Below, piece after piece: positions 1 to 64,000 of a DNA stretch of 64,000 bases. The stretch spans positions 1,612,001 to 1,676,000 of the forward strand of contig NZ_CM001377.1 in the NCBI RefSeq assembly GCF_000237825.1, given 5' to 3'. The notes below the pieces were generated by a model. It worked only from the letters and a program-made list of their open reading frames with translations. It searched no databases and had not been told where the DNA came from. The position numbers were made by a program, and so were the translations under genes. Positions within the stretch are counted from its first letter, which is position 1, and every line of letters starts with the position of its first letter. The stretch is from Thermanaerovibrio velox DSM 12556 (GTDB lineage Bacteria > Synergistota > Synergistia > Synergistales > Synergistaceae).

Positions 1-1451
1 GCGAAAAGCCGTCCGAGCCGATAGGCCACATTTGGATTGGATCGATCTAGGGACACCTTCAAAACCTCCTTCTCCCTCGAATTGGCCTGCTGACGATTGA
101 TGCATGCTTTTAAGATCCCCGCCCGCTCCCTGGTCACCTTCCTTTCAGCCCTAATCCGCCTTATACACTGCTGCAACAGCGACCTGGGGTAAGGCGTTCC
201 ATCCAAGATGCTCGCTAAAACTGCCCCAGGTAAATTCGGAGGGACATTATCCATCGTGTAATCCAACGCAGTTGCCTTAAGAAGACGGCTCAACGGCAGA
301 TGCTCTTTTTCGTTCGGACCATGGATAATCTGAACATCCTCAAAATGTTTGATAATCTTATCGGCGAAATCCCTCGCCTTCCCAGATCTCCATAAACGGA
401 CGGAAATCCGCCCCGCGTTGGGGGAAAGCCCCAAGACGTAAAAACGGTCCTGTTCCGTGGCCGGGATCCTACCCGAAAACACCGATTCGTAAAGCGCCTT
501 CACCGCAGCAACCGATCGGTCAGGATCATCCTTTGGGTCCTCCCCAACTAACCAACTGAAGCTTTGCTCAAGGTTGCAATAGGCCGGATCCTCCTTCTGT
601 GCCCAAAACACAATGGTAGTTTCCCCAAGGTTCGTTTTGTTTTTAGATGCGGGATCAAGCAAGAGGTTCAGCGCCCTAGTATAGGCTAATGCAGCCCTTA
701 CGCTCACCGGAGCATTAAACCCCTGCTGCTTGAGAAAAGACGCAAATGCAGGCGTAGGACCACCATTCCTACCGTTTTCAACCTTGTTGTTGACAGAAAC
801 CAGACTCGCACCAGTTGAGTTAGCCCCCTTTACCCCTAGAATAGGGGGATGTAACTGCTTAATAGGAGCCTTCTCACCGGTGACAAGGCAGATACCCTCT
901 GGGAGCCCCTTTTCATCAACAACCTGGGCCTTTCTAATCTCTGGCAGATCCGTAATAACCCCCAAACCCTCTATTTTGAAGGTCATCAGAGATTCAGGCT
1001 TTTTAAGATCATCCCAAACCGAACTCTTAGAAAGCTCATCCAGCAAATTCTTGCTAAATACATTGAGCACATTTTTTGCTGGCTCACCAATCTTTTCTTT
1101 TTCAAAAAAGCTTTTCATTCTCTCAATAAATGCTTGATGTTGCTTTTTTACCCTTTCAGGCTTGCTGTTCTCTTTGGTTGGAACACCCAGAAAATACTCA
1201 GCATTCTCCCAAAAGAGGTTTGCCTTAATCGCACTCCCCTTGGACTCACCCAGAGAAGGTACCAGGAATTTCTTGGCAACCAACTTCTTCCCCGACAACT
1301 CCCTAGTATCTTCAACACGGATAAAGTTGCCCTCGGTGTCCACCACAATCAAAAAATGGATCCCCTTCCACTCCCAACCCTCAGGTGGAACTTTCCTTTC
1401 CGGATCAGCAAGGCTGCGCTCATAGTATTCACAAAGCGCCTGCAGGATCAT
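1..1451 (-). CDS. cas8c: Type I-C Cascade large subunit Cas8c/Csd1 (partial, runs off left edge)
   Basis: Translating the minus strand from ATG at 1451 gives one open frame of about 483 residues that is still open at base 1. It starts MILQALCEYYERSL, as in Csd1 proteins. Also typical of the family are the segment reading VTGEKAPIKQLHPPILGVKG, the later ASLVSVNNKVENGRN, and a stretch with NLEQSFSW. In type I-C systems this protein is the large Cascade subunit that recognises the PAM and recruits Cas3. The start codon overlaps the cas5 stop by four bases (ATGA), so the two are translationally coupled. The family is usually near 570-600 residues, so roughly 100 C-terminal residues, and probably cas7, cas4, cas1 and cas2, lie outside the window. 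Codon use is more A/T-rich than in the genes after 4900. Confidence 0.9.
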   Translation of the reverse strand, partial: MILQALCEYYERSLADPERKVPPEGWEWKGIHFLIVVDTEGNFIRVEDTRELSGKKLVAKKFLVPSLGESKGSAIKANLFWENAEYFLGVPTKENSKPERVKKQHQAFIERMKSFFEKEKIGEPAKNVLNVFSKNLLDELSKSSVWDDLKKPESLMTFKIEGLGVITDLPEIRKAQVVDEKGLPEGICLVTGEKAPIKQLHPPILGVKGANSTGASLVSVNNKVENGRNGGPTPAFASFLKQQGFNAPVSVRAALAYTRALNLLLDPASKNKTNLGETTIVFWAQKEDPAYCNLEQSFSWLVGEDPKDDPDRSVAAVKALYESVFSGRIPATEQDRFYVLGLSPNAGRISVRLWRSGKARDFADKIIKHFEDVQIIHGPNEKEHLPLSRLLKATALDYTMDNVPPNLPGAVLASILDGTPYPRSLLQQCIRRIRAERKVTRERAGILKACINRQQANSREKEVLKVSLDRSNPNVAYRLGRLF

Positions 1452-2164
1452 CTTCTCACCTCATCACTATCCCAATCAGGAACGTTAACCACTCCCCTGT
1501 CAAGCCTAGCCCTGAAAAACGCCGGAGTCGGGTTCGCCGGGTCGGAAAAATCTATGTCGTAAAGCATGAACCCAAGATCCCGGGTTTCATCGATAGGCTT
1601 TGGTCCACTGTCATGGTCCTCAACAAGCCTAAAGTGTGCACTAAATTCGCGGCAACCCAGGTAAGGCCGGTTGAAACACTGCCCCTTAAGCGCCCTCCTC
1701 CTGAACATGGCGTTGTACTTCCCGGGATTTTCATCCCCACCCAGCTCCACGGATTCCACCGCATCAATCAACGCTTCTGGCGTCTTCAAAAAACCAGTCT
1801 TCCTTTGCGACGGCGGAATGAACTCCAACTCTGCGTGAAGCCTATAGCGAACGTCCTTCAGAAAAACCCCCGCCCGCTGCTGCCTTTTGTCCTCAACAAA
1901 AAAACCGTTACTCCGCTCCGTCATGACACAACTCACTTCGTTCCGACGAACCGACACCCAGCGAATAGGGTTGAGAACCTCTATCTTTCTCACCCTCCAT
2001 CTGATCGCCGGTTTCCAGAAGATCGCCTCAAAAATCCCCCTCGCAGCCGAAGGCGTTATAACGTCATAACTCACCCTCTCCACCTTCATCTCCGGTCGAG
2101 TAAAACAAGCATAATCCCCCCAAACTTCAAGGCAAAAAGTCCTGTTATAAAAAAGCTCGCTCAC
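1448..2164 (-). CDS. cas5c: Type I-C CRISPR protein Cas5 (Cas5d/Cas5c), crRNA-processing nuclease
   Basis: 238 residues, the normal length for Cas5d. The N-terminus (LFYNRTFCLEVWGDYACFTR, then KVERVSYDVITPSAARGIFE) carries the family's RAMP-fold opening and the conserved TPSAARGI segment. Near residue 65 is PIRWVSVRRNEV, also typical. In type I-C systems Cas5 takes the place of Cas6: it cuts the pre-crRNA at the repeat stem and stays bound to the 5' handle in Cascade. GTG start at 2164 behind AAAGGAGG. It lies 27 bases after the cas3 stop and overlaps cas8c by four bases, giving the standard cas3-cas5-cas8c order. The frame is intact, unlike that of cas3. Confidence 0.92.
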   Translation of the reverse strand: MSELFYNRTFCLEVWGDYACFTRPEMKVERVSYDVITPSAARGIFEAIFWKPAIRWRVRKIEVLNPIRWVSVRRNEVSCVMTERSNGFFVEDKRQQRAGVFLKDVRYRLHAELEFIPPSQRKTGFLKTPEALIDAVESVELGGDENPGKYNAMFRRRALKGQCFNRPYLGCREFSAHFRLVEDHDSGPKPIDETRDLGFMLYDIDFSDPANPTPAFFRARLDRGVVNVPDWDSDEVRR

Positions 2165-2191
2165 ATAAACCTCCTTTCCCCTGAAAAAACC

Positions 2192-4569
2192 TCAGGCAAA
2201 CAATACCTCGTCAGACCACTGACTCGGATCAACCAGAAGACCCAACCCAGGTTTGTACAACCCATCACAGCACTGCACATACAATCCATGGATCTCCTCC
2301 ACCATCCCACCCCTTAGGATCATCTCAAATTCCCTTTTCCGAAGGTTTACAGCAAACCGCTGGAGCTTGCGGAAAAGGGTCCTGCTAGGCCCCTTATGCC
2401 TCAGCTCTTCAATCAACAAACGGCTCGACCTTTTGGCGTTGAACGGACTTTGGTAAAAAACAACCACGCTCCGCTGCCCCTGGTCATCTATCATGCTAAA
2501 ATCCTGGGCCAGGCTCCTAAATTGAAATTTAAACTCCGAAGCCCTACTGACTAACCGATCGGCAAACTTGGGCTTATCCAGTTCATTCACCCTTGCATAA
2601 AACACCCGAAAGTACTCCCCAAAAACACTACCGCTAAGGTCCATAAGGTCCCCCTTCGCAAGGATTTCAAGACAGGCTTCCTCTCCCTTTCTCAAAAGCC
2701 CTGGGGGCGCTGGCTTAGGAGGGTTAAACACAACGACCCGACCAAGCTTTCCAGATGAGTTCAAGCGCCCCTCACGGTTGCAGCGCCCTGCTGCCTGAAC
2801 GATCGAGTCCAACCCCGCCATGGCCCGGTAAACCACCGGAAAATCAATATCCACCCCAGCCTCTACAAGCTGCGTACTAACTACCCTAAGAGGCTCCCCC
2901 GATTTAAGCTTATTCTTGATCACGTTGATAACATCGCTCCGATCTTCCCCACACATCAGGGCCGAAAGGTGCAGGGTACCCTCTGGCATAAGGGCACACA
3001 GATCCCGACAATCCCGCCGAGTGTTCACAATGCAAAGGACTTGGTCAAACTGACTCAGCTCCTCCGCTAAATCTGCCCATTCCCGTCTTTCTAATTTTTT
3101 TGCATCAGGAAAATGAAAACTGACCCTGCGAAAAGCATCATCACTACCAAGGGGGGGTATCAATGATCTCCACAGTTCCATCCAGACCTTCAAATTCCGC
3201 CTGCCCCGCCCCTATCTTGCCCGTCAACGCCGGCTGCGTGGCAGTACAAAGCACAAAGGTAACTCCGAAATGATCCACAAGGCTTCTCATAACCGATAGG
3301 ATGGGCCTTAGAAACTCTGGAGGAAGCAGCTGAGCCTCATCTAGGATGACGATACTGTTGACTATGTTGTGAAGCCTCCGGCAGGACGATGGCTTACAGG
3401 CAAAGAGGGATTCAAAAAACTGCACGTTCGTGGTCACGATTATAGGAGCATCCCAATTCTCCGCAGCCAAACGGCTCCTAGGGCTCTCCCTGTCCGGGTC
3501 AAGGTTGCTGTGATGCTCAAGAACGTTTTCCTCTCCAAACAAACCAGGGACGCCCCTATTTACCATCTCTTCAATTTCCTCGTCCCTGTCAGTGCCATAC
3601 TTGAAAACCTTAGCAGTTTGCTCAATGATGCTAGTATATGGAATCGCATAAACGATCCTACGCTTGCCATGCGCAAGCGCGTGTTCCAGCGCAAAAGCCA
3701 TCGAGGAAAGGGTCTTACCCCCACCAGTTGGAACCGTCAACGTAAAGATCCCAGGCTCCAGCTCAGCCTTCTGTCGGCATTTAGAAAGAATTTCCCTGCG
3801 CCTTCTATTGATTAAAGTATCTTTGGCATGTCTCTGCTTATAATCTATGTAACGGTCAAAGCGATCTTTTAATTCCGCTAAAGAGGCGTAACCGGACCGC
3901 TCCAAGCTCTTATCCCGGTCCATGAAACTTTCTGTGTCGAGATAATCCGCATCCACAAGACAGGAGAAAAGCATTCGCACCCAAAGATGCAGGCTCTCCC
4001 TAGGCTTACCCCGCAACGGCTTCTCCACACTCATGGGGGCAGACTTCGGGATAGGTTTGTCTAAGAACTCTATCGCTTGGGGCTCCCTTTCTATCTGGTC
4101 AATATCCCGCGTTTCAAGTTTCTTCTCGTCAGGGTTTAAATCACGGGGATCAAAAATACGCTCCTGAAGCGTCTCTCCCCCGGCGGACTCATAGTCCCAA
4201 TCGGGCAACCCGGTATGATGCCCCGCTATCGGATAGGCAAGAACACGGGCAACCGCGGGACACTTCCTTAGCTTTTTAAAGGCCAGAACCGCCCCTGCCC
4301 TGCTATGCTGAACCTTACCACCAAGCGTCTCCAGGTGTGCTTCCACATCATACCCAGTCTCTTTACGGATATAGCCCTGCCAAGCCGGAAGGAACTTTCC
4401 CAAATCATGCCAAAAACCCAACACGTTCCCCCCAATCTCTATTGCCAAATTCTGCCGCAAAGTCCCCAGCCCGCTTAGCCACCCCTTCAAGATGGTCCCT
4501 CAAGGGCTGCACTTGCCACTCTCCAAACTCGTCTTTTTTTACGTGAGCAATGATCTTAGGACGACACAT
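2192..4569 (-). pseudogene. cas3: Type I-C helicase-nuclease Cas3, interrupted by two apparent +1 frameshifts in G/C runs
   Basis: Three frames together make one Cas3 of about 790 residues. Part 1 (ATG 4569, AHVKKDEFGEWQVQ, RDHLEGVAKRAGDFAAEFG) is the start of the HD nuclease domain. Part 2 continues with GFWHDLGKFLPAWQGYI (the HD motif), SRAGAVLAF, the Walker A segment TVPTGGGKTLSSMAFALEHA, VILDEAQLLPPEFL (DEAQ box) and CTATQPALTG. Part 3, ending at 2192, holds the second helicase lobe (VVSTQLVEAGVDIDFPVVYR, QAAGRCNREGR) and the C-terminal domain. Removing one base from the six-C run at 4428-4433 (plus strand) and one from the seven-G run at 3151-3157 restores a single frame. The first break could instead be fixed in a nearby five-T run. 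Cas3 unwinds and degrades target DNA after Cascade binding. All catalytic motifs survive, so sequencing error or slippage is as likely as true decay. ATG 4569 is preferred over TTG 4590 because a GGGGGG ribosome site sits nine bases before it. Confidence 0.85.
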
Positions 4570-4651
4570 CTTTGCGATGCCCCCCAGCAAGCCCCAGCTA
4601 TAACAAAAATTTAATTAAAATAACCCAAAAGCGATCACCCCTTTAAAGACC

Positions 4652-4681
4652 ATTATATAACATTTGAGCAAACCATATCAA
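4652..4681 (-). promoter_or_regulatory. Sigma-70-type promoter of the cas operon
   Basis: Read on the minus strand, a -35 box TTGATA (4676-4681) and a perfect -10 box TATAAT (4652-4657) are separated by 18 bases. Transcription should begin near 4645, leaving a leader of about 75 A/T-rich bases before the cas3 ATG at 4569. This is one of the best-matching promoters in the window. I see no CRISPR repeat in the region. Confidence 0.7.
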
Positions 4682-4689
4682 GATGGATC

Positions 4690-4901
4690 CCAACAGACTC
4701 GTCCTCAAACCACACATCACCACGGGTGATCAGATAACTCTCCCCCAATCCACATGATCACACGAACCAAGGGAAGGATGAGAGCAGCATGAGACCCGGG
4801 GACACCCGCCAAGCAGCGGCGGGCAACACCGGGCAACCAACGCCCTTCCCCCGGCGATGGGAAGACTGAAGCACCGGGCCCGGGAGTAGATCAACCTTAA
4901 T
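4690..4901. other. Intergenic stretch between the cas promoter and the SARP gene
   Basis: This holds no convincing gene. A small hairpin (CCCGCC / GGCGGG around 4805-4823) and the palindrome CCGGGCCCGG (about 4875-4884) could end the transcript arriving from the SARP gene, but neither is followed by a run of T on the minus strand. A 26-codon ATG frame on the plus strand (about 4789) has no recognisable homology and is not called. Confidence 0.4.
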
Positions 4902-7664
4902 TTAAAACCTTGACTCCCCGCCGGGCAGCTCCTGAAACCGCAGCAACACTTCCTGCACGAAACGCCTCCAGGAGGGCTTGCCTATGGAAAGGGCGGAAAG
5001 GGATCGGTCAATCAGCGCTCCAGCCTCCTCCATCCTCCCCTCCAGCCCCCTGTGAAGGGCCGCCACCGCAAGCACCGATGGGTCATGCCTCACCCAGGGC
5101 ATCGCCGAGAAGATCCCCAAGGCCTCTTCCGCGTGCCCAAAGGCCCCATCCATATCCCCCGCCAGGTACTTGAGCCTGACCAATACGGAGAGGGCGAAGG
5201 GCTCAACCCTCATGAAGCCCCTGGATCTAACGGCCTCCAGGCACTCCTGGACCCTGGCCATCCCATCCCCCCGTCTCCCCAGGAGGAACAAGCACTCCCC
5301 CTCGTAAATCCCAGCGGCCAAACGATTGAGCTCGTGAGGGCTGCCCATCTCCGTCAGCATCTCAAACTCCGCGGCGGACTCCTCGAAGAACCTAAGCGCC
5401 CCATGCAGATCCAGGGAGAACATCCTGGAAAGCCCCATAAACCGGAGGGAAAGGCCCTTAAGGGGGATCGACCGGGGCTTCAGGTCCCGCAGCTTAAGGG
5501 CCGCCTCCTCCAGCCTAACGGGGTTCTCCACCTGTATGTAGAAGTAACCAAGCCGCCTTAAGCATCCCGCCAGGACGTCAAGGTCCCCCGCCTTCATGGA
5601 CATCTCAGCCCCTCGGGCGGTCATCTCAACCCCCCTTTGGTACTCCCCCCACCAGAGGAGGAAACCCCCCTTGATCATCGCATACCGGGAGGCAAGCTCA
5701 TCACCGACGCCGATGGCGGACATGAGGGACCTGCACTCCTCCAGCATCTCCTCCGTGGCCTCCCTGGTGCCGTAAAAGCTGGAGGGCCCAAGCAGCGAGT
5801 CCGGCAGCAGGGGAAACAGCTCGTAGTGAAGCTCCATGTGCCGCTCCAGGTCCTTAAGACGCACCTCCAGCTCCCCCTTGAGGTTGCCGCCCTTCCTCAT
5901 GTGATGGGCCGCCCTCATGGAGGAGAACGGGTCCTCCTTGCGGCAGAAAACCTCCCCCGCCAGGGCATGGAGCTCCATCCGCCTCGACACATCCATGGAC
6001 AGGTATATGCACTCCCGGAAGAGCCCGTGATACACGTCCACCAACGGGCCCTCTGGGCCGTCCTCAATGCGGATCAGCCTCAGGGTCTCAAGGGAACCAA
6101 GGGCCTTCATGAAGCCCTGCCCCTCCAGCGAAGCGATGGATCGAAGCTCCTCCAGCCCCACGGGGCCATCAAGGACCGCCAGGACCTCCATTAACGACCA
6201 CTCGTCGTCGGCGAGATCCCCCATGAGGCCCTCCACGGCACCCACGAACATCTGACCTACAGAGGAAGCACCCTTGGCGGCGTCCTCAACGAACAGGGGA
6301 ACCCCAGCGGTCCTGCTGTAAAGCTCCGCCAGCTCCGCCTCCCCCAACGCCCTCTGGGAAAGCCTCTCGAATAGCTTCCCCGTGTCCTGGGGGCTCAAGG
6401 GCTCAAGCTCCACCTCCAGGAGCCCTAAATCCCCCCTCATCTTAAGGGACCTTAGAAACCGCCTCAGGGGCCCATCACCCCGCCGGGATATGAGCGCCAC
6501 CCTGATGCCGCAGCGGGGGGTCATGTAGCTAAGGAAACCCTCCAGCGCATCCATGGAGGCCTCGTCAAACCTATGCAGGTCGTCGAATATGACCCAAAGC
6601 CCCCGATTCCCCCGGCAAACCATGCCCAGGAGCTGGAACACCATGACCCCTATGGAACGGGAGTCCACGGGCTGGAAGTCCGACCTCCTCACCCCCAGGG
6701 AGGGGAACACCTGCCCAAGCCGCATGAGAAGGGGGGAGGATAAGGCCTCCCGGTCCATGAGATCCTTGGCCATCAATCCCCTCAGGAGGTCCTCGAAGGG
6801 CCAAAGGGGAAGCTTGCCCATAACGGGCCTCGCCCAAAGCGCAGGGGCCCCGTAAAGCCGGGCAAGCTCCTTGGCGAAACTGGTCTTCCCAACCCCCGCC
6901 TGTCCGAAAAACCAAAGGACCGCTGGATCGGAAGCACCGGCGAACTCCAATGCCCTCCTCAGCTCCAGGTCCCTTCCCACCAGGCTTGACCTCTCCATCA
7001 TGAGGGCCACCGCCCGGTCCCTCAGAGCCACCGAATCCTCTGAGGGCTCATCCCCCTCGTCGTTCAACGCCGCCCTAAGGCGCGAAAAGACCCTAAGGGC
7101 ATCCCCGGGACGACCCAGGGCGACAAGACAGTCCATGAGCCCCAACGCCAAGTGCTCGTCCCAAGGGGACCGGTTGAAGAGCCCCCAAAGCCCCGAAAGA
7201 CGGACCTGATCCCCGTGATCCCGAGAACCAGCCAGGAGAAAGCGCCTAACCCGCTCCGACAGGTCCATCCTCATGGACTCAACCCACTCCTCAAAGAGGG
7301 GACAGTCCGGGAGGCTCAACCCCTCCAGGAACTCACCCCGGGGAAATGGGGGGAAGGAACCCTGCAAAACACCGTCCAGGTCCACCTTCCAACCCTCACC
7401 CCGGATGACCCATAGCCGGTCCACCAGGACGGCACCTTGGGGAAGATGCCTTTTCAACTCATAAAGGGCATTCCTGAGGCTCCCGGACGCCCGGTTGCTG
7501 TCGTAGTCTCCCCAGAACATATCCTCAAGACGGGTCCGCTGAACCCTCCGATTGACCAGGACGTAAGCCAAGAGGCCATAGGCCTTCTTGAAGGGAAGCG
7601 CCGTCTCCGTTCCGTCCATGTATATGCGGAAGGGCCCCATGAGACGGGCTTCCAAGGAGCTCAT
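4902..7664 (-). CDS. SARP/AfsR-type transcriptional regulator with BTAD domain and AAA ATPase
   Basis: About 920 residues. The N-terminus is an OmpR-like winged helix (LEARLMGPFRIYMDG, then KKAYGLLAYVLVNRR, LRNALYELKRHL). A bacterial transcriptional activation (BTAD) domain follows, with TPR-like helices (HLALGLMDCLVALGRPGDAL). Next comes a P-loop ATPase: Walker A FGQAGVGKTSFAKEL near residue 260 and a Walker B-like WVIFDDLHRFDE near residue 370. The C-terminal 400 residues are helical, repeat-like and Leu-rich, as in MalT/AfsR-class signal-transduction ATPases. The family binds promoter DNA in response to a ligand or partner. ATG 7664 overlaps the stop of the upstream gene by four bases (ATGA); GTG 7676 is an alternative. 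It is last in a five-gene overlapping operon with hisC, so its target may be this locus or the divergent his operon. That target is inferred from position only. Confidence 0.8.
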   Translation of the reverse strand: MSSLEARLMGPFRIYMDGTETALPFKKAYGLLAYVLVNRRVQRTRLEDMFWGDYDSNRASGSLRNALYELKRHLPQGAVLVDRLWVIRGEGWKVDLDGVLQGSFPPFPRGEFLEGLSLPDCPLFEEWVESMRMDLSERVRRFLLAGSRDHGDQVRLSGLWGLFNRSPWDEHLALGLMDCLVALGRPGDALRVFSRLRAALNDEGDEPSEDSVALRDRAVALMMERSSLVGRDLELRRALEFAGASDPAVLWFFGQAGVGKTSFAKELARLYGAPALWARPVMGKLPLWPFEDLLRGLMAKDLMDREALSSPLLMRLGQVFPSLGVRRSDFQPVDSRSIGVMVFQLLGMVCRGNRGLWVIFDDLHRFDEASMDALEGFLSYMTPRCGIRVALISRRGDGPLRRFLRSLKMRGDLGLLEVELEPLSPQDTGKLFERLSQRALGEAELAELYSRTAGVPLFVEDAAKGASSVGQMFVGAVEGLMGDLADDEWSLMEVLAVLDGPVGLEELRSIASLEGQGFMKALGSLETLRLIRIEDGPEGPLVDVYHGLFRECIYLSMDVSRRMELHALAGEVFCRKEDPFSSMRAAHHMRKGGNLKGELEVRLKDLERHMELHYELFPLLPDSLLGPSSFYGTREATEEMLEECRSLMSAIGVGDELASRYAMIKGGFLLWWGEYQRGVEMTARGAEMSMKAGDLDVLAGCLRRLGYFYIQVENPVRLEEAALKLRDLKPRSIPLKGLSLRFMGLSRMFSLDLHGALRFFEESAAEFEMLTEMGSPHELNRLAAGIYEGECLFLLGRRGDGMARVQECLEAVRSRGFMRVEPFALSVLVRLKYLAGDMDGAFGHAEEALGIFSAMPWVRHDPSVLAVAALHRGLEGRMEEAGALIDRSLSALSIGKPSWRRFVQEVLLRFQELPGGESRF

Positions 7665-8644
7665 CGGCGCTCGCACATCCCCTTTAGAAAGCGAAAGATC
7701 ACATCCGCCCCAAGGGAGGCGGTCCTCTGGTCCTGGTCTAGGGGAGGGCTTATCTCCATTATGTCCAAGTACTTCACCTTGTAGCTTCGGCCCGCCAGGT
7801 ACGCCACCTTGTTGAGCTCGTGGGAGGAAAGGCCGTTGGGGGACACCGCGGATGCCCCGGGAGCATCGGTGCTCCTAACCGAGTCGATGTCCACCGAAAC
7901 CGCTATGGCCCGGGTTCCCCTTCCGGCTATCTGAAGGGCCTTTATGAAGGTCTCCATGGGACGCCCCTGGATCTCGTCGAAGGTCATCACCGTGGCGTGC
8001 CTATCGGAGAGCCAGTCATAGTAATAGGGGGAGTTATGGGCCTCCTGTATAGCGTACTCCACGAAGTTCTTGGGGCTCACGGCCCTCATGGGCATCTCCT
8101 CCAGGGAACGATAGAAGGGGGTGCCGCTGGTTATGCCGCCCCAAGAGAGGTCCCTGACGTCCAGGTGCTGGTCCACGTTGACCACCCCCAGCTCCCCTTC
8201 CCCAAGGCCAAGCCCCTCCGCCAGCCCCCAAAGGCCGGGGTAGCTGTTGTCGTGCCCCCCGCCTATCACGATTGGTATGACCCCGCAGGAGACCACCCAT
8301 CTGACCACCCTGCGGAGCGCATCGTGGGCCTCCTCTATGGTCAACCCGTCCACTTTCACGTTGCCCACGTCGGCTATCTTCAGCTCCCCAAGGGAGGGGG
8401 CAAACCCAGGGGTAAAGCGGTAGAAAGCCCTCCTAACCGCGTCCGGCGCCAGCCGGGCTCCGGGACGGCCCTTGTTGGCCCTTACGCCCCGGTCATCGGG
8501 CATTCCAACAATGACCACGTCAAAGGCCTCAATGCCGCCCTCCGTTACCGGCACCACCAGCTCCCCCATCCGAGGGTCCTTGGGATCCCCCTTGCTGAAG
8601 AAAAGGCCCCGATCCGGGGGGGTCAAAAGATCAAACAGGTCCAA
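7661..8644 (-). CDS. Ureohydrolase (arginase) family protein, formimidoylglutamase-like
   Basis: About 327 residues from TTG 8644, which has GGAGG upstream; a longer frame starting at 8743 would overlap the previous gene by over 100 bases. The Mn-binding motifs of the arginase fold are present: GGGHDNSYPG, NVDQHLDVRD and the late SVDIDSVRSTDAPGAS. SGTPFYR after the second motif and the PNGLSSHEL segment resemble HutG (N-formimino-L-glutamate + water to glutamate + formamide) more than agmatinase. Loop residues differ from textbook HutG, so substrate is not certain. It overlaps the SARP gene by four bases and the ProRS-like gene by 14, so it is made with them. A histidine-degradation enzyme beside a biosynthetic his operon is unexpected. 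Other options are agmatinase, guanidinobutyrase or a new amidine hydrolase. Confidence 0.75.
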   Translation of the reverse strand: MDLFDLLTPPDRGLFFSKGDPKDPRMGELVVPVTEGGIEAFDVVIVGMPDDRGVRANKGRPGARLAPDAVRRAFYRFTPGFAPSLGELKIADVGNVKVDGLTIEEAHDALRRVVRWVVSCGVIPIVIGGGHDNSYPGLWGLAEGLGLGEGELGVVNVDQHLDVRDLSWGGITSGTPFYRSLEEMPMRAVSPKNFVEYAIQEAHNSPYYYDWLSDRHATVMTFDEIQGRPMETFIKALQIAGRGTRAIAVSVDIDSVRSTDAPGASAVSPNGLSSHELNKVAYLAGRSYKVKYLDIMEISPPLDQDQRTASLGADVIFRFLKGMCERR

Positions 8645-9806
8645 CTCCCATCTCCTCCAATGCCAAATGAAGTGCCTCAAGGTCCACCCGGTAAAGAGCG
8701 GAGGGACGATACTGGACACGGCCCTCCCTGGAGGAACAGACAAAGCCCAAATCCCCCGGGTCGTCGGGGATCACACACTCCCCAACAACCCGGGCCAGCC
8801 GACCCCGTAGGTCACCCCCACAGGAGGGACACCGGTCACCCTCCGACAGGGCCGCCAGATCCGCAAACTCGGGGGTGAAGTCCCTGAGGGGCACCAGGTT
8901 CGCCAAGTGCCTATCCCGCCGGTTAGCCCCCGCCACCATGGGACGGGAAAACCTAAGGGATTCATGGGCTATTATAGTCACCGGCCTCATAATCCCAACG
9001 GGCCCCAAAAAACCGGCACAGTCCCCGAAGACCCTCTCCACCACCCGCTCAGAAGCCATCTGAGCCTTGAACTTGAGGGCCCGCGAGGCCTTGGGGTACG
9101 ACAGGCTCATGTGCCCCGGCAGCAGGAGCGCCGCCGCCCGCTCACCCTCTTGGTCCATCACCGCCACGGTCTTTATGGTGTCCTCAGGCCTTACCCCCAG
9201 GAACGAGCACAGGTCCTCTATGGTGGAAACCGAGGGGGTGTAGACCTCCTCCGCCGGGGGGAAGTCACAGGAAGCCGGCAACTCCGTCTCCTGGGACGCC
9301 AAGGGGTGGTGGGGGGAGAAAAAACCGCCGCAGGACGAACACTCCAAGACCTCCCCGCAGTTCATGGCCCCCTGCGCCGCAGGAACCGTCCAAAGGTACC
9401 TCAATCCCCCCTCGAAGACCTCGGGCACCGGCCTCACCCAACCAAACGGCGGGGACTTGGGCTCCCCCGCGGCACCTTCACCGAACTGCACCGCCAGACA
9501 CAGGTCCTCCCCCACGGTGCCCCAGGTTAGAAGACCATGGTCCCGCACGTACCGCTCCGCCAGGCTCTTCAGGTGCTGGAAGCTCCCAGCCCCTCCGCAC
9601 ACAACCCCTCCCATGGAGGATATCCAACCCTCCAGGACGCCCATCAAGGCCCTGCGCTCCGAAAGCCCAATGGGCAAAAGCAGAAGACGCCCCTCCTTGG
9701 CGTTGTAAGCCCCCTTGCCGGAGGTCACGATCGAGATAAGCCCCGGATCCTTCACCTTCGCCGGTGGGTTCTGGGAGGGCACGAAATCTCTGACAGCACC
9801 GGTCAA
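8631..9806 (-). CDS. Degenerate prolyl-tRNA synthetase paralogue with INS (YbaK-like) editing domain
   Basis: 391 residues. Residues about 189-315 match the INS editing domain of bacterial ProRS: VYTPSVSTIEDLCSFLGV, DTIKTVAV, FLGPVGIMRPVTIIA, GANRRDRHLANLVPLRDF. A CPSCGG metal-knuckle-like motif follows at about 326-331. The segment just before (ECSSCGGFF) corresponds to the ProRS TTEC/CSSC region, and the N-terminus keeps a ghost of the motif 1 helix (LLLLPIGLSERR). Class II motifs 2 and 3 and the C-terminal anticodon-binding domain are not recognisable, so it should not charge tRNA. It could be a stand-alone tRNA deacylase or, like HisZ, an aminoacyl-tRNA-synthetase relic turned regulatory subunit. 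It overlaps hisC by four bases (ATGA). I do not know a characterised protein with this build. Confidence 0.75.
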   Translation of the reverse strand: MTGAVRDFVPSQNPPAKVKDPGLISIVTSGKGAYNAKEGRLLLLPIGLSERRALMGVLEGWISSMGGVVCGGAGSFQHLKSLAERYVRDHGLLTWGTVGEDLCLAVQFGEGAAGEPKSPPFGWVRPVPEVFEGGLRYLWTVPAAQGAMNCGEVLECSSCGGFFSPHHPLASQETELPASCDFPPAEEVYTPSVSTIEDLCSFLGVRPEDTIKTVAVMDQEGERAAALLLPGHMSLSYPKASRALKFKAQMASERVVERVFGDCAGFLGPVGIMRPVTIIAHESLRFSRPMVAGANRRDRHLANLVPLRDFTPEFADLAALSEGDRCPSCGGDLRGRLARVVGECVIPDDPGDLGFVCSSREGRVQYRPSALYRVDLEALHLALEEMGVGPV

Positions 9807-10900
9807 CCTAGCCTCACCTCCAAAAGGACCTCCTTGAGGGCATCGAGAAAGGCCCGGTTCTCCTCCGGTCGCCCCACGGTGACCCTCACGGCCCCCAAAG
9901 GCCCGTAGTGTCTTACCATTATGCCCCTTTCAACGAGCCCGTGAAACACCCGATCCGACGAGGCCCCGAACAGCAGGAAGACGAAGTTCCCGTAGGACCT
10001 GACGAAGCTGACGCCCAAGGCCGAAAGCCCCCCTTGAAGCTCCTCCCTCTCCCGTATCACCCGCTCCACCACGGACCTGAGGAAACCCATGTCCTCCAGG
10101 GCCCCCAAGGCGCCGGCCAGCGCCAGGGCGTTCACCGAATAGGGCTCCTTGGCTCTTCTCATGTGGGATATGACTCGCTTCGAACCTGCTATATATCCCA
10201 CCCGGAGCCCCGCAAGACCGTAGGCCTTCGAGAAGGTGCGCAGCATCACCAGGTTATCCCTTTGAGCTATCATCTCCGCGGTACGCGGAAAGTCCGGAAG
10301 GTCCGCGAAGTCCCCATAGGCCTCGTCACATACCACCAACACGCCGGGGGGCACCTTTTCCAGGAACTCCTGCAGCTCCCCGTGGGAGAAGACCGTGCCG
10401 GTGGGGTTGTTGGGGTTGCACAGGAACACCAGCTTGGTCCTTGGGGTTATCCGCTCCGCGAAACCCTTGAGGTCCAAGGACCAGTCACCCCTCATGGGGA
10501 CCTCCACGGACCTGGCGCCCAGCCTTCCCGCCAGCGAACGGTAGACCGAGAAGGTGACCCCGCCGTGAAGGACTTCGTCCCCCTCTTCCAGGAATGTTAT
10601 CCCCAGCAGGGTTATGACCCCGTCAAGGCCGTTGTCCACCAGGAAGCAGTCCTCCGGCAGCCCCCAATGACGGGATAGGGCCCCCCGAAGCTCCCGGGCC
10701 AGCGGGTCGGGATAGCGGTTGAGCCCCTCCCTCAGGACCTTAAGAATCCGGTCCTCCGCACTGGGGGAGTGCCCGTAGGGGCTCTCGTTGGCGTTGAGGG
10801 GGATCACGGGCCTGCCCAGGGAGGCCGCCAAATCCCTGGGCAGGGGACCTGGATCGTAGGGCTCAAGGGACATCAAGGACCTCTTGGGGACCACCGTCAC
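9803..10900 (-). CDS. hisC: Histidinol-phosphate aminotransferase
   Basis: 365 residues, a fold-type I PLP aminotransferase of the HisC class. Visible signatures are LNANESPYGHSP near the N-terminus, FLCNPNNPTGTVFSHGEL, VVCDEAYGDFADL, and the PLP lysine in RTFSKAYGLAGLRVGY. It converts imidazole-acetol phosphate plus glutamate to L-histidinol phosphate plus 2-oxoglutarate. The GTG start at 10900 overlaps the stop of the HAD gene (GTGA), and its own stop overlaps the ProRS-like gene, so it sits inside a coupled operon divergent from hisZGBHAFIE. HisC-like enzymes can also act on aromatic amino acids, but the neighbours favour histidine synthesis. Confidence 0.92.
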   Translation of the reverse strand: MTVVPKRSLMSLEPYDPGPLPRDLAASLGRPVIPLNANESPYGHSPSAEDRILKVLREGLNRYPDPLARELRGALSRHWGLPEDCFLVDNGLDGVITLLGITFLEEGDEVLHGGVTFSVYRSLAGRLGARSVEVPMRGDWSLDLKGFAERITPRTKLVFLCNPNNPTGTVFSHGELQEFLEKVPPGVLVVCDEAYGDFADLPDFPRTAEMIAQRDNLVMLRTFSKAYGLAGLRVGYIAGSKRVISHMRRAKEPYSVNALALAGALGALEDMGFLRSVVERVIREREELQGGLSALGVSFVRSYGNFVFLLFGASSDRVFHGLVERGIMVRHYGPLGAVRVTVGRPEENRAFLDALKEVLLEVRLG

Positions 10901-11694
10901 GAGACCCCACCCCCCAAAACCCAGTCAAGTCCCTCCTCAACGGACGCAAACCTCCTATGGGCCCCCTGGGCCCAGTCCCCAACGGCGATGAACATCCCCC
11001 GCCCAAAGGCCTCCAGGGCGGCCCTGTCGCTCTCCGCATCGCCGAAGAAAGCGGGGTTGGATATCCCAAGCCTCTCGCAGAGCACCTCAAGCCCAAGCGG
11101 AGAGGGCTTCACTATCCCGGAGTCAAGGGGCACCACAAGGTCCCGGGGGAAATCCTCCCACCCCAGGAGCTTTAAGGCCAGATCCAGCTCCCTCCAGGGC
11201 CTGCCGGTGTATATCCCCACGGGCAGCGGAATGTCCTTGAAGGACCGCTTTATCAAGGGCCTCTCGTAGGTGTAATAGGGCTCGCAGTCTATGCCCTCCA
11301 CGTAGAGCCTGTCGCAGAAGCTCCTCACCGCTTCGCGGAACTGAAACCCCGGGTCGGGCTCCCCAAACCTTTCGAGCACCCACTCCACCGGATCATCACC
11401 GTCAAATAAGGTCAACTCGTTCTTCCACTCCTCGGGGGTGGGAAAAGCCTCCTTGAGGCTCCCAACACCCCTGCGGCTCGCCATGCACAGCATGGCCCAG
11501 GGGATGTCATAGTCGTCGTTGAAGGCCCTATGCCCCTTGGTGACCCGTTCGTGCTCCTCCGTGTAGGCCTCACAGTCCACCACGCCCCCTAAGGCCTCCC
11601 AGCCCCACGACACCGCCCGCCGGATCACCCGAGGATAAGAGTCCTTCACGTCCACCAGGGTGCCATCCACATCGAATATTATCCCGTCCACCAT
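10897..11694 (-). CDS. HAD-IA phosphatase, candidate histidinol-phosphate phosphatase
   Basis: 265 residues from ATG 11694 (GGAGG nine to ten bases upstream; longer frames to 11748 are less likely). HAD motif I is IIFDVDGTLVDV, motif II lies in VGIYTGRPWRE, the motif III lysine is in GIVKPSPLGLE, and motif IV is FFGDAESDRAALEA, so all four catalytic motifs are present. The long cap resembles a HAD-IA subgroup often found beside histidine genes. Histidine synthesis needs a histidinol-phosphate phosphatase and the adjacent operon has none: HisB here is only the dehydratase. This gene is the first of the operon and overlaps hisC by four bases. The HolPase role is inference from context; a different phosphomonoesterase role is possible. 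Confidence 0.75.
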   Translation of the reverse strand: MVDGIIFDVDGTLVDVKDSYPRVIRRAVSWGWEALGGVVDCEAYTEEHERVTKGHRAFNDDYDIPWAMLCMASRRGVGSLKEAFPTPEEWKNELTLFDGDDPVEWVLERFGEPDPGFQFREAVRSFCDRLYVEGIDCEPYYTYERPLIKRSFKDIPLPVGIYTGRPWRELDLALKLLGWEDFPRDLVVPLDSGIVKPSPLGLEVLCERLGISNPAFFGDAESDRAALEAFGRGMFIAVGDWAQGAHRRFASVEEGLDWVLGGGVS

Positions 11695-11751
11695 TTGCAC
11701 AACACCTCCGTTGCATTTCCGCGGACACCATGATAACATGGGATCCACGTT

Positions 11752-11779
11752 TTGGGATGATAATTTATCACGCTAATAT
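11752..11779 (+). promoter_or_regulatory. Probable promoter of the his operon
   Basis: TTGGGA (11752-11757) and TAATAT (11774-11779) are separated by 16 bases in the divergent gap between the HAD gene and hisZ. Transcription would start near 11786, just before the ribosome site of the short upstream ORF. I cannot pick a convincing minus-strand promoter for the divergent operon in the same gap. Confidence 0.5.
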
Positions 11780-11798
11780 GACACTGGAGGTAACAGCC

Positions 11799-11882
11799 AT
11801 GAGAAACGCCGCACCCAAATCGCCGGGGACCCCGTTTGAAGCGGAGGTGCCCGGCCATGAGACCCCCAAAGGGATGCCTTGA
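11799..11882 (+). CDS. Short Pro-rich upstream ORF overlapping the start of hisZ (possible leader peptide)
   Basis: A 27-codon frame begins at ATG 11799 behind a strong ribosome site (TGGAGG, eight to nine bases upstream) and ends at TGA 11882, 26 bases inside hisZ in a different frame. It contains six proline codons and only one histidine codon, so it is not a classical His-rich attenuator peptide. The GGAGG used by hisZ lies inside this frame, so translating it could couple to or block hisZ initiation. I see no strong terminator hairpin after it. It may be a real regulatory ORF or chance. Confidence 0.4.
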   Translation: MRNAAPKSPGTPFEAEVPGHETPKGMP

Positions 11883-13050
11883 CCCCCATGAAGACCTGGC
11901 CTTCTCCATGGAGCTCTGCAGGGGCAGGGGGATCCAAGTCCTCTTAAGCCACGGCTACAGGCCTGTGTGCCCCCCCTCCCTCCAGCGGCTGGACAGCCTC
12001 ATGGAGGTCCTGGAGCCTCCAAAGGCGGCTTCCATCATAGCCCTCACATCCCCACACGGGGAAGCCTGTGCACTGAACTTCGACGTCACCATTTCGGCGG
12101 TGCTCAAACTGGTTCGCCAGAAGGCCCCGGAGGAGCGCCCCTTGCGGATATGCTACGCCGAGAGGGCCTACAGGAAACCGGAACCCCCGGGGGAGGACTT
12201 CGAGTCCTATCAGCTCGGGGCGGAGATAATCGGATGGGACGGGGAAGGGGCGGACTGCGAGGCCCTCTTCCTGGCCAGCCTGGCCTTGACAGAGATGGGG
12301 ATCCAATCCCCTACCTTCGCCCTGGGGAACCCTTCCCTCATATCCAGGATCTTCAAGGGGCTCCCCAGGGACGCCGCCCGATCCCTTACCGGGTGTCTTA
12401 AAAGGAGGGACTTCACCTCCTACGTGCGCATGGTGGACCAGCTGGGCCCCCAATGGAGGGGGCTAAAAGACATACCGGACCTGCGAGGCGGAGCGGAGGT
12501 GCTCGAAGCCCTATGGGACAGGGAGGGGATACGGGAAGACCGGGCCTACCTGGAACTCAAGAGGCTTTGGGACTTCGCAAACCAGTGGGGCATAAAGGCC
12601 ATCCTGGATCTTTCCCTCACCAGGAACCCGGACTACTACAGCGGGCCGGTCTTCGACTTCTACGACCCCAACGGCATGCCCCTGGGGGGAGGGGGCCGGT
12701 ACGACGGGCTGCTCAAGCGATGCGGCGTGATAGGGCAGGCGGTGGGGTTCTCCATAGACCTCAAGGCCACCGGGCAAGCCTCTTCCCTCAAGATGCGGGC
12801 CCCGGCGGCGATGGTGTGGTGCGCCCCGCTGCCGCCCTTAACCGCCCTGGAGTTCACCCGGCGGCTGAGCCAACAGGGTATCCCCTTCGAGATAAGCTGG
12901 CATCAACGCCCCCAGCAATCCATGGAGGCCGCGAGGATCAAGGGCATCCCCTGGTGGCTTGATCCCTCCGCCGGGCTCGCGCTGAACCTAGTGGACAAGC
13001 GCAGGAGCACCGTGAGCCGCTTCATGGAGGAGGTGGTGTCCCAATGCTGA
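11857..13050 (+). CDS. hisZ: ATP phosphoribosyltransferase regulatory subunit HisZ
   Basis: 397 residues from ATG 11857 (GCGGAGGTG nine bases before it). It is a histidyl-tRNA-synthetase-like protein without the anticodon domain. Recognisable are the N-terminal GYRPVCPPSLQRLDSL, the motif 2-like RICYAERAYRKPEPP, YQLGAEIIG, and late PVFDFYDPNGMPLGGGGRYD, which replaces the HisRS GGRYDGL loop. HisZ forms an octamer with the short form of HisG and is needed for its activity and histidine feedback. The next gene is indeed a short HisG, overlapping by seven bases. First true gene of the his operon. Confidence 0.9.
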   Translation: MRPPKGCLDPHEDLAFSMELCRGRGIQVLLSHGYRPVCPPSLQRLDSLMEVLEPPKAASIIALTSPHGEACALNFDVTISAVLKLVRQKAPEERPLRICYAERAYRKPEPPGEDFESYQLGAEIIGWDGEGADCEALFLASLALTEMGIQSPTFALGNPSLISRIFKGLPRDAARSLTGCLKRRDFTSYVRMVDQLGPQWRGLKDIPDLRGGAEVLEALWDREGIREDRAYLELKRLWDFANQWGIKAILDLSLTRNPDYYSGPVFDFYDPNGMPLGGGGRYDGLLKRCGVIGQAVGFSIDLKATGQASSLKMRAPAAMVWCAPLPPLTALEFTRRLSQQGIPFEISWHQRPQQSMEAARIKGIPWWLDPSAGLALNLVDKRRSTVSRFMEEVVSQC

Positions 13051-13679
13051 CCTTGGCGCTCCCCACCGGCAGGTCCCAACAAGAATGTCTGGACCTGCTC
13101 AAGAGATGCCGCATCGTCCCCAAGGACATCAGGGCGGAGCAAAGGGAGCTGGAGATCGTCACCGAGGGCATGAGGATCATCCTGGTGAAACCCCAGGACG
13201 TGCCCACCATGGTGCACATGGGGTTCGCCCAGCTGGGACTCGCGGGCTATGACGTCATCCTGGAGTCCTGCGCCAGGGTCGTGGACGTGCTGGACACCGG
13301 ATTGTCCCGCTGCGACATGGTCCTCGCAGGACCCCCTTGTGCCAGGGAACTCCTGATAACCCCACATCCCCCATTCCAGCTGAAAGTGGCCACCAAGTAC
13401 GTGAACACCGCGGAAAAGGTGCTTCCCGAGAGGGGGATGAAGGCCCTCACGGTCCCCATGCACGGCTCAGTGGAGATAGCCCCGGCCCTGGGCATAGCGG
13501 ACATCATAATGGACATCGTCCAAACCGGCTCCACCCTAAGGGCCAACGGCCTGGTGGTGCTGGAACACCTGTTCCCCGTGTCCATCCACCTAATAGGACA
13601 TCCGGGGGCCCTTGAGACCCGCTGGGACGAGATAAGCCGGATCGCCAAGGCAATACGGGAAGGGGGGAAGTCCCCATGA
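13044..13679 (+). CDS. hisG: ATP phosphoribosyltransferase, short form, catalytic subunit
   Basis: 211 residues, the length of the short HisG class that lacks the C-terminal regulatory domain and needs HisZ. Typical segments are LTLALPTGRSQQECLDLL at the N-terminus, FAQLGLAGYDVILES, VATKYVNTAEKVL and the phosphoribosyl-binding IIMDIVQTGSTLRANGL. It catalyses the first step of histidine synthesis, joining ATP and PRPP to N1-(5-phosphoribosyl)-ATP. It overlaps hisZ by seven bases and hisB by four. Confidence 0.95.
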   Translation: MLTLALPTGRSQQECLDLLKRCRIVPKDIRAEQRELEIVTEGMRIILVKPQDVPTMVHMGFAQLGLAGYDVILESCARVVDVLDTGLSRCDMVLAGPPCARELLITPHPPFQLKVATKYVNTAEKVLPERGMKALTVPMHGSVEIAPALGIADIIMDIVQTGSTLRANGLVVLEHLFPVSIHLIGHPGALETRWDEISRIAKAIREGGKSP

Positions 13680-14248
13680 TCGCATCGCTGGAAAGGACCA
13701 CCCGGGAGACCCGGGTTGCAATCACCATGAAGCACCCCGGGGAAGGCCGTTTTGAGGTCCTCATGGAACGGTCGTTCCTAACCCACATGCTGGAAGCCCT
13801 GTGCCTCAACTGCCGCATGGACCTCAGCGGAAGCGCAGAAGGGGACACCCATGTGGACATGCACCACCTCACCGAGGACCTGGGCATCGTGATGGGACAG
13901 TGCCTGCTGAGGATATGGCCCACCGAACCCCGGCGTCGCTACGGATGGTGCGTGCTACCCATGGACGAATCCCTGGTACGGGCGGCGGTGGACCTATCGG
14001 GAAGGCCCGGGGCTTACTTCTCCGGGGAGCTCCGCCACGGCCTCATAGGCACCTTCGACTCGGAGCTCACCTTCGAGTTCTTCCGGGCCCTCGCCACGGA
14101 GGCCCGGCTGACGCTGCACCTGGACGTGCTTAAGTGCTCAAACCTGCACCACGGGGTCGAGGGGTGCTTCAAATGCGTAGGCAGAGCCCTGGGAGAGGCC
14201 CTGAAGCCCGGGGGGCCCATGAGCACCAAGGGGGTGATGGAAGTTTGA
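13676..14248 (+). CDS. hisB: Imidazoleglycerol-phosphate dehydratase
   Basis: 190 residues, the monofunctional form with no phosphatase domain. Both metal-binding signatures are present: VDMHHLTEDLGIVMGQ and, near the C-terminus, NLHHGVEGCFKCVGRAL. It turns imidazole-glycerol phosphate into imidazole-acetol phosphate, the substrate of HisC. The second signature reads N-L-H-H where many homologues have D/N-x-H-H-x-x-E; His and Glu are kept. ATGA overlap with hisG and TTGA overlap with hisH show tight coupling. Because the phosphatase domain is absent, a separate histidinol-phosphate phosphatase is required. Confidence 0.93.
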   Translation: MIASLERTTRETRVAITMKHPGEGRFEVLMERSFLTHMLEALCLNCRMDLSGSAEGDTHVDMHHLTEDLGIVMGQCLLRIWPTEPRRRYGWCVLPMDESLVRAAVDLSGRPGAYFSGELRHGLIGTFDSELTFEFFRALATEARLTLHLDVLKCSNLHHGVEGCFKCVGRALGEALKPGGPMSTKGVMEV

Positions 14249-14853
14249 TTGGCATCGTGGACTACGGGGCAGGGAACCTGGCAAACCTCGAAAGGGCCCT
14301 CGCCAGGATTGGGGTCCCCTCCCGGGTGCTCACAAGCCCGGAAGAATCGGGCTCCCAGGACATCACCGGCCTCATCCTCCCGGGGATCGGCTCCTTCGGC
14401 AGCGCCGCAAGGTCCCTGGAGGGATCCGGATGGAGTTCCCGTCTACTTGAGTGGGCGGGATCGGGGCTTCCACTCATAGGCATATGCCTAGGGATGCAGC
14501 TCATGTTCGAGAGGAGCCTTGAGGACGGGGACAACCGGGGACTTGGGATATTCCGGGGGGTGGTGGAACCCTTCAAGGGCAGCCGGGTGATCCACATGGG
14601 ATGGGACCGGGTACGCTGGCTCCACTCCCCCCCTGCTCAGGACGGGGAGGCCTTCTACTTCGTCCACCGATACTGCTGCTACCGCATGGACGACGCCTGG
14701 GGGGTATGCGGCAGCCCCGGCCACCCGGAGTTCCTGGCCGCCGCAAGACGGGGCAGCACCATGGGGTTTCAGTTTCACCCGGAACGGAGCGGCCCCAAGG
14801 GGCTCGATCTCCTGCGGAACGCAATAAGGGAGGTGACCGGGGGATGGAGCTGA
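14245..14853 (+). CDS. hisH: Imidazole glycerol phosphate synthase glutaminase subunit
   Basis: 202 residues from TTG 14245, whose TTGA overlaps the hisB stop. An N-terminal IGIVDYGAGNLANL defines HisH. The nucleophile elbow is GICLGMQLMFE (Cys near residue 78) and the His-Glu pair is in GFQFHPERSG. It releases ammonia from glutamine and channels it through the HisF barrel. The frame extends upstream to 14134 but that part only shadows hisB. The stop overlaps the hisA start by ten bases. Confidence 0.93.
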   Translation: MIGIVDYGAGNLANLERALARIGVPSRVLTSPEESGSQDITGLILPGIGSFGSAARSLEGSGWSSRLLEWAGSGLPLIGICLGMQLMFERSLEDGDNRGLGIFRGVVEPFKGSRVIHMGWDRVRWLHSPPAQDGEAFYFVHRYCCYRMDDAWGVCGSPGHPEFLAAARRGSTMGFQFHPERSGPKGLDLLRNAIREVTGGWS

Positions 14854-15554
14854 TCCCCGCCATAGACCTATATGGGGGCAGGGTGGTACGGCTGACCGAG
14901 GGACGGTTCGACCGGGCCTCCGTCTACCCATTGGAAGTATCAGCCCTGGGAGAGATGTTCCTCCAGGCGGGGGCGCGGTGGGTTCAGCTGGTAGACCTGG
15001 AGGGGGCCAAACTGGGAGAGCCCAGGCACCTCGACGCCATAAAGGCTTTAAAGACCTTAGGGTTAAAGGTCCAGTTCGGCGGGGGCCTAAGGTCCGTCGA
15101 ACGGTGCCTCCGGGCCCTGGAGGCCGGAGCGGACCGGGTGATGGTGGGGAGCGCCCTTTTCGAACCCGACACCTCCCCGGAGGGCTTCGCAGAGGCCATG
15201 GGGGAGGCCCTCGTGGCGGCGGTGGATCATCGGGGAGGCCGGGTATCCATAAGGGGATGGACCCACGAGACGGGCATAGCCGTGGACCGGGCGTTGGAGG
15301 AGCTATCCCGCAAGGGGGTATCCCTCTTCCTCGTCACCTGTGCGGACCGGGACGGGACCATGGGAGGCCCGGACTTGGGGACTTACCGTAGGGTATGCCC
15401 CCGCTACCCCATCATCGCCGCGGGGGGGATAAGGGGCATAGAGGACCTAAGGGCCCTCAAGGCCTGCGGGGCTGAGGGGGCCGTGGCGGGCAAGGCCCTC
15501 TACGAGGGGGGGCTGGACCTGAGGGAGGCCTTGGAGGTGCTCAAATGGGGATGA
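14844..15554 (+). CDS. hisA: ProFAR isomerase (phosphoribosylformimino-5-aminoimidazole carboxamide ribotide isomerase)
   Basis: 236 residues beginning MELIPAIDLYGGRVVRLTEG, the HisA opening with its catalytic Asp in the first strand. The (beta/alpha)8 barrel half-repeats are visible: VQFGGGLRSVERCL and IIAAGGIRGIEDLRAL are the two phosphate-binding GG loops. The second catalytic Asp lies in LVTCADRDGTMGGPDL. It opens the ribose ring of ProFAR to PRFAR, the substrate of HisHF. It overlaps both neighbours by ten bases. Confidence 0.94.
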   Translation: MELIPAIDLYGGRVVRLTEGRFDRASVYPLEVSALGEMFLQAGARWVQLVDLEGAKLGEPRHLDAIKALKTLGLKVQFGGGLRSVERCLRALEAGADRVMVGSALFEPDTSPEGFAEAMGEALVAAVDHRGGRVSIRGWTHETGIAVDRALEELSRKGVSLFLVTCADRDGTMGGPDLGTYRRVCPRYPIIAAGGIRGIEDLRALKACGAEGAVAGKALYEGGLDLREALEVLKWG

Positions 15555-16300
15555 TCCGGGTGATACCGTGCCTTGACGTTAAGGATCAGCGGGTGGTCAA
15601 GGGGGTGAGCTTCCGGGGACTGAGGGAAGCGGGAGACCCCGCGGAGATGGGGGAGACGTACTGCCTGGAGGGGGCGGACGAGCTGGTCTACCTTGACATC
15701 AGCGCCTCTTGGGAGTCCCGGAGGACCAGGCTGGACTGGGTTCTAAATGTGGCCCGGGTGATGACCATACCGTTCACCGTCGGGGGAGGCATATCCAGCG
15801 AGGACGAGGCGGTGGAGCTGGTTCGGCTTGGGGCCGACAAGGTTAGCATCAACAGCGCGGCGGTCAGGGACCCGAACCTGATAGGCCGATGCGCCTTGCG
15901 GCTTGGCAGCCAGGCGGTGGTGGTGGCGGTGGACGCCAAGCGGGGCAAGGACGGGAGGTTCCGGGTCTTCGCAAAAGGGGGACGGGAGGACACCGGGATG
16001 GACATGGCGGAATGGATATCAAGGCTCGAACCCCTGGGGGCCGGGGAGGTGCTCCTCACCTCCATAGACAAGGACGGCACCAGGGACGGCTACGACCTAG
16101 AGATGATACGCTCGGCCCGGGAGGCCACGGGGCTTCCCATAATCGCCTCCGGCGGGGCCGGACGGCCGGAGCACTTCGCGGCGGCCGCCGAGGCCGGGGC
16201 CGACGGGCTTCTGGCCGCATCGGTTTTCCACTACCGAATCATCGGGATACGGGAGCTCAAGGGCATCCTAAAGGGGCTTGGCGTTCCGGTAAGGGTTTGA
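15545..16300 (+). CDS. hisF: Imidazole glycerol phosphate synthase cyclase subunit
   Basis: 251 residues starting with MIRVIPCLDVKDQRVVKGV after two extra residues; either ATG 15545 or ATG 15551 could be used. It is a (beta/alpha)8 barrel with the catalytic Asp in CLDVK and the second Asp in LTSIDKDGTRDGYDLE. The phosphate loops are FTVGGGISSEDEAVEL and IIASGGAGRPEHFA. It makes imidazole-glycerol phosphate and AICAR from PRFAR and HisH-supplied ammonia. Overlaps hisA by ten bases and precedes hisIE by 27. Confidence 0.95.
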   Translation: MGMIRVIPCLDVKDQRVVKGVSFRGLREAGDPAEMGETYCLEGADELVYLDISASWESRRTRLDWVLNVARVMTIPFTVGGGISSEDEAVELVRLGADKVSINSAAVRDPNLIGRCALRLGSQAVVVAVDAKRGKDGRFRVFAKGGREDTGMDMAEWISRLEPLGAGEVLLTSIDKDGTRDGYDLEMIRSAREATGLPIIASGGAGRPEHFAAAAEAGADGLLAASVFHYRIIGIRELKGILKGLGVPVRV

Positions 16301-16327
16301 CTTTCGGCATCTAGGGGAGAGGATAAG

Positions 16328-16978
16328 GTGAGTAACTACAACGCAAACCTCAAGTTCGATACCCGGGGGCTGATCCCCGTGGCGGTTCAAAGCGCGGTAA
16401 ACGGCAGGCTCCTCATGCTGGCCTACGCGAATCAAGAGGCCCTCGAGAGGACCTTTGAGACCGGGGAAGCCTGGTTTTACAGCAGATCCCGGGGGGAGCT
16501 GTGGCACAAGGGGAGCACCAGCGGCAACGTGATGAAGGTGCTGGAGGTCCGAGGGGACTGCGACGGGGACGCGGTGCTCTACCTGGTGGAGGAAGCGGGT
16601 CCCGCTTGCCACACCGGGGAAAGGTCATGCTTCCACCGGGTCCTCTTTGGCCAGGGGGGAGAGGACTGCCTCTTCCTGCACAGCCTGGAGGAGGTCATAG
16701 CCGCAAGGTCCGCGGGGGAGGATGAGAGGAGCTACACCAAAAGGCTTCTCCGAGAGGGTCCCCAGAGGGCCGCTCAAAAGGTGGGGGAGGAGGCGGTTGA
16801 GACCGCCATAGCCCTGGCGGTGGGGGACATGGAAGGGGCGGCGGAGGAGGCGGCGGACCTTCTCTACCACCTGCTGGCGGCGCTCAAGAGCCGGGAGATC
16901 CCACTCAACCGGGTGCTTAAACGTCTCGCGGAACGGCACAGGGCCCCGGGCAAGACAGCGGGAGCTGACCCCAATTAA
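16328..16978 (+). CDS. hisIE: Bifunctional phosphoribosyl-AMP cyclohydrolase / phosphoribosyl-ATP pyrophosphatase
   Basis: 216 residues from GTG 16328. Residues 1-115 are HisI: MLAYANQEALERTFETG, WHKGSTSGNVMKV, the Zn/Mg-binding RGDCDGDAVLY and the Cys pair in GPACHTGERSCFHR. Residues about 125-205 are HisE: KRLLREGPQRAAQKVGEEAVE with the acidic helix AAEEAADLLYHLLAAL. The protein performs steps 2 and 3 of histidine synthesis. Last gene of the operon. Its TAA stop overlaps the stop of the convergent helicase gene within a TTAA tetranucleotide, leaving no room for a separate terminator. No hisD is found in this window. Confidence 0.95.
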   Translation: MSNYNANLKFDTRGLIPVAVQSAVNGRLLMLAYANQEALERTFETGEAWFYSRSRGELWHKGSTSGNVMKVLEVRGDCDGDAVLYLVEEAGPACHTGERSCFHRVLFGQGGEDCLFLHSLEEVIAARSAGEDERSYTKRLLREGPQRAAQKVGEEAVETAIALAVGDMEGAAEEAADLLYHLLAALKSREIPLNRVLKRLAERHRAPGKTAGADPN

Positions 16979-18579
16979 TCCTCCACGTCCCAGGCCTCCT
17001 CGGACACCTTGAGCTGCCCTATCTTCTCCTCGAATCCGAACACCGTGGAGTCTATGGCGTTTATCTCCCTGTCCACCTGGTCCAGCCCCTCTATGGAGTA
17101 TCCGTCGGGCAAGCGGTTGGCGTAGCGCTTCACCTTCAGGAGGGCCTGCAGGTAGTTCCGCTCCTCCCGCCGCAGCACCTCCGCCAGGTCCAGGGCATGG
17201 GGCACCCCGTGCTTGACGAACAGGTGGGCCGATGCGATGTTAGCCGTTACCGACATCTCGTCAAACCAAAGATCCCCCAGGGCCCGTTTGAGCCTCCGGC
17301 GGGCCTTGGGATCCTTCACGAAGTTCACGGTCCTGTTTATCAGGTACATGGTCTCCTGGATCTCCCCAAGCACCGACTCGTACTCCCGCTTGGGCAACGA
17401 GCAGGACGCCACTACCCTGGCCTCCTCCTCGTAGGTACGCTCCTTCCGCAGCAGCATCCCCACCGAAGGCCTCACCTCTATCCTGGCGGGCTCCTTAGGG
17501 GCGTGCAGCAGCTTCATGTAAAGCCGCTCGGTGTCGTAATCCGGGTGCTCACATCGGCTCTTGGGGATGAAGGTCACATAGCCGGTCTCGAAGAACCCCC
17601 TGCGACCGGCACGCCCCGCCATCTGCAGGAACTCGTTCTTGGTCAAGGGGCCGTCGAAGTACTTGGCCATCTGGGCGAACACCACCGTCTCCGCCGGGAG
17701 GTTCACCCCCAGCGACAAGGCATCGGTGCCCACCACCACGTCCAAAACCCGCTCACGAAAGGCCATCTCCACCAACAGCTTCTCCTTGGGAAGCAGGCTG
17801 CCGTAGTACACCCCCACCCCCTTGAGCAGCACGTCGGGCACCTGATCCACCTCGAGTATGTAGGCCATCTCCCGGAGCCTGGCCCGGTCCTCCCGGGGTA
17901 TCCTCTTCCGGGTCCTGGCTATCTCCCGGGCGGTGTACTCAACCCCCTTCCTGGAGAAGGCGAACACCAGGGCATCGTGGATCTGGGAGAACTTAACCCC
18001 CTTTCGGCGAAACACCAGCTCGGTAACCCGCTCGGAGGTCTCGAAGAGCACGAAGTCCCGCTGGGCCATCTCCTCCAGGTAGTCCTTCACGGCACCGGGG
18101 TTCCCAAAGGTGGCGGACATGACCAGCAAACGGGAGTCCCGATGGGTTCCCCTTATGCCGTCTATGTAGGCCCTGGCACGCTCGGAATCGCCGAAGATGA
18201 AGTGGAACTCATCCACCACCACCCTCTGGTTCGGCCTCCCACAGTACTTTAAGGTGTATATCTCCTGGGTGCAGCAAAGCACCGGGGCATCGGAGTTCTT
18301 CTTGAAGTCCCCGGTCTCGAGCCCCACGTCGAAACCCATGCCCTTAAGGTCCAAGTACCTCTCGTTGGACAAGGCCTTTATCGGGGCGGTGAATATGACC
18401 CGGCCAACCGGCATGGCGGCCCGCCCCTCCCGATCCATCAGCCCAGCCCACCGGTACGCCACCCAGGTCTTGCCGCTACCGGTGGGAGCCGAGAGTATCC
18501 CGTTCCGGTCCTTTATGGCATCGTAGGCCCTCTCCTGCCAGGGGTAGAACTCCGCTGCCCTATCTTCCTTGAATGCCAC
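16975..18579 (-). CDS. DExH-box RNA/DNA helicase of the Ski2/Mtr4-like superfamily 2
   Basis: 534 residues. Motif I is LSAPTGSGKTWVAYRW, Ia FTAPIKALSNERY, motif II VVVDEFHFIFGD (a DEFH box), motif III VMSATFGN, then VVVGTDALSLGVNLPAETVV and motif VI QMAGRAGRRG. The order and the DEFH/AGRAGRRGF text resemble Ski2/Mtr4/Dob1 helicases. The C-terminal 150 residues are helical and not assigned. It may act in RNA turnover or repair; nothing here fixes the substrate. It begins 20 bases inside the GNAT gene and is convergent with hisIE. Confidence 0.85.
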   Translation of the reverse strand: MAFKEDRAAEFYPWQERAYDAIKDRNGILSAPTGSGKTWVAYRWAGLMDREGRAAMPVGRVIFTAPIKALSNERYLDLKGMGFDVGLETGDFKKNSDAPVLCCTQEIYTLKYCGRPNQRVVVDEFHFIFGDSERARAYIDGIRGTHRDSRLLVMSATFGNPGAVKDYLEEMAQRDFVLFETSERVTELVFRRKGVKFSQIHDALVFAFSRKGVEYTAREIARTRKRIPREDRARLREMAYILEVDQVPDVLLKGVGVYYGSLLPKEKLLVEMAFRERVLDVVVGTDALSLGVNLPAETVVFAQMAKYFDGPLTKNEFLQMAGRAGRRGFFETGYVTFIPKSRCEHPDYDTERLYMKLLHAPKEPARIEVRPSVGMLLRKERTYEEEARVVASCSLPKREYESVLGEIQETMYLINRTVNFVKDPKARRRLKRALGDLWFDEMSVTANIASAHLFVKHGVPHALDLAEVLRREERNYLQALLKVKRYANRLPDGYSIEGLDQVDREINAIDSTVFGFEEKIGQLKVSEEAWDVED

Positions 18580-19099
18580 CGTTCAAAACCTCCGGATCCC
18601 CACAAGAGGCCCCCATTCGGTAGGCCATGACCGGTATTATCCGATCCTCCCCATCGACCACCGTGTGCCAGTCCCCTATGCGCTCCGCCCCCATGTGAAG
18701 GTAGAACCCCTCCGCAAAGGGGTCCGACAGTATCCACACCCACGAAGCCCCCCTTAGACGGGCCTGGTTCACCGCGTGCTCAAAGAGCCTGCGCCCCAAA
18801 CCCATCCCCATGCACGGCGGATCAACCCACATGTGGTCCAGCTCCCACCTTCCCTGGTCCCACAGAAGGGACGAAAAACCCACGGGCTCCCCGGAGGGCG
18901 CGCACATCACGAAAACCGGGTTCTCCCTTATGTACTCCTCGGTCACCGTAAGGGGTCCCGCCCACTGGTCTATGGTCCTTGGATCGTAACCCCAATGGGC
19001 CTTGGCAGCGTAGGCTATCCGGGTGAGTACCGGACCGTCACCGGGAACCCCATCCCTTATGTAGAACCCCTCCGGGATCTCTACTCGATCAACCACCAC
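18560..19099 (-). CDS. GNAT-family N-acetyltransferase
   Basis: About 179 residues from GTG 19099 (GTG 19096 and TTG 19102 are alternatives; GGGGGG lies five to eight bases upstream). The acetyl-CoA loop is GMGLGRRLFEHAVNQARLRG, and the strand before it reads WELDHMWVDPPCMG. The C-terminal FYLHMGAERIGDWHTV matches the end of the GNAT fold. Substrate unknown. It overlaps the helicase gene by 20 bases, so the two share a transcript, but that gives no functional clue. Confidence 0.8.
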   Translation of the reverse strand: MVVDRVEIPEGFYIRDGVPGDGPVLTRIAYAAKAHWGYDPRTIDQWAGPLTVTEEYIRENPVFVMCAPSGEPVGFSSLLWDQGRWELDHMWVDPPCMGMGLGRRLFEHAVNQARLRGASWVWILSDPFAEGFYLHMGAERIGDWHTVVDGEDRIIPVMAYRMGASCGDPEVLNGGIQGR

Positions 19100-19157
19100 C
19101 AATACCCCCCAAAAATCACGCACTTCCCACGTGACGGCGAAACAACATGCCTCACCA

Positions 19158-20666
19158 TCAGCTGTAAGGCCCAAACGTTACCTCCCCATCGTCCCCAAGG
19201 TAGAAGGACGCGTAACGCATCACCTGGTGGATCTCCCTCCTCACCCCTCTTACCTCCACGGTGACCCCGGGATAAACCTCTCCCCTCACACGGACCACCC
19301 CGTTGGCACTGGAGGACTCCAAGAGGCTCTCCAACATGGCTATCTTGGTCTTCAGCTCCTGCTCCTGCTTCTTGAGACCATCGTAAACCGTCATGGCCTT
19401 GCGGAGCTTCTCCTTTAGGTCGTCCCTAAGCAAGGCCGCATCCTTCACCTTGGGCAGCACCGCCTTCACGAAGTTCTCCGCCCGGAGCACCGCGGCCACC
19501 ACCTCCGCCAAGTTCTTCTTCTCCCGGGCCAGCTGCTCCTTAACCCTGAAGCTGTCCCCCACCGCGAGCGACGTCTTGGTCCCCATCTCGCTACCGGCCA
19601 CAGTGCTGTCGATCAGCTTGAGGGCCTGCACATGCCCACCTATTACCCCCCGGCGGCCTTTTACTACCACCGACTCCCCGGAGCTCACCCGGCCGTTAAG
19701 GGAGTACTTCTCTATCGTCACCGGCCCGTCACACACGACCGCCCCGTGCTCCACGTAACGAACCAACACGCTGCCCCCAGCCTCAATCAGGGCCTTCATC
19801 CCCACCAGGCCCCCGTGGATCACCCCGTCCCTGCCGCACCTGACAGTCCCGTCAAAGACCCCCCCGAACACCTCCGCGTCAACCCCGGCCTCCACGGAGA
19901 ACCCGGCGGAAACGCTGCCCCGCACCACGATGCTCCCGTCAAACTTGACGTTCCCCGTGGCAACCCCCACGTCCCCCCGCACCTCAAAAACCGGGTCCAC
20001 CCGGAGGACCACCCCGTCCAAAACCGGCTGACCCTCCGCGGTGGCCACAAAGGTCCTCCCATCCTCCTTCACCTCGACACCCTTGCCGGGCATCAAGTGG
20101 ACCTCCTTGACATCCGGCACATCGATGACGTTGCCCCAAACGTCCTGACCAGGCCTACCAGGCACCGGGGGATGAAAGACCGCTAGCCTGTCCCCTGGCC
20201 GCACGGTCTTGACCCTCAACACCTTCCTTAGATGCAGGGGCACCTTCTCATCCCCCTGCTCCATCTCCTCCATGCCCAGGGGGAACAGTACCTCAACCTT
20301 GCCCTCCCTCGGCGGAAGCGGAGGAACACCCTTGGCCACCAGGACAGCCTTCACCACCTCCCCGGCGTTGCACCGGTCCACCGCGGCGGATATTACCTCC
20401 GTCAACAAACCCTTCAAACCCTGGGAGGAGAGCTCATCCACCACCACGAGCCAGTCCAAGGGCTTGCCGCCCCCAAGGGGGGGGAACAGGTCAACCCGGG
20501 CCTCCATGCCGTCCCCGGAGACCTCCAGACGGTAAGACCCGTCAATCCTTGAGTCCTTGGCGTCAAGGCCAAGCTCCTTGAAGGTCTCCTCTATGCCGGC
20601 TATGAAACGCTCCAGGTTCTCCGCCAAGAGCTCCTCCCTTCCCCGGTCCCTCTCCTCAGAAGCCAT
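19158..20666 (-). CDS. FapA family protein (DUF342), polymer-forming beta-helix
   Basis: 502 residues from ATG 20666 (GGGGGG seven bases before; a start at 20708 is unlikely). After a variable N-terminus come VLRVKTVRPGDRLAVFHPP and GQDVWGNVID, then the right-handed beta-helix repeats with regular V/G spacing: GNVKFDGSIVVRGSVSAGFS, AEVFGGVFDGTVRCG, GVIHGGLVGMKALIEAGGSV. The late KTSLAVGDSF, followed by a coiled coil (about residues 385-465), is the standard FapA end. These proteins are common in anaerobes and near motility genes; they have been linked to envelope or surface-associated assembly and gene regulation. Function here is unknown. Confidence 0.8.
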   Translation of the reverse strand: MASEERDRGREELLAENLERFIAGIEETFKELGLDAKDSRIDGSYRLEVSGDGMEARVDLFPPLGGGKPLDWLVVVDELSSQGLKGLLTEVISAAVDRCNAGEVVKAVLVAKGVPPLPPREGKVEVLFPLGMEEMEQGDEKVPLHLRKVLRVKTVRPGDRLAVFHPPVPGRPGQDVWGNVIDVPDVKEVHLMPGKGVEVKEDGRTFVATAEGQPVLDGVVLRVDPVFEVRGDVGVATGNVKFDGSIVVRGSVSAGFSVEAGVDAEVFGGVFDGTVRCGRDGVIHGGLVGMKALIEAGGSVLVRYVEHGAVVCDGPVTIEKYSLNGRVSSGESVVVKGRRGVIGGHVQALKLIDSTVAGSEMGTKTSLAVGDSFRVKEQLAREKKNLAEVVAAVLRAENFVKAVLPKVKDAALLRDDLKEKLRKAMTVYDGLKKQEQELKTKIAMLESLLESSSANGVVRVRGEVYPGVTVEVRGVRREIHQVMRYASFYLGDDGEVTFGPYS

Positions 20667-20734
20667 ATCACATCCCCCCAGCACGAAACCAAATAAGGGA
20701 TAACACATTAAAGCACAGGTTCATCTGAGCAAAG

Positions 20735-20740
20735 ATTATA
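20735..20740 (-). promoter_or_regulatory. Possible -10 element upstream of the FapA-like gene
   Basis: On the minus strand a perfect TATAAT lies at 20735-20740, about 70 bases before the gene start. I cannot find a good -35 box at the usual distance, so only the -10 hexamer is supported. The remaining gap to 20920 has an eight-G run (about 20787-20794) and a small GTGGGC/GCCCAC hairpin but no gene. Confidence 0.35.
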
Positions 20741-20906
20741 CCGCAAGGGGCCATTAAAAACGGGTGGGCTGCCCACATCAACGTCTGGGGGGGGAGTCAA
20801 AAGGGTCTGGAGGGCGCGGGCTTCCTCGAACCCCTTAGTTCACAACGCGGGAGGAAGGGGAGGAAACACCACGGGCTAATGGCCTCCCGGGGGAAACGAC
20901 ACGGGG

Positions 20907-20946
20907 AAAATAGAAAAAAGAGAAGCGGGAGGATACCCTCCCGCTT
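20907..20946 (-). terminator. Intrinsic terminator of the chemoreceptor gene
   Basis: Minus-strand RNA would fold AAGCGGGAGG with CCTCCCGCTT around a four-base loop (20923-20946), ten base pairs in all. A T-rich tract follows directly (20907-20922). It ends the transcript 17 bases after the chemoreceptor stop at 20963. Confidence 0.85.
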
Positions 20947-20962
20947 AAGTTAAGCCAACCGC

Positions 20963-23041
20963 TTAAACCCTTCCGCCCGGTCCTAGGCTCAAGCCCGCCT
21001 CGCCGTACCGGAACTTGGACACCAAACCCTTCAGCTTGTCCGCCGTGTGGCTCAAGGTCTGGGCCTCCTGGGCCACCGCCTCGCTGGCCCTCGCGGTCTC
21101 CTCCGTGGAGTGCCGGATGACCTCCACGGTGTTCACCACGTTTATGGTCCCCTGGGTGGCGTTGTCTATACCCTGGGCTATCTCCTGCGCCGCCGCCGCC
21201 TGCTCCTCCGACGTGGCCGCTATGTTCTGCATGGCGTCGTTTATCACCTTTATCTGATCTAGAACCTCCGACAGACGGTCCAAGGACTCGTGGGCCCGGC
21301 GCACCGTGTCCTCCATGGACCTCTTCGACTGCTCCGTGGCCCTCAGGGACTCCTCGGTGTTCGCCTGCAGCGGCGCTATGAGGTCCTCTACCTCCTTCGC
21401 CGCCATGGCGGACTCCTCCGCCAGCTTGCGAACCTCCTCCGCCACCACCGCAAAACCACGGCCCGCCTCGCCCGCACGAGCCGCCTCTATCGCCGCGTTC
21501 AGCGCCAAAAGGTTCGTCTGGTCCGCTATGGACCTTATGGTGTTCACAAAACCAGATATGGAGCTCACGGACTCCGCCACCTTCTGGATCCGGTCGAAGG
21601 TCCTCTGGGACTCCTCCCCAACACCCGCTATGGCCTTCACCACTTCCTCCACCTGGCGCACCGTCTGCTCCGAAAGAACCGACATCCTAGACGCCGCCTC
21701 CGCTCCGTCCGTGGCGGAGTTCGCCGCCTGCTGGGCGCCGCTCGATACTTCCTCTATCCCCGCGTTGGTCTCCTGCAGCGCCGCGGAGTTGGACTCCATC
21801 AAGGACGCCACCTGGTCTATGGAGGCCTTTATCTCCTCCACCGACGCCACCTGCTCCTCCGACAGGGCCGCCAGGTTCTCCGCCGCCGACGCCGCCCGGT
21901 CCGACTCCTGGGCTATGTCCCCTATGGCGTGCCTCAAGGCCTCCTGAAGCGTTACGGCGCTCAACGCCATCTGTCCCACCTCGGTGTTGGACCTGCCTGC
22001 CTCCTTGAGCCAATCCTCCTCCGGATCCCTGGTGAGGTCCAAGGACCCAAGCTTGGCAAGCGCCCGGGTTATCCGGCGCACGGGCTCCACGATGCTCTTG
22101 GAAAGCCCCCAAAGCATCCCCGCCACCAGGACCAGCGTGAAGATCCCCATCACCAGCTGCCGCATAGCAAGGCTCCTGACCATGGCGTTGAGCTCCGAGG
22201 ATGGGAAGACCACCCCCAGGATGAAACCGGACTTGGTGGGGGCGTAGAAGGTCCTGCGGCCCTCCCCCTGGAACTTGTAGTCCACGAAGCCCAGGCCACC
22301 GGAGATCATCTTCCGACCCGCCTCCGCAAGCTCCGGGGTTATCATGGAGCTGGCCTTTGTTATGTTCTCCTTCATGATCATCTCCGGCTTCGGGTGGCAC
22401 ACGATGTTTCCCTCCCTGTCGAGGAGGAACCCATAGCCCTTGCCGAAAACCCTGTACGAGGTGATCATGTTGGAGAGAACCCCCAGGTCCACGTCTATGC
22501 CCGCCACACCGAGGAGCTTCCCCGATGAGGCCTTGACCGGTACGGCTACGGTTATCACAAGCCCACCGGTGTTGGCGTCCACGTAAGGGGCGGTGAGCAC
22601 CACCTTGTCCTCCTGAACCGCCTGGATGTACCAGGGTCGCTTGCGGGCGTCGTAGTCGGGCTTCTCAACCCAGTCGCCCCCGGTGCCAACCTTACCGGAG
22701 GACTCGAGCCCCACGTACATCTCAAGCACGTTGAGCTCCTTCGCGGAAGCCTTGAAGTAGCGGGACATCACCGACTCCAGGTCGTCGTCGGTCACCGCCT
22801 TGCCGGTCTCCAAAAGCTCCGCGGTGCCGCTCGCTATCCCAAGCGTCAGGGTCTTAAGCTCGCTGAAGTACTGATCCACCTGGTTGGCGCTGTTGCCTAT
22901 CATCTCAAGCCCCAGGGTGTTCACCTGGTTGTTGAGTATTGAGCTGCTCTGATAGGCCACCAACAGGACCATGGCGCCCAACAGGACTGTTACCCCAACC
23001 CCCAAAACCAGGAGCTTCTTGGCTATTGACAGGTTTCGCAT
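20963..23041 (-). CDS. Methyl-accepting chemotaxis protein with periplasmic dCache sensor domain
   Basis: 692 residues from ATG 23041. There is a TM helix near residues 8-30 ([19 protein letters not shown]). A periplasmic dCache sensor follows ([50 protein letters not shown]). A second TM lies near 305-325 ([15 protein letters not shown]), with a HAMP linker ([16 protein letters not shown]) after it. The cytoplasmic signalling hairpin has its tip at [20 protein letters not shown]. It senses an extracellular small molecule (dCache often binds amino acids or carboxylates) and controls CheA. No C-terminal CheR pentapeptide is seen. It stands alone, with its own promoter and terminator. Confidence 0.92.
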
Positions 23042-23123
23042 CCCGTACACCCCCTGACGATTATCTACAAAGCCCAAGGTTAAGAGTACATCCTTGGCGG
23101 TTATGTTGGTAGGGGGAACATAT

Positions 23124-23151
23124 TTAATAACACTTATTACTAAAAGGACAA
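23124..23151 (-). promoter_or_regulatory. Probable promoter of the chemoreceptor gene
   Basis: Minus-strand TTGTCC (23146-23151) and TATTAA (23124-23129) with a 16-base spacer lie in an A/T-rich patch about 85 bases before the chemoreceptor ATG. It does not match the FliA (sigma-28) consensus. Confidence 0.4.
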
Positions 23152-23166
23152 ATCCCCTGGGTTAGG

Positions 23167-23197
23167 CCCGCCGGGGAGGAAGGACCTCCCCGGCGGG
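23167..23197 (-). terminator. Strong hairpin after the class II aldolase gene
   Basis: A perfect 13-base-pair G/C-rich stem (23167-23179 with 23185-23197) closes a five-base loop just eight bases after the aldolase stop. There is no T-run right after it on the minus strand, so it may act as a stabilising 3' end or a weak terminator. Confidence 0.55.
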
Positions 23198-23204
23198 ATC
23201 CCGT

Positions 23205-24470
23205 CTAGTCGCTGTAGTCCCCGCCGCCCTTGGAGGAGGAGTTGGGGGCCTTCTCGGGGCCGAAGTCGGCCCTAACTCCCAATATCTTGCGTTCCGGGGA
23301 GGCGTTGTGGTCCCTGCGGCGCAGGGCCACCTCTAGCACCTTCTCGGCGGTGCCCTCGGCTCCGAAGGCCTTTATGAAACGCTCCGCCCACCAGGCTATC
23401 TCGTCCACTATGCGATCCTTGATGTGGTCCGGCTCGTTCATTATGGCGTCGTGGAAGGGCAGGTTGAGCTTCTTGTAGTCCCCGCTCTTGCGGCTCATGC
23501 CCTTGGAGTCGCACCAATCCACCATGCGGTTCCACAGCTCCGCGCTAACCCCCCTGGAGGGGTCCTTCACGTAGGAGCCGTCCTTTATCACCGCGTTGCC
23601 CGTGTCCTGGTCCATCTCAAGGCCGAAGACCACGTTCTGGAACAGGGTGGCCACGTTGCCCTTTCTTATGCCATACTGCCTGAAGGCCTTGACCTTCTCC
23701 AGGGGAGTGCCGGATATGCCGTGCTGGGCTATGGCCACCCCATAGGGGGCTATGGCGTCCGCTATCTCCTTGGTCCTGTTGAGGTCTATGCCCTCCACCA
23801 CCCCTGCGGAGGCGTCGTAGGTGCCGTGAAGGCTCCCGTTGGATATGGCGAGGTAATCGGGGAACACCCCCCAGGCGTTGAGGCCCCCCACGAAGTACAG
23901 GGCCTCCTCCACGGTGGAGAGCTCCCCGGCCCCCTTTATCTCCCCCACCTCCACCTCAAGGCCCAGCCCGGAGGGGATCCAGTCCGCCAGGTCCCGAGTG
24001 GCCGTGAGGTTATCGTAGTCCGGAAGGTGAGACGCGTCCAACGCCACGGAGGTGAAACCCCGGGATATTATGTGCTGCAGGTGGAACACCCCCTTGAGCA
24101 CGTCCTCCTCCCCCTTGATGCCGTAGTGGTCCACGTGGAGGGCAAAGACCACCCCGTGACCAAGCTCCCTAGAGAACTCCAGGGCATACTCGGGGATGTT
24201 CTCGTAGTTGGCCCCACAATAGGTGGATTCAGACTTGGCGAGCTCAAGGTACACCGCCGCATCACACCTCTTGGCCCCCTTGAGAACCCCCTTGATGACC
24301 AGGGCGTTCCTGGCGTTGGCCGCAAGGGCTATGGCCCCCGCCTCCTTCATGGCCTCCGCCACGTCCCGGCCGCTCACCAAAGCCACGTCCTCCCCGCCAA
24401 AACGGGCCTGAACGTTCAACGGACGACGCTTCAACAGCTCCCTGTAAGAAACCTTGTTAACATCCACCAT
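23205..24470 (-). CDS. fba: Class II fructose-bisphosphate aldolase family protein
   Basis: 421 residues from ATG 24470 (GGAGAG nine bases upstream). Class II signatures include FALHVDHYGIKGEEDVL (the first Zn His), ALDASHLPDYDNL, and the middle EVEVGEIKGAGELSTVEE. The downstream Zn/phosphate region includes AISNGSLHGTY and IAQHGISGTPLE. The protein is longer than the usual 280-350 residues, with a C-terminal extension (WWAERFIKAFG onwards) as in a long aldolase subgroup of some anaerobes. It would split fructose-1,6-bisphosphate or act in gluconeogenesis; a related sugar-phosphate substrate cannot be excluded. Confidence 0.85.
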   Translation of the reverse strand: MVDVNKVSYRELLKRRPLNVQARFGGEDVALVSGRDVAEAMKEAGAIALAANARNALVIKGVLKGAKRCDAAVYLELAKSESTYCGANYENIPEYALEFSRELGHGVVFALHVDHYGIKGEEDVLKGVFHLQHIISRGFTSVALDASHLPDYDNLTATRDLADWIPSGLGLEVEVGEIKGAGELSTVEEALYFVGGLNAWGVFPDYLAISNGSLHGTYDASAGVVEGIDLNRTKEIADAIAPYGVAIAQHGISGTPLEKVKAFRQYGIRKGNVATLFQNVVFGLEMDQDTGNAVIKDGSYVKDPSRGVSAELWNRMVDWCDSKGMSRKSGDYKKLNLPFHDAIMNEPDHIKDRIVDEIAWWAERFIKAFGAEGTAEKVLEVALRRRDHNASPERKILGVRADFGPEKAPNSSSKGGGDYSD

Positions 24471-24541
24471 GGGGACACACTCTCCTTCCTGTCTCAACGG
24501 ACCCCAAGGGCCCGAGATATCCGGCCTTTTGCCCCGTTATT

Positions 24542-26389
24542 TTAATCCAAAGGCAACCCAAGCGCCAGCCTCACGCTCTCCGTGGGGTTCCCCTGGTCAT
24601 CCCAGCCCATCAGGTTGTAGAACATGATGAGGGCCTTTCGGTACTCCTCCGGGTCTATGGGCTTGCCCTCAAAGGGACCGTGGGGCAGGGGCTGATGAAG
24701 CCTGGGGGGGAGCATGTCGTCCTCCATTGAAAGCCCAAGCCGCCGGTTTATTATCCTGGCGGCGCAGTGCCCCCGATGACCCATCTTGGATATCTCGAGA
24801 AGGGACGTCCTCCAACCGGTCATGGACTCCACCAGGTCCGGTATCCGCTCCAGGGGGAAGTAGCTCCTGGGGGCGAAGACGAAGTAACATCCCCCCAAGT
24901 GGTTTATGGCCCCCCATATCTTCCAAAGCTCCGCCATGGCGGCCACCTTGGAGGGGGCGAAACCGGTCAGGTCCATGCTGTCCAGTATCCCCAAGGGCTT
25001 CACCGCCTCACATCCGAAGGACTCGGGGTTGGTGAAGAGGGTATCGTAAGGCACCTGCAGATGGTCCGCCCCGGCGGCGGCAACGCCGTAACCCAGGGCA
25101 ACCCCCACCTTGCCCCGGGGGTCGTGCATGGCCATCTCCTGTCCCTTTATGGTGAGGCACAGCTTATCGCTTCCCCCGCCGATGCGGCGGGCCGCCCTGT
25201 AGGTACCCTCCGCCAGCACGTCGCCGATGCCGGTCCTGGTGGCTATGAGCTCCACCATCCGGAGCATGCCCTCCGCATCCCCAAAGCCCCTCAGGTTCGC
25301 CTCCCCGGGGGTCAAAACCCCCTCCTCCACACACTCCATGAGCCACGCTATCGTCATCCCGCAGGATATGGTGTCCATACCGAACCGGTTGCAGAGCTCA
25401 TGGGCCTTCAGTATGGCCTCCAGATCGTCCACGCCGCAAAGGCACCCGAAGGAGGCCAGGGTCTCGTACTCGGGCCCCCCGTACCGGGGGTCCGCGTTGA
25501 ACCTTCCTCCCCCGGCGACCCGCTTGCACCTCACCGCGCAGGCGAAACACCCTCCCCGGTCCAAAAGGTACCGGTCCGTCAGGGCCTCGTGACCTATCTC
25601 ACCGGCCCCCTCAAAGATGCCCTCCCGGAAGTTGCGGGTGGGGAGCATGCCCATGGAGTTAAGGCCCATCAGGGTGGCGGAGGTACCGTACCGATGAAGC
25701 CCCATGGCCCCTGGATGATCCCTCCAACCGGAGAAAAGCCGCTGAAGCTCCGCCACCAGACCCCGGTCCTTGGGCTCCAGGGCCTTAGGGGGAGGACAGG
25801 CCACCGCCTTAACGTTCTTGGAGGCCATGACGGCCCCCATGCCCGCCCGGCCATTCACGTGATGAAGGTCGTTCACAAGGCAGGAGAACCTAACCCCCCT
25901 CTCCGCCGCGGGGCCCGCCACCACGGCGGTGCACTTGCCGTGCCGTTCGTAAAGGGCGTCCATGACCTCCCCGGTCTCAAGCCCCCTTAAGAACTCCCCG
26001 TCCAGCACCGAGACCTCCCCGCCCTCAACCCATAGGTAGCACATCCTCCCGTGCCGGCCGGTCATGACGATGGCGTCGATCCCCTGGGACCTCATGGCGG
26101 GGCCGAAGAACCCCCCCGCCTCGCTCTCCCCGTATCCGAACGACAGGGGGCTTCTGGCATAGGCCCCGTAACGGCACATGCCGTGGAAGGGCATGCCCGT
26201 GAGCAGCCCCGCCGCAAGTATGAACACGTTGTCCGGCCCCAAGGGGTCCACGCACGGGGAAAGCCTTTCCATCAACACCGGCAGGGCCAATCCCTTGGCG
26301 CCACCCCACCGGCGGCTCTCGGTCTCGTCCACCAGCTCCCGGCTGGTCCTGCGGGACGACAGGTCCACCCAATACCTGTTAAGCTCCAT
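24542..26389 (-). CDS. aor: Tungsten-containing aldehyde:ferredoxin oxidoreductase
   Basis: 615 residues from ATG 26389 (GGAGG eight bases before). N-terminal AOR domain: YWVDLSSRRTSRELV, GGAKGLALPVL, then GLLTGMPFHG. Pterin-binding and catalytic domain: RYGTSATLMGLNSMGMLPTRNF. The 4Fe-4S cluster is bound by GGCFACAVRCKR (Cx2Cx3C) with a further Cys in FGCLCG. It oxidises aldehydes to acids with ferredoxin as acceptor. Amino-acid fermenters use it for aldehydes from 2-keto acids. Its start overlaps the tag stop by 11 bases, so it lies in the malic enzyme-tag-aor operon. Confidence 0.9.
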   Translation of the reverse strand: MELNRYWVDLSSRRTSRELVDETESRRWGGAKGLALPVLMERLSPCVDPLGPDNVFILAAGLLTGMPFHGMCRYGAYARSPLSFGYGESEAGGFFGPAMRSQGIDAIVMTGRHGRMCYLWVEGGEVSVLDGEFLRGLETGEVMDALYERHGKCTAVVAGPAAERGVRFSCLVNDLHHVNGRAGMGAVMASKNVKAVACPPPKALEPKDRGLVAELQRLFSGWRDHPGAMGLHRYGTSATLMGLNSMGMLPTRNFREGIFEGAGEIGHEALTDRYLLDRGGCFACAVRCKRVAGGGRFNADPRYGGPEYETLASFGCLCGVDDLEAILKAHELCNRFGMDTISCGMTIAWLMECVEEGVLTPGEANLRGFGDAEGMLRMVELIATRTGIGDVLAEGTYRAARRIGGGSDKLCLTIKGQEMAMHDPRGKVGVALGYGVAAAGADHLQVPYDTLFTNPESFGCEAVKPLGILDSMDLTGFAPSKVAAMAELWKIWGAINHLGGCYFVFAPRSYFPLERIPDLVESMTGWRTSLLEISKMGHRGHCAARIINRRLGLSMEDDMLPPRLHQPLPHGPFEGKPIDPEEYRKALIMFYNLMGWDDQGNPTESVRLALGLPLD

Positions 26390-26975
26390 GCCCCACACCT
26401 CCGTTCCGGTTAAAGGAGTGCCTGAAACACTCCACCCCGTGATCGTCCACCGCCCCTACCGCCTGCATGAGGGAGTAACAAACCACCGGACCAGTGAAGA
26501 CAAAACCAAGGGACTTAAGACGCCGCGAAAGGGCCCTTGACTCCTCGGTGCTGGGCGGAAGGGGCTCACGAATGGACCGGCGGCTAACTATGGGAACCCC
26601 TCCCACCGCCGACCATACCTGGTCGGATAGGCTGAGCCCCCGGTCCCACATTCGAAGCAGCGCCCTGGCGTTGTTCACCACACCCAATACCTTCGCAGGG
26701 CTCCTTATCATCATGGGCATCTGAAGCGCCGCCATCACCCCCTCTTCATCCATCTCCGCCAACCTCATGGGCTCGAAGTCCAGGAGGGCCCTCATGAGAA
26801 AAGGCCTCCTTTTGAGGATTAGAAGCCATGAGAGCCCGAACTGGAAAACCTCAAGGCAAAGGTGCTGAAATACCTTGAGCTCATCCCTCTCAGGGGTCCC
26901 CCACTCTTGGTCGTGGTACTGGATGTACAGGGGGTCCTGGAGCGCCCAGGGACACCTTACCTTATCATCCCCCAT
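26379..26975 (-). CDS. tag: DNA-3-methyladenine glycosylase I
   Basis: 198 residues from ATG 26975. Family text is clear: VRCPWALQDPLYIQYHDQEWG at the N-terminus provides the first Cys and His of the Zn site, and DDHGVECF near the C-terminus provides the second pair. EVFQFGLSWLLILKRR and FVFTGPVVCYSLMQAVG match the HhH core. It removes 3-methyladenine from alkylated DNA. It overlaps both neighbours by 11 bases, an odd partner for two metabolic genes. Confidence 0.92.
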   Translation of the reverse strand: MGDDKVRCPWALQDPLYIQYHDQEWGTPERDELKVFQHLCLEVFQFGLSWLLILKRRPFLMRALLDFEPMRLAEMDEEGVMAALQMPMMIRSPAKVLGVVNNARALLRMWDRGLSLSDQVWSAVGGVPIVSRRSIREPLPPSTEESRALSRRLKSLGFVFTGPVVCYSLMQAVGAVDDHGVECFRHSFNRNGGVGHGA

Positions 26976-28149
26976 GGCTAACCCGGGCCACCCGGGTCTT
27001 AACCGCCGCATCCGCCACCGCCCCCGCCACCGCGGGCACCACCCGGGGGTCCAGCGGATCCGGTATTATCCGGTCCACCTCAAGGGAGTCCTGCACCACC
27101 GCCGCGATGGCCATGGCGGCGGCAAGCTTCATCTCCAGGTTTATCCGCCTTGCCCTCACCGCCAGGGCACCCTTGAATATCCCGGGGAACCCAAGGCAGT
27201 TGTTCACCTGGTTAGGGAAGTCGCTCCTGCCCGTGGCCACCACGAAGGCTCCCGCAGCCTTGGCCTCCTGGGGAAATATCTCCGGCGTTGGGTTCGCCAT
27301 GGCGAAGACCACCGGTCGGTCCCCCATGGAACGGATCGAAGCCTGATCCAGCAGCCCCCCCTTTGAGACCCCTATGAAGACCTCCGCCCCCTTAAGGGCC
27401 TCCGATAAATCCCCCTTCACGCCGGCGGGATTGGTCCTGGCCGCAAGCTCCCGCTGGCGGTGCGACAGCCTTTCGTCCGAGGGGTCCATGACACCGTACC
27501 GGTCACAGAGCACCAGGTCCCGGGCACCAAGGTGCATCAGCATCTCCGCTATGGCGGACCCGGCGGCGCCTATGCCGTTCATCACGATCCGGCAGCCCTG
27601 AATGGGGGTCCCCCGGAGCTTGAGAGCGTTGAGAAGCCCCGCGGCCACCACCACCGCGGTGCCGTGCTGGTCATCGTGAAACACCGGGATGTCCAGCCTA
27701 TCCTGCAGCTTCTCCTCTATCTCAAAGCACCGAGGGGCAGATATGTCCTCCAGGTTTATACCCCCAAATGAGACCGACACCTTGGCCACCGCGTCCACAA
27801 AGGCATCGGGGTCCCGCTCGTCAACGCAAAGGGGGAAGGCATCCAAACCGGCGAACCGCTTGAACAGGCAGCACTTGCCCTCCATCACCGGCAGGGCCGC
27901 CAGGGGGCCTATGTCACCTAGGCCCAGCACGGCGCTGCCGTCGGTCACCACCGCAACGGTGCTGCCCTTGGAGGTCATCTGGTAGGCCTCGTCGGGGTCC
28001 TTCTCTATGAGCCTGCAGGGCTCCGCCACCCCGGGGGTGTAGGCCAACGACAGGTCCTCCCGGGTCTCAAGGGGGACCCGGCTCTCCACGGATACCTTGC
28101 CCCGGTGGGCCCGGTGCAGCTCCACCGACCTCTGATAGACGTCGCTCAT
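26965..28149 (-). CDS. NAD(P)-dependent malic enzyme
   Basis: 394 residues from ATG 28149 (AGGAG 11 bases before); ATG 28158 is an alternative. Malic-enzyme signatures: SLAYTPGVAEPC, TDGSAVLGLGDIGPLAALPV, the metal-binding FHDDQHGTAVVV, and the Rossmann loop NGIGAAGSAIAEML. Late FAMANPTPEI and GRSDFPNQVNN are also typical. The length fits the small bacterial form without a phosphotransacetylase domain. It decarboxylates malate to pyruvate, making NAD(P)H. First gene of the minus-strand set with tag and aor. Confidence 0.93.
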   Translation of the reverse strand: MSDVYQRSVELHRAHRGKVSVESRVPLETREDLSLAYTPGVAEPCRLIEKDPDEAYQMTSKGSTVAVVTDGSAVLGLGDIGPLAALPVMEGKCCLFKRFAGLDAFPLCVDERDPDAFVDAVAKVSVSFGGINLEDISAPRCFEIEEKLQDRLDIPVFHDDQHGTAVVVAAGLLNALKLRGTPIQGCRIVMNGIGAAGSAIAEMLMHLGARDLVLCDRYGVMDPSDERLSHRQRELAARTNPAGVKGDLSEALKGAEVFIGVSKGGLLDQASIRSMGDRPVVFAMANPTPEIFPQEAKAAGAFVVATGRSDFPNQVNNCLGFPGIFKGALAVRARRINLEMKLAAAMAIAAVVQDSLEVDRIIPDPLDPRVVPAVAGAVADAAVKTRVARVSHGG

Positions 28150-28206
28150 GGGAAACATCACTCCTTCCAACCTAAAACTACGCCAAGGAACCTGAAAAAT
28201 CAAATG

Positions 28207-28235
28207 TTTATCAACCACACCGCAGGGTTTATACT
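28207..28235 (+). promoter_or_regulatory. Probable promoter of the diguanylate cyclase gene
   Basis: TTTATC (28207-28212) and TATACT (28230-28235) with a 17-base spacer lie about 33 bases before the TTG start at 28268. The gap is divergent from the malic enzyme gene, whose own promoter I could not place. Confidence 0.45.
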
Positions 28236-28267
28236 TAAGGTTAACCACGGGCGGGGAGGATAGTTCA

Positions 28268-29473
28268 TTGCGCGCAGCGGACCCCTACAGCTTGATACTT
28301 GCGTTCCTGATGATCCAGCTGGCCGCATTAGGGGCACTATTGGCGGACCTTCAAAGGGACCGGGACATCAGGGACCTGGGATTCCTATTGGGCCGGGTTC
28401 TGCAGATCTTCGGGTGGTCCATGATATTCTACCGGGACGTGCTCCCGGATGGGATATCCGTCATCTTGGGCAACTCCCTCATGTTCGCCGGCATATGTCT
28501 GGACGCCGCCACGCTGGTAAAGCTGTCCCGGACACCCCCCCGCTGGTACCGCCGGGCTGTGGCGGCCGCTTTGGCCGCCTTCGTAGGGACGGTGCTGTTG
28601 GAGCTCCCGGGGGTGCTCCAACGGGAGCGGGTGATGTTTATTTGCACGTTAATCCACGGGGGCCTCATGGGGTTGAGCTCCTACATGTTCTTCACCGCCC
28701 CCAAGGTCTCTCCCCTCCGCATGGTCCTATCCGCATCCTACGGGATCGCCGCTGCGATACTCTTCTGGAGGGGATGGTGGCTCACGGGGATAGGTTATTA
28801 CCGACTCACGGACCCATCCCTACCCCAGGTGGCCTCCATACTGGCCGCCTTCGGCATATCGACGGTGAGCGCCATATCCTACGGGCTGCTCAAGAAGGAA
28901 TGGGCCATACGGCAGATGCGGGTGCTGGCGGATCAGGACGGGCTGACCCATCTTTACAACCGCCGGGCCTTCATGAGGCTGGGGACCGAGATGTTCCAGC
29001 GGGCCCGTTCCCAAGGGACACCCCTCTGGGCCATGATGATAGACATAGACCACTTCAAGGAGATAAACGACACCTACGGCCACAGCACTGGGGACGAGAT
29101 CATATCGGACCTGGCATTCGTGATGAACAAGGTGCTGGCGTGCCACGTCACATGCCGCTACGGGGGAGAGGAGTTCGCCGCCCTGGTGCTGGATCCAGAT
29201 GCCTCTAAGGCCCGGGCCCTTGCGGAGGCCCTGATGGCGGAGGTCCGGCGGAGCTCCGTGATGGGCATATCATACACGGTCAGCATCGGCATCGCGGGGA
29301 TGAGGGGGCACAAGAACTTGCTGGGCCTCATCAACGACGCGGACGCCGCCATGTACATGGCCAAACGCCTAGGACGAAACCGGATCGAGGTGTACCGGCC
29401 GGGAGAGCCCTCGGCCGATGAGGATCCCATGGGGGACCGCAAGGAGAGGGAGATGGAGGAGGCCCTGGGATGA
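28268..29473 (+). CDS. Membrane-bound diguanylate cyclase (GGDEF) with N-terminal multi-TM domain
   Basis: 401 residues from TTG 28268 (GGGGAGG upstream). The first 215 residues carry about six to seven hydrophobic segments (LILAFLMIQLAALGALLA; AVAAALAAFVGTVLL; VLSASYGIAAAILFW; ASILAAFGISTVSAIS), so the sensor is membrane-embedded. The GGDEF domain starts at DQDGLTHLYNRRAF and continues with MMIDIDHFKEINDTYGHSTG. Its active loop is RYGGEEF (residues 297-303), which is catalytically competent. The inhibitory RxxD I-site expected at 290-293 reads LACH, so product inhibition by that route is unlikely. It makes cyclic-di-GMP. The ligand of the membrane part is unknown. Confidence 0.9.
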   Translation: MRAADPYSLILAFLMIQLAALGALLADLQRDRDIRDLGFLLGRVLQIFGWSMIFYRDVLPDGISVILGNSLMFAGICLDAATLVKLSRTPPRWYRRAVAAALAAFVGTVLLELPGVLQRERVMFICTLIHGGLMGLSSYMFFTAPKVSPLRMVLSASYGIAAAILFWRGWWLTGIGYYRLTDPSLPQVASILAAFGISTVSAISYGLLKKEWAIRQMRVLADQDGLTHLYNRRAFMRLGTEMFQRARSQGTPLWAMMIDIDHFKEINDTYGHSTGDEIISDLAFVMNKVLACHVTCRYGGEEFAALVLDPDASKARALAEALMAEVRRSSVMGISYTVSIGIAGMRGHKNLLGLINDADAAMYMAKRLGRNRIEVYRPGEPSADEDPMGDRKEREMEEALG

Positions 29474-29604
29474 CAAAGAGCCCAAGCCCGGGACACCGCA
29501 AGGGGTAACCCCGTAGGGCCCCTGTCATACCCCATCCAGTGGCTAAAAAACAATTTTACTGCTACCATTGCCCAAGGCCCGAAGGCCCAAAGGAAGGACG
29601 TGAT

Positions 29605-30039
29605 ATGATGGGGCTTAAGGTGGAAAAGAACGACCGGGTAAGGGTTCACTACGAGGGCACCCTGAACGACGGCACCGTATTCGACTCCTCCGAGGGGAGG
29701 GAACCCCTGGAGTTCGTGGTGGGTTCCGGCGCGGTCATAGGGGGTTTCGACTCCGCGGTCATGGGCATGGCGGAGGGGGAGAGCAAGGAGGTAAGCATCC
29801 CCTGCGGCGAGGCTTACGGCCCCTGGAGCGAGGAGCTGGTGTTCAACGTCCCGCGGGATGCGTTCCCCTTCGAGCCCGAGGAGGGCATGGTGGTTCGTCT
29901 CAGCCTTCCCTCCGGGGAGGACATGGCCGCCACGGTTTGCGAAGCGGACGATCAGACGGTCACTCTGGACGCAAATCACCCGCTGGCCGGCAAGGATCTC
30001 AACTTCCGCATAACCCTGGTGGGAATCGACCGCCAGTAG
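29605..30039 (+). CDS. slyD: FKBP-type peptidyl-prolyl cis-trans isomerase, SlyD-like
   Basis: 144 residues from ATG 29605 (AAGGA six bases upstream). Family motifs: DRVRVHYEGTLNDGTVFDSS, then PLEFVVGSGAVIGGFDSAVMGM, EGESKEVSIPCGEAYGPW and the insert-in-flap domain up to HPLAGKDLNFRITL. It speeds up proline isomerisation and acts as a chaperone. The His/Cys-rich metal-binding tail of E. coli SlyD is absent, so it is the short form. Confidence 0.93.
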   Translation: MMGLKVEKNDRVRVHYEGTLNDGTVFDSSEGREPLEFVVGSGAVIGGFDSAVMGMAEGESKEVSIPCGEAYGPWSEELVFNVPRDAFPFEPEEGMVVRLSLPSGEDMAATVCEADDQTVTLDANHPLAGKDLNFRITLVGIDRQ

Positions 30040-30075
30040 GCCGGAGCTTGAGGACCTAGGGGGGTAAGGTGGGTC

Positions 30076-30630
30076 ATGGGCGGACCTTACAACAGCTTCC
30101 TCGACCTGGCTAAGGAGCGGTTCAGCCTTAGGAGGTTCTCGGATCGTCCAGTGGAGGACCCGGTGCTGCTGCGGTGTGCGGAGGCGGCGCGCCTCGCCCC
30201 CTCCGCCTGCAACGGGCAGCCCTGGCGGATGTTCATGGCCAACCGCAAGGAGGTCACGGAACCACTTGGGGACGTGGCCTTCGGCGGAACCTACGGCATG
30301 AACTCCTTCGCCCAAAAGGCCCCAGCGCTTGTGGTCGTGGCATCCTCTCCCCTGCCCTGGACCGCCCGCATAGGGCAGTTCATAGGTGGCGTGCCCTTCG
30401 CCCCCTGCGACGCCGCGGTGGCGACGGAGCACTTCGTCCTCCAGGCCCAGAGCGAGGGGTTGGGAAGCTGCTGGATAGGCTTCTTCAACTTCAATGGGGT
30501 GGCAAGGTTCCTAAACCTCGATAGGGGACTTCGCCCCCTCTTCATTCTGGCCCTCGGGTACCCCCCGGAGGGGCTCACACCCCCCAAGCGGTCCCGCAAA
30601 CCCCTGGAAGACCTGGCCAAGCTGCTCTGA
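30076..30630 (+). CDS. Nitroreductase family FMN-dependent oxidoreductase
   Basis: 184 residues. The FMN-binding N-terminus SLRRFSDRPVEDPVLLRC and LAPSACNGQPWRMFM are standard, as are the GLGSCWIGFFNF segment and FILALGYPPEG at the C-terminus. Such enzymes reduce nitro groups, quinones or enones with NAD(P)H; the natural substrate is unknown. It follows slyD by 36 bases and has GGGGGTAAGGTGG as ribosome site. Confidence 0.9.
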   Translation: MGGPYNSFLDLAKERFSLRRFSDRPVEDPVLLRCAEAARLAPSACNGQPWRMFMANRKEVTEPLGDVAFGGTYGMNSFAQKAPALVVVASSPLPWTARIGQFIGGVPFAPCDAAVATEHFVLQAQSEGLGSCWIGFFNFNGVARFLNLDRGLRPLFILALGYPPEGLTPPKRSRKPLEDLAKLL

Positions 30631-30689
30631 AGAGAACCAGCACGGGCAACAGGGACACAAGGATGCAGGGGCAATGGACGATCCCCCAT

Positions 30690-30735
30690 TTAGGTTCCGT
30701 GGGCGGGGCAACGAACCCCCGCCCCGGGAACCTAA
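30690..30735. terminator. Large hairpin between convergent genes, possible bidirectional terminator
   Basis: TTAGGTTCC at 30690-30698 and GGAACCTAA at 30727-30735 enclose a second G/C-rich stem (GGGCGGGG with CCCCGCCC) and a short loop. The structure lies between the nitroreductase (plus) and the chemoreceptor fusion (minus). Neither side has a clear T-run, so its role as terminator is inferred from position and stem strength. Confidence 0.5.
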
Positions 30736-30807
30736 GCGGGCTGGCCGTCAGTATCCGACGGTCCCTTACCTCAAAGACCCTGCTGGAGCTCTGGCTTTCG
30801 GGACCAG

Positions 30808-32532
30808 CTACATGGACGCTCCGACCCGCCGGGCCTCCCGGATCACGTGGTACATTGAATCGTCCCCCTTGACGAACCCGTCTATCCCCAGGCTCCGCAT
30901 GGCACTCCCCGCGGCGGGATCATCAACCCCCAGGGACAAGAGGGCTTCGGCGATCCTCTCCGCCTCGGCTCCATCGAGATCCGCCAGCACCGCCACCGCG
31001 TCCTTGGGGATCTCCTCGGTGGTGGCCAACACCACCAAGGGGGAGAGGTCCTTCTTCTTCGCCGCCCCGTCCCATGCGTCGGTGTACGTGGCCCCCGCGT
31101 CCACCTCACCGGACAGCACCGCCTCTATAACCCTGTCGTGGGTGCCTAGGAACAGAACCCCCCCGAGGTCCCTCTTGGGGTCCAGCCCGGACTTGGACAT
31201 GAGCACCCTAGGATACAGGTAGCCGGAACCGCTGGAGGCGTCCACGAAGGCAAAACGCCTGCCCTTAAGGTCCGAAAGGCCCTTTATCCCCGAGTCCCGG
31301 CGGGCTATTATAAGACCCCTGTAGGAGGGACGGCCCTTCACCTTTGGGATTCCAAGAACCCTCATGGGCACCCTCTCCGCCGCAACCACGTACGCCAGCG
31401 GGGAGAACCAGGCCACGTCGAAGCGTCCATCCTTAAGCCCCTCCCCCAAGGAACCATAGTCATGGGAGACAAAGAGCCGGCAGCGTTTCCCGAGCTTCCC
31501 TGCGAGCCCCTCCACGATGGGCCCGTAGGAGGCCTTGATCTCCTCCGGGGAGGCGAACGGCGTAAAGCCCACCCACAGCTCATCCCGGGGCCTCACCGCA
31601 AGGGCCTTCCTTTGGAGCTCCTCCAAGCTGAGCCCCATTCGCCTTAAGCTCTCCGTGAGCTTAGATGCGGTCTCCGCCTCCTTGGACAGGAGCCGGTCCA
31701 TCCCCTGGGCCTCCTGGGCCCCGGTTGAGGCGTCATCCGCCATGGCGGAGGTGCTCACCGCAAGCTCCTCCGCCAGCCTGGACTGGGCCAACACCATGTC
31801 GGTAATCTCCCTAAGACGCCCCCCAAGCTCCAGCGCCGCCGCCCCAGCCCCCTCCACGGAGGAAGACGTGGCCCTCATGACCGAGCTCCCCTCCAAAAGG
31901 CCGTTCCTGGTGCGCTCCATGGCGGTGGACACCGCCTTAAGCTTCTCCCTCAGATCCCCCATGGACCTGTCTATCCTGCCCGCTATGTCCTGGGTGGACA
32001 GGGCAAGGTTCCCCACCTCCCTGGCCACCACGGAGAAGCCACGCCCCGCATCACCCGCCCGGGCGGCCTCTATGGCGGCGTTCAACGCCAACATCTGGGT
32101 CTGTCGGGTCACCCGGCCTATCTGGGAGAGCAGGCCACTAACCTGGTCCGCCGCATCCACTAGCCCCGCCAACAGCTCCTCGTTGGCCCTGGCGGCCTGC
32201 TCCATATCCGATAGGAACTCGTCCATGCGGGACATGTCCGAAAGGGCCCCCTGGATCAGCTCCTTCGCCCCCGCCTCCAGCCGAGCCGCCTCGGTGGAGA
32301 ACTCCTCCAGCCTCTTGAGCTCCCCCGAGAGGCTTAAAACCTCCCCGGATACCCTCCTCATCTTCTCCCCCATGGCGGACATCCTGTCCCTTATGGATAG
32401 AACCCCTCTCCTCAACTCCTCCGCCGCCTTGCCCTGAAGGGCCGCGTCGAAGAAGGACTGCTGCAGCTTAAGACCCATCTTCTCAACCGCGTCCAGGAGC
32501 AAGAGCACCGCAGACCTGTCCTCGGAAGACAT
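30808..32532 (-). CDS. Soluble chemoreceptor fused to a PhnD-like phosphonate/phosphite-binding domain
   Basis: 574 residues with no transmembrane helix or signal peptide. Residues 1-320 are long helices with a chemoreceptor signalling tip at about 160-190 ([20 protein letters not shown]). From about residue 328 a periplasmic-binding-protein fold of the PhnD type begins: [82 protein letters not shown]. PhnD domains normally lie outside the membrane and bind phosphonate, phosphite or phosphate; here the domain must be cytoplasmic. The simplest reading is a cytosolic chemoreceptor sensing an internal phospho-compound or redox-related ligand. Start ATG 32532 behind GAGGAGG. No phn transporter is nearby. 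Confidence 0.85.
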
Positions 32533-32669
32533 AAGGAAACCTCCTCACCTTTAGGGGCCCGCTGTATCCCTCTCTCAAGGTCTCTCGGGAAGGTCCCGTT
32601 TTTTAAGCACGTTAAGAATTTTAAACCAATGGAACCGGCATCTTCAATCGATTTCATCCCATGGGGGTA

Positions 32670-32698
32670 TTTACTCAGCCCCGGGACGGGTGTAATAT
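32670..32698 (+). promoter_or_regulatory. Promoter of the Rrf2-nifS-nifU operon
   Basis: TTTACT (32670-32675) and TAATAT (32693-32698) with a 17-base spacer. The predicted start is near 32705, about 25 bases before the GTG of the Rrf2 gene. Confidence 0.6.
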
Positions 32699-32712
32699 CT
32701 ACCAAAAAGATA
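32696..32712 (+). promoter_or_regulatory. Possible Rrf2/IscR operator overlapping the -10 box
   Basis: An inverted repeat TATCT-ACCAAAA-AGATA spans 32696-32712, covering the end of the -10 box and the likely start point. Binding there would block transcription, as expected for auto-repression by the Rrf2 protein encoded next. The arms are only five bases, so chance is possible. Confidence 0.4.
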
Positions 32713-32729
32713 GAGATGGTGGTGTTAAG

Positions 32730-33194
32730 GTGGCCATAAACCAGAAGTGCCAGTACGCCCTTCGGGCCCTTTATGAGCTTTCCCTTCACTATCCCTCAGG
32801 ACCCGTGAAGATAGCCCATATAGCCCATTCCCAGGGGATACCAAAGAAGTTCCTGGAGGGGATACTGGGGCTTCTCAAGTCCTTGGGTTACGTCAAGTCC
32901 CATCGGGGCAAGGACGGAGGCTATTCCCTAGCTAAACCCCCGGGTCAGATATCCGTGGGGGAGGTAATCCGGGGGGTGCAAGGGCCCTTCTCCCCCGTGG
33001 AATGTATCATAGGGGAGGACCATTGCCAGCTGAAAGGCCGGTGCAGCTTCCGCCCCCTTTGGGAGAGGGCCAAGGCGGCCTTGGAGGAGGTTTACGACCA
33101 CACCACCTTCCAGGATCTTTTGGACCAGGACAAGACCCCCACAGAAGGGGAACGGCTAGAATCGAAGGGAGGAAGCTCAGATGAACCAGACTAG
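32730..33194 (+). CDS. Rrf2 family (IscR-like) Fe-S-sensing transcriptional repressor
   Basis: 154 residues from GTG 32730. The winged helix opens with QKCQYALRALYELSLHYPSG and continues AHSQGIPKKFLEGILGLLKS, then GKDGGYSLAKPP. Three cysteines, ECIIGEDHCQLKGRC, have the spacing of IscR-type proteins and probably bind a 2Fe-2S cluster. It is followed directly by nifS and nifU, so it most likely senses Fe-S demand and represses cluster synthesis. It ends 14 bases inside nifS. The upstream frame extends to 32661, but homology begins only after the GTG. Confidence 0.9.
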   Translation: MAINQKCQYALRALYELSLHYPSGPVKIAHIAHSQGIPKKFLEGILGLLKSLGYVKSHRGKDGGYSLAKPPGQISVGEVIRGVQGPFSPVECIIGEDHCQLKGRCSFRPLWERAKAALEEVYDHTTFQDLLDQDKTPTEGERLESKGGSSDEPD

Positions 33195-34350
33195 GACCGT
33201 GTACCTGGACAACTCCGCCACCACGCCGGTGGATCCCAAGGTCGCGGAGGCCATGCTGCCATACTTCACGGAGCACTACGGCAACCCCAACAGCCTTCAC
33301 CGTTGGGGAAAGAGCACCAGGGTTGCCATGGACGCCGCAAGATCTCAGGTGGCCTCCCTCATAGGGGCGGAGCCCAAGGAGATCATCTTCACCGGCGGCG
33401 GGAGCGAGGCGGACAACCTGGCGATAAAGGGGGCCGCCTGGGCCCTCAGGGAAAAGGGAAGGCACCTCATAACCAGCGCCATCGAACACCACGCGGTGCT
33501 GGACGCCTTCAAGTGGCTGGGGAAGAACGGCTTCGAGGTGACCATACTTCCGGTGGACCGGGAGGGCTTCGTGGACCCCGAGCAGCTCAAGTCCGCCCTC
33601 CGGGACGACACCACCCTGGTATCCATCATGATGGCCAACAACGAGATAGGGACCATTGAGCCCATAGAGGAGCTCGGGGCCATATGCCAAGACCGGGGGA
33701 TCCTCTTCCACACCGATGCGGTGCAGGCGGCGGGACACCTGCCCCTGGACGTAAAGTCCCTGCCGGTGGACATGCTAACCATGGCGGCCCACAAGATGTA
33801 CGGCCCCAAGGGCATAGGGGCCCTCTACGTCCGCAAGGGCATAAGGCTCACCCCCCTGATCCACGGGGGAGGCCAGGAGTTCGGCTTGAGGTCCGGCACC
33901 GAGAACGTGCCCCTTGCGGTGGGCTTCGGCGTTGCCGCGGAGCTGGCCTCCCAAAGGCTCGCAAGGGGGGAACACCTGCGGGAGGCGGATCTCAGGGATC
34001 GTCTAATAAGAGGGGTGCTGGACAACGTGCCCGACTCGTTCCTAACCGGAAGCCCCGAAAAGCGGCTCCCGTTCCACGCCAGCTTCTGCATACCCAGGAT
34101 AGAGGGGGAGGCCATGGTGCTTCGACTGGACTTCGCGGGCATCGGGGCCTCCAGCGGCTCCGCCTGCACCTCCGGCAGCCTGGACCCAAGCCACGTGCTG
34201 CTGGCCCTGGGGCTCTCCCACGAGACCGCCCACGGCTCCCTAAGGCTCACCCTGGGCAAGGACACCACCGCTGAAGACGTGGACTACGTCATACAGACCC
34301 TGCCCCCCATAGTTAAGACCCTAAGGGACATGTCCCCCTACAAGGCCTAG
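33181..34350 (+). CDS. nifS: Cysteine desulfurase (NifS/IscS-like)
   Basis: 389 residues. VYLDNSATTPVDPKVAEAML at the start, then IFTGGGSEADNLAIKG, SAIEHHAVLDAFKWL, MMANNEIGTIEPI, FHTDAVQAAGHL and the PLP lysine in MAAHKMYGPKGIGALYV. The catalytic Cys loop is SSGSACTSGSLDPSHVL. It takes sulfur from cysteine as a persulfide and passes it to the NifU scaffold. It overlaps the Rrf2 gene by 14 bases; nifU follows after 48. Confidence 0.95.
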   Translation: MNQTRTVYLDNSATTPVDPKVAEAMLPYFTEHYGNPNSLHRWGKSTRVAMDAARSQVASLIGAEPKEIIFTGGGSEADNLAIKGAAWALREKGRHLITSAIEHHAVLDAFKWLGKNGFEVTILPVDREGFVDPEQLKSALRDDTTLVSIMMANNEIGTIEPIEELGAICQDRGILFHTDAVQAAGHLPLDVKSLPVDMLTMAAHKMYGPKGIGALYVRKGIRLTPLIHGGGQEFGLRSGTENVPLAVGFGVAAELASQRLARGEHLREADLRDRLIRGVLDNVPDSFLTGSPEKRLPFHASFCIPRIEGEAMVLRLDFAGIGASSGSACTSGSLDPSHVLLALGLSHETAHGSLRLTLGKDTTAEDVDYVIQTLPPIVKTLRDMSPYKA

Positions 34351-34398
34351 GGAGCGGACATCAAGGACAGAATAGAAAAAGACTAGGAGATGATTACC

Positions 34399-34851
34399 AT
34401 GGCGTACTCCGAGAAGGTAATTCAATACTTCATGAACCCGGTCAACGTGGGGGAGATGGAGAACCCCGACGGGGTCGGGGAAGTGGGGAACCCCAAGTGC
34501 GGGGACGTGATGAAGATATACCTTCGCATAAGGGATGATAAAATAGAGGATGTAAAGTTCCAGACCTTTGGCTGCGCCGCCGCCATAGCCACCAGCTCCA
34601 TGGTCACCGAGATGGTGAAGGGCAAGACCATAGAGGAGGCCCTTCAGGTGACCAACAAGGACGTGGCGGACGCATTGGGAGGGCTTCCACCGGAGAAGGT
34701 CCACTGCTCCCTCCTGGCGGAACAGGGCATAAAGGCCGCCATAGAGGACCATCTGCGGCGCAAGCGGGGAGAGGCCGCCGCACAAGAGGGGGAGGTGTGC
34801 TTCTCAGATCATCATGACCACGAGGGGAGCGAAAGCCGTGCCGCCGATTGA
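34399..34851 (+). CDS. nifU: Fe-S cluster assembly scaffold NifU/IscU-like
   Basis: 150 residues from ATG 34399 (AGGAG nine bases before). The N-terminal IscU fold has MAYSEKVIQYFMNPVNVGEM and the three cluster-binding Cys in GNPKCGDVMKI, FQTFGCAAAIATSS and KVHCSLLAEQGIKAAI. The usual Asp after the first Cys is kept. The C-terminus adds an acidic/His-rich tail (FSDHHDHEGSE). It assembles a transient 2Fe-2S cluster with sulfur from NifS. The 3' end overlaps the MOSC gene by 14 bases. Confidence 0.94.
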   Translation: MAYSEKVIQYFMNPVNVGEMENPDGVGEVGNPKCGDVMKIYLRIRDDKIEDVKFQTFGCAAAIATSSMVTEMVKGKTIEEALQVTNKDVADALGGLPPEKVHCSLLAEQGIKAAIEDHLRRKRGEAAAQEGEVCFSDHHDHEGSESRAAD

Positions 34852-35284
34852 AGGCAAGGTAACCGCGGTATGCATATCCGAGAAGAAGGGCACCGTGAAG
34901 GAGCGGGTAAGAGAGGCGCTGCTCAAGACGGACTTCGGCCTTGAGGGGGACGCCCACGGGGGATCCTGGCACCGCCAGGTGAGCCTGCTCGCCCAAGAGG
35001 ACATAGACATGATGGCCCAAAAGCTGCCCACCGTAGGGAACGGCAGCTTCGGGGAGAACATAGGGGTCTGCGGCATAGACCTCCCATCCCTCCCGGTGGG
35101 CACGAAGCTGGAGGTCGGGGAAGCCCTGCTGGAGGTCACCCAGATAGGCAAGGAGTGCCACACCCGCTGCCAGATCTACCACGCCACCGGGGACTGCATA
35201 ATGCCCAGAAGGGGAATCTTCTGCAGGGTGCTCCGGTCCGGCCTGGTGCGGGAAGGAGACCCCGTAAGGGTCTTGGAGGCATGA
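34838..35284 (+). CDS. MOSC-domain protein
   Basis: 148 residues from GTG 34838 (GGGAG eight bases before; ATG 34814 is a weaker option). MOSC features are GKVTAVCISEKKGTVKE, FGLEGDAHGGSWHRQVSLL, GSFGENIGVCG and the conserved Cys late in IGKECHTRCQIYHATGDC. Many small MOSC proteins resemble MoaC-linked or sulfur-carrier domains, with the conserved Cys proposed to carry sulfur. Its overlap with nifU suggests it takes sulfur from NifS, for example for molybdenum/tungsten cofactor. That fits the AOR in this window but is inference. Confidence 0.85.
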   Translation: MPPIEGKVTAVCISEKKGTVKERVREALLKTDFGLEGDAHGGSWHRQVSLLAQEDIDMMAQKLPTVGNGSFGENIGVCGIDLPSLPVGTKLEVGEALLEVTQIGKECHTRCQIYHATGDCIMPRRGIFCRVLRSGLVREGDPVRVLEA

Positions 35285-35290
35285 GCAAAA

Positions 35291-35342
35291 GCCCTCCGCC
35301 GCCCCGCGCTACGGGTCCGCGGAGGGCCCTTTTGGATTTTTA
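35291..35342 (+). terminator. Intrinsic terminator after the nif/MOSC operon
   Basis: GCCCTCCGC (35291-35299) pairs with GCGGAGGGC (35319-35327) and is followed by CCTTTTGGATTTTT (35328-35342). It separates Rrf2-nifS-nifU-MOSC from eutS, 32 bases downstream. Confidence 0.85.
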
Positions 35343-35373
35343 AATCTCAAAACCCAGATCAGGGGGTGAGGTC

Positions 35374-35712
35374 TTGGAGGATAAGAAAAGGGTCATCCAG
35401 GAATACGTCCCGGGCAAGCAGGTCACCCTGGCTCATATGATATGCAACCCCCGTCCGGAGCTCTGTTCCCTCGTGGGGGTGGAAAAGGTAGGGGCCATAG
35501 GCATAATGACCATAACCCCCGGGGAAGGGGCCATCATCGCCGCTGACATCGCCTCCAAGTCCGGAAACGTGAACATGGACTTCATCGATAGGTTCACCGG
35601 CTGCGTACTCTTCACCGGAGACGTGGCGGCGGTGGAGAGCTCCCTCGAGAACTCGGTGCGCACCCTGTCATCGGTGCTGGGTTTCACTCCAGCTCCAATC
35701 ACCAGAACGTGA
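35374..35712 (+). CDS. eutS: Ethanolamine microcompartment shell protein EutS
   Basis: 112 residues from TTG 35374 (GGGGGTGAGG before it). A circularly permuted BMC domain: [17 protein letters not shown], then [20 protein letters not shown] and [20 protein letters not shown], as in EutS/PduU. It forms bent hexamers in the shell facets or edges. It is on the plus strand, pointing toward the main eut set on minus, so it is transcribed separately. Confidence 0.93.
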
Positions 35713-36209
35713 TGACGACATCCCAGGAAAAGCACAAGCTAATGGTCATAGGCCCCTCCGGCGCAGGCAAAACCACCCTCCTAAAGGTCTTGGGGATGAG
35801 CGAGGCCTCCCCATGCAAAACCGAAGCGGTGTGCTACTCATCCAAGGCAGTGGACACCCCCGGGGAGTTCTTCGAGATCCCTCGCTTCTACCACGCCCTC
35901 ATAACCTCCTCCACCAAGGCCCACCTGGTCCTTCTTGTGGCGGACCCCACAAGACACGTGCGCTTCCCATCGATGTTCACCCGAGCCATCAGGGCCCGCT
36001 CCATCGGGGTGGTAAACAAATCGGACCTGGTCTCCGAGGACCTGCTGCTCAAGGCCGAGGCGGAGCTCCGCAGGGCCGGGGTCTCCCAGGTGTTCCGGGT
36101 TTCAGCGGTCACCGGGGAGGGCTTGGAAGAGCTCAAAGGATACATGAGGGCCTGTGGGGTTATGGATCAACCGGTCAAGACCGAACCGGCCCCAGGACCA
36201 CAAGGATAA
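35712..36209 (+). CDS. eutP: EutP/PduV-like P-loop GTPase-fold protein
   Basis: 165 residues from ATG 35712, which shares one base with the eutS stop (GTG 35709 is possible). G1 motif VIGPSGAGKTTLLKVL, DTPGEFFEIPRFYHAL as a G3-like segment, and G4 VVNKSDLVSE. EutP has been described as an acetate kinase in Salmonella, while PduV-like proteins are linked to compartment positioning; either role is possible here. A G/C hairpin follows its stop. Confidence 0.88.
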   Translation: MTTSQEKHKLMVIGPSGAGKTTLLKVLGMSEASPCKTEAVCYSSKAVDTPGEFFEIPRFYHALITSSTKAHLVLLVADPTRHVRFPSMFTRAIRARSIGVVNKSDLVSEDLLLKAEAELRRAGVSQVFRVSAVTGEGLEELKGYMRACGVMDQPVKTEPAPGPQG

Positions 36210-36210
36210 A

Positions 36211-36238
36211 GGGCGGGATGCCGCCGCCCCTCCCGCCC
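36211..36238. terminator. Hairpin between convergent eutP and pduT
   Basis: GGGCGGGA (36211-36218) pairs with TCCCGCCC (36231-36238). On the minus strand TTTAT follows, a weak T-run; on plus there is none. It probably ends the long minus-strand eut transcript and the short eutSP transcript. Confidence 0.5.
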
Positions 36239-36271
36239 CATTAAGTGATGCGACAGGAAGGGGAGTCTAAG

Positions 36272-36820
36272 TCATAAAAGGACCGCCACCAGATCCCTGT
36301 GAGGGGACGCTATGACCGATGAGCTCACAACCCCTCCCTCTTCGCCCAGCCTCTTTTCGCAAGCCCCCACAGAGGCCTCCACGCTCCCAAGATCCCCGGT
36401 GAAGACCACAAAACCCTTCCCCCCAAGCCCCCGGGCTATCCTTATCTCCAAAAGATCTATCGACGCCGCCTTGGCCGCCACATCCCCAGCGGTGATCGCC
36501 GCCACCGCCGATATGGTCTCCACCAACCCCAGCGCCTCCACCCCTTCAAACTCCGCGGTGCCGGTCAGCGCAGGTATCACCGAGGGGTGTACGTTTGGCA
36601 GCACGTGGGAATCCACGGTAAAAATACCACCCACCAATGCGGCCTTCCCCACGGCGGTCCTAACCGCATCCACCTCCCCGGATATTATGCTCACGTACTT
36701 GCCAGGACATATGGGGGAAGAGAACAACAGCCGGACGTCCGAAGCCTTTAACATCGCATCCGCAGCCTCCACGCCCTTGGGAACCGTCTTGTACTCCATA
36801 AGGCCTATGGCTAAGCTCAA
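36272..36820 (-). CDS. pduT: PduT-like tandem-BMC shell protein with Fe-S cysteine
   Basis: 182 residues from TTG 36820 (AAGGGG nine bases upstream; GTG 36829 has no room for a ribosome site). Two BMC domains in a row: LAIGLMEYKTVPKGVEAADA and, in the second half, ALGLVETISAVAAITAGDVA. The PICPGKY loop puts a Cys at position 38, the residue that binds a 4Fe-4S cluster at the trimer pore of Salmonella PduT. It may pass electrons across the shell, working with PduS encoded just upstream (14 bases). Its presence in a eut set without eutG is notable. Confidence 0.93.
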   Translation of the reverse strand: MSLAIGLMEYKTVPKGVEAADAMLKASDVRLLFSSPICPGKYVSIISGEVDAVRTAVGKAALVGGIFTVDSHVLPNVHPSVIPALTGTAEFEGVEALGLVETISAVAAITAGDVAAKAASIDLLEIRIARGLGGKGFVVFTGDLGSVEASVGACEKRLGEEGGVVSSSVIASPHRDLVAVLL

Positions 36821-36833
36821 AAACCGCACCCCC

Positions 36834-38162
36834 TTACGACACCTGTATCACCATGCGATCCCCCAACAACTCCACCACCACACCGGCCAAAGGAGCGTGA
36901 ACCCCCGCAGACACCTCCCCCTCAGGCCTGGCCACCAGCTGACCCGGGGAAACCGTATCCCCCGGCGATACCAGCGGAACCGCGGGAGACCCTATGTGCT
37001 GCTTAAACTTCAAGACCAACTTCCCCCATGGGAAATCCACGGCCTCCCTCAAATCCGTGTGCACCGCCCCGTACTTCCCAAGACCCAGTCGTCCCAAAAG
37101 CTTGCCCGTAGGAAATCCCCGGTACCGCCGGAAAGGGTTCACCTCCCCAGGAGATGACCTGTGAGGATTCCTTATCCCCTGCCTGGACATCCTGAGCTTA
37201 AGCTCCCTGTTGAGCTTCCAGGGCTGAAGCCCCATGACACAAGCCACCTCGCACATGCCGCACTCACAACACAAAAAGGCCTCGGTGGACATGGCATCCT
37301 TCTCACAGGTGTCGTTGTACGCCGCAAGCCTCATGAGCTTGTCGGGCCTCAGCTTGTGCCCTAAGAGATACCGGGGACAAAGATCTGTGCAAAGCATGCA
37401 GTGACAGCACGCAGTCTTGGCAAGCCTCATCATCTCCGGAAGCTTCCTCATCTTGGAGACCACCAGCGGGTGATCCCTCGGGAGAACTATTATCCCCTTG
37501 GTGGTCTTAACCACCGGCTCCGATGGATCCTCCACCACACGCCCCATCATGGGACCACCATCTACGGCCACCCAATCACCCACCACCGCCCCACCACAGA
37601 CATCCACCGCCTGGGCAAAGGACACCCCAACCGGCACCCGGATCGTGGAAGGACGAGCCACCTCCCCGCACACGGTTAGATACTTATGGGTGACCGGCAA
37701 CCCCTCCAGGGCCCTGGATACGTTGTAAAGGGTCTCCACGTTGATGACCACCGCACCAACCTCCAACGGTATGCCGCCCTCCGGCACTATCCTACCCGTG
37801 GCCTCGTAAACCAACACCTGCTCGTCCCCGGCGGGATACACGTTGGGTAACACGTGAAGCCGCAGCTTGGGATACCTGCCTATCCCCCTCCCAAGAACCT
37901 CCAGTACCCCCTTGTACTTGCCCTTAAAAGCCAGGATGCCCTCCAGGGCACCTAAGCGGGAGACCAACAGGTTCATCGCCTCAAGAAGCTCCTCCCCGTG
38001 GGCCTCCGCCAAGTGCTGGTCCACCTCCAACAGGGGCTCACACTCCGCCCCGTTGAGTATCAGGTGTTCAACCCCACCCTTGAGCTTTACGTGGGTGGGA
38101 AAACCCGCTCCACCTGCCCCTACCACTCCCGCCTCCCTCACCCTGCTAAGAAGATCCTCCAT
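36834..38162 (-). CDS. pduS: PduS-like cobalamin reductase / RnfC-type electron carrier
   Basis: 442 residues. N-terminal RnfC/Nqo1-like domain with FMN/NADH features: AGVVGAGGAGFPTHVKL, LILNGAECEPLLEVDQHL, VLPNVYPAGDEQVLVYEATG. An SLBB-like part follows (GEVARPSTIRVPVG, then VDGGPMMGRVV). Two 4Fe-4S motifs are ACCHCMLCTDLCPR and CCECGMCEVACV. A biotinyl-like beta domain closes the chain (SPGDTVSPGQLVAR). PduS reduces cob(III)alamin for the adenosyltransferase and binds PduT. It could also reoxidise NADH inside the compartment. Confidence 0.93.
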   Translation of the reverse strand: MEDLLSRVREAGVVGAGGAGFPTHVKLKGGVEHLILNGAECEPLLEVDQHLAEAHGEELLEAMNLLVSRLGALEGILAFKGKYKGVLEVLGRGIGRYPKLRLHVLPNVYPAGDEQVLVYEATGRIVPEGGIPLEVGAVVINVETLYNVSRALEGLPVTHKYLTVCGEVARPSTIRVPVGVSFAQAVDVCGGAVVGDWVAVDGGPMMGRVVEDPSEPVVKTTKGIIVLPRDHPLVVSKMRKLPEMMRLAKTACCHCMLCTDLCPRYLLGHKLRPDKLMRLAAYNDTCEKDAMSTEAFLCCECGMCEVACVMGLQPWKLNRELKLRMSRQGIRNPHRSSPGEVNPFRRYRGFPTGKLLGRLGLGKYGAVHTDLREAVDFPWGKLVLKFKQHIGSPAVPLVSPGDTVSPGQLVARPEGEVSAGVHAPLAGVVVELLGDRMVIQVS

Positions 38163-38186
38163 AGGAACCCCTCCCAGACCCCATCA

Positions 38187-39617
38187 TCAATAGCCAAACA
38201 CCAGGGTCTTTATCACCACCGGAAGAACCCGCCCCCTCGCAAGGGGACGACCTATGTCGATGTAGTCCCCATTCCCAACCTTCACCCCGTCCAGGCTTAC
38301 CACCTTGATCCCCTCGGGAAGCCTGCTGGAAAGCGCATAGCCCAAAGCCTTACCCATGTCCCGCTCCAGCAACACCACAAGCACCGGGGAGCTCGCCAGA
38401 TACCCGCGCAGACCATCTATTATGCGCTCCGCCATCACCTGAACCTGTTCAAAAGAAGGGTTCGGGATCCCCCGGAAGGCAAAGGCAACGGTCTGATGAG
38501 CCCCCTCATAATCCATAAACCAAAGCACCTTCTCCCTCAGGGCCTGGGAAAGGCAACCCTCCTCCTCCGCCGGCGTAAGCTTCAGTATGGGGATGTTCCT
38601 CATGGGGAAAACCGCCTGATCGCTGAAACCTATGGTGCTGCCGCTAAGCTCCACCGAATGACTCCCCGCCCCTATCACGGTGGCCCTTATGGTCTCCTCA
38701 GGCCTCACCCCGCCTCCGATGGCAAACAGCCTGGTGGATCGCACGGCCCTTCCAAGCAAGACCCCGAGATCCCCGTAAGCAAAGGGATCAAGGTTATCCC
38801 CGCCGTAAACACAGTCCCCCACCCCACCGGATATGAATACCCCGTCCATAGGGATCCCAGGATCCCTCAAGTCATGGGACGTCAGCATATCCATCAGAAG
38901 CGGAGTCCTCGGGACGAGCTCGAAAAGCTCGTCCAAAAGGGCCGCCATCCTGGCGCATATCATTTCAGCCCCCTCAAGATCCAGCACATCCCCTTCCACA
39001 AGGTTTAACCCAAGGGAACTCAAAAGGGGAAAGACGGAGGGTGATACCCGCTGCACCACCCCCCCACTCGAAACCCTTATCAAACGCCCCCCCACGTTGA
39101 GACAGGAGGTGTCCGACACCTCCCCTTCCCGGAAGACCGCCACGTTGGAGGTCCCGCCCCCCATATCAACGTTCACCACCACGGAACCGGACCTCCTGGA
39201 TAAAGCCTCCGCCCCGGAACCCTTGCCGGCCAGAATGCCCTCCAGATCCGACCCAGCAGTGGCCACCACGAAATCCCCCGCCAAACCCTCCATGCTCCTG
39301 AGAACCGATCGGGCGTTCTCCTTGCGAGCAGTCTCACCGGTTATGATGACCGCCCCCGCATGAACCTCCTCCCTTGCAACCCCCGCGATCCGATACTCCT
39401 CCTCGACTATCCGCCGGACAGCCTCCGCATCGATGGCAACCGGGGAGAGAAGAGGGGTGAAATGTATGCCGCTCCTGTACGTAACCCTCTTGTCCACCAC
39501 CGCCACCCTCGGCACGGCACCAAAACCTCCACCCTCATCTATTATCAGCTCGCTGAATACCAACTGGGTGGTGGTGGTGCCTATGTCGATTCCCACGCTG
39601 GTAAGACGATCCGGCAA
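38187..39617 (-). CDS. eutA: Ethanolamine ammonia-lyase reactivating factor EutA
   Basis: 476 residues from TTG 39617 (AGGAGG nine bases before; TTG 39626 directly abuts the ribosome site). ASKHA ATPase features: TSVGIDIGTTTTQLVF, VVNVDMGGGTSNVAVF and VFISGGVGDCVYGG. It exchanges damaged cobalamin for adenosylcobalamin on EutBC using ATP. It sits 24 bases upstream of pduS, so cofactor repair and reduction are made together. Confidence 0.94.
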   Translation of the reverse strand: MPDRLTSVGIDIGTTTTQLVFSELIIDEGGGFGAVPRVAVVDKRVTYRSGIHFTPLLSPVAIDAEAVRRIVEEEYRIAGVAREEVHAGAVIITGETARKENARSVLRSMEGLAGDFVVATAGSDLEGILAGKGSGAEALSRRSGSVVVNVDMGGGTSNVAVFREGEVSDTSCLNVGGRLIRVSSGGVVQRVSPSVFPLLSSLGLNLVEGDVLDLEGAEMICARMAALLDELFELVPRTPLLMDMLTSHDLRDPGIPMDGVFISGGVGDCVYGGDNLDPFAYGDLGVLLGRAVRSTRLFAIGGGVRPEETIRATVIGAGSHSVELSGSTIGFSDQAVFPMRNIPILKLTPAEEEGCLSQALREKVLWFMDYEGAHQTVAFAFRGIPNPSFEQVQVMAERIIDGLRGYLASSPVLVVLLERDMGKALGYALSSRLPEGIKVVSLDGVKVGNGDYIDIGRPLARGRVLPVVIKTLVFGY

Positions 39618-39653
39618 CTTAACCAACCTCCTGGATAACCGCTCTCCCCCGCC

Positions 39654-40457
39654 CTAATACTCCTTGTCATAACCAGCGGGAAGGTTAATGTACATGGCCA
39701 CGTAAAACGCGCTGCTAAGCCTGTTGAGGGCCCGAACTATGTCCTGCCTCAAAAGCCCCTGGTCCTCCCGATAAAAGGCCCGAAACGCCGCCAGCTCCGC
39801 CTCCCGAGCTCGGACCCTCAAAAGGTTCAACCCCGCACATATACGACCCATCGAATAGTGAGGCCTTATGTGACCCCGGCCAAAGGCCTTCCTGGGATCG
39901 TGCGACATGCCCCGCAGGGTGTCCCAGTCAAACCCAAGCAGCGGCAGCTCCTCCACCGGCGAACCGGTAACCTCGGCCCTCAAAATCGACCTTATGACCC
40001 CAAGGAAATCCTCCAAGCTCTCCGCCAGCTCTTGATTCCCCTCCTCAAAGGCCAGGGCCTGCAGGGCTATAACCTCCGCCTGAAGGGAGTCCAACTTACC
40101 CCTGAAAGCTATGACCGGATGCCCCTTGCTCACCAACCGATTGCCGTGAAGATGGGTCATGTGCTCCGGCTTCTGGGTGAAAGCTCCACCATCGGGGCCC
40201 ACGAAACGGGGCCCCCCCAAGGCCTCCGAAGACCCGACAACCCCGTTCAAAGACCCCGACACCCCCCTAGACCTGCCCGAAGCCTCCTCCGCAACCGGAT
40301 CCTCCACCACCAGTTCTATCTTCCGATCCGAAAGGTACTGCCTTGCCGAAGGGGTAACTATGGTACCCCGGTCCACCACGTACCGGCGAACATCCCTCGC
40401 CCCTATTTGAGCGCGAAGATCCTGCTCGGTTACAAGCTTCAAGTAGATCCCCCCCAT
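39654..40457 (-). CDS. eutT: EutT-like corrinoid adenosyltransferase
   Basis: 267 residues from ATG 40457 (GTG 40460 also possible). The C-terminal half carries the EutT/PduO-type helical core: HMTHLHGNRLVSKGHP, FRGKLDSLQAEVIALQALA, and the late DIVRALNRLSSAFYVAMY. The N-terminus (KLVTEQDLRAQIGA, TPSARQYLSDRKIELVVED) is the EutT-specific extension. The HX11CCX2C metal motif of Salmonella EutT is missing: no Cys lies near the conserved His. It therefore resembles the Listeria-type metal-independent enzymes. It makes adenosylcobalamin for EutBC from ATP and cob(I)alamin supplied by PduS. Confidence 0.88.
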   Translation of the reverse strand: MGGIYLKLVTEQDLRAQIGARDVRRYVVDRGTIVTPSARQYLSDRKIELVVEDPVAEEASGRSRGVSGSLNGVVGSSEALGGPRFVGPDGGAFTQKPEHMTHLHGNRLVSKGHPVIAFRGKLDSLQAEVIALQALAFEEGNQELAESLEDFLGVIRSILRAEVTGSPVEELPLLGFDWDTLRGMSHDPRKAFGRGHIRPHYSMGRICAGLNLLRVRAREAELAAFRAFYREDQGLLRQDIVRALNRLSSAFYVAMYINLPAGYDKEY

Positions 40458-40461
40458 CACT

Positions 40462-40923
40462 TCACTGGGAGGCCCAGTCCGCAGGGTAGGTCACGTAGAG
40501 AAACCTCACAAAATCAGGGGTGCTGAAGTGTATGGTGCTGTTGGCGGGGATGTATATCACGTCCCCCTTGTTACCCACCACCCTGCGCCCATCCACCACT
40601 ATCTCAAGCTTACCCTCCATGACATAGTCTATCTCGTCGTACCTCAAGGTCCACTTAAAGGAGCTCCTCTCCATCTCCATAACCCCACAGCCAAGCCTGG
40701 GGCTCTCCTGAAGGGTCAGAACGTCCTTAAGAAACACCCGGTCCGATTCCTTGCCGGTATCAAACCTCTCCGGCTTAACCGTCCCAAGACGCACCGCAAG
40801 GACACCGCTCGGATCAACATGCTTTTCAAAACAGGCCTCCCCGCCGCCTGAGCCACCGACCTCCTCCGACAGGAGATCCCTCAAAACGTCCCGTATCATC
40901 GATTTAAGCTCTTCCCTGTCCAA
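40462..40923 (-). CDS. eutQ: EutQ cupin-fold protein
   Basis: 153 residues from TTG 40923 (AGGGGG eight bases before); longer starts to 41067 run into eutH. After a 20-residue amphipathic N-terminus (LDREELKSMIRDVLRDLL), likely to bind the shell, there is a cupin domain: KWTLRYDEIDYVMEGKLEI, GDVIYIPANSTIHFSTP. EutQ is reported to have acetate kinase activity and is needed under anaerobic ethanolamine growth in Salmonella. ATP made here could feed EutT and EutA. Confidence 0.88.
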   Translation of the reverse strand: MDREELKSMIRDVLRDLLSEEVGGSGGGEACFEKHVDPSGVLAVRLGTVKPERFDTGKESDRVFLKDVLTLQESPRLGCGVMEMERSSFKWTLRYDEIDYVMEGKLEIVVDGRRVVGNKGDVIYIPANSTIHFSTPDFVRFLYVTYPADWASQ

Positions 40924-41050
40924 ACGGCACACCCCCTCACCGGCCCCCTCTGAAGAAGCCAACGGCCTGCGGGAAAAACTCCTGTAACGCCAATCCCCAA
41001 GCCCTCCCCGCAAGGGGCCTCTTAGCGGATCGGAGAACATCCAAACCCTC

Positions 41051-42164
41051 TTACTTTGCCTCTCCATTGGCAGGAGTGAACTTGCACGCCAGGATAACCG
41101 CGGTTATGCCGCCCACCAGCTTGCCCACTATCATCGCCAGTATCAATCCCCTCTCCACCCCGGCGGTGAAGCCCAGGTGATCCCCAAACACGAAGGCGGC
41201 GCTCACGGAGAAAGCCACGTTTATTACCTTGCCCCGCTCGTCCATGTCCTTCATCAACGTGAACATGGGAATGTTGTTCGCCAAGGTGGCCACCATCCCA
41301 GCGGCGGACACGTCGTTCATCCCAAGCCTCCTGCCAAAGGCCATGAGGGGCTGTTTGAAGACCTTGGTTATGAAGGAAACCATAGGAAAGGCCCCGGCCA
41401 ACACGATGGCTATGGCCCCTATGACCCCGATGGCCTCCGAAAGGGGGGCCAACGCCATGGGAGACCCCTCGGGGAAGAACCGGAAGGGGGAAAGGGCCTC
41501 TATTATGCCCATCGCAAGCCCTATGGTTATGATGGACACCACCCCTTTGCCAAAGGCTATGAAACCCTTGATCATGGCCTCCGGTATCATCTTCAGCCCC
41601 AGGGCTATCAACACCGAGAACAACACCACCGGTATCAGGTTCATCAACATGACGTTGAAAGTGAACTCCTTGTCCAACATCAGAACGCCCCCCGGCGAAA
41701 CAACCGAGCGGTATGGTTACCATCCCAAGCAGTATCCCCTTGGCGAGGGCGGCGTGATCCCTCTTCTCGATTATCCCCAGGGCCACCGGTATGGAGAAGA
41801 CTATGGTGGGACCCATCATGGCTCCCAGTATGATCCCCGCGAAACGCCCCACCTGGGGGTTCTGGGCCATCTTCATGGCCAATGGGTACCCCCCCATGTC
41901 GCAGGCCAAAAGGGTGGTGGCGAACATGGCAGGATCCGCCCCCATCATCCTGTAGAGAGGCACTATCACAGGCTTAAGGATCTCCGCCAGCATGGGCGCT
42001 ATGGTGATAACCCCTCCCATGGCCAGCATCAAGGATCCCATGGCCATGAACCCCTCCTCGAACTTCTCACCAAAACCCATCTTGCCCCCAAGGAACGCCT
42101 TATCTACCGCCCCAAGGACCATGAAACCGGTCATCACGTAGAGGATGATATCGTTGATGCCCAT
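41051..42164 (-). pseudogene. eutH: Ethanolamine permease EutH, interrupted by an apparent +1 frameshift
   Basis: Two frames make one EutH of about 370 residues. The first, from ATG 42164 (GGAGG before it), reads MGINDIILYVMTGFMVLGAV through GFGEKFEEGFMAMGSLMLAM to IPLGCFAGG, then leaves the family. The second picks up at MLDKEFTFNVMLMNLIPVV and ends normally with KLVGGITAVILACKFTPANG. The switch lies in a six-C run at 41688-41693 (G on the coding strand); with one base fewer, the text reads GCFAGGVLMLDKEF without a break. EutH is a membrane protein of ten or more TM helices that imports ethanolamine. Ethanolamine can also enter by diffusion at high pH, so a true loss could be tolerated. Sequencing error is equally likely. 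Confidence 0.85.
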
Positions 42165-42212
42165 ACAGGATCACCTCCAACCCCGATAAATACCCCGGGA
42201 AAAACGGGGAAC

Positions 42213-42488
42213 TCACTTACCCAAAAGCGACTCGTCCACCTCCACGGAATCGATGATGCCCACTATCACCGCGTCCACCGGCACATGCTCCCTGTCGAAA
42301 ACCATCCTTGCGGAGCTGCCCTGAGACACCAGAACGTGATCCCCTATCCCCGCCCCGGCGGCGTCCACCGCCACAAAACCATCCCTGGCACCACCCTTAA
42401 CCGGTTGAACCACGAAGAACTTAAGGCCGTTCAAACTCTCGTCCTTCTTGGTGGCCCAAACGTTGCCCACCACCTTGGCTATTATCAA
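42213..42488 (-). CDS. eutN: Microcompartment vertex protein EutN (CcmL family)
   Basis: 91 residues from TTG 42488, which overlaps the previous stop (TTGA) and has AGGGGG eight bases before. It begins IIAKVVGNVWATKKDESLNG and continues with KFFVVQPV and the VAVDAAGAGIGDHVLVSQGS core. These proteins form pentamers that cap the corners of the shell. Length fits the usual 90-100. Confidence 0.93.
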   Translation of the reverse strand: MIIAKVVGNVWATKKDESLNGLKFFVVQPVKGGARDGFVAVDAAGAGIGDHVLVSQGSSARMVFDREHVPVDAVIVGIIDSVEVDESLLGK

Positions 42489-43183
42489 CCGCCACACCCC
42501 CTGATCACGCTTATCCCCCTTATTCGCAGGAGGTCCATGCACAGCGGGGTTATTATGGCCTTGGGATCCACCCGCACCTCCCGGCAACCGTCAAAACACC
42601 GGTCCTTTACCTCCCTCTCAGACACAAGGCGCACTCCCCTTAGATCCAAAACCCCCTCCCCAAACGGGGCTCCAACACACCCATCGGGGGCTTCCTCCAC
42701 CCGCTCTGCCCGCTCCGGAAGAGCAAAACACTCCGCCGGGGATGACACCACCCGGACGCCGAAGGCGCAAAGCCGGTCAAGACACTCCCTGTAGTGGTTC
42801 CCCAACGGGCTCCCAGGACGCAGCTGATCCATCCACTTAAGCCCCTCCCTTAGGACGTATGCCTTAATCCCCATGGACAGGCCTTCCACCAACCATCGGG
42901 AAACCGGATCACACCACATCCCAAGGGAAGAGGCCACCAGCTGGCACTGATCCAGCCGGGGAACCACCAGGGCCTCCAAACCATGAAGGCAGGGCTCTCC
43001 CCCCTCCAGGAACAAGGGCACAAAAGCCTCATCCCACGGGGAGGCAAGACAACCGGGCTCCCCTAGAACCAGAACCTTAGGACCCCCAGAAGGGACAGCG
43101 CTCCCCTCAAGGCTGAGCCTCCTCATTACCTCCCTTAACACCTGATCTATAAGCTTAGATTGATCCAAACGGATCACCCCCAA
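42485..43183 (-). CDS. Uncharacterised eut-locus protein (PduM/TIGR02536-like)
   Basis: 232 residues from TTG 43183 (GGGGAG seven bases before; GTG two codons later is possible). The N-terminus, LDQSKLIDQVLREVMRRLSL, is an amphipathic helix like known encapsulation peptides. The end, KAIITPLCMDLLRIRGISVI, matches proteins often found in eut and other BMC loci with no firm role (hypothetical eut protein family, PduM-like). There are many Cys (about 10), unusual for a cytosolic protein. It overlaps eutN by four bases. Likely a lumen or shell-assembly factor; that is inference from place and N-terminus. Confidence 0.7.
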   Translation of the reverse strand: MGVIRLDQSKLIDQVLREVMRRLSLEGSAVPSGGPKVLVLGEPGCLASPWDEAFVPLFLEGGEPCLHGLEALVVPRLDQCQLVASSLGMWCDPVSRWLVEGLSMGIKAYVLREGLKWMDQLRPGSPLGNHYRECLDRLCAFGVRVVSSPAECFALPERAERVEEAPDGCVGAPFGEGVLDLRGVRLVSEREVKDRCFDGCREVRVDPKAIITPLCMDLLRIRGISVIRGCGG

Positions 43184-43186
43184 AGA

Positions 43187-44047
43187 TCAACTCCCCTGAA
43201 CCGGACACCCAAGGGCTATGCCCAGGGGGGTCACGAGGAACGGGCAGGAGGGGACAAAGGCAGGCAACCCCACCTCAGCGCTTATCACTTGATCCATCCG
43301 GGAGAACGAGCACGTCCCCCCCACCAGGAAGACCCTGCCCGCCCCGTCATCCCCCACGAAGCGCTTTATTATGGTTCCCATCTTCTGGAACACCGGCTTG
43401 ACCACCGGCATAAGCTCTGACTGCATCCTAGGGTCCCTCTTTAGCGCCTCCGCATCTTCCAGCGATATGCCCCGGTTGCCCGCTATCACCAAGGACACAT
43501 GGGTACCCCCCGTGGGCTCGTCAGCCACGGACACCAGCTTCCCATCCCTGAAAAGGGCTATGCCGGTGGTGCCGCCCCCTATATCCACCACCGCTCCATC
43601 CGATACGCCAAGGACCAGGTTAGCCGCGGTGGGCTCGTCCAGGACACCCTGCACGTTGAAACCCGCTCCCTCCGCCACATAGCGATGGGCCGCGGAGTCC
43701 CTGGAGGACGTCCCCGGGGGGACCGCCACCGCAGCCATCTCAAGCTCCACCCCAAGCCGTTCCTCCAAAATCCCCTTAAGCCTGCGAACTATGCCGGCGG
43801 CCCCGGCGAAATCAACCACAAGTCCATCCCGGACCACCGACGCCTCCTCCATCTCCCAGGACACGACGCGGCCCTCTAGGTCCACCACAGCTAAAACCAC
43901 CGAGGCGGTACCAAGATCCACCCCAACCATCAGGGGACAGGAGAACTCCCCCAAGGGCTCCTCCCGGGTACGGAAAGCCCCCTCCAAGAACCGGTTGACC
44001 CTTTCAATCACCGCGGGGGCATCCCCGCATCCCAAAAGGTTGTTCAT
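43187..44047 (-). CDS. eutJ: EutJ-like chaperone (ASKHA/Hsp70 fold)
   Basis: 286 residues. The actin-like ATPase fold shows LMVGVDLGTASVVLAVVD, VQGVLDEPTAANLVLGV, AVVDIGGGTTGIALF and RVFLVGGTCSFSRM. EutJ is proposed to help fold or assemble compartment proteins. Its ATG overlaps the pduL stop by four bases. Confidence 0.92.
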   Translation of the reverse strand: MNNLLGCGDAPAVIERVNRFLEGAFRTREEPLGEFSCPLMVGVDLGTASVVLAVVDLEGRVVSWEMEEASVVRDGLVVDFAGAAGIVRRLKGILEERLGVELEMAAVAVPPGTSSRDSAAHRYVAEGAGFNVQGVLDEPTAANLVLGVSDGAVVDIGGGTTGIALFRDGKLVSVADEPTGGTHVSLVIAGNRGISLEDAEALKRDPRMQSELMPVVKPVFQKMGTIIKRFVGDDGAGRVFLVGGTCSFSRMDQVISAEVGLPAFVPSCPFLVTPLGIALGCPVQGS

Positions 44048-44703
44048 GGCACTATGTTCCCCCTCACGCCCTTTCTATAGCCGCAGGCGTTGGCCTCGTC
44101 GTAGTCTATGTGCATGGCAAGGCTGTACTTAGGGGAAACCCTAACCAGCACCTCTTCAAATATCACCGGCCTATCCCCAGGCACCCTCACCCTCACCCGG
44201 TCACCGTCCCTGACCCCCAGAAGAATCGCGTCATCGGGGGTCATGTGGATGTGCCTATGGGCCACTATGACCCCCTCGTCCAACCGCACCTCCCCATTAG
44301 GACCCCTTATGACCAGTTGGGCACTGCCCCGGATGTCCCCGGAGTCCCTGACCGGAGGGGATATCCCAAGGGTCAAGGCGTCGGTCATGGACACCTCCAC
44401 CTGGGTCTTATCCCTCTCCGGCCCGAGAACCGCCACGTTCCTCATATCTCCCTTGGGCCCCACAAGGGTCACCCGCTGGGAGCACAAAAACTGACCCGGC
44501 TGGGAGAGGGGACGCTCCGGGGATAGAGAAGCCCCCTTCCCAAAGAGGGCCTCCACATGAGGGACGCTGAGGTGAACATGCCTTCCGGATGCCTCAACCT
44601 CAAAGGATATCCGTCCCCTGAGGGCCCATACCACCCGCTCCGCAAGGGCATCCAAGTCAAGCCCGGCGGGCAGACGACCCACCCCCTCCCTGGGGCGATC
44701 CAT
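44044..44703 (-). CDS. pduL: Phosphate acetyltransferase PduL (EutD-type role)
   Basis: 219 residues. PduL motifs: VEASGRHVHLSVPHVEALFG and GVIVAHRHIHMTPDDAILLG, the two Zn-binding His-rich strands, with KYSLAMHIDYDEANACGY at the C-terminus. An N-terminal LDLDALAERVVWALRGR helix is a likely encapsulation peptide. It converts acetyl-CoA and phosphate to acetyl phosphate, recycling CoA in the lumen. It replaces the unrelated EutD enzyme of Salmonella. Confidence 0.94.
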   Translation of the reverse strand: MDRPREGVGRLPAGLDLDALAERVVWALRGRISFEVEASGRHVHLSVPHVEALFGKGASLSPERPLSQPGQFLCSQRVTLVGPKGDMRNVAVLGPERDKTQVEVSMTDALTLGISPPVRDSGDIRGSAQLVIRGPNGEVRLDEGVIVAHRHIHMTPDDAILLGVRDGDRVRVRVPGDRPVIFEEVLVRVSPKYSLAMHIDYDEANACGYRKGVRGNIVP

Positions 44704-44706
44704 GAC

Positions 44707-45012
44707 CTATGCCCCCTGGGGCTTCGACTGATCCAGGCTGGGAAGGATGAACTCCACCTCCGGATGGGGCCTCGGGATGACGTGCACCGAGATCAGCTCC
44801 CCAACCTTGCTCGCCGCCGCAGCCCCCGCGTCGGTGGCGGCCTTCACAGCGCCGACATCTCCCCTCACCATGACCGTAACCAGCCCGCCCCCAACCATCA
44901 CCTTGCCTATCAACGTCACGTTGGCCGCCTTCACCATGGCATCCGCCGCCTCAACCGCCCCCACCAAACCCTTGGTCTCTATCATCCCCAGCGCCTGCAT
45001 GTTGTTGCTCAT
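44707..45012 (-). CDS. eutM: Microcompartment shell hexamer EutM/PduA-like
   Basis: 101 residues, a single BMC domain: [54 protein letters not shown] and [11 protein letters not shown]. It is the major facet hexamer; the pore loop lies near VMVGGGLV. A short C-terminal tail follows the domain. Gap of 81 bases to eutE with no clear terminator. Confidence 0.95.
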
Positions 45013-45093
45013 CTCAACTACCCCCTTCTTAAGATATATTTAACCAAATACCACCGGATCCACCCTAGCCCCAAAGCCCCATCCCCCTGGGCC

Positions 45094-46566
45094 TCAGCGG
45101 CCTAGACGCTTCAGCAGACGGTCCGCTATCCGGTCCACAAGCTCCTCCAGCGGGAAATCCTGGTCCACCGCGCCGGAGGTGCCGCAGCCCCCTAAATCTG
45201 CCCCGAGCTCCTCTATCTCCTTGAGCCCCCAGGCTACCCGTCTTACGTTTATGAGGTGCATGGGCCCCACGTTGTCAGACGTGGCGTTATGTCCCACGGC
45301 CCCGCATCCCAGCGTCATGGACGGGAAAAGACCGGTGGTGGCCCCCACAGCCCCAAGGGATGAACCGGCGTTCACAATGACCCTTGAGACCGGCTTCTTA
45401 AGGCCGAACTGGCGTATGACCTCCTGGTCGTTGGAGTGTATGGCCAGGGTGTGTCCAGCCCCCTCAAAGTCCAGGAGCCTTATGCACAGCTCACAGCACC
45501 TCTCCCAGCCGTCCTCGGAATAAAAGGCCAGCACAGGACAGAGTTTCTCCTGGGAGAACGGGAACTCCCTCCCAACCCCCTGTCCCTCCACCAGGAGCAG
45601 CTTCGTCCCGGCGGGTATGCTTATACCCGCCTCCTTGGCTATGAACTCAGGGCTCCTGCCCACCGTACGGGGGTTCATCAGCCCCGAGGGCTGGAATATG
45701 GTCCTGGCCAACTTCGCAGCGTCGTCCGAGGGGACGAAGTATCCCCCTTGACGAAGGAACTCCCGCCGTACCTGGTCCTCCACCTTCTTGTCCACCACCA
45801 CCGACTGTTCCGATGCACATATGGTGCTGTAGTCAAAGGTCTTGCTGGCGGTTATCCGGGCCACCGCCCTTGGTACGTCCGCGGTTCGATCTATGAAAGC
45901 CGGGGTGTTCCCCGGTCCAACCCCTATGGCGGGGGTCCCGGAGCTGTAAGCCGCCCGGACCATCGCAGACCCACCGGTGGCGAGGATGAGCGATACGTTC
46001 TCCGGACGCATGAGCTCCTGGGTACCCTGAGGGGTGGTCAAGGACATACAACCGAAGACCCCCTCCGGCCCCCCCGCATCCTCCACCGCCTTGGAGAGCA
46101 CCTTCACGGTCTCCATGATGCAGTTCTTAGCGCTGGGATGAGGGGAGAAAACAATGCTGTTAGCCCCCTTCAGGGCTATCATGGCCTTGAATATCACCGT
46201 GGAAGTGGGGTTCGTGGACGGTATCAGCCCCGCCACCACCCCCACGGGCACCGCAACCTCGAAGAGCTTCCCCTCCGGGTCCTCCCGGATGATCCCCACG
46301 GTCCTCATGGCCTTTACGGCATCGTACACGCCCTTGGCAGCGAACAGGTTTTTGAGCTTCTTGTGCTCCGGCCTTCCGTATCCGGTCTCCTCATGGGCCA
46401 TCCGCCCAAGTCGCTCCGCGTTTTCAACCGCCGCTCTGAAGACCGCCGCTACAAGGCGGTCGATCTCCTCCTGTCCCATGGAGGCTAGAACCCGTTGGGC
46501 CCCCTTGGCCTTTGCCACCAGATCCCTTGCCTCCTGGATCGACAGGAGATCCCGGTCCCTAACCTG
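45094..46566 (-). CDS. eutE: CoA-acylating acetaldehyde dehydrogenase EutE
   Basis: 490 residues from GTG 46566 (GGAGGAG nine bases before; GTG 46578 abuts the ribosome site). Core motifs: [61 protein letters not shown], and the catalytic Cys in [12 protein letters not shown]. Oxidises acetaldehyde plus CoA to acetyl-CoA, making NADH. The typical N-terminal encapsulation peptide is replaced by a C-terminal helix ([19 protein letters not shown]), as in aldehyde dehydrogenases of some other BMC types. It overlaps the upstream shell gene by eight bases. Confidence 0.94.
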
Positions 46567-47161
46567 CACTCCCGTCACCTCCTCCCCGTTCCGTCAACGA
46601 CCTTAGCTCCCGCAAAAGCTCCTCCTTGGAGGCGAACTTTATCCTCTTCCGGCTCATACCCACCGGAAGCGATCTCGCAAGCCTCCTGAGCTCCATCACC
46701 GTCAGGGCCTCCAGTTCCGAAAGGTCAAGCGAAGGCCCCGTTTCCCGCACCTCCGGCTTGCCCGGTTCGTCAGCTCCACGGGACACCTCCAGCGGCCCTG
46801 AAGACGGGGCTTCGTCACTCAAAGCTTCATCCGCCGCTGAAGAAGACGCCCCATCCTCCGGGGAAGACCCCGGGGCCAACATGCCCCAAACCTCCCAATG
46901 GGGACGGGGGATAACGTGCACCCCCCTCATCCTCACCCCCACCTTACCCACCGAGGCGGCCGCAGCGTCCACAGCGGCCCTCACGGAGGCCACGTCCCCC
47001 GCCACCAGGACCGTGACAATGCCACCCTTGACCTTGAGGGCCCCCAGAAGGGTCACCGACGCAGCCTTCAGGGCCGAGTCCGCCGCCTCCACCGCCCCCA
47101 GCATCCCAAACACCTCCACCATGCCGAGGGCCTTGCCGGTGAGAGCATCACCGCAACCCAT
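46559..47161 (-). CDS. EutK-like shell protein: BMC domain plus C-terminal SAP/Rho-N-like domain
   Basis: 200 residues. Residues 1-95 are a BMC domain ([50 protein letters not shown]). Residues about 96-145 are a Ser/Glu/Pro-rich acidic linker. Residues about 146-192 (DLSELEALTVMELRRLARSL, RKRIKFASKEELLREL) resemble SAP or Rho-N helix-extension-helix domains that bind nucleic acid. Salmonella EutK also has a BMC plus a C-terminal helical domain thought to bind DNA or RNA, but this tail is of a different type. The role of nucleic acid in the shell is unknown. Confidence 0.8.
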   Translation of the reverse strand: MGCGDALTGKALGMVEVFGMLGAVEAADSALKAASVTLLGALKVKGGIVTVLVAGDVASVRAAVDAAAASVGKVGVRMRGVHVIPRPHWEVWGMLAPGSSPEDGASSSAADEALSDEAPSSGPLEVSRGADEPGKPEVRETGPSLDLSELEALTVMELRRLARSLPVGMSRKRIKFASKEELLRELRSLTERGGGDGSAG

Positions 47162-47186
47162 GGAGTAGACCGCTCCCCGGGTCCGG

Positions 47187-47840
47187 TTAGAAGAGCAGCG
47201 GGTTCTCGGCCACGAAGATCACCGCCTGGGCAAAGGCGTCGCAGGCGGCCTTACAGGCGGACTGAGAACCGGTGAGCAATCCCCCGCCGAAGTTGGTCTC
47301 CGAGGGGGGACCGTAGAAAGCCGCCAACCTAACGTCCGCGGCCTTCAAAGCCGCATCCAGGGCGTACATGGCCTCCAACGGAGGGGCTATGAGGTAAGCC
47401 AGGGCCTCCCCCTCCTTTATCCCCGCCACCTTGGACAGGTAGCTTCCAGTCCTGGATATGCAATGGGCATAGTAGGGGATCGTATCGTCATCGTTTGCGG
47501 AAACGAACCATGCCTCGTTCTCTATGAAGTCCGCTATGGCGTTAAGGCCGCTTCGGACCTCCGCCGGGTTGGGACCGGCTATGATGCCTATGATCTCCCC
47601 GGCCAGCTTGGTGTTGGCGTTAGCAGCACCTCCGTAGAAGGACTTGGCGTACACAACCTCCACGTCCGCCTTCTTGGTGGCCTCATCCAGGGCGGTGTAC
47701 GTCACATCGTCGCTGTCCGCGGTGACCATACCAAGGCTCCTCTGGTCGGGCCTAAGGCCAAGGGCGGATGCCATGTCCGGGTTAACGTTGGGGATTATCT
47801 TCACGCTCAAAAGTCTCGCCTTCAGGGGATCTCCCTTCAT
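47187..47840 (-). CDS. eutL: Tandem-BMC trimer shell protein EutL
   Basis: 217 residues, GGAGGGAAGG before the ATG. EutL text: LKARLLSVKIIPNVNPDMAS, LGLRPDQRSLGMVTADSDD, EVVYAKSFYGGAANANTKLA and the gated-pore half AALKAADVRLAAFYGPPSET. It forms pseudo-hexameric trimers with a large central pore that may let cobalamin or other large cofactors pass. Confidence 0.94.
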   Translation of the reverse strand: MKGDPLKARLLSVKIIPNVNPDMASALGLRPDQRSLGMVTADSDDVTYTALDEATKKADVEVVYAKSFYGGAANANTKLAGEIIGIIAGPNPAEVRSGLNAIADFIENEAWFVSANDDDTIPYYAHCISRTGSYLSKVAGIKEGEALAYLIAPPLEAMYALDAALKAADVRLAAFYGPPSETNFGGGLLTGSQSACKAACDAFAQAVIFVAENPLLF

Positions 47841-47872
47841 GTTCCTTCCCTCCTTAGGGGCTCGTTAATTAA

Positions 47873-48772
47873 TTAAAGCTTTAGATCTATCCCGCTTACC
47901 TTCTTCTCCAGCATCAGCTTTATGATCTCCCCTATGTAGCCCCCCGCCTCCACCGCCGGGGTGCCACCGGAGTGGATGTTAGAGACAACGGTGCGTTTCG
48001 CCTCGGGCATCCCCACGGTGCCCCGGTAGGTTATGTAGGCGGACATGCTCTCCGCGGTGACCAGCCCTGGACGCTCACCGATGAGCACGCACACCACCTC
48101 TGCTCCGGTCACCTCGGATACCACGTCCATGGCGGGGACCCTCCCGTACTTCACAAAGAAGGGCTTCGGTAACTTGATTCCCTTTGACTCAAGAACCTGC
48201 GACACGGCCTTGAAGGTGTCCATCCCATTGGCCTCCACCGCAGTGGTGCTGAGCCCATCAGAAAGGTAGACCAAAACCTTGGGAGGCTGGGGCACCATGG
48301 ACTTTATGGCCCCCTTGGACTCGTCGGAAAACCTCCTGCCCAGGTCCGGCCTGGTGAGGAACTGATCCTTATCGGAACATAGGGTTTGTACGACCTTAAG
48401 GTCGTTGCTCCGCAGGAACTCCTCGGATATGTCGCTGAACACCGCGTCCTGGGCGGCCGCGTGGTCCGCCCTGAAACGCAGCAGCGTCTCGGTCTTGTAA
48501 CGGGGTCCCGCCCTCCAAACCCCTATCCTCGCCGGGGTCTTCTCCTTCATGGCCATCAGGGCCTTCGGGTCCTTAGGCTCCGGCACAAGACAATGCTTCC
48601 TTATGTCAAGCTTGGTAAGATCGGGCAAGCCCTCGTCATCCAAGCCAAGGGCATCCTCCCCGGAGCCCGACGACGGGGGTTCCACGACAACCCGCTGCCC
48701 CGGCTCCTCCAAGGAACCCATCTCCATTAGTATCTCCTTCACCAGCTGTTTAAGCTCAAGTTCCGTCACCAT
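47873..48772 (-). CDS. eutC: Ethanolamine ammonia-lyase small subunit
   Basis: 299 residues from ATG 48772 (GGGAGGG before; ORF to 48868 overlaps eutB). N-terminal VTELELKQLVKEILMEM is a likely encapsulation helix and is followed by an acidic linker. The core includes IGVWRAGPRYKTETLLRFRA, AAAQDAVFSDISEEFL, QTLCSDKDQFLTRPDLGRR, then KVLVYLSDGLSTTAVEANG and the B12-binding VLIGERPGLVTAESMSAY. With EutB it splits ethanolamine to acetaldehyde and ammonia. It lies 17 bases after eutB. Confidence 0.95.
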   Translation of the reverse strand: MVTELELKQLVKEILMEMGSLEEPGQRVVVEPPSSGSGEDALGLDDEGLPDLTKLDIRKHCLVPEPKDPKALMAMKEKTPARIGVWRAGPRYKTETLLRFRADHAAAQDAVFSDISEEFLRSNDLKVVQTLCSDKDQFLTRPDLGRRFSDESKGAIKSMVPQPPKVLVYLSDGLSTTAVEANGMDTFKAVSQVLESKGIKLPKPFFVKYGRVPAMDVVSEVTGAEVVCVLIGERPGLVTAESMSAYITYRGTVGMPEAKRTVVSNIHSGGTPAVEAGGYIGEIIKLMLEKKVSGIDLKL

Positions 48773-48789
48773 CTCTACCAGCCCTCCCG

Positions 48790-50151
48790 TCAGCAGAAGA
48801 TGGAAGCATCCCCGGCCCGGTCGGTCAGGGTGCCGTTCTCCATGATCCCCCATCTCTCCAGCCAGCACTCGAACTCAGGTATGGGGCGCACCTTCAGCAG
48901 CTGCCTCAGCGTGGGGGTGTCGTGGTAGCTGGTGCACTGGTAGTTGAGCATCACATCGTCCCCGTGAGGTATCCCCATGAAGTAGTTGCATCCCGCGGCA
49001 GTAAGAAGGACCGCCAGGTTCTCTATGTCGTTCTGGTCCGCCTTCATGTGGTTGGTGTAGCAGGCGTCACATCCCATAGGGATCCCCGTGAGCTTCCCCA
49101 TGAAATGATCCTCAAGGCCAGCCCTTATCACCTGCTTGCTGTCGTAAAGGTACTCGGGACCTATGAAGCCCACCACGGTGTTCACAAGGAAGGGCTTGAA
49201 CCGCTTGGCAAAACCGTAACAGCGGGCCTCCATGGTAACTTGGTCCGCCCCAAAGTGAGCATCCGATGAGAGCTCCGACCCCTGACCGGTCTCAAAGTAC
49301 ATGAAGTTAGGACCCACGGACGTGCCCTGCCGGGCCGCCAGCTCCATCGCCTCCTCCAGCATGTGGGCGGTTATGCCAAAGGCCTCGTTCCCCTTCTGAG
49401 AACCCGCTATGCTCTGGAAGAACAGGTCCGTGGGCGCCCCTTGACGCACCGCCTCCATCTGGGTGCTGACGTGCGCCAAAACGCACATCTGCGTCGGTAT
49501 CTCATACCTCTCCTTGATCTCCTGGAAACTGTGCAGGATCTTCTTCACGTTCTCCACCGTGTCGTCCACCGGGTTAAGCCCTATCACCGCATCCCCAACC
49601 CCGTAGGACAGACCCTCGAATATGGATGCCCTTATACCCTCCACGTCATCGGTAGGATGATTGGGCTGAAGCCGGGACGCAAGGGTCCCCGGTAGCCCTA
49701 TGGTGGTGTTGCAGTGGGCGGGAACTCGGATCTTGCTGGCCCCGTAGATGAGATCCAGGTTGCTCATGAGCTTCGCCACCCCCGCCACCACCTCGCTGGT
49801 AAGACCCCGGCTTACCCGCCTTATGTCCTCCCCATTGGTGCGGTCAGATAATATCCATTCACGAAGCTCCCCAATGGTCCAGTTGCGTATCTCCCCAAAG
49901 ATCCTCTCATTAACGTCGTCCTGGATTATCCTGGTGACCTCATCCTCCTCATAGGGCACCACCGGGTTCTCCCTCAGATCCCCCACCGTCAGGTTCGCCA
50001 ACACCTGCTTGGCCGCCACCCGCTCCTCCATGGACTCGGCGATTATCCCCGCCAGGCGGTCCCCCGACTTCTCCTCGTTAGCCTTGGCGAGAACCTCCTT
50101 CACGCTCCTAAACTGGTACACCCGACCGAAAAGCCTGGTCTTCAGCTTCAC
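48790..50151 (-). CDS. eutB: Ethanolamine ammonia-lyase large subunit
   Basis: 453 residues, TIM barrel with RVPAHCNTTIGLPGTLASRL, EGLSYGVGDAVIGLNPVDD, TQMCVLAHVSTQMEAV, NFMYFETGQGSELSSDAHFG (ethanolamine-binding Glu) and FVNTVVG-like strands (LVNTVVGFIGPEYLYDSK). Coenzyme B12-dependent radical deamination of ethanolamine. Start GTG 50151 behind GGAGGTGATGGG. It is the first gene of the 15-gene minus operon and the direct target of the B12 riboswitch upstream. Confidence 0.96.
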   Translation of the reverse strand: MKLKTRLFGRVYQFRSVKEVLAKANEEKSGDRLAGIIAESMEERVAAKQVLANLTVGDLRENPVVPYEEDEVTRIIQDDVNERIFGEIRNWTIGELREWILSDRTNGEDIRRVSRGLTSEVVAGVAKLMSNLDLIYGASKIRVPAHCNTTIGLPGTLASRLQPNHPTDDVEGIRASIFEGLSYGVGDAVIGLNPVDDTVENVKKILHSFQEIKERYEIPTQMCVLAHVSTQMEAVRQGAPTDLFFQSIAGSQKGNEAFGITAHMLEEAMELAARQGTSVGPNFMYFETGQGSELSSDAHFGADQVTMEARCYGFAKRFKPFLVNTVVGFIGPEYLYDSKQVIRAGLEDHFMGKLTGIPMGCDACYTNHMKADQNDIENLAVLLTAAGCNYFMGIPHGDDVMLNYQCTSYHDTPTLRQLLKVRPIPEFECWLERWGIMENGTLTDRAGDASIFC

Positions 50152-50201
50152 CTTCCCATCACCTCCAACCCCTCAGGATCTGCTCCAAAGAACAAACGCC
50201 G

Positions 50202-50269
50202 AAAAAATCAAAACCCCAGGGCCCAAGTGCACATGGCAACACAGCCAAACTGCGCCTTGGGCCCCGGGG
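50202..50269 (-). terminator. Intrinsic terminator of the cobalamin riboswitch expression platform
   Basis: On the minus strand a long stem forms from CCCCGGGGCCCAAG (50256-50269) and CTTGGGCCCTGGGG (50214-50227), with TTTTGATTTTTT after it (50202-50213). It sits between the riboswitch and eutB, about 50 bases before the GTG start, so B12 state can decide between read-through and stop. Confidence 0.85.
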
Positions 50270-50295
50270 TCACGCGGAACCTCTAAGAACCTCAT

Positions 50296-50460
50296 CCGCG
50301 ACAGGTCTCCTGGCTTACCCTCATCCTAAGCCGCCCCTTCCCAGGTATAACCCAGTGGTCTTACGCGGCCTCGTCGGGATCACAGTGGCGGCCCCGCGCC
50401 GAAATCCCATCGGCTTCCCTTAAGTCGCGGACCGGCAAGTCACGATAAAGCGGCAACATG
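50296..50460 (-). ncRNA. Cobalamin (B12) riboswitch upstream of eutB
   Basis: Read on the minus strand, about 165 bases carry the hallmarks of the class: a GGGAAGCCGATG-like segment, the GCCACTGTGATCC core, and the B12 box AAGCCAGGAGACCTG near 50302-50318. Adenosylcobalamin binding would change folding of the terminator that follows. Since the operon encodes B12-dependent enzymes, read-through in the presence of B12 would make sense (an ON logic), unlike the usual OFF logic at B12 synthesis genes. The logic is inference. Confidence 0.9.
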
Positions 50461-50492
50461 CTCAACACAAACAACCTCATCCTTAAACAGCA

Positions 50493-50521
50493 AGGCTAAA
50501 CGAATCAACCAGAATAGTCAA
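50493..50521 (-). promoter_or_regulatory. Probable promoter of the eutB operon
   Basis: Minus-strand TTGACT (50516-50521) and TAGCCT (50493-50498), 17-base spacer; the -35 is near-perfect, the -10 weak. The start point near 50485 is about 25 bases before the riboswitch. Confidence 0.5.
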
Positions 50522-50653
50522 CCCATAGTGCAATGTTGTATTTTTATAAAATAACTACAAATAATACCCGCGCCAGCCCCACGCGAAACACTGCGAAAAA
50601 CCCCGCAAAGACAAAAGACAGCTTAGGATAAACCCCTCTTGATCCCCCACCCT
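50522..50653. other. A/T-rich divergent gap between the eut promoter and ptsI
   Basis: Contains the palindrome TTTTATAAAA (about 50552-50561) inside an imperfect TTGTA...TACAA repeat, a possible binding site for a regulator of either side. No ORF or RNA gene seen. Confidence 0.35.
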
Positions 50654-50682
50654 TTGCTTAAATCCCCTGTAAAAGATAAACT
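50654..50682 (+). promoter_or_regulatory. Probable ptsI promoter
   Basis: TTGCTT (50654-50659) and TAAACT (50677-50682), separated by 17 bases, lie about 30 bases before the TTG start of ptsI. AGGGGGGAAG provides the ribosome site. Confidence 0.55.
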
Positions 50683-50712
50683 TATCCCATGACATCCTAG
50701 GGGGGAAGAAAC

Positions 50713-52464
50713 TTGAATTCTCTAGCTTCCAGTGAACAGCTCACCGTTAAAGGACTGCCCATTTCCCCGGGCTTGGCAAAAGGGGTCATCCTGAGGATCC
50801 ACCAAAGGCCCTTCCAACAGACCGGCGCTCCTCAGGTCAACTCCGAGTACGACAAGCAGCGCTTCCGGGAGGCCCAGGAGAAGGCCATCGAACAGCTAAA
50901 GGCCCTGGCGGACTCCACCAAGGCCACCTTGGGACCTGAGAAGGCCGCCATCTTCGACGCCCACCAGCTCATGATCCAAGACCCCATGCTTGTGGACGCC
51001 ATACTGGCCGCCATAATGCAGGGCCAGTGCCTGGAGGACGCGGTGGTGGAGGCCACACTCTCCATAAAGGCCCAGTTCGACGCCCTGGACGACCCCTACT
51101 TCAAGGAACGGGCGGCGGACATCCTGGACATCGGCCAGAGGCTCTTCAGGATAATCACCGGCGGAGAGGACATAAGCCAGATCGATGACAAACAGGACTA
51201 CGTAATAGTCACCGACGAGCTGGCCCCCTCCGATGCGGCGGTGCTGGGCATAAAACGAAACGTCAAGGGAGTCGTCACCGCCCAGGGAGGCCCCACCAGC
51301 CACTCCGCCATACTCCTCAAGGCCCTGGAGATACCGGCGGTCTCGGGGATACCCATGGACGACAGCTTCCAAAGGGGCAACACCATCCTGGTGGACGGGG
51401 TGGGCGGAGAGGTCATCCTGTTCCCCTCCCGCGAGGTGGAGGAGGCCTTCGACAGGCGCATCAAGGCCCAGGAGGAAACCCGCCTCAGGCTCAAGGAACT
51501 GAAGGGGAAGCCCAGCGTCACCAAGGACGGCATATCCGTCCTCCTCTTCGGCAACATCGCCTCCCCAAAGGACACCCAAAAGGTGCTTAACTTCGGCGGC
51601 ACCGGGGTGGGACTCTTCCGGACCGAGTTCCTGTTCATGGGACGCTCGGACTCCCCCTCCGAAGAGGAGCAGTTCCAGGCCTACAGCGAGGCCCTTAAGT
51701 CCATGGCTCCACACCCGGTCATAATCCGGACCCTGGACGCCGGGGGCGATAAAGACGTGCCCTACATAAAGGGCCTGGTGGGAGAAGAGGCCAACCCGTT
51801 CCTGGGGCTTAGGGCCATAAGGATCTGCATGGAGTACCGGGAGATCTTCATGACCCAACTGCGGGCCCTGGCCAGGGCCTCCGCCTTCGGAAACCTCAAG
51901 ATAATGCTACCCATGGTCACAAGCCTCTGGGAGATAAGGACCGCCAGGGCCATGCTGGCGGAGGCGGTGCTCAGCGTAAAGGACGCGGGACATAAGGTGG
52001 CGGAAAACATCGATCTCGGCATAATGATAGAGGTCCCCGCCGCCGCCGCCTCAGCCCACGTACTGGCCAAAGAGGTGGACTTCTTCTCCGTGGGGACCAA
52101 CGACCTCGTCCAGTACACCCTGGCGGTGGACCGGCAGAACCCAAGGCTCCTCCAATGGTACGAACCGTTCCACCCGGCGGTCATAGCCCTCCTGGAGAAC
52201 ACCGCAAGGGCCGCCCACGAGGCTAACATAGAGCTCGGCATGTGCGGGGAGATGGCGGGAGACCCACTGGCATTGCCCCTGTTGGTCGCCCTGGGCTTCC
52301 ACGAACTCTCCATGTCCGCCCCTCGAATACCTTGGATACAGGACTACCTCATGCGGCTCACCAAGGACCGCTGCCTGGAGCTGTTCCAAAAGGTCCGCTC
52401 CATGGACTCCGGCTCATCCATAAGAGAGGAGCTCACCCGCTTCATGGAGGAACACCAGGGGTGA
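50713..52464 (+). CDS. ptsI: Phosphoenolpyruvate-protein phosphotransferase (PTS enzyme I)
   Basis: 583 residues from TTG 50713. N-terminal KGLPISPGLAKGV; the phospho-accepting His197 in TAQGGPTSHSAILLKAL; C-terminal PEP-binding barrel with FRTEFLFMGRSDSPSEEEQF, LDAGGDKDVPYIKG, NPFLGLRAIRICMEYREIF, VGTNDLVQYTLAVDR and the Cys in LGMCGEMAGDP. It moves phosphate from PEP to HPr. No HPr or EII genes are near, so it may serve a PTS encoded elsewhere or a regulatory phosphorelay. Confidence 0.95.
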   Translation: MNSLASSEQLTVKGLPISPGLAKGVILRIHQRPFQQTGAPQVNSEYDKQRFREAQEKAIEQLKALADSTKATLGPEKAAIFDAHQLMIQDPMLVDAILAAIMQGQCLEDAVVEATLSIKAQFDALDDPYFKERAADILDIGQRLFRIITGGEDISQIDDKQDYVIVTDELAPSDAAVLGIKRNVKGVVTAQGGPTSHSAILLKALEIPAVSGIPMDDSFQRGNTILVDGVGGEVILFPSREVEEAFDRRIKAQEETRLRLKELKGKPSVTKDGISVLLFGNIASPKDTQKVLNFGGTGVGLFRTEFLFMGRSDSPSEEEQFQAYSEALKSMAPHPVIIRTLDAGGDKDVPYIKGLVGEEANPFLGLRAIRICMEYREIFMTQLRALARASAFGNLKIMLPMVTSLWEIRTARAMLAEAVLSVKDAGHKVAENIDLGIMIEVPAAAASAHVLAKEVDFFSVGTNDLVQYTLAVDRQNPRLLQWYEPFHPAVIALLENTARAAHEANIELGMCGEMAGDPLALPLLVALGFHELSMSAPRIPWIQDYLMRLTKDRCLELFQKVRSMDSGSSIREELTRFMEEHQG

Positions 52465-52468
52465 ACCA

Positions 52469-53257
52469 TTAAAGGGCCAAAAACCAGTCGCTCAAGAACC
52501 GGATTATCCACCCCTTCAACATGAAGGCCAGGAAGGACCCGACCCAGAGGAATGGACCGAAGGGCACCGGGTCCTTCCTGTTAATCCGCCCCTTTAGGAC
52601 CATGTAGATGGCCCAAACACCACCGATGATGACCGCAAAGTAAACCCCCAACAGGGCGCCCACGGGACCTAAGAAGGTACCAAGCCCCCCCATAAGGATG
52701 GCGTCCCCTATGCCCATGCGCCCAAACGACAACACCACGATCAGCGCAAGGGGCAAGAAACCCGCAAGACCCCCGAGGAGCGCCCACTTAAGCCCCGGCA
52801 TTCCACTCCCCAAATACCCAAAGGAAACACCGGCGACGAAGGAGGCAATGGATACCACGTCGTAGACATAGCCGCTCTCCCGATCGGTCACCCCGTGAAA
52901 CAGCCCGAAGGAGAACATGGCCATGCATGAAAGGGCCTTGATACCAGGGCCGAAGACGAAAACCGCCAAGCCGAACGCAAGGGCGGTGAAGGCCTCGTAG
53001 AAGAGGTACTCCTTGGGGATCTTGTCCCCGCAGGTCCTGCAGCGGCCCCTGAACCACAGGAACGACAAGACCGGGATCAGATCCCAAGTGCCAAGCTGCC
53101 TACCACAGGACTCGCAGCAAGACCTCTCCCGGCCCCAAAAGGGACGACCAGTGACCAGCCGATGAGCAGCGGTCTCAACGAAAGACGCAACACAAGCCCC
53201 TAAGAGAACCGCCATGAACGTCATGAGCCATTTCAATGTATCATCTGCTATACACAC
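52469..53257 (-). CDS. pilD: Prepilin peptidase / N-methyltransferase (type IV leader peptidase)
   Basis: About 262 residues from GTG 53257 (AGGTGG before; start uncertain, GTG 53272 or ATG 53224 also possible). Several TM helices. The methylase-linked Cys pairs are present: CCESCGRQLGTWDLIPVLSF and RCRTCGDKIP. The catalytic Asp residues are in GVTDRESGYVYD and GRMGIGDAILMGG. It cleaves and methylates type IV prepilins or type II secretion pseudopilins. Ends five bases from the convergent ptsI stop. Confidence 0.9.
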   Translation of the reverse strand: MCIADDTLKWLMTFMAVLLGACVASFVETAAHRLVTGRPFWGRERSCCESCGRQLGTWDLIPVLSFLWFRGRCRTCGDKIPKEYLFYEAFTALAFGLAVFVFGPGIKALSCMAMFSFGLFHGVTDRESGYVYDVVSIASFVAGVSFGYLGSGMPGLKWALLGGLAGFLPLALIVVLSFGRMGIGDAILMGGLGTFLGPVGALLGVYFAVIIGGVWAIYMVLKGRINRKDPVPFGPFLWVGSFLAFMLKGWIIRFLSDWFLAL

Positions 53258-53292
53258 CTTAAACCACCTCACACCAAGGGGAGGATGAGAGA

Positions 53293-53481
53293 ATGCCCAT
53301 AGTGGAGATCCATATGCTCCAGGGTAGGGACCTCAAGGCCAAACAGGAACTGGTTCAGCGGGTGACCGATGCGGTCTGCGTCTCCCTAGGCGTCCAAAGG
53401 GAACAGGTCCGCATAATCATAAGGGAGATGAAGGATGAGGACTACGCCGCAGGAGGCGTCCTCTGGTCAGAGAGGACCTAG
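53293..53481 (+). CDS. 4-oxalocrotonate tautomerase family protein
   Basis: 62 residues, PIVEIHMLQGRDLKAKQEL with the catalytic Pro right after the initiator Met, then VTDAVCVSLGV and VRIIIREMKDEDYAAGGVLW. Length and text fit the 4-OT family. Substrate unknown. Its TAG stop is shared with the convergent lpxL stop inside a CTAG tetranucleotide. Confidence 0.88.
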   Translation: MPIVEIHMLQGRDLKAKQELVQRVTDAVCVSLGVQREQVRIIIREMKDEDYAAGGVLWSERT

Positions 53482-54353
53482 AGGCCCACAGGGCGGTCCC
53501 GCATTGCCTCCCGGAAACGGCGGTGATGCCAAAACCACTGCTCCGGATGACGCCTTATGGCCCCCTCAAGGGCCCGGTTCACCGCCTCCACCCCAAGGGC
53601 TATGCGGGACTCCTTATCCCCGCTCTCGTCCCACTCAACCGGGCTGAACCTAAGACGATGCCTAAAAGGCCCCTCCCTCCAGGCCTCAAGAAGGACCACC
53701 GGCATCCCCGTTAGGTACCGGAAGACCGAGGGACCCTTCACGGTGGAGGTTACAAGCCCGAAGAACTCCGCGGGCATGCCCTCAGCGCCCCCGTGTTGGT
53801 CCGCCAACACCCCCAGCACCGCACCGCCCTTAAGGGCCTTCACCGCCCGGGTCATGCTATCCCCCTTGGGGATGGTCCTCACTCCACCTCTAAGTCGGAA
53901 CTCCTCCAACATGCCCGCCTGCCTTCCGTCATCCGGGGGACGGACTATGGGCATCAGCGGATATCCCGACTGGGCCAGCCAGAAAGCCGCAAGCTCCCAG
54001 TTGCCCAGGTGCCCGGTCACCAGGATGACCCCGCGTCCCTCCCCAATGGGCCCATCAAGCTCCTCCAAACCCTCCGCGGACACAACCCACTCAAGGGCCA
54101 GATCGGGGCGCACGTTCAGCGCAAGGCACTCCACCAGCGACCACGCCAGGTGATCCACCCCCCGGCGGTACAGATCCCTAACCTCAAGGTCCGAAAGCCC
54201 CCCCATGGCCAGGGCAATGTTCCGCCGGGCCACCTTCCCCCGTAGATCCAGGGCAATCGCAAGCCCCCTCACCACCCGCTGCATAACAAAGGCAACGGGA
54301 GACAAGAGGGCCCCCCTGCCGAGGGCCCTCAAAACCCACTCCGAAAAGGTCAC
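53478..54353 (-). CDS. lpxL: Lipid A biosynthesis lauroyl/myristoyl acyltransferase (LpxL/HtrB family)
   Basis: 291 residues. HX4E acyltransferase motif in LVTGHLGNWELAAFWL; KVARRNIALAMGGLSD near the N-terminus; VLADQHGGAEGMPAEFFG and, near the C-terminus, HPEQWFWHHRRFRE. It adds a secondary acyl chain to lipid A at the inner membrane. This supports a cell with an LPS outer membrane. GTG 54353 behind GGAGGGG, three bases after tyrS. Confidence 0.9.
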   Translation of the reverse strand: MTFSEWVLRALGRGALLSPVAFVMQRVVRGLAIALDLRGKVARRNIALAMGGLSDLEVRDLYRRGVDHLAWSLVECLALNVRPDLALEWVVSAEGLEELDGPIGEGRGVILVTGHLGNWELAAFWLAQSGYPLMPIVRPPDDGRQAGMLEEFRLRGGVRTIPKGDSMTRAVKALKGGAVLGVLADQHGGAEGMPAEFFGLVTSTVKGPSVFRYLTGMPVVLLEAWREGPFRHRLRFSPVEWDESGDKESRIALGVEAVNRALEGAIRRHPEQWFWHHRRFREAMRDRPVGL

Positions 54354-54355
54354 CC

Positions 54356-55645
54356 CTAACCCCTCCGGATCACCAGATGGTACTTCTTCTTCCCCAGCCG
54401 GAAGATCACGTACCTGCCAAAGAGCACGTCCCTATCCTCCAGGCGGTGTTCCTCCTGGATCCTCCGGCCGTTAACGTAGACCCCGCCGCCCTTCAGAAGA
54501 CGCCGGGCCTCCCCCTTGGAGGCACACACCCCGGAAAGGGCCATGAGGTCCACCATGGAGTCCCCCACCGACATGTCCGCCAAAGACGTGGGGATCTCCC
54601 CCTCCAACACCTTAACGGTCTCCAGGTCCGCGGAGCTGAAATCACAGTCCCCGAAGAGGATCTCGCTGGTTCGGGCCACCCGCTCCGCCACCAAGGAGCC
54701 GTGCACCCTGCGGGTCATGTCCATGGCAAGCATCCGCTGAGCAACCCGCTTCTCCGGGGACCTCATGTGCTGCTCCAGCACGTGGTCTATCTCCTCCTCG
54801 TCGAGGAAGGTGTACATCCGGAATAGCCTGGCCAGGGAATCGTCCTCCACGTTCATCCAGAACTGGTAGAACTTGTACGGGGAGGTCCTCTTGGGGGACA
54901 GATACACCGCCCCCTCCTCGGACTTGCCGAACTTCTGCCCCGTGGAGGTGAGGAGAAGCGGGAACGTGAAGCCGTAGGCCTGGCCACCCTCCTTCTTGCG
55001 GATCAGGTCAACCCCCGCCAGGATGTTGCCCTGCTGGTCGTTGCCCCCCATCTGGAGCTTGCAGCCGTACGTCCTGTACAGGTGCCAGAAGTCAAAGGCC
55101 TGAAGCAGCATGTAGGACATCTCCGTGTAGGTTATGGACTTGTCCGGGTCCTCCAGGCGGCTCCTTATGTACTCCCGGCTTATCATGTAGTTCACGGTGA
55201 AGAACTTCCCCGTGTCCCTCAAAAATCCGATCAGGGTCTGTTCCTTGAGCCAGTCGTAGTTGTTAACTATAAGCGCCCCGTTGGGAGACCGGTCGAAGTC
55301 CAGGAACAGGGCAAGCTGCTCCCGGATGCACTCCATGTTGTGAACCACCTGATCCTGGGTCAGCAGCGGCCGCTCCTTGCTCTTCCCGGAGGGATCCCCT
55401 ATGAGACCGGTGCCCCCTCCCACTATCGCCAGGGGCCGATGCCCCAGGCGCTGCAGCCAAGCAAGCCCCATTATGGGCACCATGTTACCCACGTGAAGGC
55501 TGTCCGCCGAAGGATCAAATCCCACGTACCCGGTCACCATCTGGGACTCAAACAGCCCCTTAAGACCCTCCGGAGCGCTGCACCACTCCACCAAACCCCT
55601 CCGGCTCAGCACGTCGAAGGGGTTCGCCCTACCCGCATCACTCAT
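54356..55645 (-). CDS. tyrS: Tyrosyl-tRNA synthetase
   Basis: 429 residues. YVGFDPSADSLHVGNMVPIM (HIGH-like HVGN), GGGTGLIGDPSGKSKERP, QMGGNDQQGNILAGVDLI and the KMSKS loop as KFGKSEEGAVYL. C-terminal S4 RNA-binding domain: CASKGEARRLLKGGGVYVNG. Full length for the bacterial TyrRS. Catalyses tyrosine charging of tRNA-Tyr. Confidence 0.96.
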   Translation of the reverse strand: MSDAGRANPFDVLSRRGLVEWCSAPEGLKGLFESQMVTGYVGFDPSADSLHVGNMVPIMGLAWLQRLGHRPLAIVGGGTGLIGDPSGKSKERPLLTQDQVVHNMECIREQLALFLDFDRSPNGALIVNNYDWLKEQTLIGFLRDTGKFFTVNYMISREYIRSRLEDPDKSITYTEMSYMLLQAFDFWHLYRTYGCKLQMGGNDQQGNILAGVDLIRKKEGGQAYGFTFPLLLTSTGQKFGKSEEGAVYLSPKRTSPYKFYQFWMNVEDDSLARLFRMYTFLDEEEIDHVLEQHMRSPEKRVAQRMLAMDMTRRVHGSLVAERVARTSEILFGDCDFSSADLETVKVLEGEIPTSLADMSVGDSMVDLMALSGVCASKGEARRLLKGGGVYVNGRRIQEEHRLEDRDVLFGRYVIFRLGKKKYHLVIRRG

Positions 55646-55663
55646 ATCCCAATACCTCCCCGT

Positions 55664-57133
55664 CTATCGCTTTGGGGGATTGTACCACTCCATCCTCCCA
55701 GATTCCGCATCCTGGAAAACCAACAGCACCGGGCTCATGGAGGACAGGACGGACCGCACATCCCCACTAGCCTTATCGGAGAACGGGTTATCGTCATCCA
55801 ACCCGAGCATGCCCATTATCCCCATGACGTCTCCAACCGCCTGGGCCAGCTCCGGCAGGTTAGCGTACACCCAACCCCGGTTCGGCCCCATGAGACCCTC
55901 GGGAAGTGCGTTCCTAGACTCCCTTATGGTGTTCGGGGATATGAGCCCCAGCTCCGCCTCCTCACCGTTAGAAGCGGCAACCATGGAGAAGGGCAGCTTC
56001 GTGTATCCCCCGCTCTGGTACCCGCTCATGGGCTGGGCGGCAGCCCCGAGGAGCAGCTTCTCCCATACCCCCTTGGCCAGCTCCTCCCCCGCCTTACCGG
56101 AGGAGGGAAAGCTCAGGAGCAAACCGGGCATCTCAAGCCAGAGAAGCTCGGTCCTTCCCCCAAGGCTCAGCACCACCGGGCTGGAGACTATAGAACCCTT
56201 GCCCTCGGGACTCAAACCAAGGGAGTCAAGCCAACGGCCTATGGAGTCCATGAAGGGGACCTCCTGGGCCTTGCCGTCCCTCACCTTGAAACCCATGGCC
56301 AAGGCCACCGGAGAGGCCACCCGGAAGTTGAGGGCCGACCAATCCGCCCGGTCCAGGGATTCCAACAGGGCCATCTTCGTCCCCCGAAGGCGCCACCGGG
56401 CCTCCCCGGCGGGGACGAAATCCCCCTCACCATCCCCCTTAAGACGGCGGAACGCCGCCTCCAGGGTCATCTCCCCCCCATCGGAGCTGTACGTCTCAAC
56501 AAGACGGCCCCCGTCCCCAACTGCCAGGTGCCCCCCCCAGGAGGGCTCCAAATCCCATCCCCCCAAGAGATGCTCTCCCTCCCCGGAGGACAACCGCAGC
56601 ATCCCCTCAAGACCCTCCCGGGTTGAGGAGAAGAACAACGTCCCCTCCCGATAGGCCATGAAACCCATCTCCTCCCCAGAAGGGGACGACACCGCAAAGA
56701 CCCCATCCCCCGTGGTGGCCGCGCCGTAATCCTTAAGCAAAAGCCCCTCCGGGACCCTACCCCCCTTTAAGACCTCGTCCCCACCGGTTAGCCGGGCGGC
56801 AAAGCTCACCTCCCCATCCGGAGCAACCCTCTGCAGCAGGGCAAAACGATCCACAAGATCCGGGGAGAAGGGCAGCCCCTTGGGAGCAAGGGGCGACAGG
56901 ACCGAGGAGAAGGACATCACCACCCCCAGGTCCTCCCTACCCCCCTCAAGACAAAACCAAGGCACCCCCTGCACCTTGGGCATGAAACGAACCAGCTGGG
57001 TCCTGCCCACCGCACCAAAGACTATCCAGTAGGCAACAGCTCCCAACAGGATAACCATGGCCAACCCGGCCAAAAGATGAAGACCCGCGGACAACCGGGA
57101 CTTCAGCGCCCCTTTAATCGCCTTAAACTCCAA
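55664..57133 (-). CDS. Hypothetical membrane-anchored protein, large exported domain
   Basis: 489 residues from TTG 57133 (GGAGG nine bases before). One TM helix near residues 18-40 (LHLLAGLAMVILLGAVAYW) with basic residues before it, so the remaining ~440 residues should face the periplasm. They are rich in Gly, Leu and beta-type strands (GYVAY-like repeats such as GEEMGFMAYREGTLFFSS, MLALDDD-type near the end). It vaguely recalls DUF3352-type proteins, but I cannot assign a family. Follows tyrS upstream by 18 bases; no functional link seen. Confidence 0.65.
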   Translation of the reverse strand: MEFKAIKGALKSRLSAGLHLLAGLAMVILLGAVAYWIVFGAVGRTQLVRFMPKVQGVPWFCLEGGREDLGVVMSFSSVLSPLAPKGLPFSPDLVDRFALLQRVAPDGEVSFAARLTGGDEVLKGGRVPEGLLLKDYGAATTGDGVFAVSSPSGEEMGFMAYREGTLFFSSTREGLEGMLRLSSGEGEHLLGGWDLEPSWGGHLAVGDGGRLVETYSSDGGEMTLEAAFRRLKGDGEGDFVPAGEARWRLRGTKMALLESLDRADWSALNFRVASPVALAMGFKVRDGKAQEVPFMDSIGRWLDSLGLSPEGKGSIVSSPVVLSLGGRTELLWLEMPGLLLSFPSSGKAGEELAKGVWEKLLLGAAAQPMSGYQSGGYTKLPFSMVAASNGEEAELGLISPNTIRESRNALPEGLMGPNRGWVYANLPELAQAVGDVMGIMGMLGLDDDNPFSDKASGDVRSVLSSMSPVLLVFQDAESGRMEWYNPPKR

Positions 57134-57200
57134 GGCCTCATACCTCCATTATCTATCAAACAAAAACGTCAGCCTACGACCAAAAGCGCAGGAGAAGGGG

Positions 57201-58802
57201 CTAGCGCATCCTCTCAACGGTCTTAAGAAGGGTCCTGGAGGACTCTATTAGGGGGATCGCGTCCTTGGGCACCTCACCCTCGGACAGCTTGTCCCTCAAA
57301 CCCACCGAGAGGGAGGCTATCTCCGCCAAGGCCTCCAGGACCTCGTCCCTCCGACTCCTCTGGAACGGCACCAGCGGCATCACCTCCGGTACGACCTCCA
57401 CGTCCGCCTTCCGCAGGTTTATCTCCTCGCCGCGCCTTGGGACTATGGCCCGGTACCCCATCTCCCCAAGGGACCTCGCCAAGGCCTCAGAGGACTTGGG
57501 CTCCCCATGGGTGACTATGAAAAGCGGCCCCGACTCGAAGTGCCCCGCCCAGGTCAAGAGATCCCTCTTATCCCCGTGGGCGGAGAACCCGTTCACCGTG
57601 TGGATCTTGGCCTGAACGCTTACCTCCTCCCCGGCTATCTTGAGGACCTTCTCACCCTCCACCAGGCGCCTCCCCAGGGTGCCCTTGGCCTGGTAACCCA
57701 CTATGATCACATGACACGACGGCTGCCAGAGGTTGTTCTTCAGATGGTGCACTATCCTGCCACCGGTACACATGCCGCTACCCGCCATGACCACCGCATG
57801 GGACATCTGGTTTATGGACCGGCTGTCATCCACCGACGCCACGTGCCTCAAGTTCCTGGGGGAGAACGGGTCGTCCCCTCCCCTTATCATGGCCTGGAGC
57901 TCCTGGGACAGCATCTCCGGGTGGGCTCTGTATATGTCCGTGGCCCTCATACCCATGGGGGAATCGAAGAATATGGGAACCGAGTTGGCCTGGGGATAGG
58001 CCCTCTGAAACAGGTTCAGCTCGTAAAGCACCCGCTGGGCCCGGTCCACCACGAACGTGGGGATCAAAACCTTCCCCCGGGCGCTCAGGGCCTCGGATAT
58101 TATGGCCCTGAACTCCTCCCGGGTGCTCTCGTTGTCCTTGTGCAGACGATCCCCGTAGGTGGACTCTATCACCACGAAGTCCGCATCCTCTATGATCGAG
58201 GGGCTCTTCTCCATCACGGTCTTCATGGGACCCAGATCCCCAGAGAACACCAGCTTCACGTCCCTTGAGGGACCAAGCCACACCTCTATCATGGCGCTGC
58301 CCAGTATGTGCCCCGCATCCCTGAAGCGGACCTGGAACCCCGCATCAAGGTGCATGACCTCGTCGTAGGACACGGGCCTCAAGAGCCTCACGGCCCTATC
58401 CACGTCGTCATCATCGTAAAGAGGCTCCACCGGCGGAAGCCCCTTCCTGATGTTCTTCCTAGTCCGCCACTCCGCCTCCTCCCTCATGAGGTGCGCCGAG
58501 TCCCGCCAGAGCACATCGCAGAACTCCACCGTGGCGGAGGTGGCGAATACCGGCCCCTTGAAACCCTGCTTGCTAAGCAGGGGTATCAGCCCACTGTGAT
58601 CCATGTGGGCATGGGTCAGCAGAACCGCATCTATGTTCGCGGGATTGAAGGGGAAATACCCCCCCTTGGACGACTTGGACAGGTCCTCATCGTCCTTACC
58701 CTGGTGGATGCCGCAATCCACCAGGACCCGGTAATCATCGGTCTCAAGAAGGTAACAGGACCCGGTCACCTCACCAGCAGCCCCAAGAAATTTTAGGTTC
58801 AC
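57201..58802 (-). CDS. Metallo-beta-lactamase/beta-CASP RNA-processing exonuclease
   Basis: 533 residues from GTG 58802 (GGGAGGGGG upstream). Begins NLKFLGAAGEVTGSCYLLE; metal site LLTHAHMDHSGLIP; FRDAGHILGSAMIEVW; the beta-CASP motifs VVIESTYGDRLH, FFDSPMGMRATDIY and VIIVGYQAKGTLGRRLVEG, and HTVNGFSAHGDKRDLLTW (motif with the last His). Resembles YSH1/RNase J-like KH-less processing nucleases. Likely acts on RNA 3' ends or turnover. Confidence 0.9.
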   Translation of the reverse strand: MNLKFLGAAGEVTGSCYLLETDDYRVLVDCGIHQGKDDEDLSKSSKGGYFPFNPANIDAVLLTHAHMDHSGLIPLLSKQGFKGPVFATSATVEFCDVLWRDSAHLMREEAEWRTRKNIRKGLPPVEPLYDDDDVDRAVRLLRPVSYDEVMHLDAGFQVRFRDAGHILGSAMIEVWLGPSRDVKLVFSGDLGPMKTVMEKSPSIIEDADFVVIESTYGDRLHKDNESTREEFRAIISEALSARGKVLIPTFVVDRAQRVLYELNLFQRAYPQANSVPIFFDSPMGMRATDIYRAHPEMLSQELQAMIRGGDDPFSPRNLRHVASVDDSRSINQMSHAVVMAGSGMCTGGRIVHHLKNNLWQPSCHVIIVGYQAKGTLGRRLVEGEKVLKIAGEEVSVQAKIHTVNGFSAHGDKRDLLTWAGHFESGPLFIVTHGEPKSSEALARSLGEMGYRAIVPRRGEEINLRKADVEVVPEVMPLVPFQRSRRDEVLEALAEIASLSVGLRDKLSEGEVPKDAIPLIESSRTLLKTVERMR

Positions 58803-58863
58803 CCCAAGACCCCCTCCCAATGCTTCAACATGCAATACCCCCAGCACAGCGGGGGAGACAACG

Positions 58864-60231
58864 TCATACGCCGAACAAACAGCGAACCTCGCAACCACCG
58901 CCGGGGGACGATATGACCTGGAGCTCCGCCCCCATCAGGGCAGCCCTCTCCATCATGTTCGCAAGTCCCCGGTGACCCGATACCCTAAGGGACTTAAATT
59001 CCTTAGGCGGAACAAAACCACTACCGTCGTCCCTTATATAAAAGCAGAAAACCCCATTTTCCTCAAACGTCCCAATCTTGAAACTTCTAGCCCCCCCATG
59101 GCGGCAGCCGTTGTTAACCGCCTCCTGAACTATCCTCATTAGGGGGAGGGTCTTGTCCTCTCCAAGTTTCTCAAGGCCATGGACGTCCAGCTGGATCTCA
59201 ACCCCCCATTGGGACCTGAGCCTCAAGGCCAGCTCCTGCAAGGCCTGTTCATTCCCCAGCTCAACCCATGGAGGGGCCAGATGGTCGCAAAGCTCCCTGA
59301 GCTCCCTAACGCACTCCCGAGCCGCCTCCTCCGCCCTCCTGAGCTCCTCCGCAGCCCTGGGAACGTCGTCTATGAACCGCATGGCCAGCCTTATCCGCTG
59401 CATGAGGGCCGTTACAGTCTGCAGGGGACCGTCGTGGATCTCCCGGGAAACCCGCTCCTTCTCCTCCTCCTGCACCCTTATTAGGTCGTTAACGTAGCTC
59501 CTGTCCAGGGCGGAAGCCCTCACCGCCTCCTCCGCAAGACCCCTTATGGCGGACTTGAGCTCCTCTATCTCCCAAACCCCACCGGAAGGTCCCACCGATG
59601 GCACCTCCTCCCCAAGCCTTAAGGACAAGACCTCCTGGCTCAGACGTCTCAAGGGCGCCACCACCCAACGGCCCATGAGGAACATCCCCCCAAGGCCCAT
59701 AAGACCAAGGAACACCATGATCACCGGCCACAGCTGGGAGAACCTCACCATCGGACCCATCAGCTGCCCCCAGGGCACCGCCGCTATGACGAAAACCCCA
59801 CCGTCCACCGGAGTGACCGCCACAGTGTAGCGCTCACCGGAGCTGTCCCGGGCCTCCACCGCCTGCCCCACCGGAAGCCCCTTGACCCAAAGCTCCACCA
59901 AACCCTCGGAACCAGGGGAGCCCGCCAACACCTGCCCCTGATAGTCCACCACCGCCACGATGCCCGGAACCGTTAAATCCCTTATGAGGCGCCGCATGCC
60001 CATGAAACCCATGGGCCCCCTGTGAACCCTGAAGGGATCCGCAAGGGCAAACCTCACCCGCTCCGCCACCCCGTAGGAGAGGCTCATAACGTACGACCGG
60101 GACACGGACTCCAGGGCATCCCGGGCCTTTACGAAACCCACAAAAGCAGCCCCCACCACCGAGGCGGACATTAGGAACATGAGGCCAAAGAGGATGGGCA
60201 GAAGGGGACGGCGAAAGGTACGGAACATCAA
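58864..60231 (-). CDS. NarL-type sensor histidine kinase (HisKA_3) with Cache-like periplasmic domain
   Basis: 455 residues. Two TM helices (about 10-33 and 168-188) enclose a 130-residue periplasmic domain (VPGIVAVVDYQGQVLAGSPG, VFVIAAVPWGQ) like a single Cache. HAMP (GRWVVAPLRRLSQEVLSL) precedes HisKA_3 with the phospho-His266 in VSREIHDGPLQTVTAL. HATPase: MRIVQEAVNNGCRHGGA, IRDDGSGFVPP, GHRGLANMMERA. It pairs with the frameshifted NarL-type regulator whose stop its start overlaps by four bases. Signal unknown. Confidence 0.92.
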   Translation of the reverse strand: MMFRTFRRPLLPILFGLMFLMSASVVGAAFVGFVKARDALESVSRSYVMSLSYGVAERVRFALADPFRVHRGPMGFMGMRRLIRDLTVPGIVAVVDYQGQVLAGSPGSEGLVELWVKGLPVGQAVEARDSSGERYTVAVTPVDGGVFVIAAVPWGQLMGPMVRFSQLWPVIMVFLGLMGLGGMFLMGRWVVAPLRRLSQEVLSLRLGEEVPSVGPSGGVWEIEELKSAIRGLAEEAVRASALDRSYVNDLIRVQEEEKERVSREIHDGPLQTVTALMQRIRLAMRFIDDVPRAAEELRRAEEAARECVRELRELCDHLAPPWVELGNEQALQELALRLRSQWGVEIQLDVHGLEKLGEDKTLPLMRIVQEAVNNGCRHGGARSFKIGTFEENGVFCFYIRDDGSGFVPPKEFKSLRVSGHRGLANMMERAALMGAELQVISSPGGGCEVRCLFGV

Positions 60232-60873
60232 CCCTCCTCCTGGTCAGGGGCGAGGAGCTGGTCCAAGGTCATGAACCCATGCTTGAGCCCCAGAAGAAGC
60301 GCCTCCGTCTTGTTCCTGGCACCCAGCTTCTGGTATACCGACGCCAGATGGGCCTGGACGGTACGGTCGCTTATTATGAGCCTCGAGGCTATCTCCTTGC
60401 TGGACAGCCCCTTGGACGCCATGAGCAGCACCTCCCTCTCCCGCTGGGAGAGGTCCTCCACCGGGTCGGAGGCCACAAGGTCCGACGCCTCCAGGTCCAA
60501 GAAAAGACGGCCGGAGCTCACGGTCCGGATGGCCTCGCATATGACATCCGGGGGGGAGCGTCTTGAGCACGTACCCCTTGGCCCCCGCCTTCAACGACGC
60601 CGCCACGTAGGGCTTGGCATCATAGGAGGTGAGCATGAGACAAGCGGTCTTGAGCCTCATCTGAGTCACCCGCTTGGCCACCGCCACCCCGTCCAAACCG
60701 GGCATCCGTATGTCCAAAAGGGCCACGTGAGGCACCTTCTCCACTATGCCCGCCAGGGCAGACTCCCCGTCCGAGTACTCCCCCTCCAGGGATATGTCCT
60801 CCTCCCGGGCAAGCAGCGCCTTAAGCCCCTCCATGGTAAGGGGATGATCATCCGCCACTATGACCCGTATCAT
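60228..60873 (-). pseudogene. NarL/FixJ-type response regulator, interrupted by an apparent +1 frameshift
   Basis: N-terminal receiver (IRVIVADDHPLTMEGLKAL, phospho-Asp in HVALLDIRMPGLDG, switch Lys in GAKGYVLKTLPP) is in one frame from ATG 60873; the LuxR-type DNA-binding domain (DLSQREREVLLMASKGLSSK, IISDRTVQAHLASVYQKLGA) is in another and ends at 60228. The break is the seven-G run at 60550-60556 (C7 on the coding strand). With six bases it reads KTLPPDVICEAIRTVSSG without a break, giving a normal protein of about 214 residues. It would be the partner of the upstream-overlapping kinase. Real loss would uncouple the kinase; error or slippage is likely. Confidence 0.88.
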
Positions 60874-61436
60874 TCCCCTCCCAACCCCAGCTGGGACTCC
60901 ACGGGCCTCAAGGCCGCCACCACCTCTTCCATCAGCCGCTCCAAGGGCATCTCCAGCATCTCAGCACCTCTCTCGATGACCGACCGGTCAACCCCCCGGG
61001 CGAAGGCCTTGTCCTTCCACTTCTTCTTGAGAGACTTGACCTCCAGATCCGCCAGCGACCTGGAAGGCCTTACCAGGGCCACCGCCATGACGAAACCGGT
61101 GAGCTCGTCCACCCCGTAAAGGACCTTCTCCATCGGCGTCACCGGCTCCACACCGGTGAGCTCAAAGGCATGGGCCTGAACCGCCCTTATTATCTCCCGG
61201 TCAACCCCCGCCTCCTCCAGCCACTTAACACAAGCCTCCCCGTGACGGTCCGGGCACTCCTCCCAGTCCAGGTCGTGCAGAAGCCCCGCAAGCCCCCACA
61301 CCTCCTCGTCGCCACCCATCGCACGGGCCATGTGCCTCATGGCGGCCTCAACCGCCAGGGCATGCCTCATATGAGACTCGTCCCGGTTGTGGGCCCTTAA
61401 AAGCGCCAACCCCTCTTCCCTGGTCAAAGAAATCAC
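60870..61436 (-). CDS. HD-domain phosphohydrolase
   Basis: About 188 residues from GTG 61436 (AGGGGTG before; start uncertain). HD motif LAGLLHDLDWEECPDRHGEAC, an upstream His in DESHMRHALAVEAAMRHMA, then VQAHAFELTGVEPVTPMEKVL and DELTGFVMAVALVRPS. Such YfbR/predicted-hydrolase proteins act on nucleotides; substrate unknown. Its stop overlaps the regulator start by four bases. Confidence 0.85.
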   Translation of the reverse strand: MISLTREEGLALLRAHNRDESHMRHALAVEAAMRHMARAMGGDEEVWGLAGLLHDLDWEECPDRHGEACVKWLEEAGVDREIIRAVQAHAFELTGVEPVTPMEKVLYGVDELTGFVMAVALVRPSRSLADLEVKSLKKKWKDKAFARGVDRSVIERGAEMLEMPLERLMEEVVAALRPVESQLGLGGE

Positions 61437-61485
61437 CACCCCTGTAACGATAAAGACATTGCGGCCCAATAATTAAAAGCGAGGG

Positions 61486-61953
61486 TCAGGACCGAGCCAT
61501 GACCCTCACCAGTATCCCCGCCTCCGCCCTCAGCGAGCGGGCCAGCTCATCCGGGTAGGGGTGCAAGAACACCACCTCCCTGATCCCAGCTCCAATGAGC
61601 GCCTTGGTGCAAAACGCACAGGGCTCGTGGGTGCAGTACAGGGTTGAACCCTTGGTGGACACCCCCATCGCAGCGGCCTGGCATATGGCGTTTATCTCCC
61701 CGTGGGACCCCCGGCAGATCTCGTGCCGCTGCCCCGAAGGGATCCCCAGCGCCTCCCTAAGACAACCCACCTCCAGACAGTGGGCGGTCCCCCTGGGGGC
61801 ACCGTTGTAACCGGTGCTCACTATGTACTGGTCCCTGACCAAAACCGCCCCCACCGAACGCCTAAGACAGGTGCTCCTGGTGGCCACCTGCTCCGCTATG
61901 CCCATGAAGTACTCGTCCCAACTAGGCCTGGTGTCCAACCGACGCACATCCAC
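61486..61953 (-). CDS. dCMP deaminase family protein (ComEB-like)
   Basis: 155 residues. Zinc site HGEINAICQA (the more usual HAE is here HGE) and the Cys pair in CTHEPCAFCTKALIGAGIREV. RSVGAVLVRDQYIVSTGYNGAPRG is typical of dCMP deaminases. It makes dUMP for thymidylate synthesis. GTG 61953 or GTG 61947 start. Confidence 0.92.
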   Translation of the reverse strand: MDVRRLDTRPSWDEYFMGIAEQVATRSTCLRRSVGAVLVRDQYIVSTGYNGAPRGTAHCLEVGCLREALGIPSGQRHEICRGSHGEINAICQAAAMGVSTKGSTLYCTHEPCAFCTKALIGAGIREVVFLHPYPDELARSLRAEAGILVRVMARS

Positions 61954-62015
61954 CTTTCAAAAAAACCTTCTGAAAAACACCGGGGCACCGGGATAACCCC
62001 TCAATCCCCAGCCCG

Positions 62016-62687
62016 CTAGCCCCCCAGCGGAACGTCCAGTATCCGGGGAACCGGGATCTCCGGCGGAGGTCCCACTATCCGGCGGGTCTCCTCCATGGTT
62101 ATATCGAACAGCGCCTGGGTTATGGCAAGCTCCGTCAGGTCATCGGTCTCATAGGGGATCGAGAACCGCCTGTAGCCAAAGCGCTCCGCGAAATAGGCAC
62201 AGCTGGAGACCCCGCCGGTGCTCTCCATCATGGCCTCCTCCAAAGCGGCGAGGAACCCGTCGTCATCGAAGAACGGGTCCCCGCTTATGAGGGCCAAGGC
62301 CTTGCACTGGTCAATGGGGACCTCCCCGTCGAACACCCAGCAGAACGTTATACCAACCCTCACATCGGGGGACCCCTCCTGCCCCTGGAGATCCTCCAGG
62401 AACCGGGCCATCCTCTCGGAGTAGGAGAAGAGCATGGTAAACCCAAGCCCCAAGGCACCCCTTCGAGGATCACAAAGGTGATCCCTGAAAAGGGACCCCC
62501 CGCTGCCCCCCCGGAAGCTCTTTATGAAGAGGAGCTCGCTGTCCATCTGCAACGCCAAGGCCCCCACCCGGAAGAGCTTGTCGCTGTAAAGCCGGTTCCC
62601 CATCAGGGGCGAGTAGTCCACCGAGTAGGGGATCCACGACGCTATGTCCAGATCCAAGTTCCGGTCCCAATACGGGAGGGCCGTCAA
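62016..62687 (-). CDS. Hypothetical protein
   Basis: 223 residues from TTG 62687 (GGGAG before). No family recognised. It begins TALPYWDRNLDLDIASWIPY and contains LLFIKSFRGGSGGSLFRDHL and the end RIVGPPPEIPVPRILDVPLG. No TM segment or signal peptide seen; composition is that of a cytosolic enzyme or structural protein. It starts five bases after the cheV stop, so they may share a transcript. Confidence 0.7.
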   Translation of the reverse strand: MTALPYWDRNLDLDIASWIPYSVDYSPLMGNRLYSDKLFRVGALALQMDSELLFIKSFRGGSGGSLFRDHLCDPRRGALGLGFTMLFSYSERMARFLEDLQGQEGSPDVRVGITFCWVFDGEVPIDQCKALALISGDPFFDDDGFLAALEEAMMESTGGVSSCAYFAERFGYRRFSIPYETDDLTELAITQALFDITMEETRRIVGPPPEIPVPRILDVPLGG

Positions 62688-62691
62688 AGGG

Positions 62692-63597
62692 CTACTCCCT
62701 CTCCTTCAGAAGCCTGGCCACGGTCTCCACCATGAACGGGATCTCCGGCTTGGAGATCTGGGCGTCCGCCCCCACGCTCTGGGCCTTCCGCTTGATGTCC
62801 TCCGCCACTATGGACGAGAACACCACCACCGGCAGGTCCTTAAGCCTAGGGGACTCCTTGACGAGACGGGTCAGGGCCAGCCCGTCCATCTTGGGCATCT
62901 CTATGTCGGTGATGAGCAGGTCGAAGTGGTCATCCTCGTCGTTCAGCCTGTCCCACGCGGCCTTACCGTGACCCACCAGCTCCACGTTGTGGAAGCCCCC
63001 CTCCGCCAGGGCGTCCTGGATGAGACGCCTTATCAAGGGGGAGTCCTCCGCCACCAGTATCTTGTAGCTGTTGGGGTCCCCAAGCACGGACGTGACCTTC
63101 TTGGCGTGCTCCGAGTCCATCTTGAAGAACTCCGCCATCTGGGGGTTAACTATCTGGACTATCCGCTCGTAGTCAAGCAGCAGTATGTTACGGCCGTCCC
63201 TCTTTATCACGTACAGGGCGTTCTCCCCAAGGAACGTGCCGGTGAGGGACGAGTCAAGCTCCTCGGCGCTTATGCGGTATATGCGGTCCACCGCGTCCAC
63301 CACGAACCCAAGCTTCATCCGGTTGAACTCCGCCACTATTATCTTGCTCTGCTCGTCCGGCAGGGGGGATTCGATGTTGAGGTATATCCTCAGGTCCACC
63401 AGCGGGATCACCTCTCCCCGGATGGTAGTTATCCCCCTCATGGCCGGGTGGGACTTGGGCACCGGCCTCACCCCGGTCCAACGAAGGATCTCCCTGGTCT
63501 TGTCCACGTTGATGGCAAAGGGCTGGCTGCCCAGCATGAAAACAACCACCTGCCACTCGTTGGTGCCCACTTCGGTCAGGATCTTCTCGTCCTGCAT
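62692..63597 (-). CDS. cheV: Chemotaxis coupling protein CheV (CheW domain + receiver)
   Basis: 301 residues. CheW-like domain: EWQVVVFMLGSQPFAINVDK, REILRWTGVRPVPKSHPAM, GITTIRGEVIPLVDLRIYL. Receiver from about 180: YKILVAEDSPLIRRLIQDAL, phospho-Asp in DLLITDIEMPKMDGL, Lys in SKPEIPFMVET. It links receptors to CheA and adapts signalling. ATG 63597 behind GGGGTGATGG. A -10-like TATAAT lies at 63643-63648 on the minus strand without a clear -35. Confidence 0.94.
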   Translation of the reverse strand: MQDEKILTEVGTNEWQVVVFMLGSQPFAINVDKTREILRWTGVRPVPKSHPAMRGITTIRGEVIPLVDLRIYLNIESPLPDEQSKIIVAEFNRMKLGFVVDAVDRIYRISAEELDSSLTGTFLGENALYVIKRDGRNILLLDYERIVQIVNPQMAEFFKMDSEHAKKVTSVLGDPNSYKILVAEDSPLIRRLIQDALAEGGFHNVELVGHGKAAWDRLNDEDDHFDLLITDIEMPKMDGLALTRLVKESPRLKDLPVVVFSSIVAEDIKRKAQSVGADAQISKPEIPFMVETVARLLKERE

Positions 63598-63666
63598 GCC
63601 ATCACCCCATCTTCCGGTTATGACCTGTCTGGTATGACAACCATTATAACCTCAAGAAACGCTTTT

Positions 63667-64000
63667 TTAGCACGGGTAAACCCTGAAGGCGAGATGCCTC
63701 TTGAACACGTCCCGGAAGGACTCCTGGTGGGCCAAAAGCCCCCATACCTCGAACTGGCACTCCCCGCCGGAGTATATCTCCATCTCCACCTTGCCCTTCC
63801 GGTGCTCCTTGAACCGGGCGGACCTCACGGACCCCGTGTGGCTCCGGTCCAGCGTCTCCGCCAACCGCAGAAACAGGGACAGCACCTTAACCCGGCCCTG
63901 CTGCTCCGGGGAGAGCTCCCTGAACTGCTGGTGCTTCTTCCGCGGCGACTTCTTCCGGTGGTACATGGCCAACACCGCCATCAGTTTAAGCTCCTCCCGC
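63667..64000 (-). CDS. Partial Ppx/GppA-type phosphatase or related HD protein (N-terminus off right edge)
   Basis: The frame is open at 64000 and ends at 63667; 110 residues are visible. Text such as RKKSPRKKHQQFRELSPEQQ, LSLFLRLAETLDRSHTGSVR and the end FRDVFKRHLAFRVYPC matches the C-terminal helical/HD part of exopolyphosphatase (Ppx/GppA) family proteins. The ASKHA catalytic part would lie outside the window. Confidence 0.7.
   Translation of the reverse strand, partial: REELKLMAVLAMYHRKKSPRKKHQQFRELSPEQQGRVKVLSLFLRLAETLDRSHTGSVRSARFKEHRKGKVEMEIYSGGECQFEVWGLLAHQESFRDVFKRHLAFRVYPC

Follow-up and report, generated by a model that had tools for sequence, protein, structure and literature searches.

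A worn remnant of a full bacterial prolyl-tRNA synthetase (ProRS), to judge from its sequence unable to charge tRNA and with its proofreading domain (INS) kept, is encoded in Thermanaerovibrio velox DSM 12556 within the 64,000-nucleotide stretch of DNA analysed here (the window). The displaced enzyme has probably been kept for the sake of INS, which would hydrolyse mischarged Ala-tRNAPro in trans. Since another synthetase charges tRNAPro in the Synergistales, proofreading as a protein of its own is the most likely reason for the survival of the relic. By family membership it belongs neither with ProRS nor with ProXp-ala, and both domain sequence and fold place it in the INS superfamily (tRNA_edit). 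No earlier description of a ProRS relic from Thermanaerovibrio or the Synergistetes was found in the open-access literature. The anatomy of the relic, in window coordinates, is the following:

8631–9806, minus strand: degenerate bacterial-type ProRS (the relic), 391 aa, TTG start (open reading frame, Pfam, NCBIfam, alignment, fold)
9357–9806, minus strand: aa 1–150, class II core remnant through and beyond motif 1, motif 2 region missing (alignment, predicted fold, Foldseek)
9330–9341, minus strand: CxxC knuckle 1, C156 and C159 (alignment, conservation)
8853–9251, minus strand: INS / tRNA_edit domain, aa 186–318 (Pfam, PDB ProRS matches, constraint)
9171–9173, minus strand: K212, equivalent of E. 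coli ProRS K279, present in 59 of 59 relics (alignment)
8964–8966, minus strand: H281, equivalent of E. coli D350, which is Asp in 56 of 59 relics and His in the three of the window's genus (alignment)
8907–8909, minus strand: H300, equivalent of E. coli H369, present in 59 of 59 relics (alignment)
8820–8831, minus strand: CxxC knuckle 2, C326 and C329 (alignment, conservation)
8649–8813, minus strand: aa 332–386, motif 3 strand and helix remnants, catalytic Gly/Arg lost (alignment, fold)

The TTG start is preceded by a GGAGG-type site. Pfam recognises tRNA_edit (PF04073) alone, over aa 190–309 (E 1.6e-19, 70.7 bits against a cut-off of 25.5), and the NCBIfam ProRS family PRK09194 matches over aa 185–334 only, scoring 83.6 bits where the cut-off is 558; the sequence matches in the PDB are the INS regions of ProRS. 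The window relic and 58 relatives (n = 59) were aligned with 19 true ProRS. The N-terminus aligns with the ProRS start and the motif 1 region, motif 2 (E. coli R140–P145) is deleted in all 59 relics, and the GIG..R of motif 3 is gone from the window relic and its 58 relatives, with the glycines and the arginine replaced. The anticodon-binding domain is absent from the window relic by alignment and Pfam, the frame stopping short of its position. Within INS, the equivalents of E. coli N364 and G336 are also kept, and both CxxC pairs (aa 156/159 and 326/329) are retained in 55 of the 59 relics. The original prediction that the INS and Cys-knuckle regions of ProRS had been kept, and motifs 2 and 3 and the anticodon domain lost, is thus borne out by the Pfam match and the alignment.

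The predicted structure agrees with this ancestry. An AlphaFold2 model built on an alignment of 26 sequences reached a pLDDT of 88.5 and a pTM of 0.86, and the 12 best PDB matches found with Foldseek were all INS-containing ProRS (E 1e-24 to 6e-22, query TM 0.57–0.69), spanning about 460–475 alignment columns, with the stand-alone INS proteins coming next; the target-normalised TM was about 0.75 to 2CX5 (ProXp-x) and to YbaK. Since the model matches ProRS folds with good pLDDT, the class II core remnants are predicted still to fold. A complete synthetic site was not found in this comparison, which left standing the earlier claim that the gene is a synthetase fossil.

Constraint is inverted between the two kinds of protein, INS being conserved in the relic and the core in true ProRS. 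Positions conserved to at least 85% number 34 of 131 in the INS of the relic and 14 of 239 elsewhere, as against 17 of 131 and 61 of 239, respectively, in true ProRS. Moreover, the gene is maintained under purifying selection: dN/dS against the nearest relative (74% identical) is about 0.27 overall and 0.25 in INS, with a value of 0.17 for hisC in the same comparison. In the window's genus (three genomes) the Arg of the RGD motif has become Pro in all and its Asp has become His in two of the three. These changes, together with the His in place of D350, mean that editing there may be altered or lost; with the K279 and H369 equivalents retained, and with a proposed INS chemistry that uses the 2'-OH of A76 (PMC10164551), activity in this genus is possible, not assured.

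The relic is carried by 68 of 183 Synergistales genomes. In the tree, the sampled relics (n = 59) form a single clade separate from true ProRS, with subgroups that largely track genome families, pointing to an old, mostly vertically inherited gene with many losses. Long relics of about 495–560 aa (with a few made longer by the choice of start) are found in families f2, f4–f8 and f10. The score of their anticodon domain is high in f10 and f6 and low or nil in f2, f5 and f7; the relics of f1, the window's family, have lost the domain. One f8 genome (G122) holds two relic copies (L081 and L083), from different parts of the relic tree, and a ProXp-ala too. As regards origin, descent of the relic from the native Synergistota ProRS of f11 and f12 is neither shown nor rejected by an AU test (p 0.096), and the native locus order of these outgroups (rseP-ispG-proS), looked for around the relics as evidence of descent, was not found. 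A limited pattern scan of genome contigs returned relics in Synergistota records only, the remainder being ordinary ProRS, and in a limited search of 398 genomes from the phylum to which a Clostridia bacterium belongs, all the frames obtained were of ProRS length (571–636 aa), with no relic among them.

Among 188 genomes of the phylum, the cut-off of TIGR00409 (full bacterial ProRS) is exceeded only in 5, all of the outgroup families f11 and f12, and that of the archaeal-type ProRS (TIGR00408) is exceeded in 157. The working ProRS of the window genome is of this second type (TIGR00408, 532 bits), and no tRNA_edit match was found inside it. The other possibility raised in the original prediction, an editing deacylase of unusual build, is likewise supported as the predicted activity, and the finding goes further than that prediction, the relic occurring order-wide beside an INS-less ProRS. 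The two tRNAPro genes read carry C1, G72 and A73, which is the bacterial pattern.

Bacteria with an INS-less ProRS are described as handling Ala-tRNAPro by means of ProXp-ala (PMC10164551). A Synergistota ProXp-ala profile, checked against 5VXB (E 2e-34), found no match in the window genome at E 1e-15. This genome has two further tRNA_edit proteins, a YbaK (188.9 bits, above its cut-off) and a second protein closest to ProXp-x (2CX5, E 9e-28). A genome of the order with either the relic or ProXp-ala mostly lacks the other, for instance within genus g49: among the 183 genomes, 7 have both, 61 the relic only, 51 ProXp-ala only and 64 neither. The 64 and the 7 count against the editing role proposed for the relic. 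The exclusion is strong in the raw counts (Fisher p 1e-6) but not significant in a phylogeny-aware test of independent pairs, which offered too few contrasts, so that the complementarity is suggestive only. In two f6 genomes, ProXp-ala lies immediately 3' of the archaeal-type proS (L243 in G070:C9, and G081:C2).

The proposed course of events would start from a full bacterial ProRS. With the charging of tRNAPro in the Synergistales carried out by an archaeal-type ProRS without INS, the bacterial-type enzyme would have lost its synthetic site and been retained for its INS. Ala-tRNAPro would then be hydrolysed in trans, the conserved Lys gripping the CCA end and a water molecule attacking the ester with the assistance of the 2'-OH of A76, as has been proposed for INS. 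In long relics the old anticodon domain may continue to hold the tRNA. In E. coli, INS needs the anticodon domain in order to choose its tRNA (PMC11295145). Short relics would therefore need other means, and those such as the window's would have to recognise the tRNA by its acceptor stem, with the INS surface or what is left of the core, or in contact with ProRS.

The genes next to the relic, on which the idea of a pathway regulator rests, are the following:

7661–8743, minus strand: arginase/HutG-like gene (Pfam, NCBIfam)
9803–10900, minus strand: hisC (NCBIfam TIGR01141, 312 bits), overlapping the relic by 4 bases, TTGA at its stop
10897–11748, minus strand: HAD-family hydrolase, overlapping hisC by 4 bases (open reading frame, Pfam, NCBIfam)

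The window order is thus HAD-hisC-relic-arginase-like, and the TTGA overlap confirms the predicted four-base coupling to hisC. The relic had also been described as divergent from hisZ, which is not so, the divergent neighbour of hisZ being the HAD gene (10897–11748). The arginase-like gene is closest to HutG, yet scores 189 bits against a formimidoylglutamase cut-off of 229; its start is likely the TTG at 8644, placed there because of a Shine-Dalgarno-like site, which would give an overlap of about 14 bases with the relic. Downstream of it lies a large AAA/BTAD (SARP-like) regulator (4902–7676, minus strand), kept near the relic only in the window's genus and G124. The HAD-hisC-relic arrangement, divergent from hisZ-hisG-hisB, is shared by the window's genus, G124 and several other f1 genera. 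The relic adjoins hisC in 11 sampled f1 loci, the window included, and three further f1 loci keep the HAD gene only; linkage to hisC was found at no sampled locus of other families. At f10 loci (L072, L071, L091 and others) the relic is followed by a small protein and then by dnaK-dnaJ-clpB.

HisZ is a relic of HisRS that serves HisG, and a non-catalytic regulator acting in its manner (on HisC or the operon, for example), perhaps as a sensor of charged tRNA or of an amino acid, is a quite unlikely account of the ProRS relic. The HAD-hisC-relic order in 10 f1 loci, besides variants without HAD or without hisC, the four-base coupling in the window and the eroded INS residues of the window's genus would suit it. 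Nevertheless, the his linkage is absent from all sampled loci outside f1 and from many within it, the neighbours vary as far as the dnaK-dnaJ-clpB of f10, and the conserved positions belong to the editing domain. A role in the his operon was rejected as the general function of the relic family, its linkage to hisC being confined to part of f1, and any role specific to His could be no more than a local addition. Both proteins are synthetase relics encoded beside his genes; unlike HisZ, the ProRS relic has no conserved association with pathway genes, and nothing points to a his role kept through evolution, the editing domain being conserved instead. Therefore, of the earlier proposal of a fossil used as a pathway regulator, the fossil stands, and the regulator is weakened by the neighbourhood survey.

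The remaining alternatives leave the domain in use or deny the gene any use. It is unlikely, and yet the most plausible of these, that INS is active on a shifted substrate, whether a different amino acid (mischarged or non-protein) or a wider range of tRNAs, as with ProXp-x and ProXp-ST1/2. The D350 and RGD changes of the window's genus, the missing anticodon domain of f1 and the seven genomes with both ProXp-ala and the relic are compatible with such a shift, but the H369 equivalent stands in 59 of 59 relics, as in the INS of ProRS, and a ProXp-x-like protein and a YbaK are already present in the genome. An improbable arrangement is that of a subunit of the archaeal-type ProRS, editing only in the complex like the ThrRS T1-T2 pair. 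Core remnants of class II predicted to fold would be at hand for this, and heterodimeric trans editing is known for duplicated ThrRS (PMC4787780); the core is, however, the least conserved part of the relic, and the relic and proS genes are far apart in the window's genome. That the gene is merely decaying without function, as its absence from many Synergistales genomes and its eroded motifs might suggest, is very improbable in view of the open frame, the purifying selection across the order (dN/dS 0.27) and the invariant Lys and His.

A ProRS kept as a trans-editing protein has a close parallel in the archaeal ThrRS-ed, a truncated ThrRS without a catalytic site (PMC9976931, PMC11295145). In both, a copy of a synthetase no longer charges, the editing domain is kept and a separate enzyme charges the tRNA, the activity of the relic being predicted; the long relics resemble ThrRS-ed further in keeping editing and anticodon domains. 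The relic differs in belonging to the proline system, in using INS, in the other (archaeal) type of the charging enzyme and in its persisting core remnants, and the window form also lacks the anticodon domain. With bacterial ProRS (TIGR00409/PRK09194) it shares the overall fold and an INS with K279 and H369, and its CxxC knuckles are as in the outgroup ProRS; it is set apart by the deleted motif 2, the lost motif 3, an anticodon domain that is missing here and degraded in relatives, and scores far below the family cut-offs. ProXp-ala (5VXB), ProXp-x (2CX5) and YbaK (1DBU, 2DXA) have the same INS fold and act in trans, as is predicted for the relic. These are single-domain proteins, as INS-family trans-editing proteins apart from ProRS itself have been described (PMC11295145), whereas the relics, of about 390–560 aa, keep a synthetase core around INS and find their best sequence matches in ProRS.

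At the level of the order, the chances appear evenly balanced that the Synergistales as a whole swapped their ProRS for an archaeal-type one and kept the bacterial enzyme, stripped of catalysis, as a dedicated trans-editing factor, with living species preserving successive stages (anticodon domain present, decayed, absent) of a stand-alone editing protein still in the making. If this holds true, the proline system would have its own counterpart of ThrRS-ed, in the form of an entire ProRS cut down to an editing protein in company with a ProRS that lacks INS. Furthermore, the relics would offer a graded natural series of how an editing domain dependent on an anticodon domain learns tRNA choice without it, and the absence of ProXp-ala from a genome need not mean that Ala-tRNAPro goes unedited.
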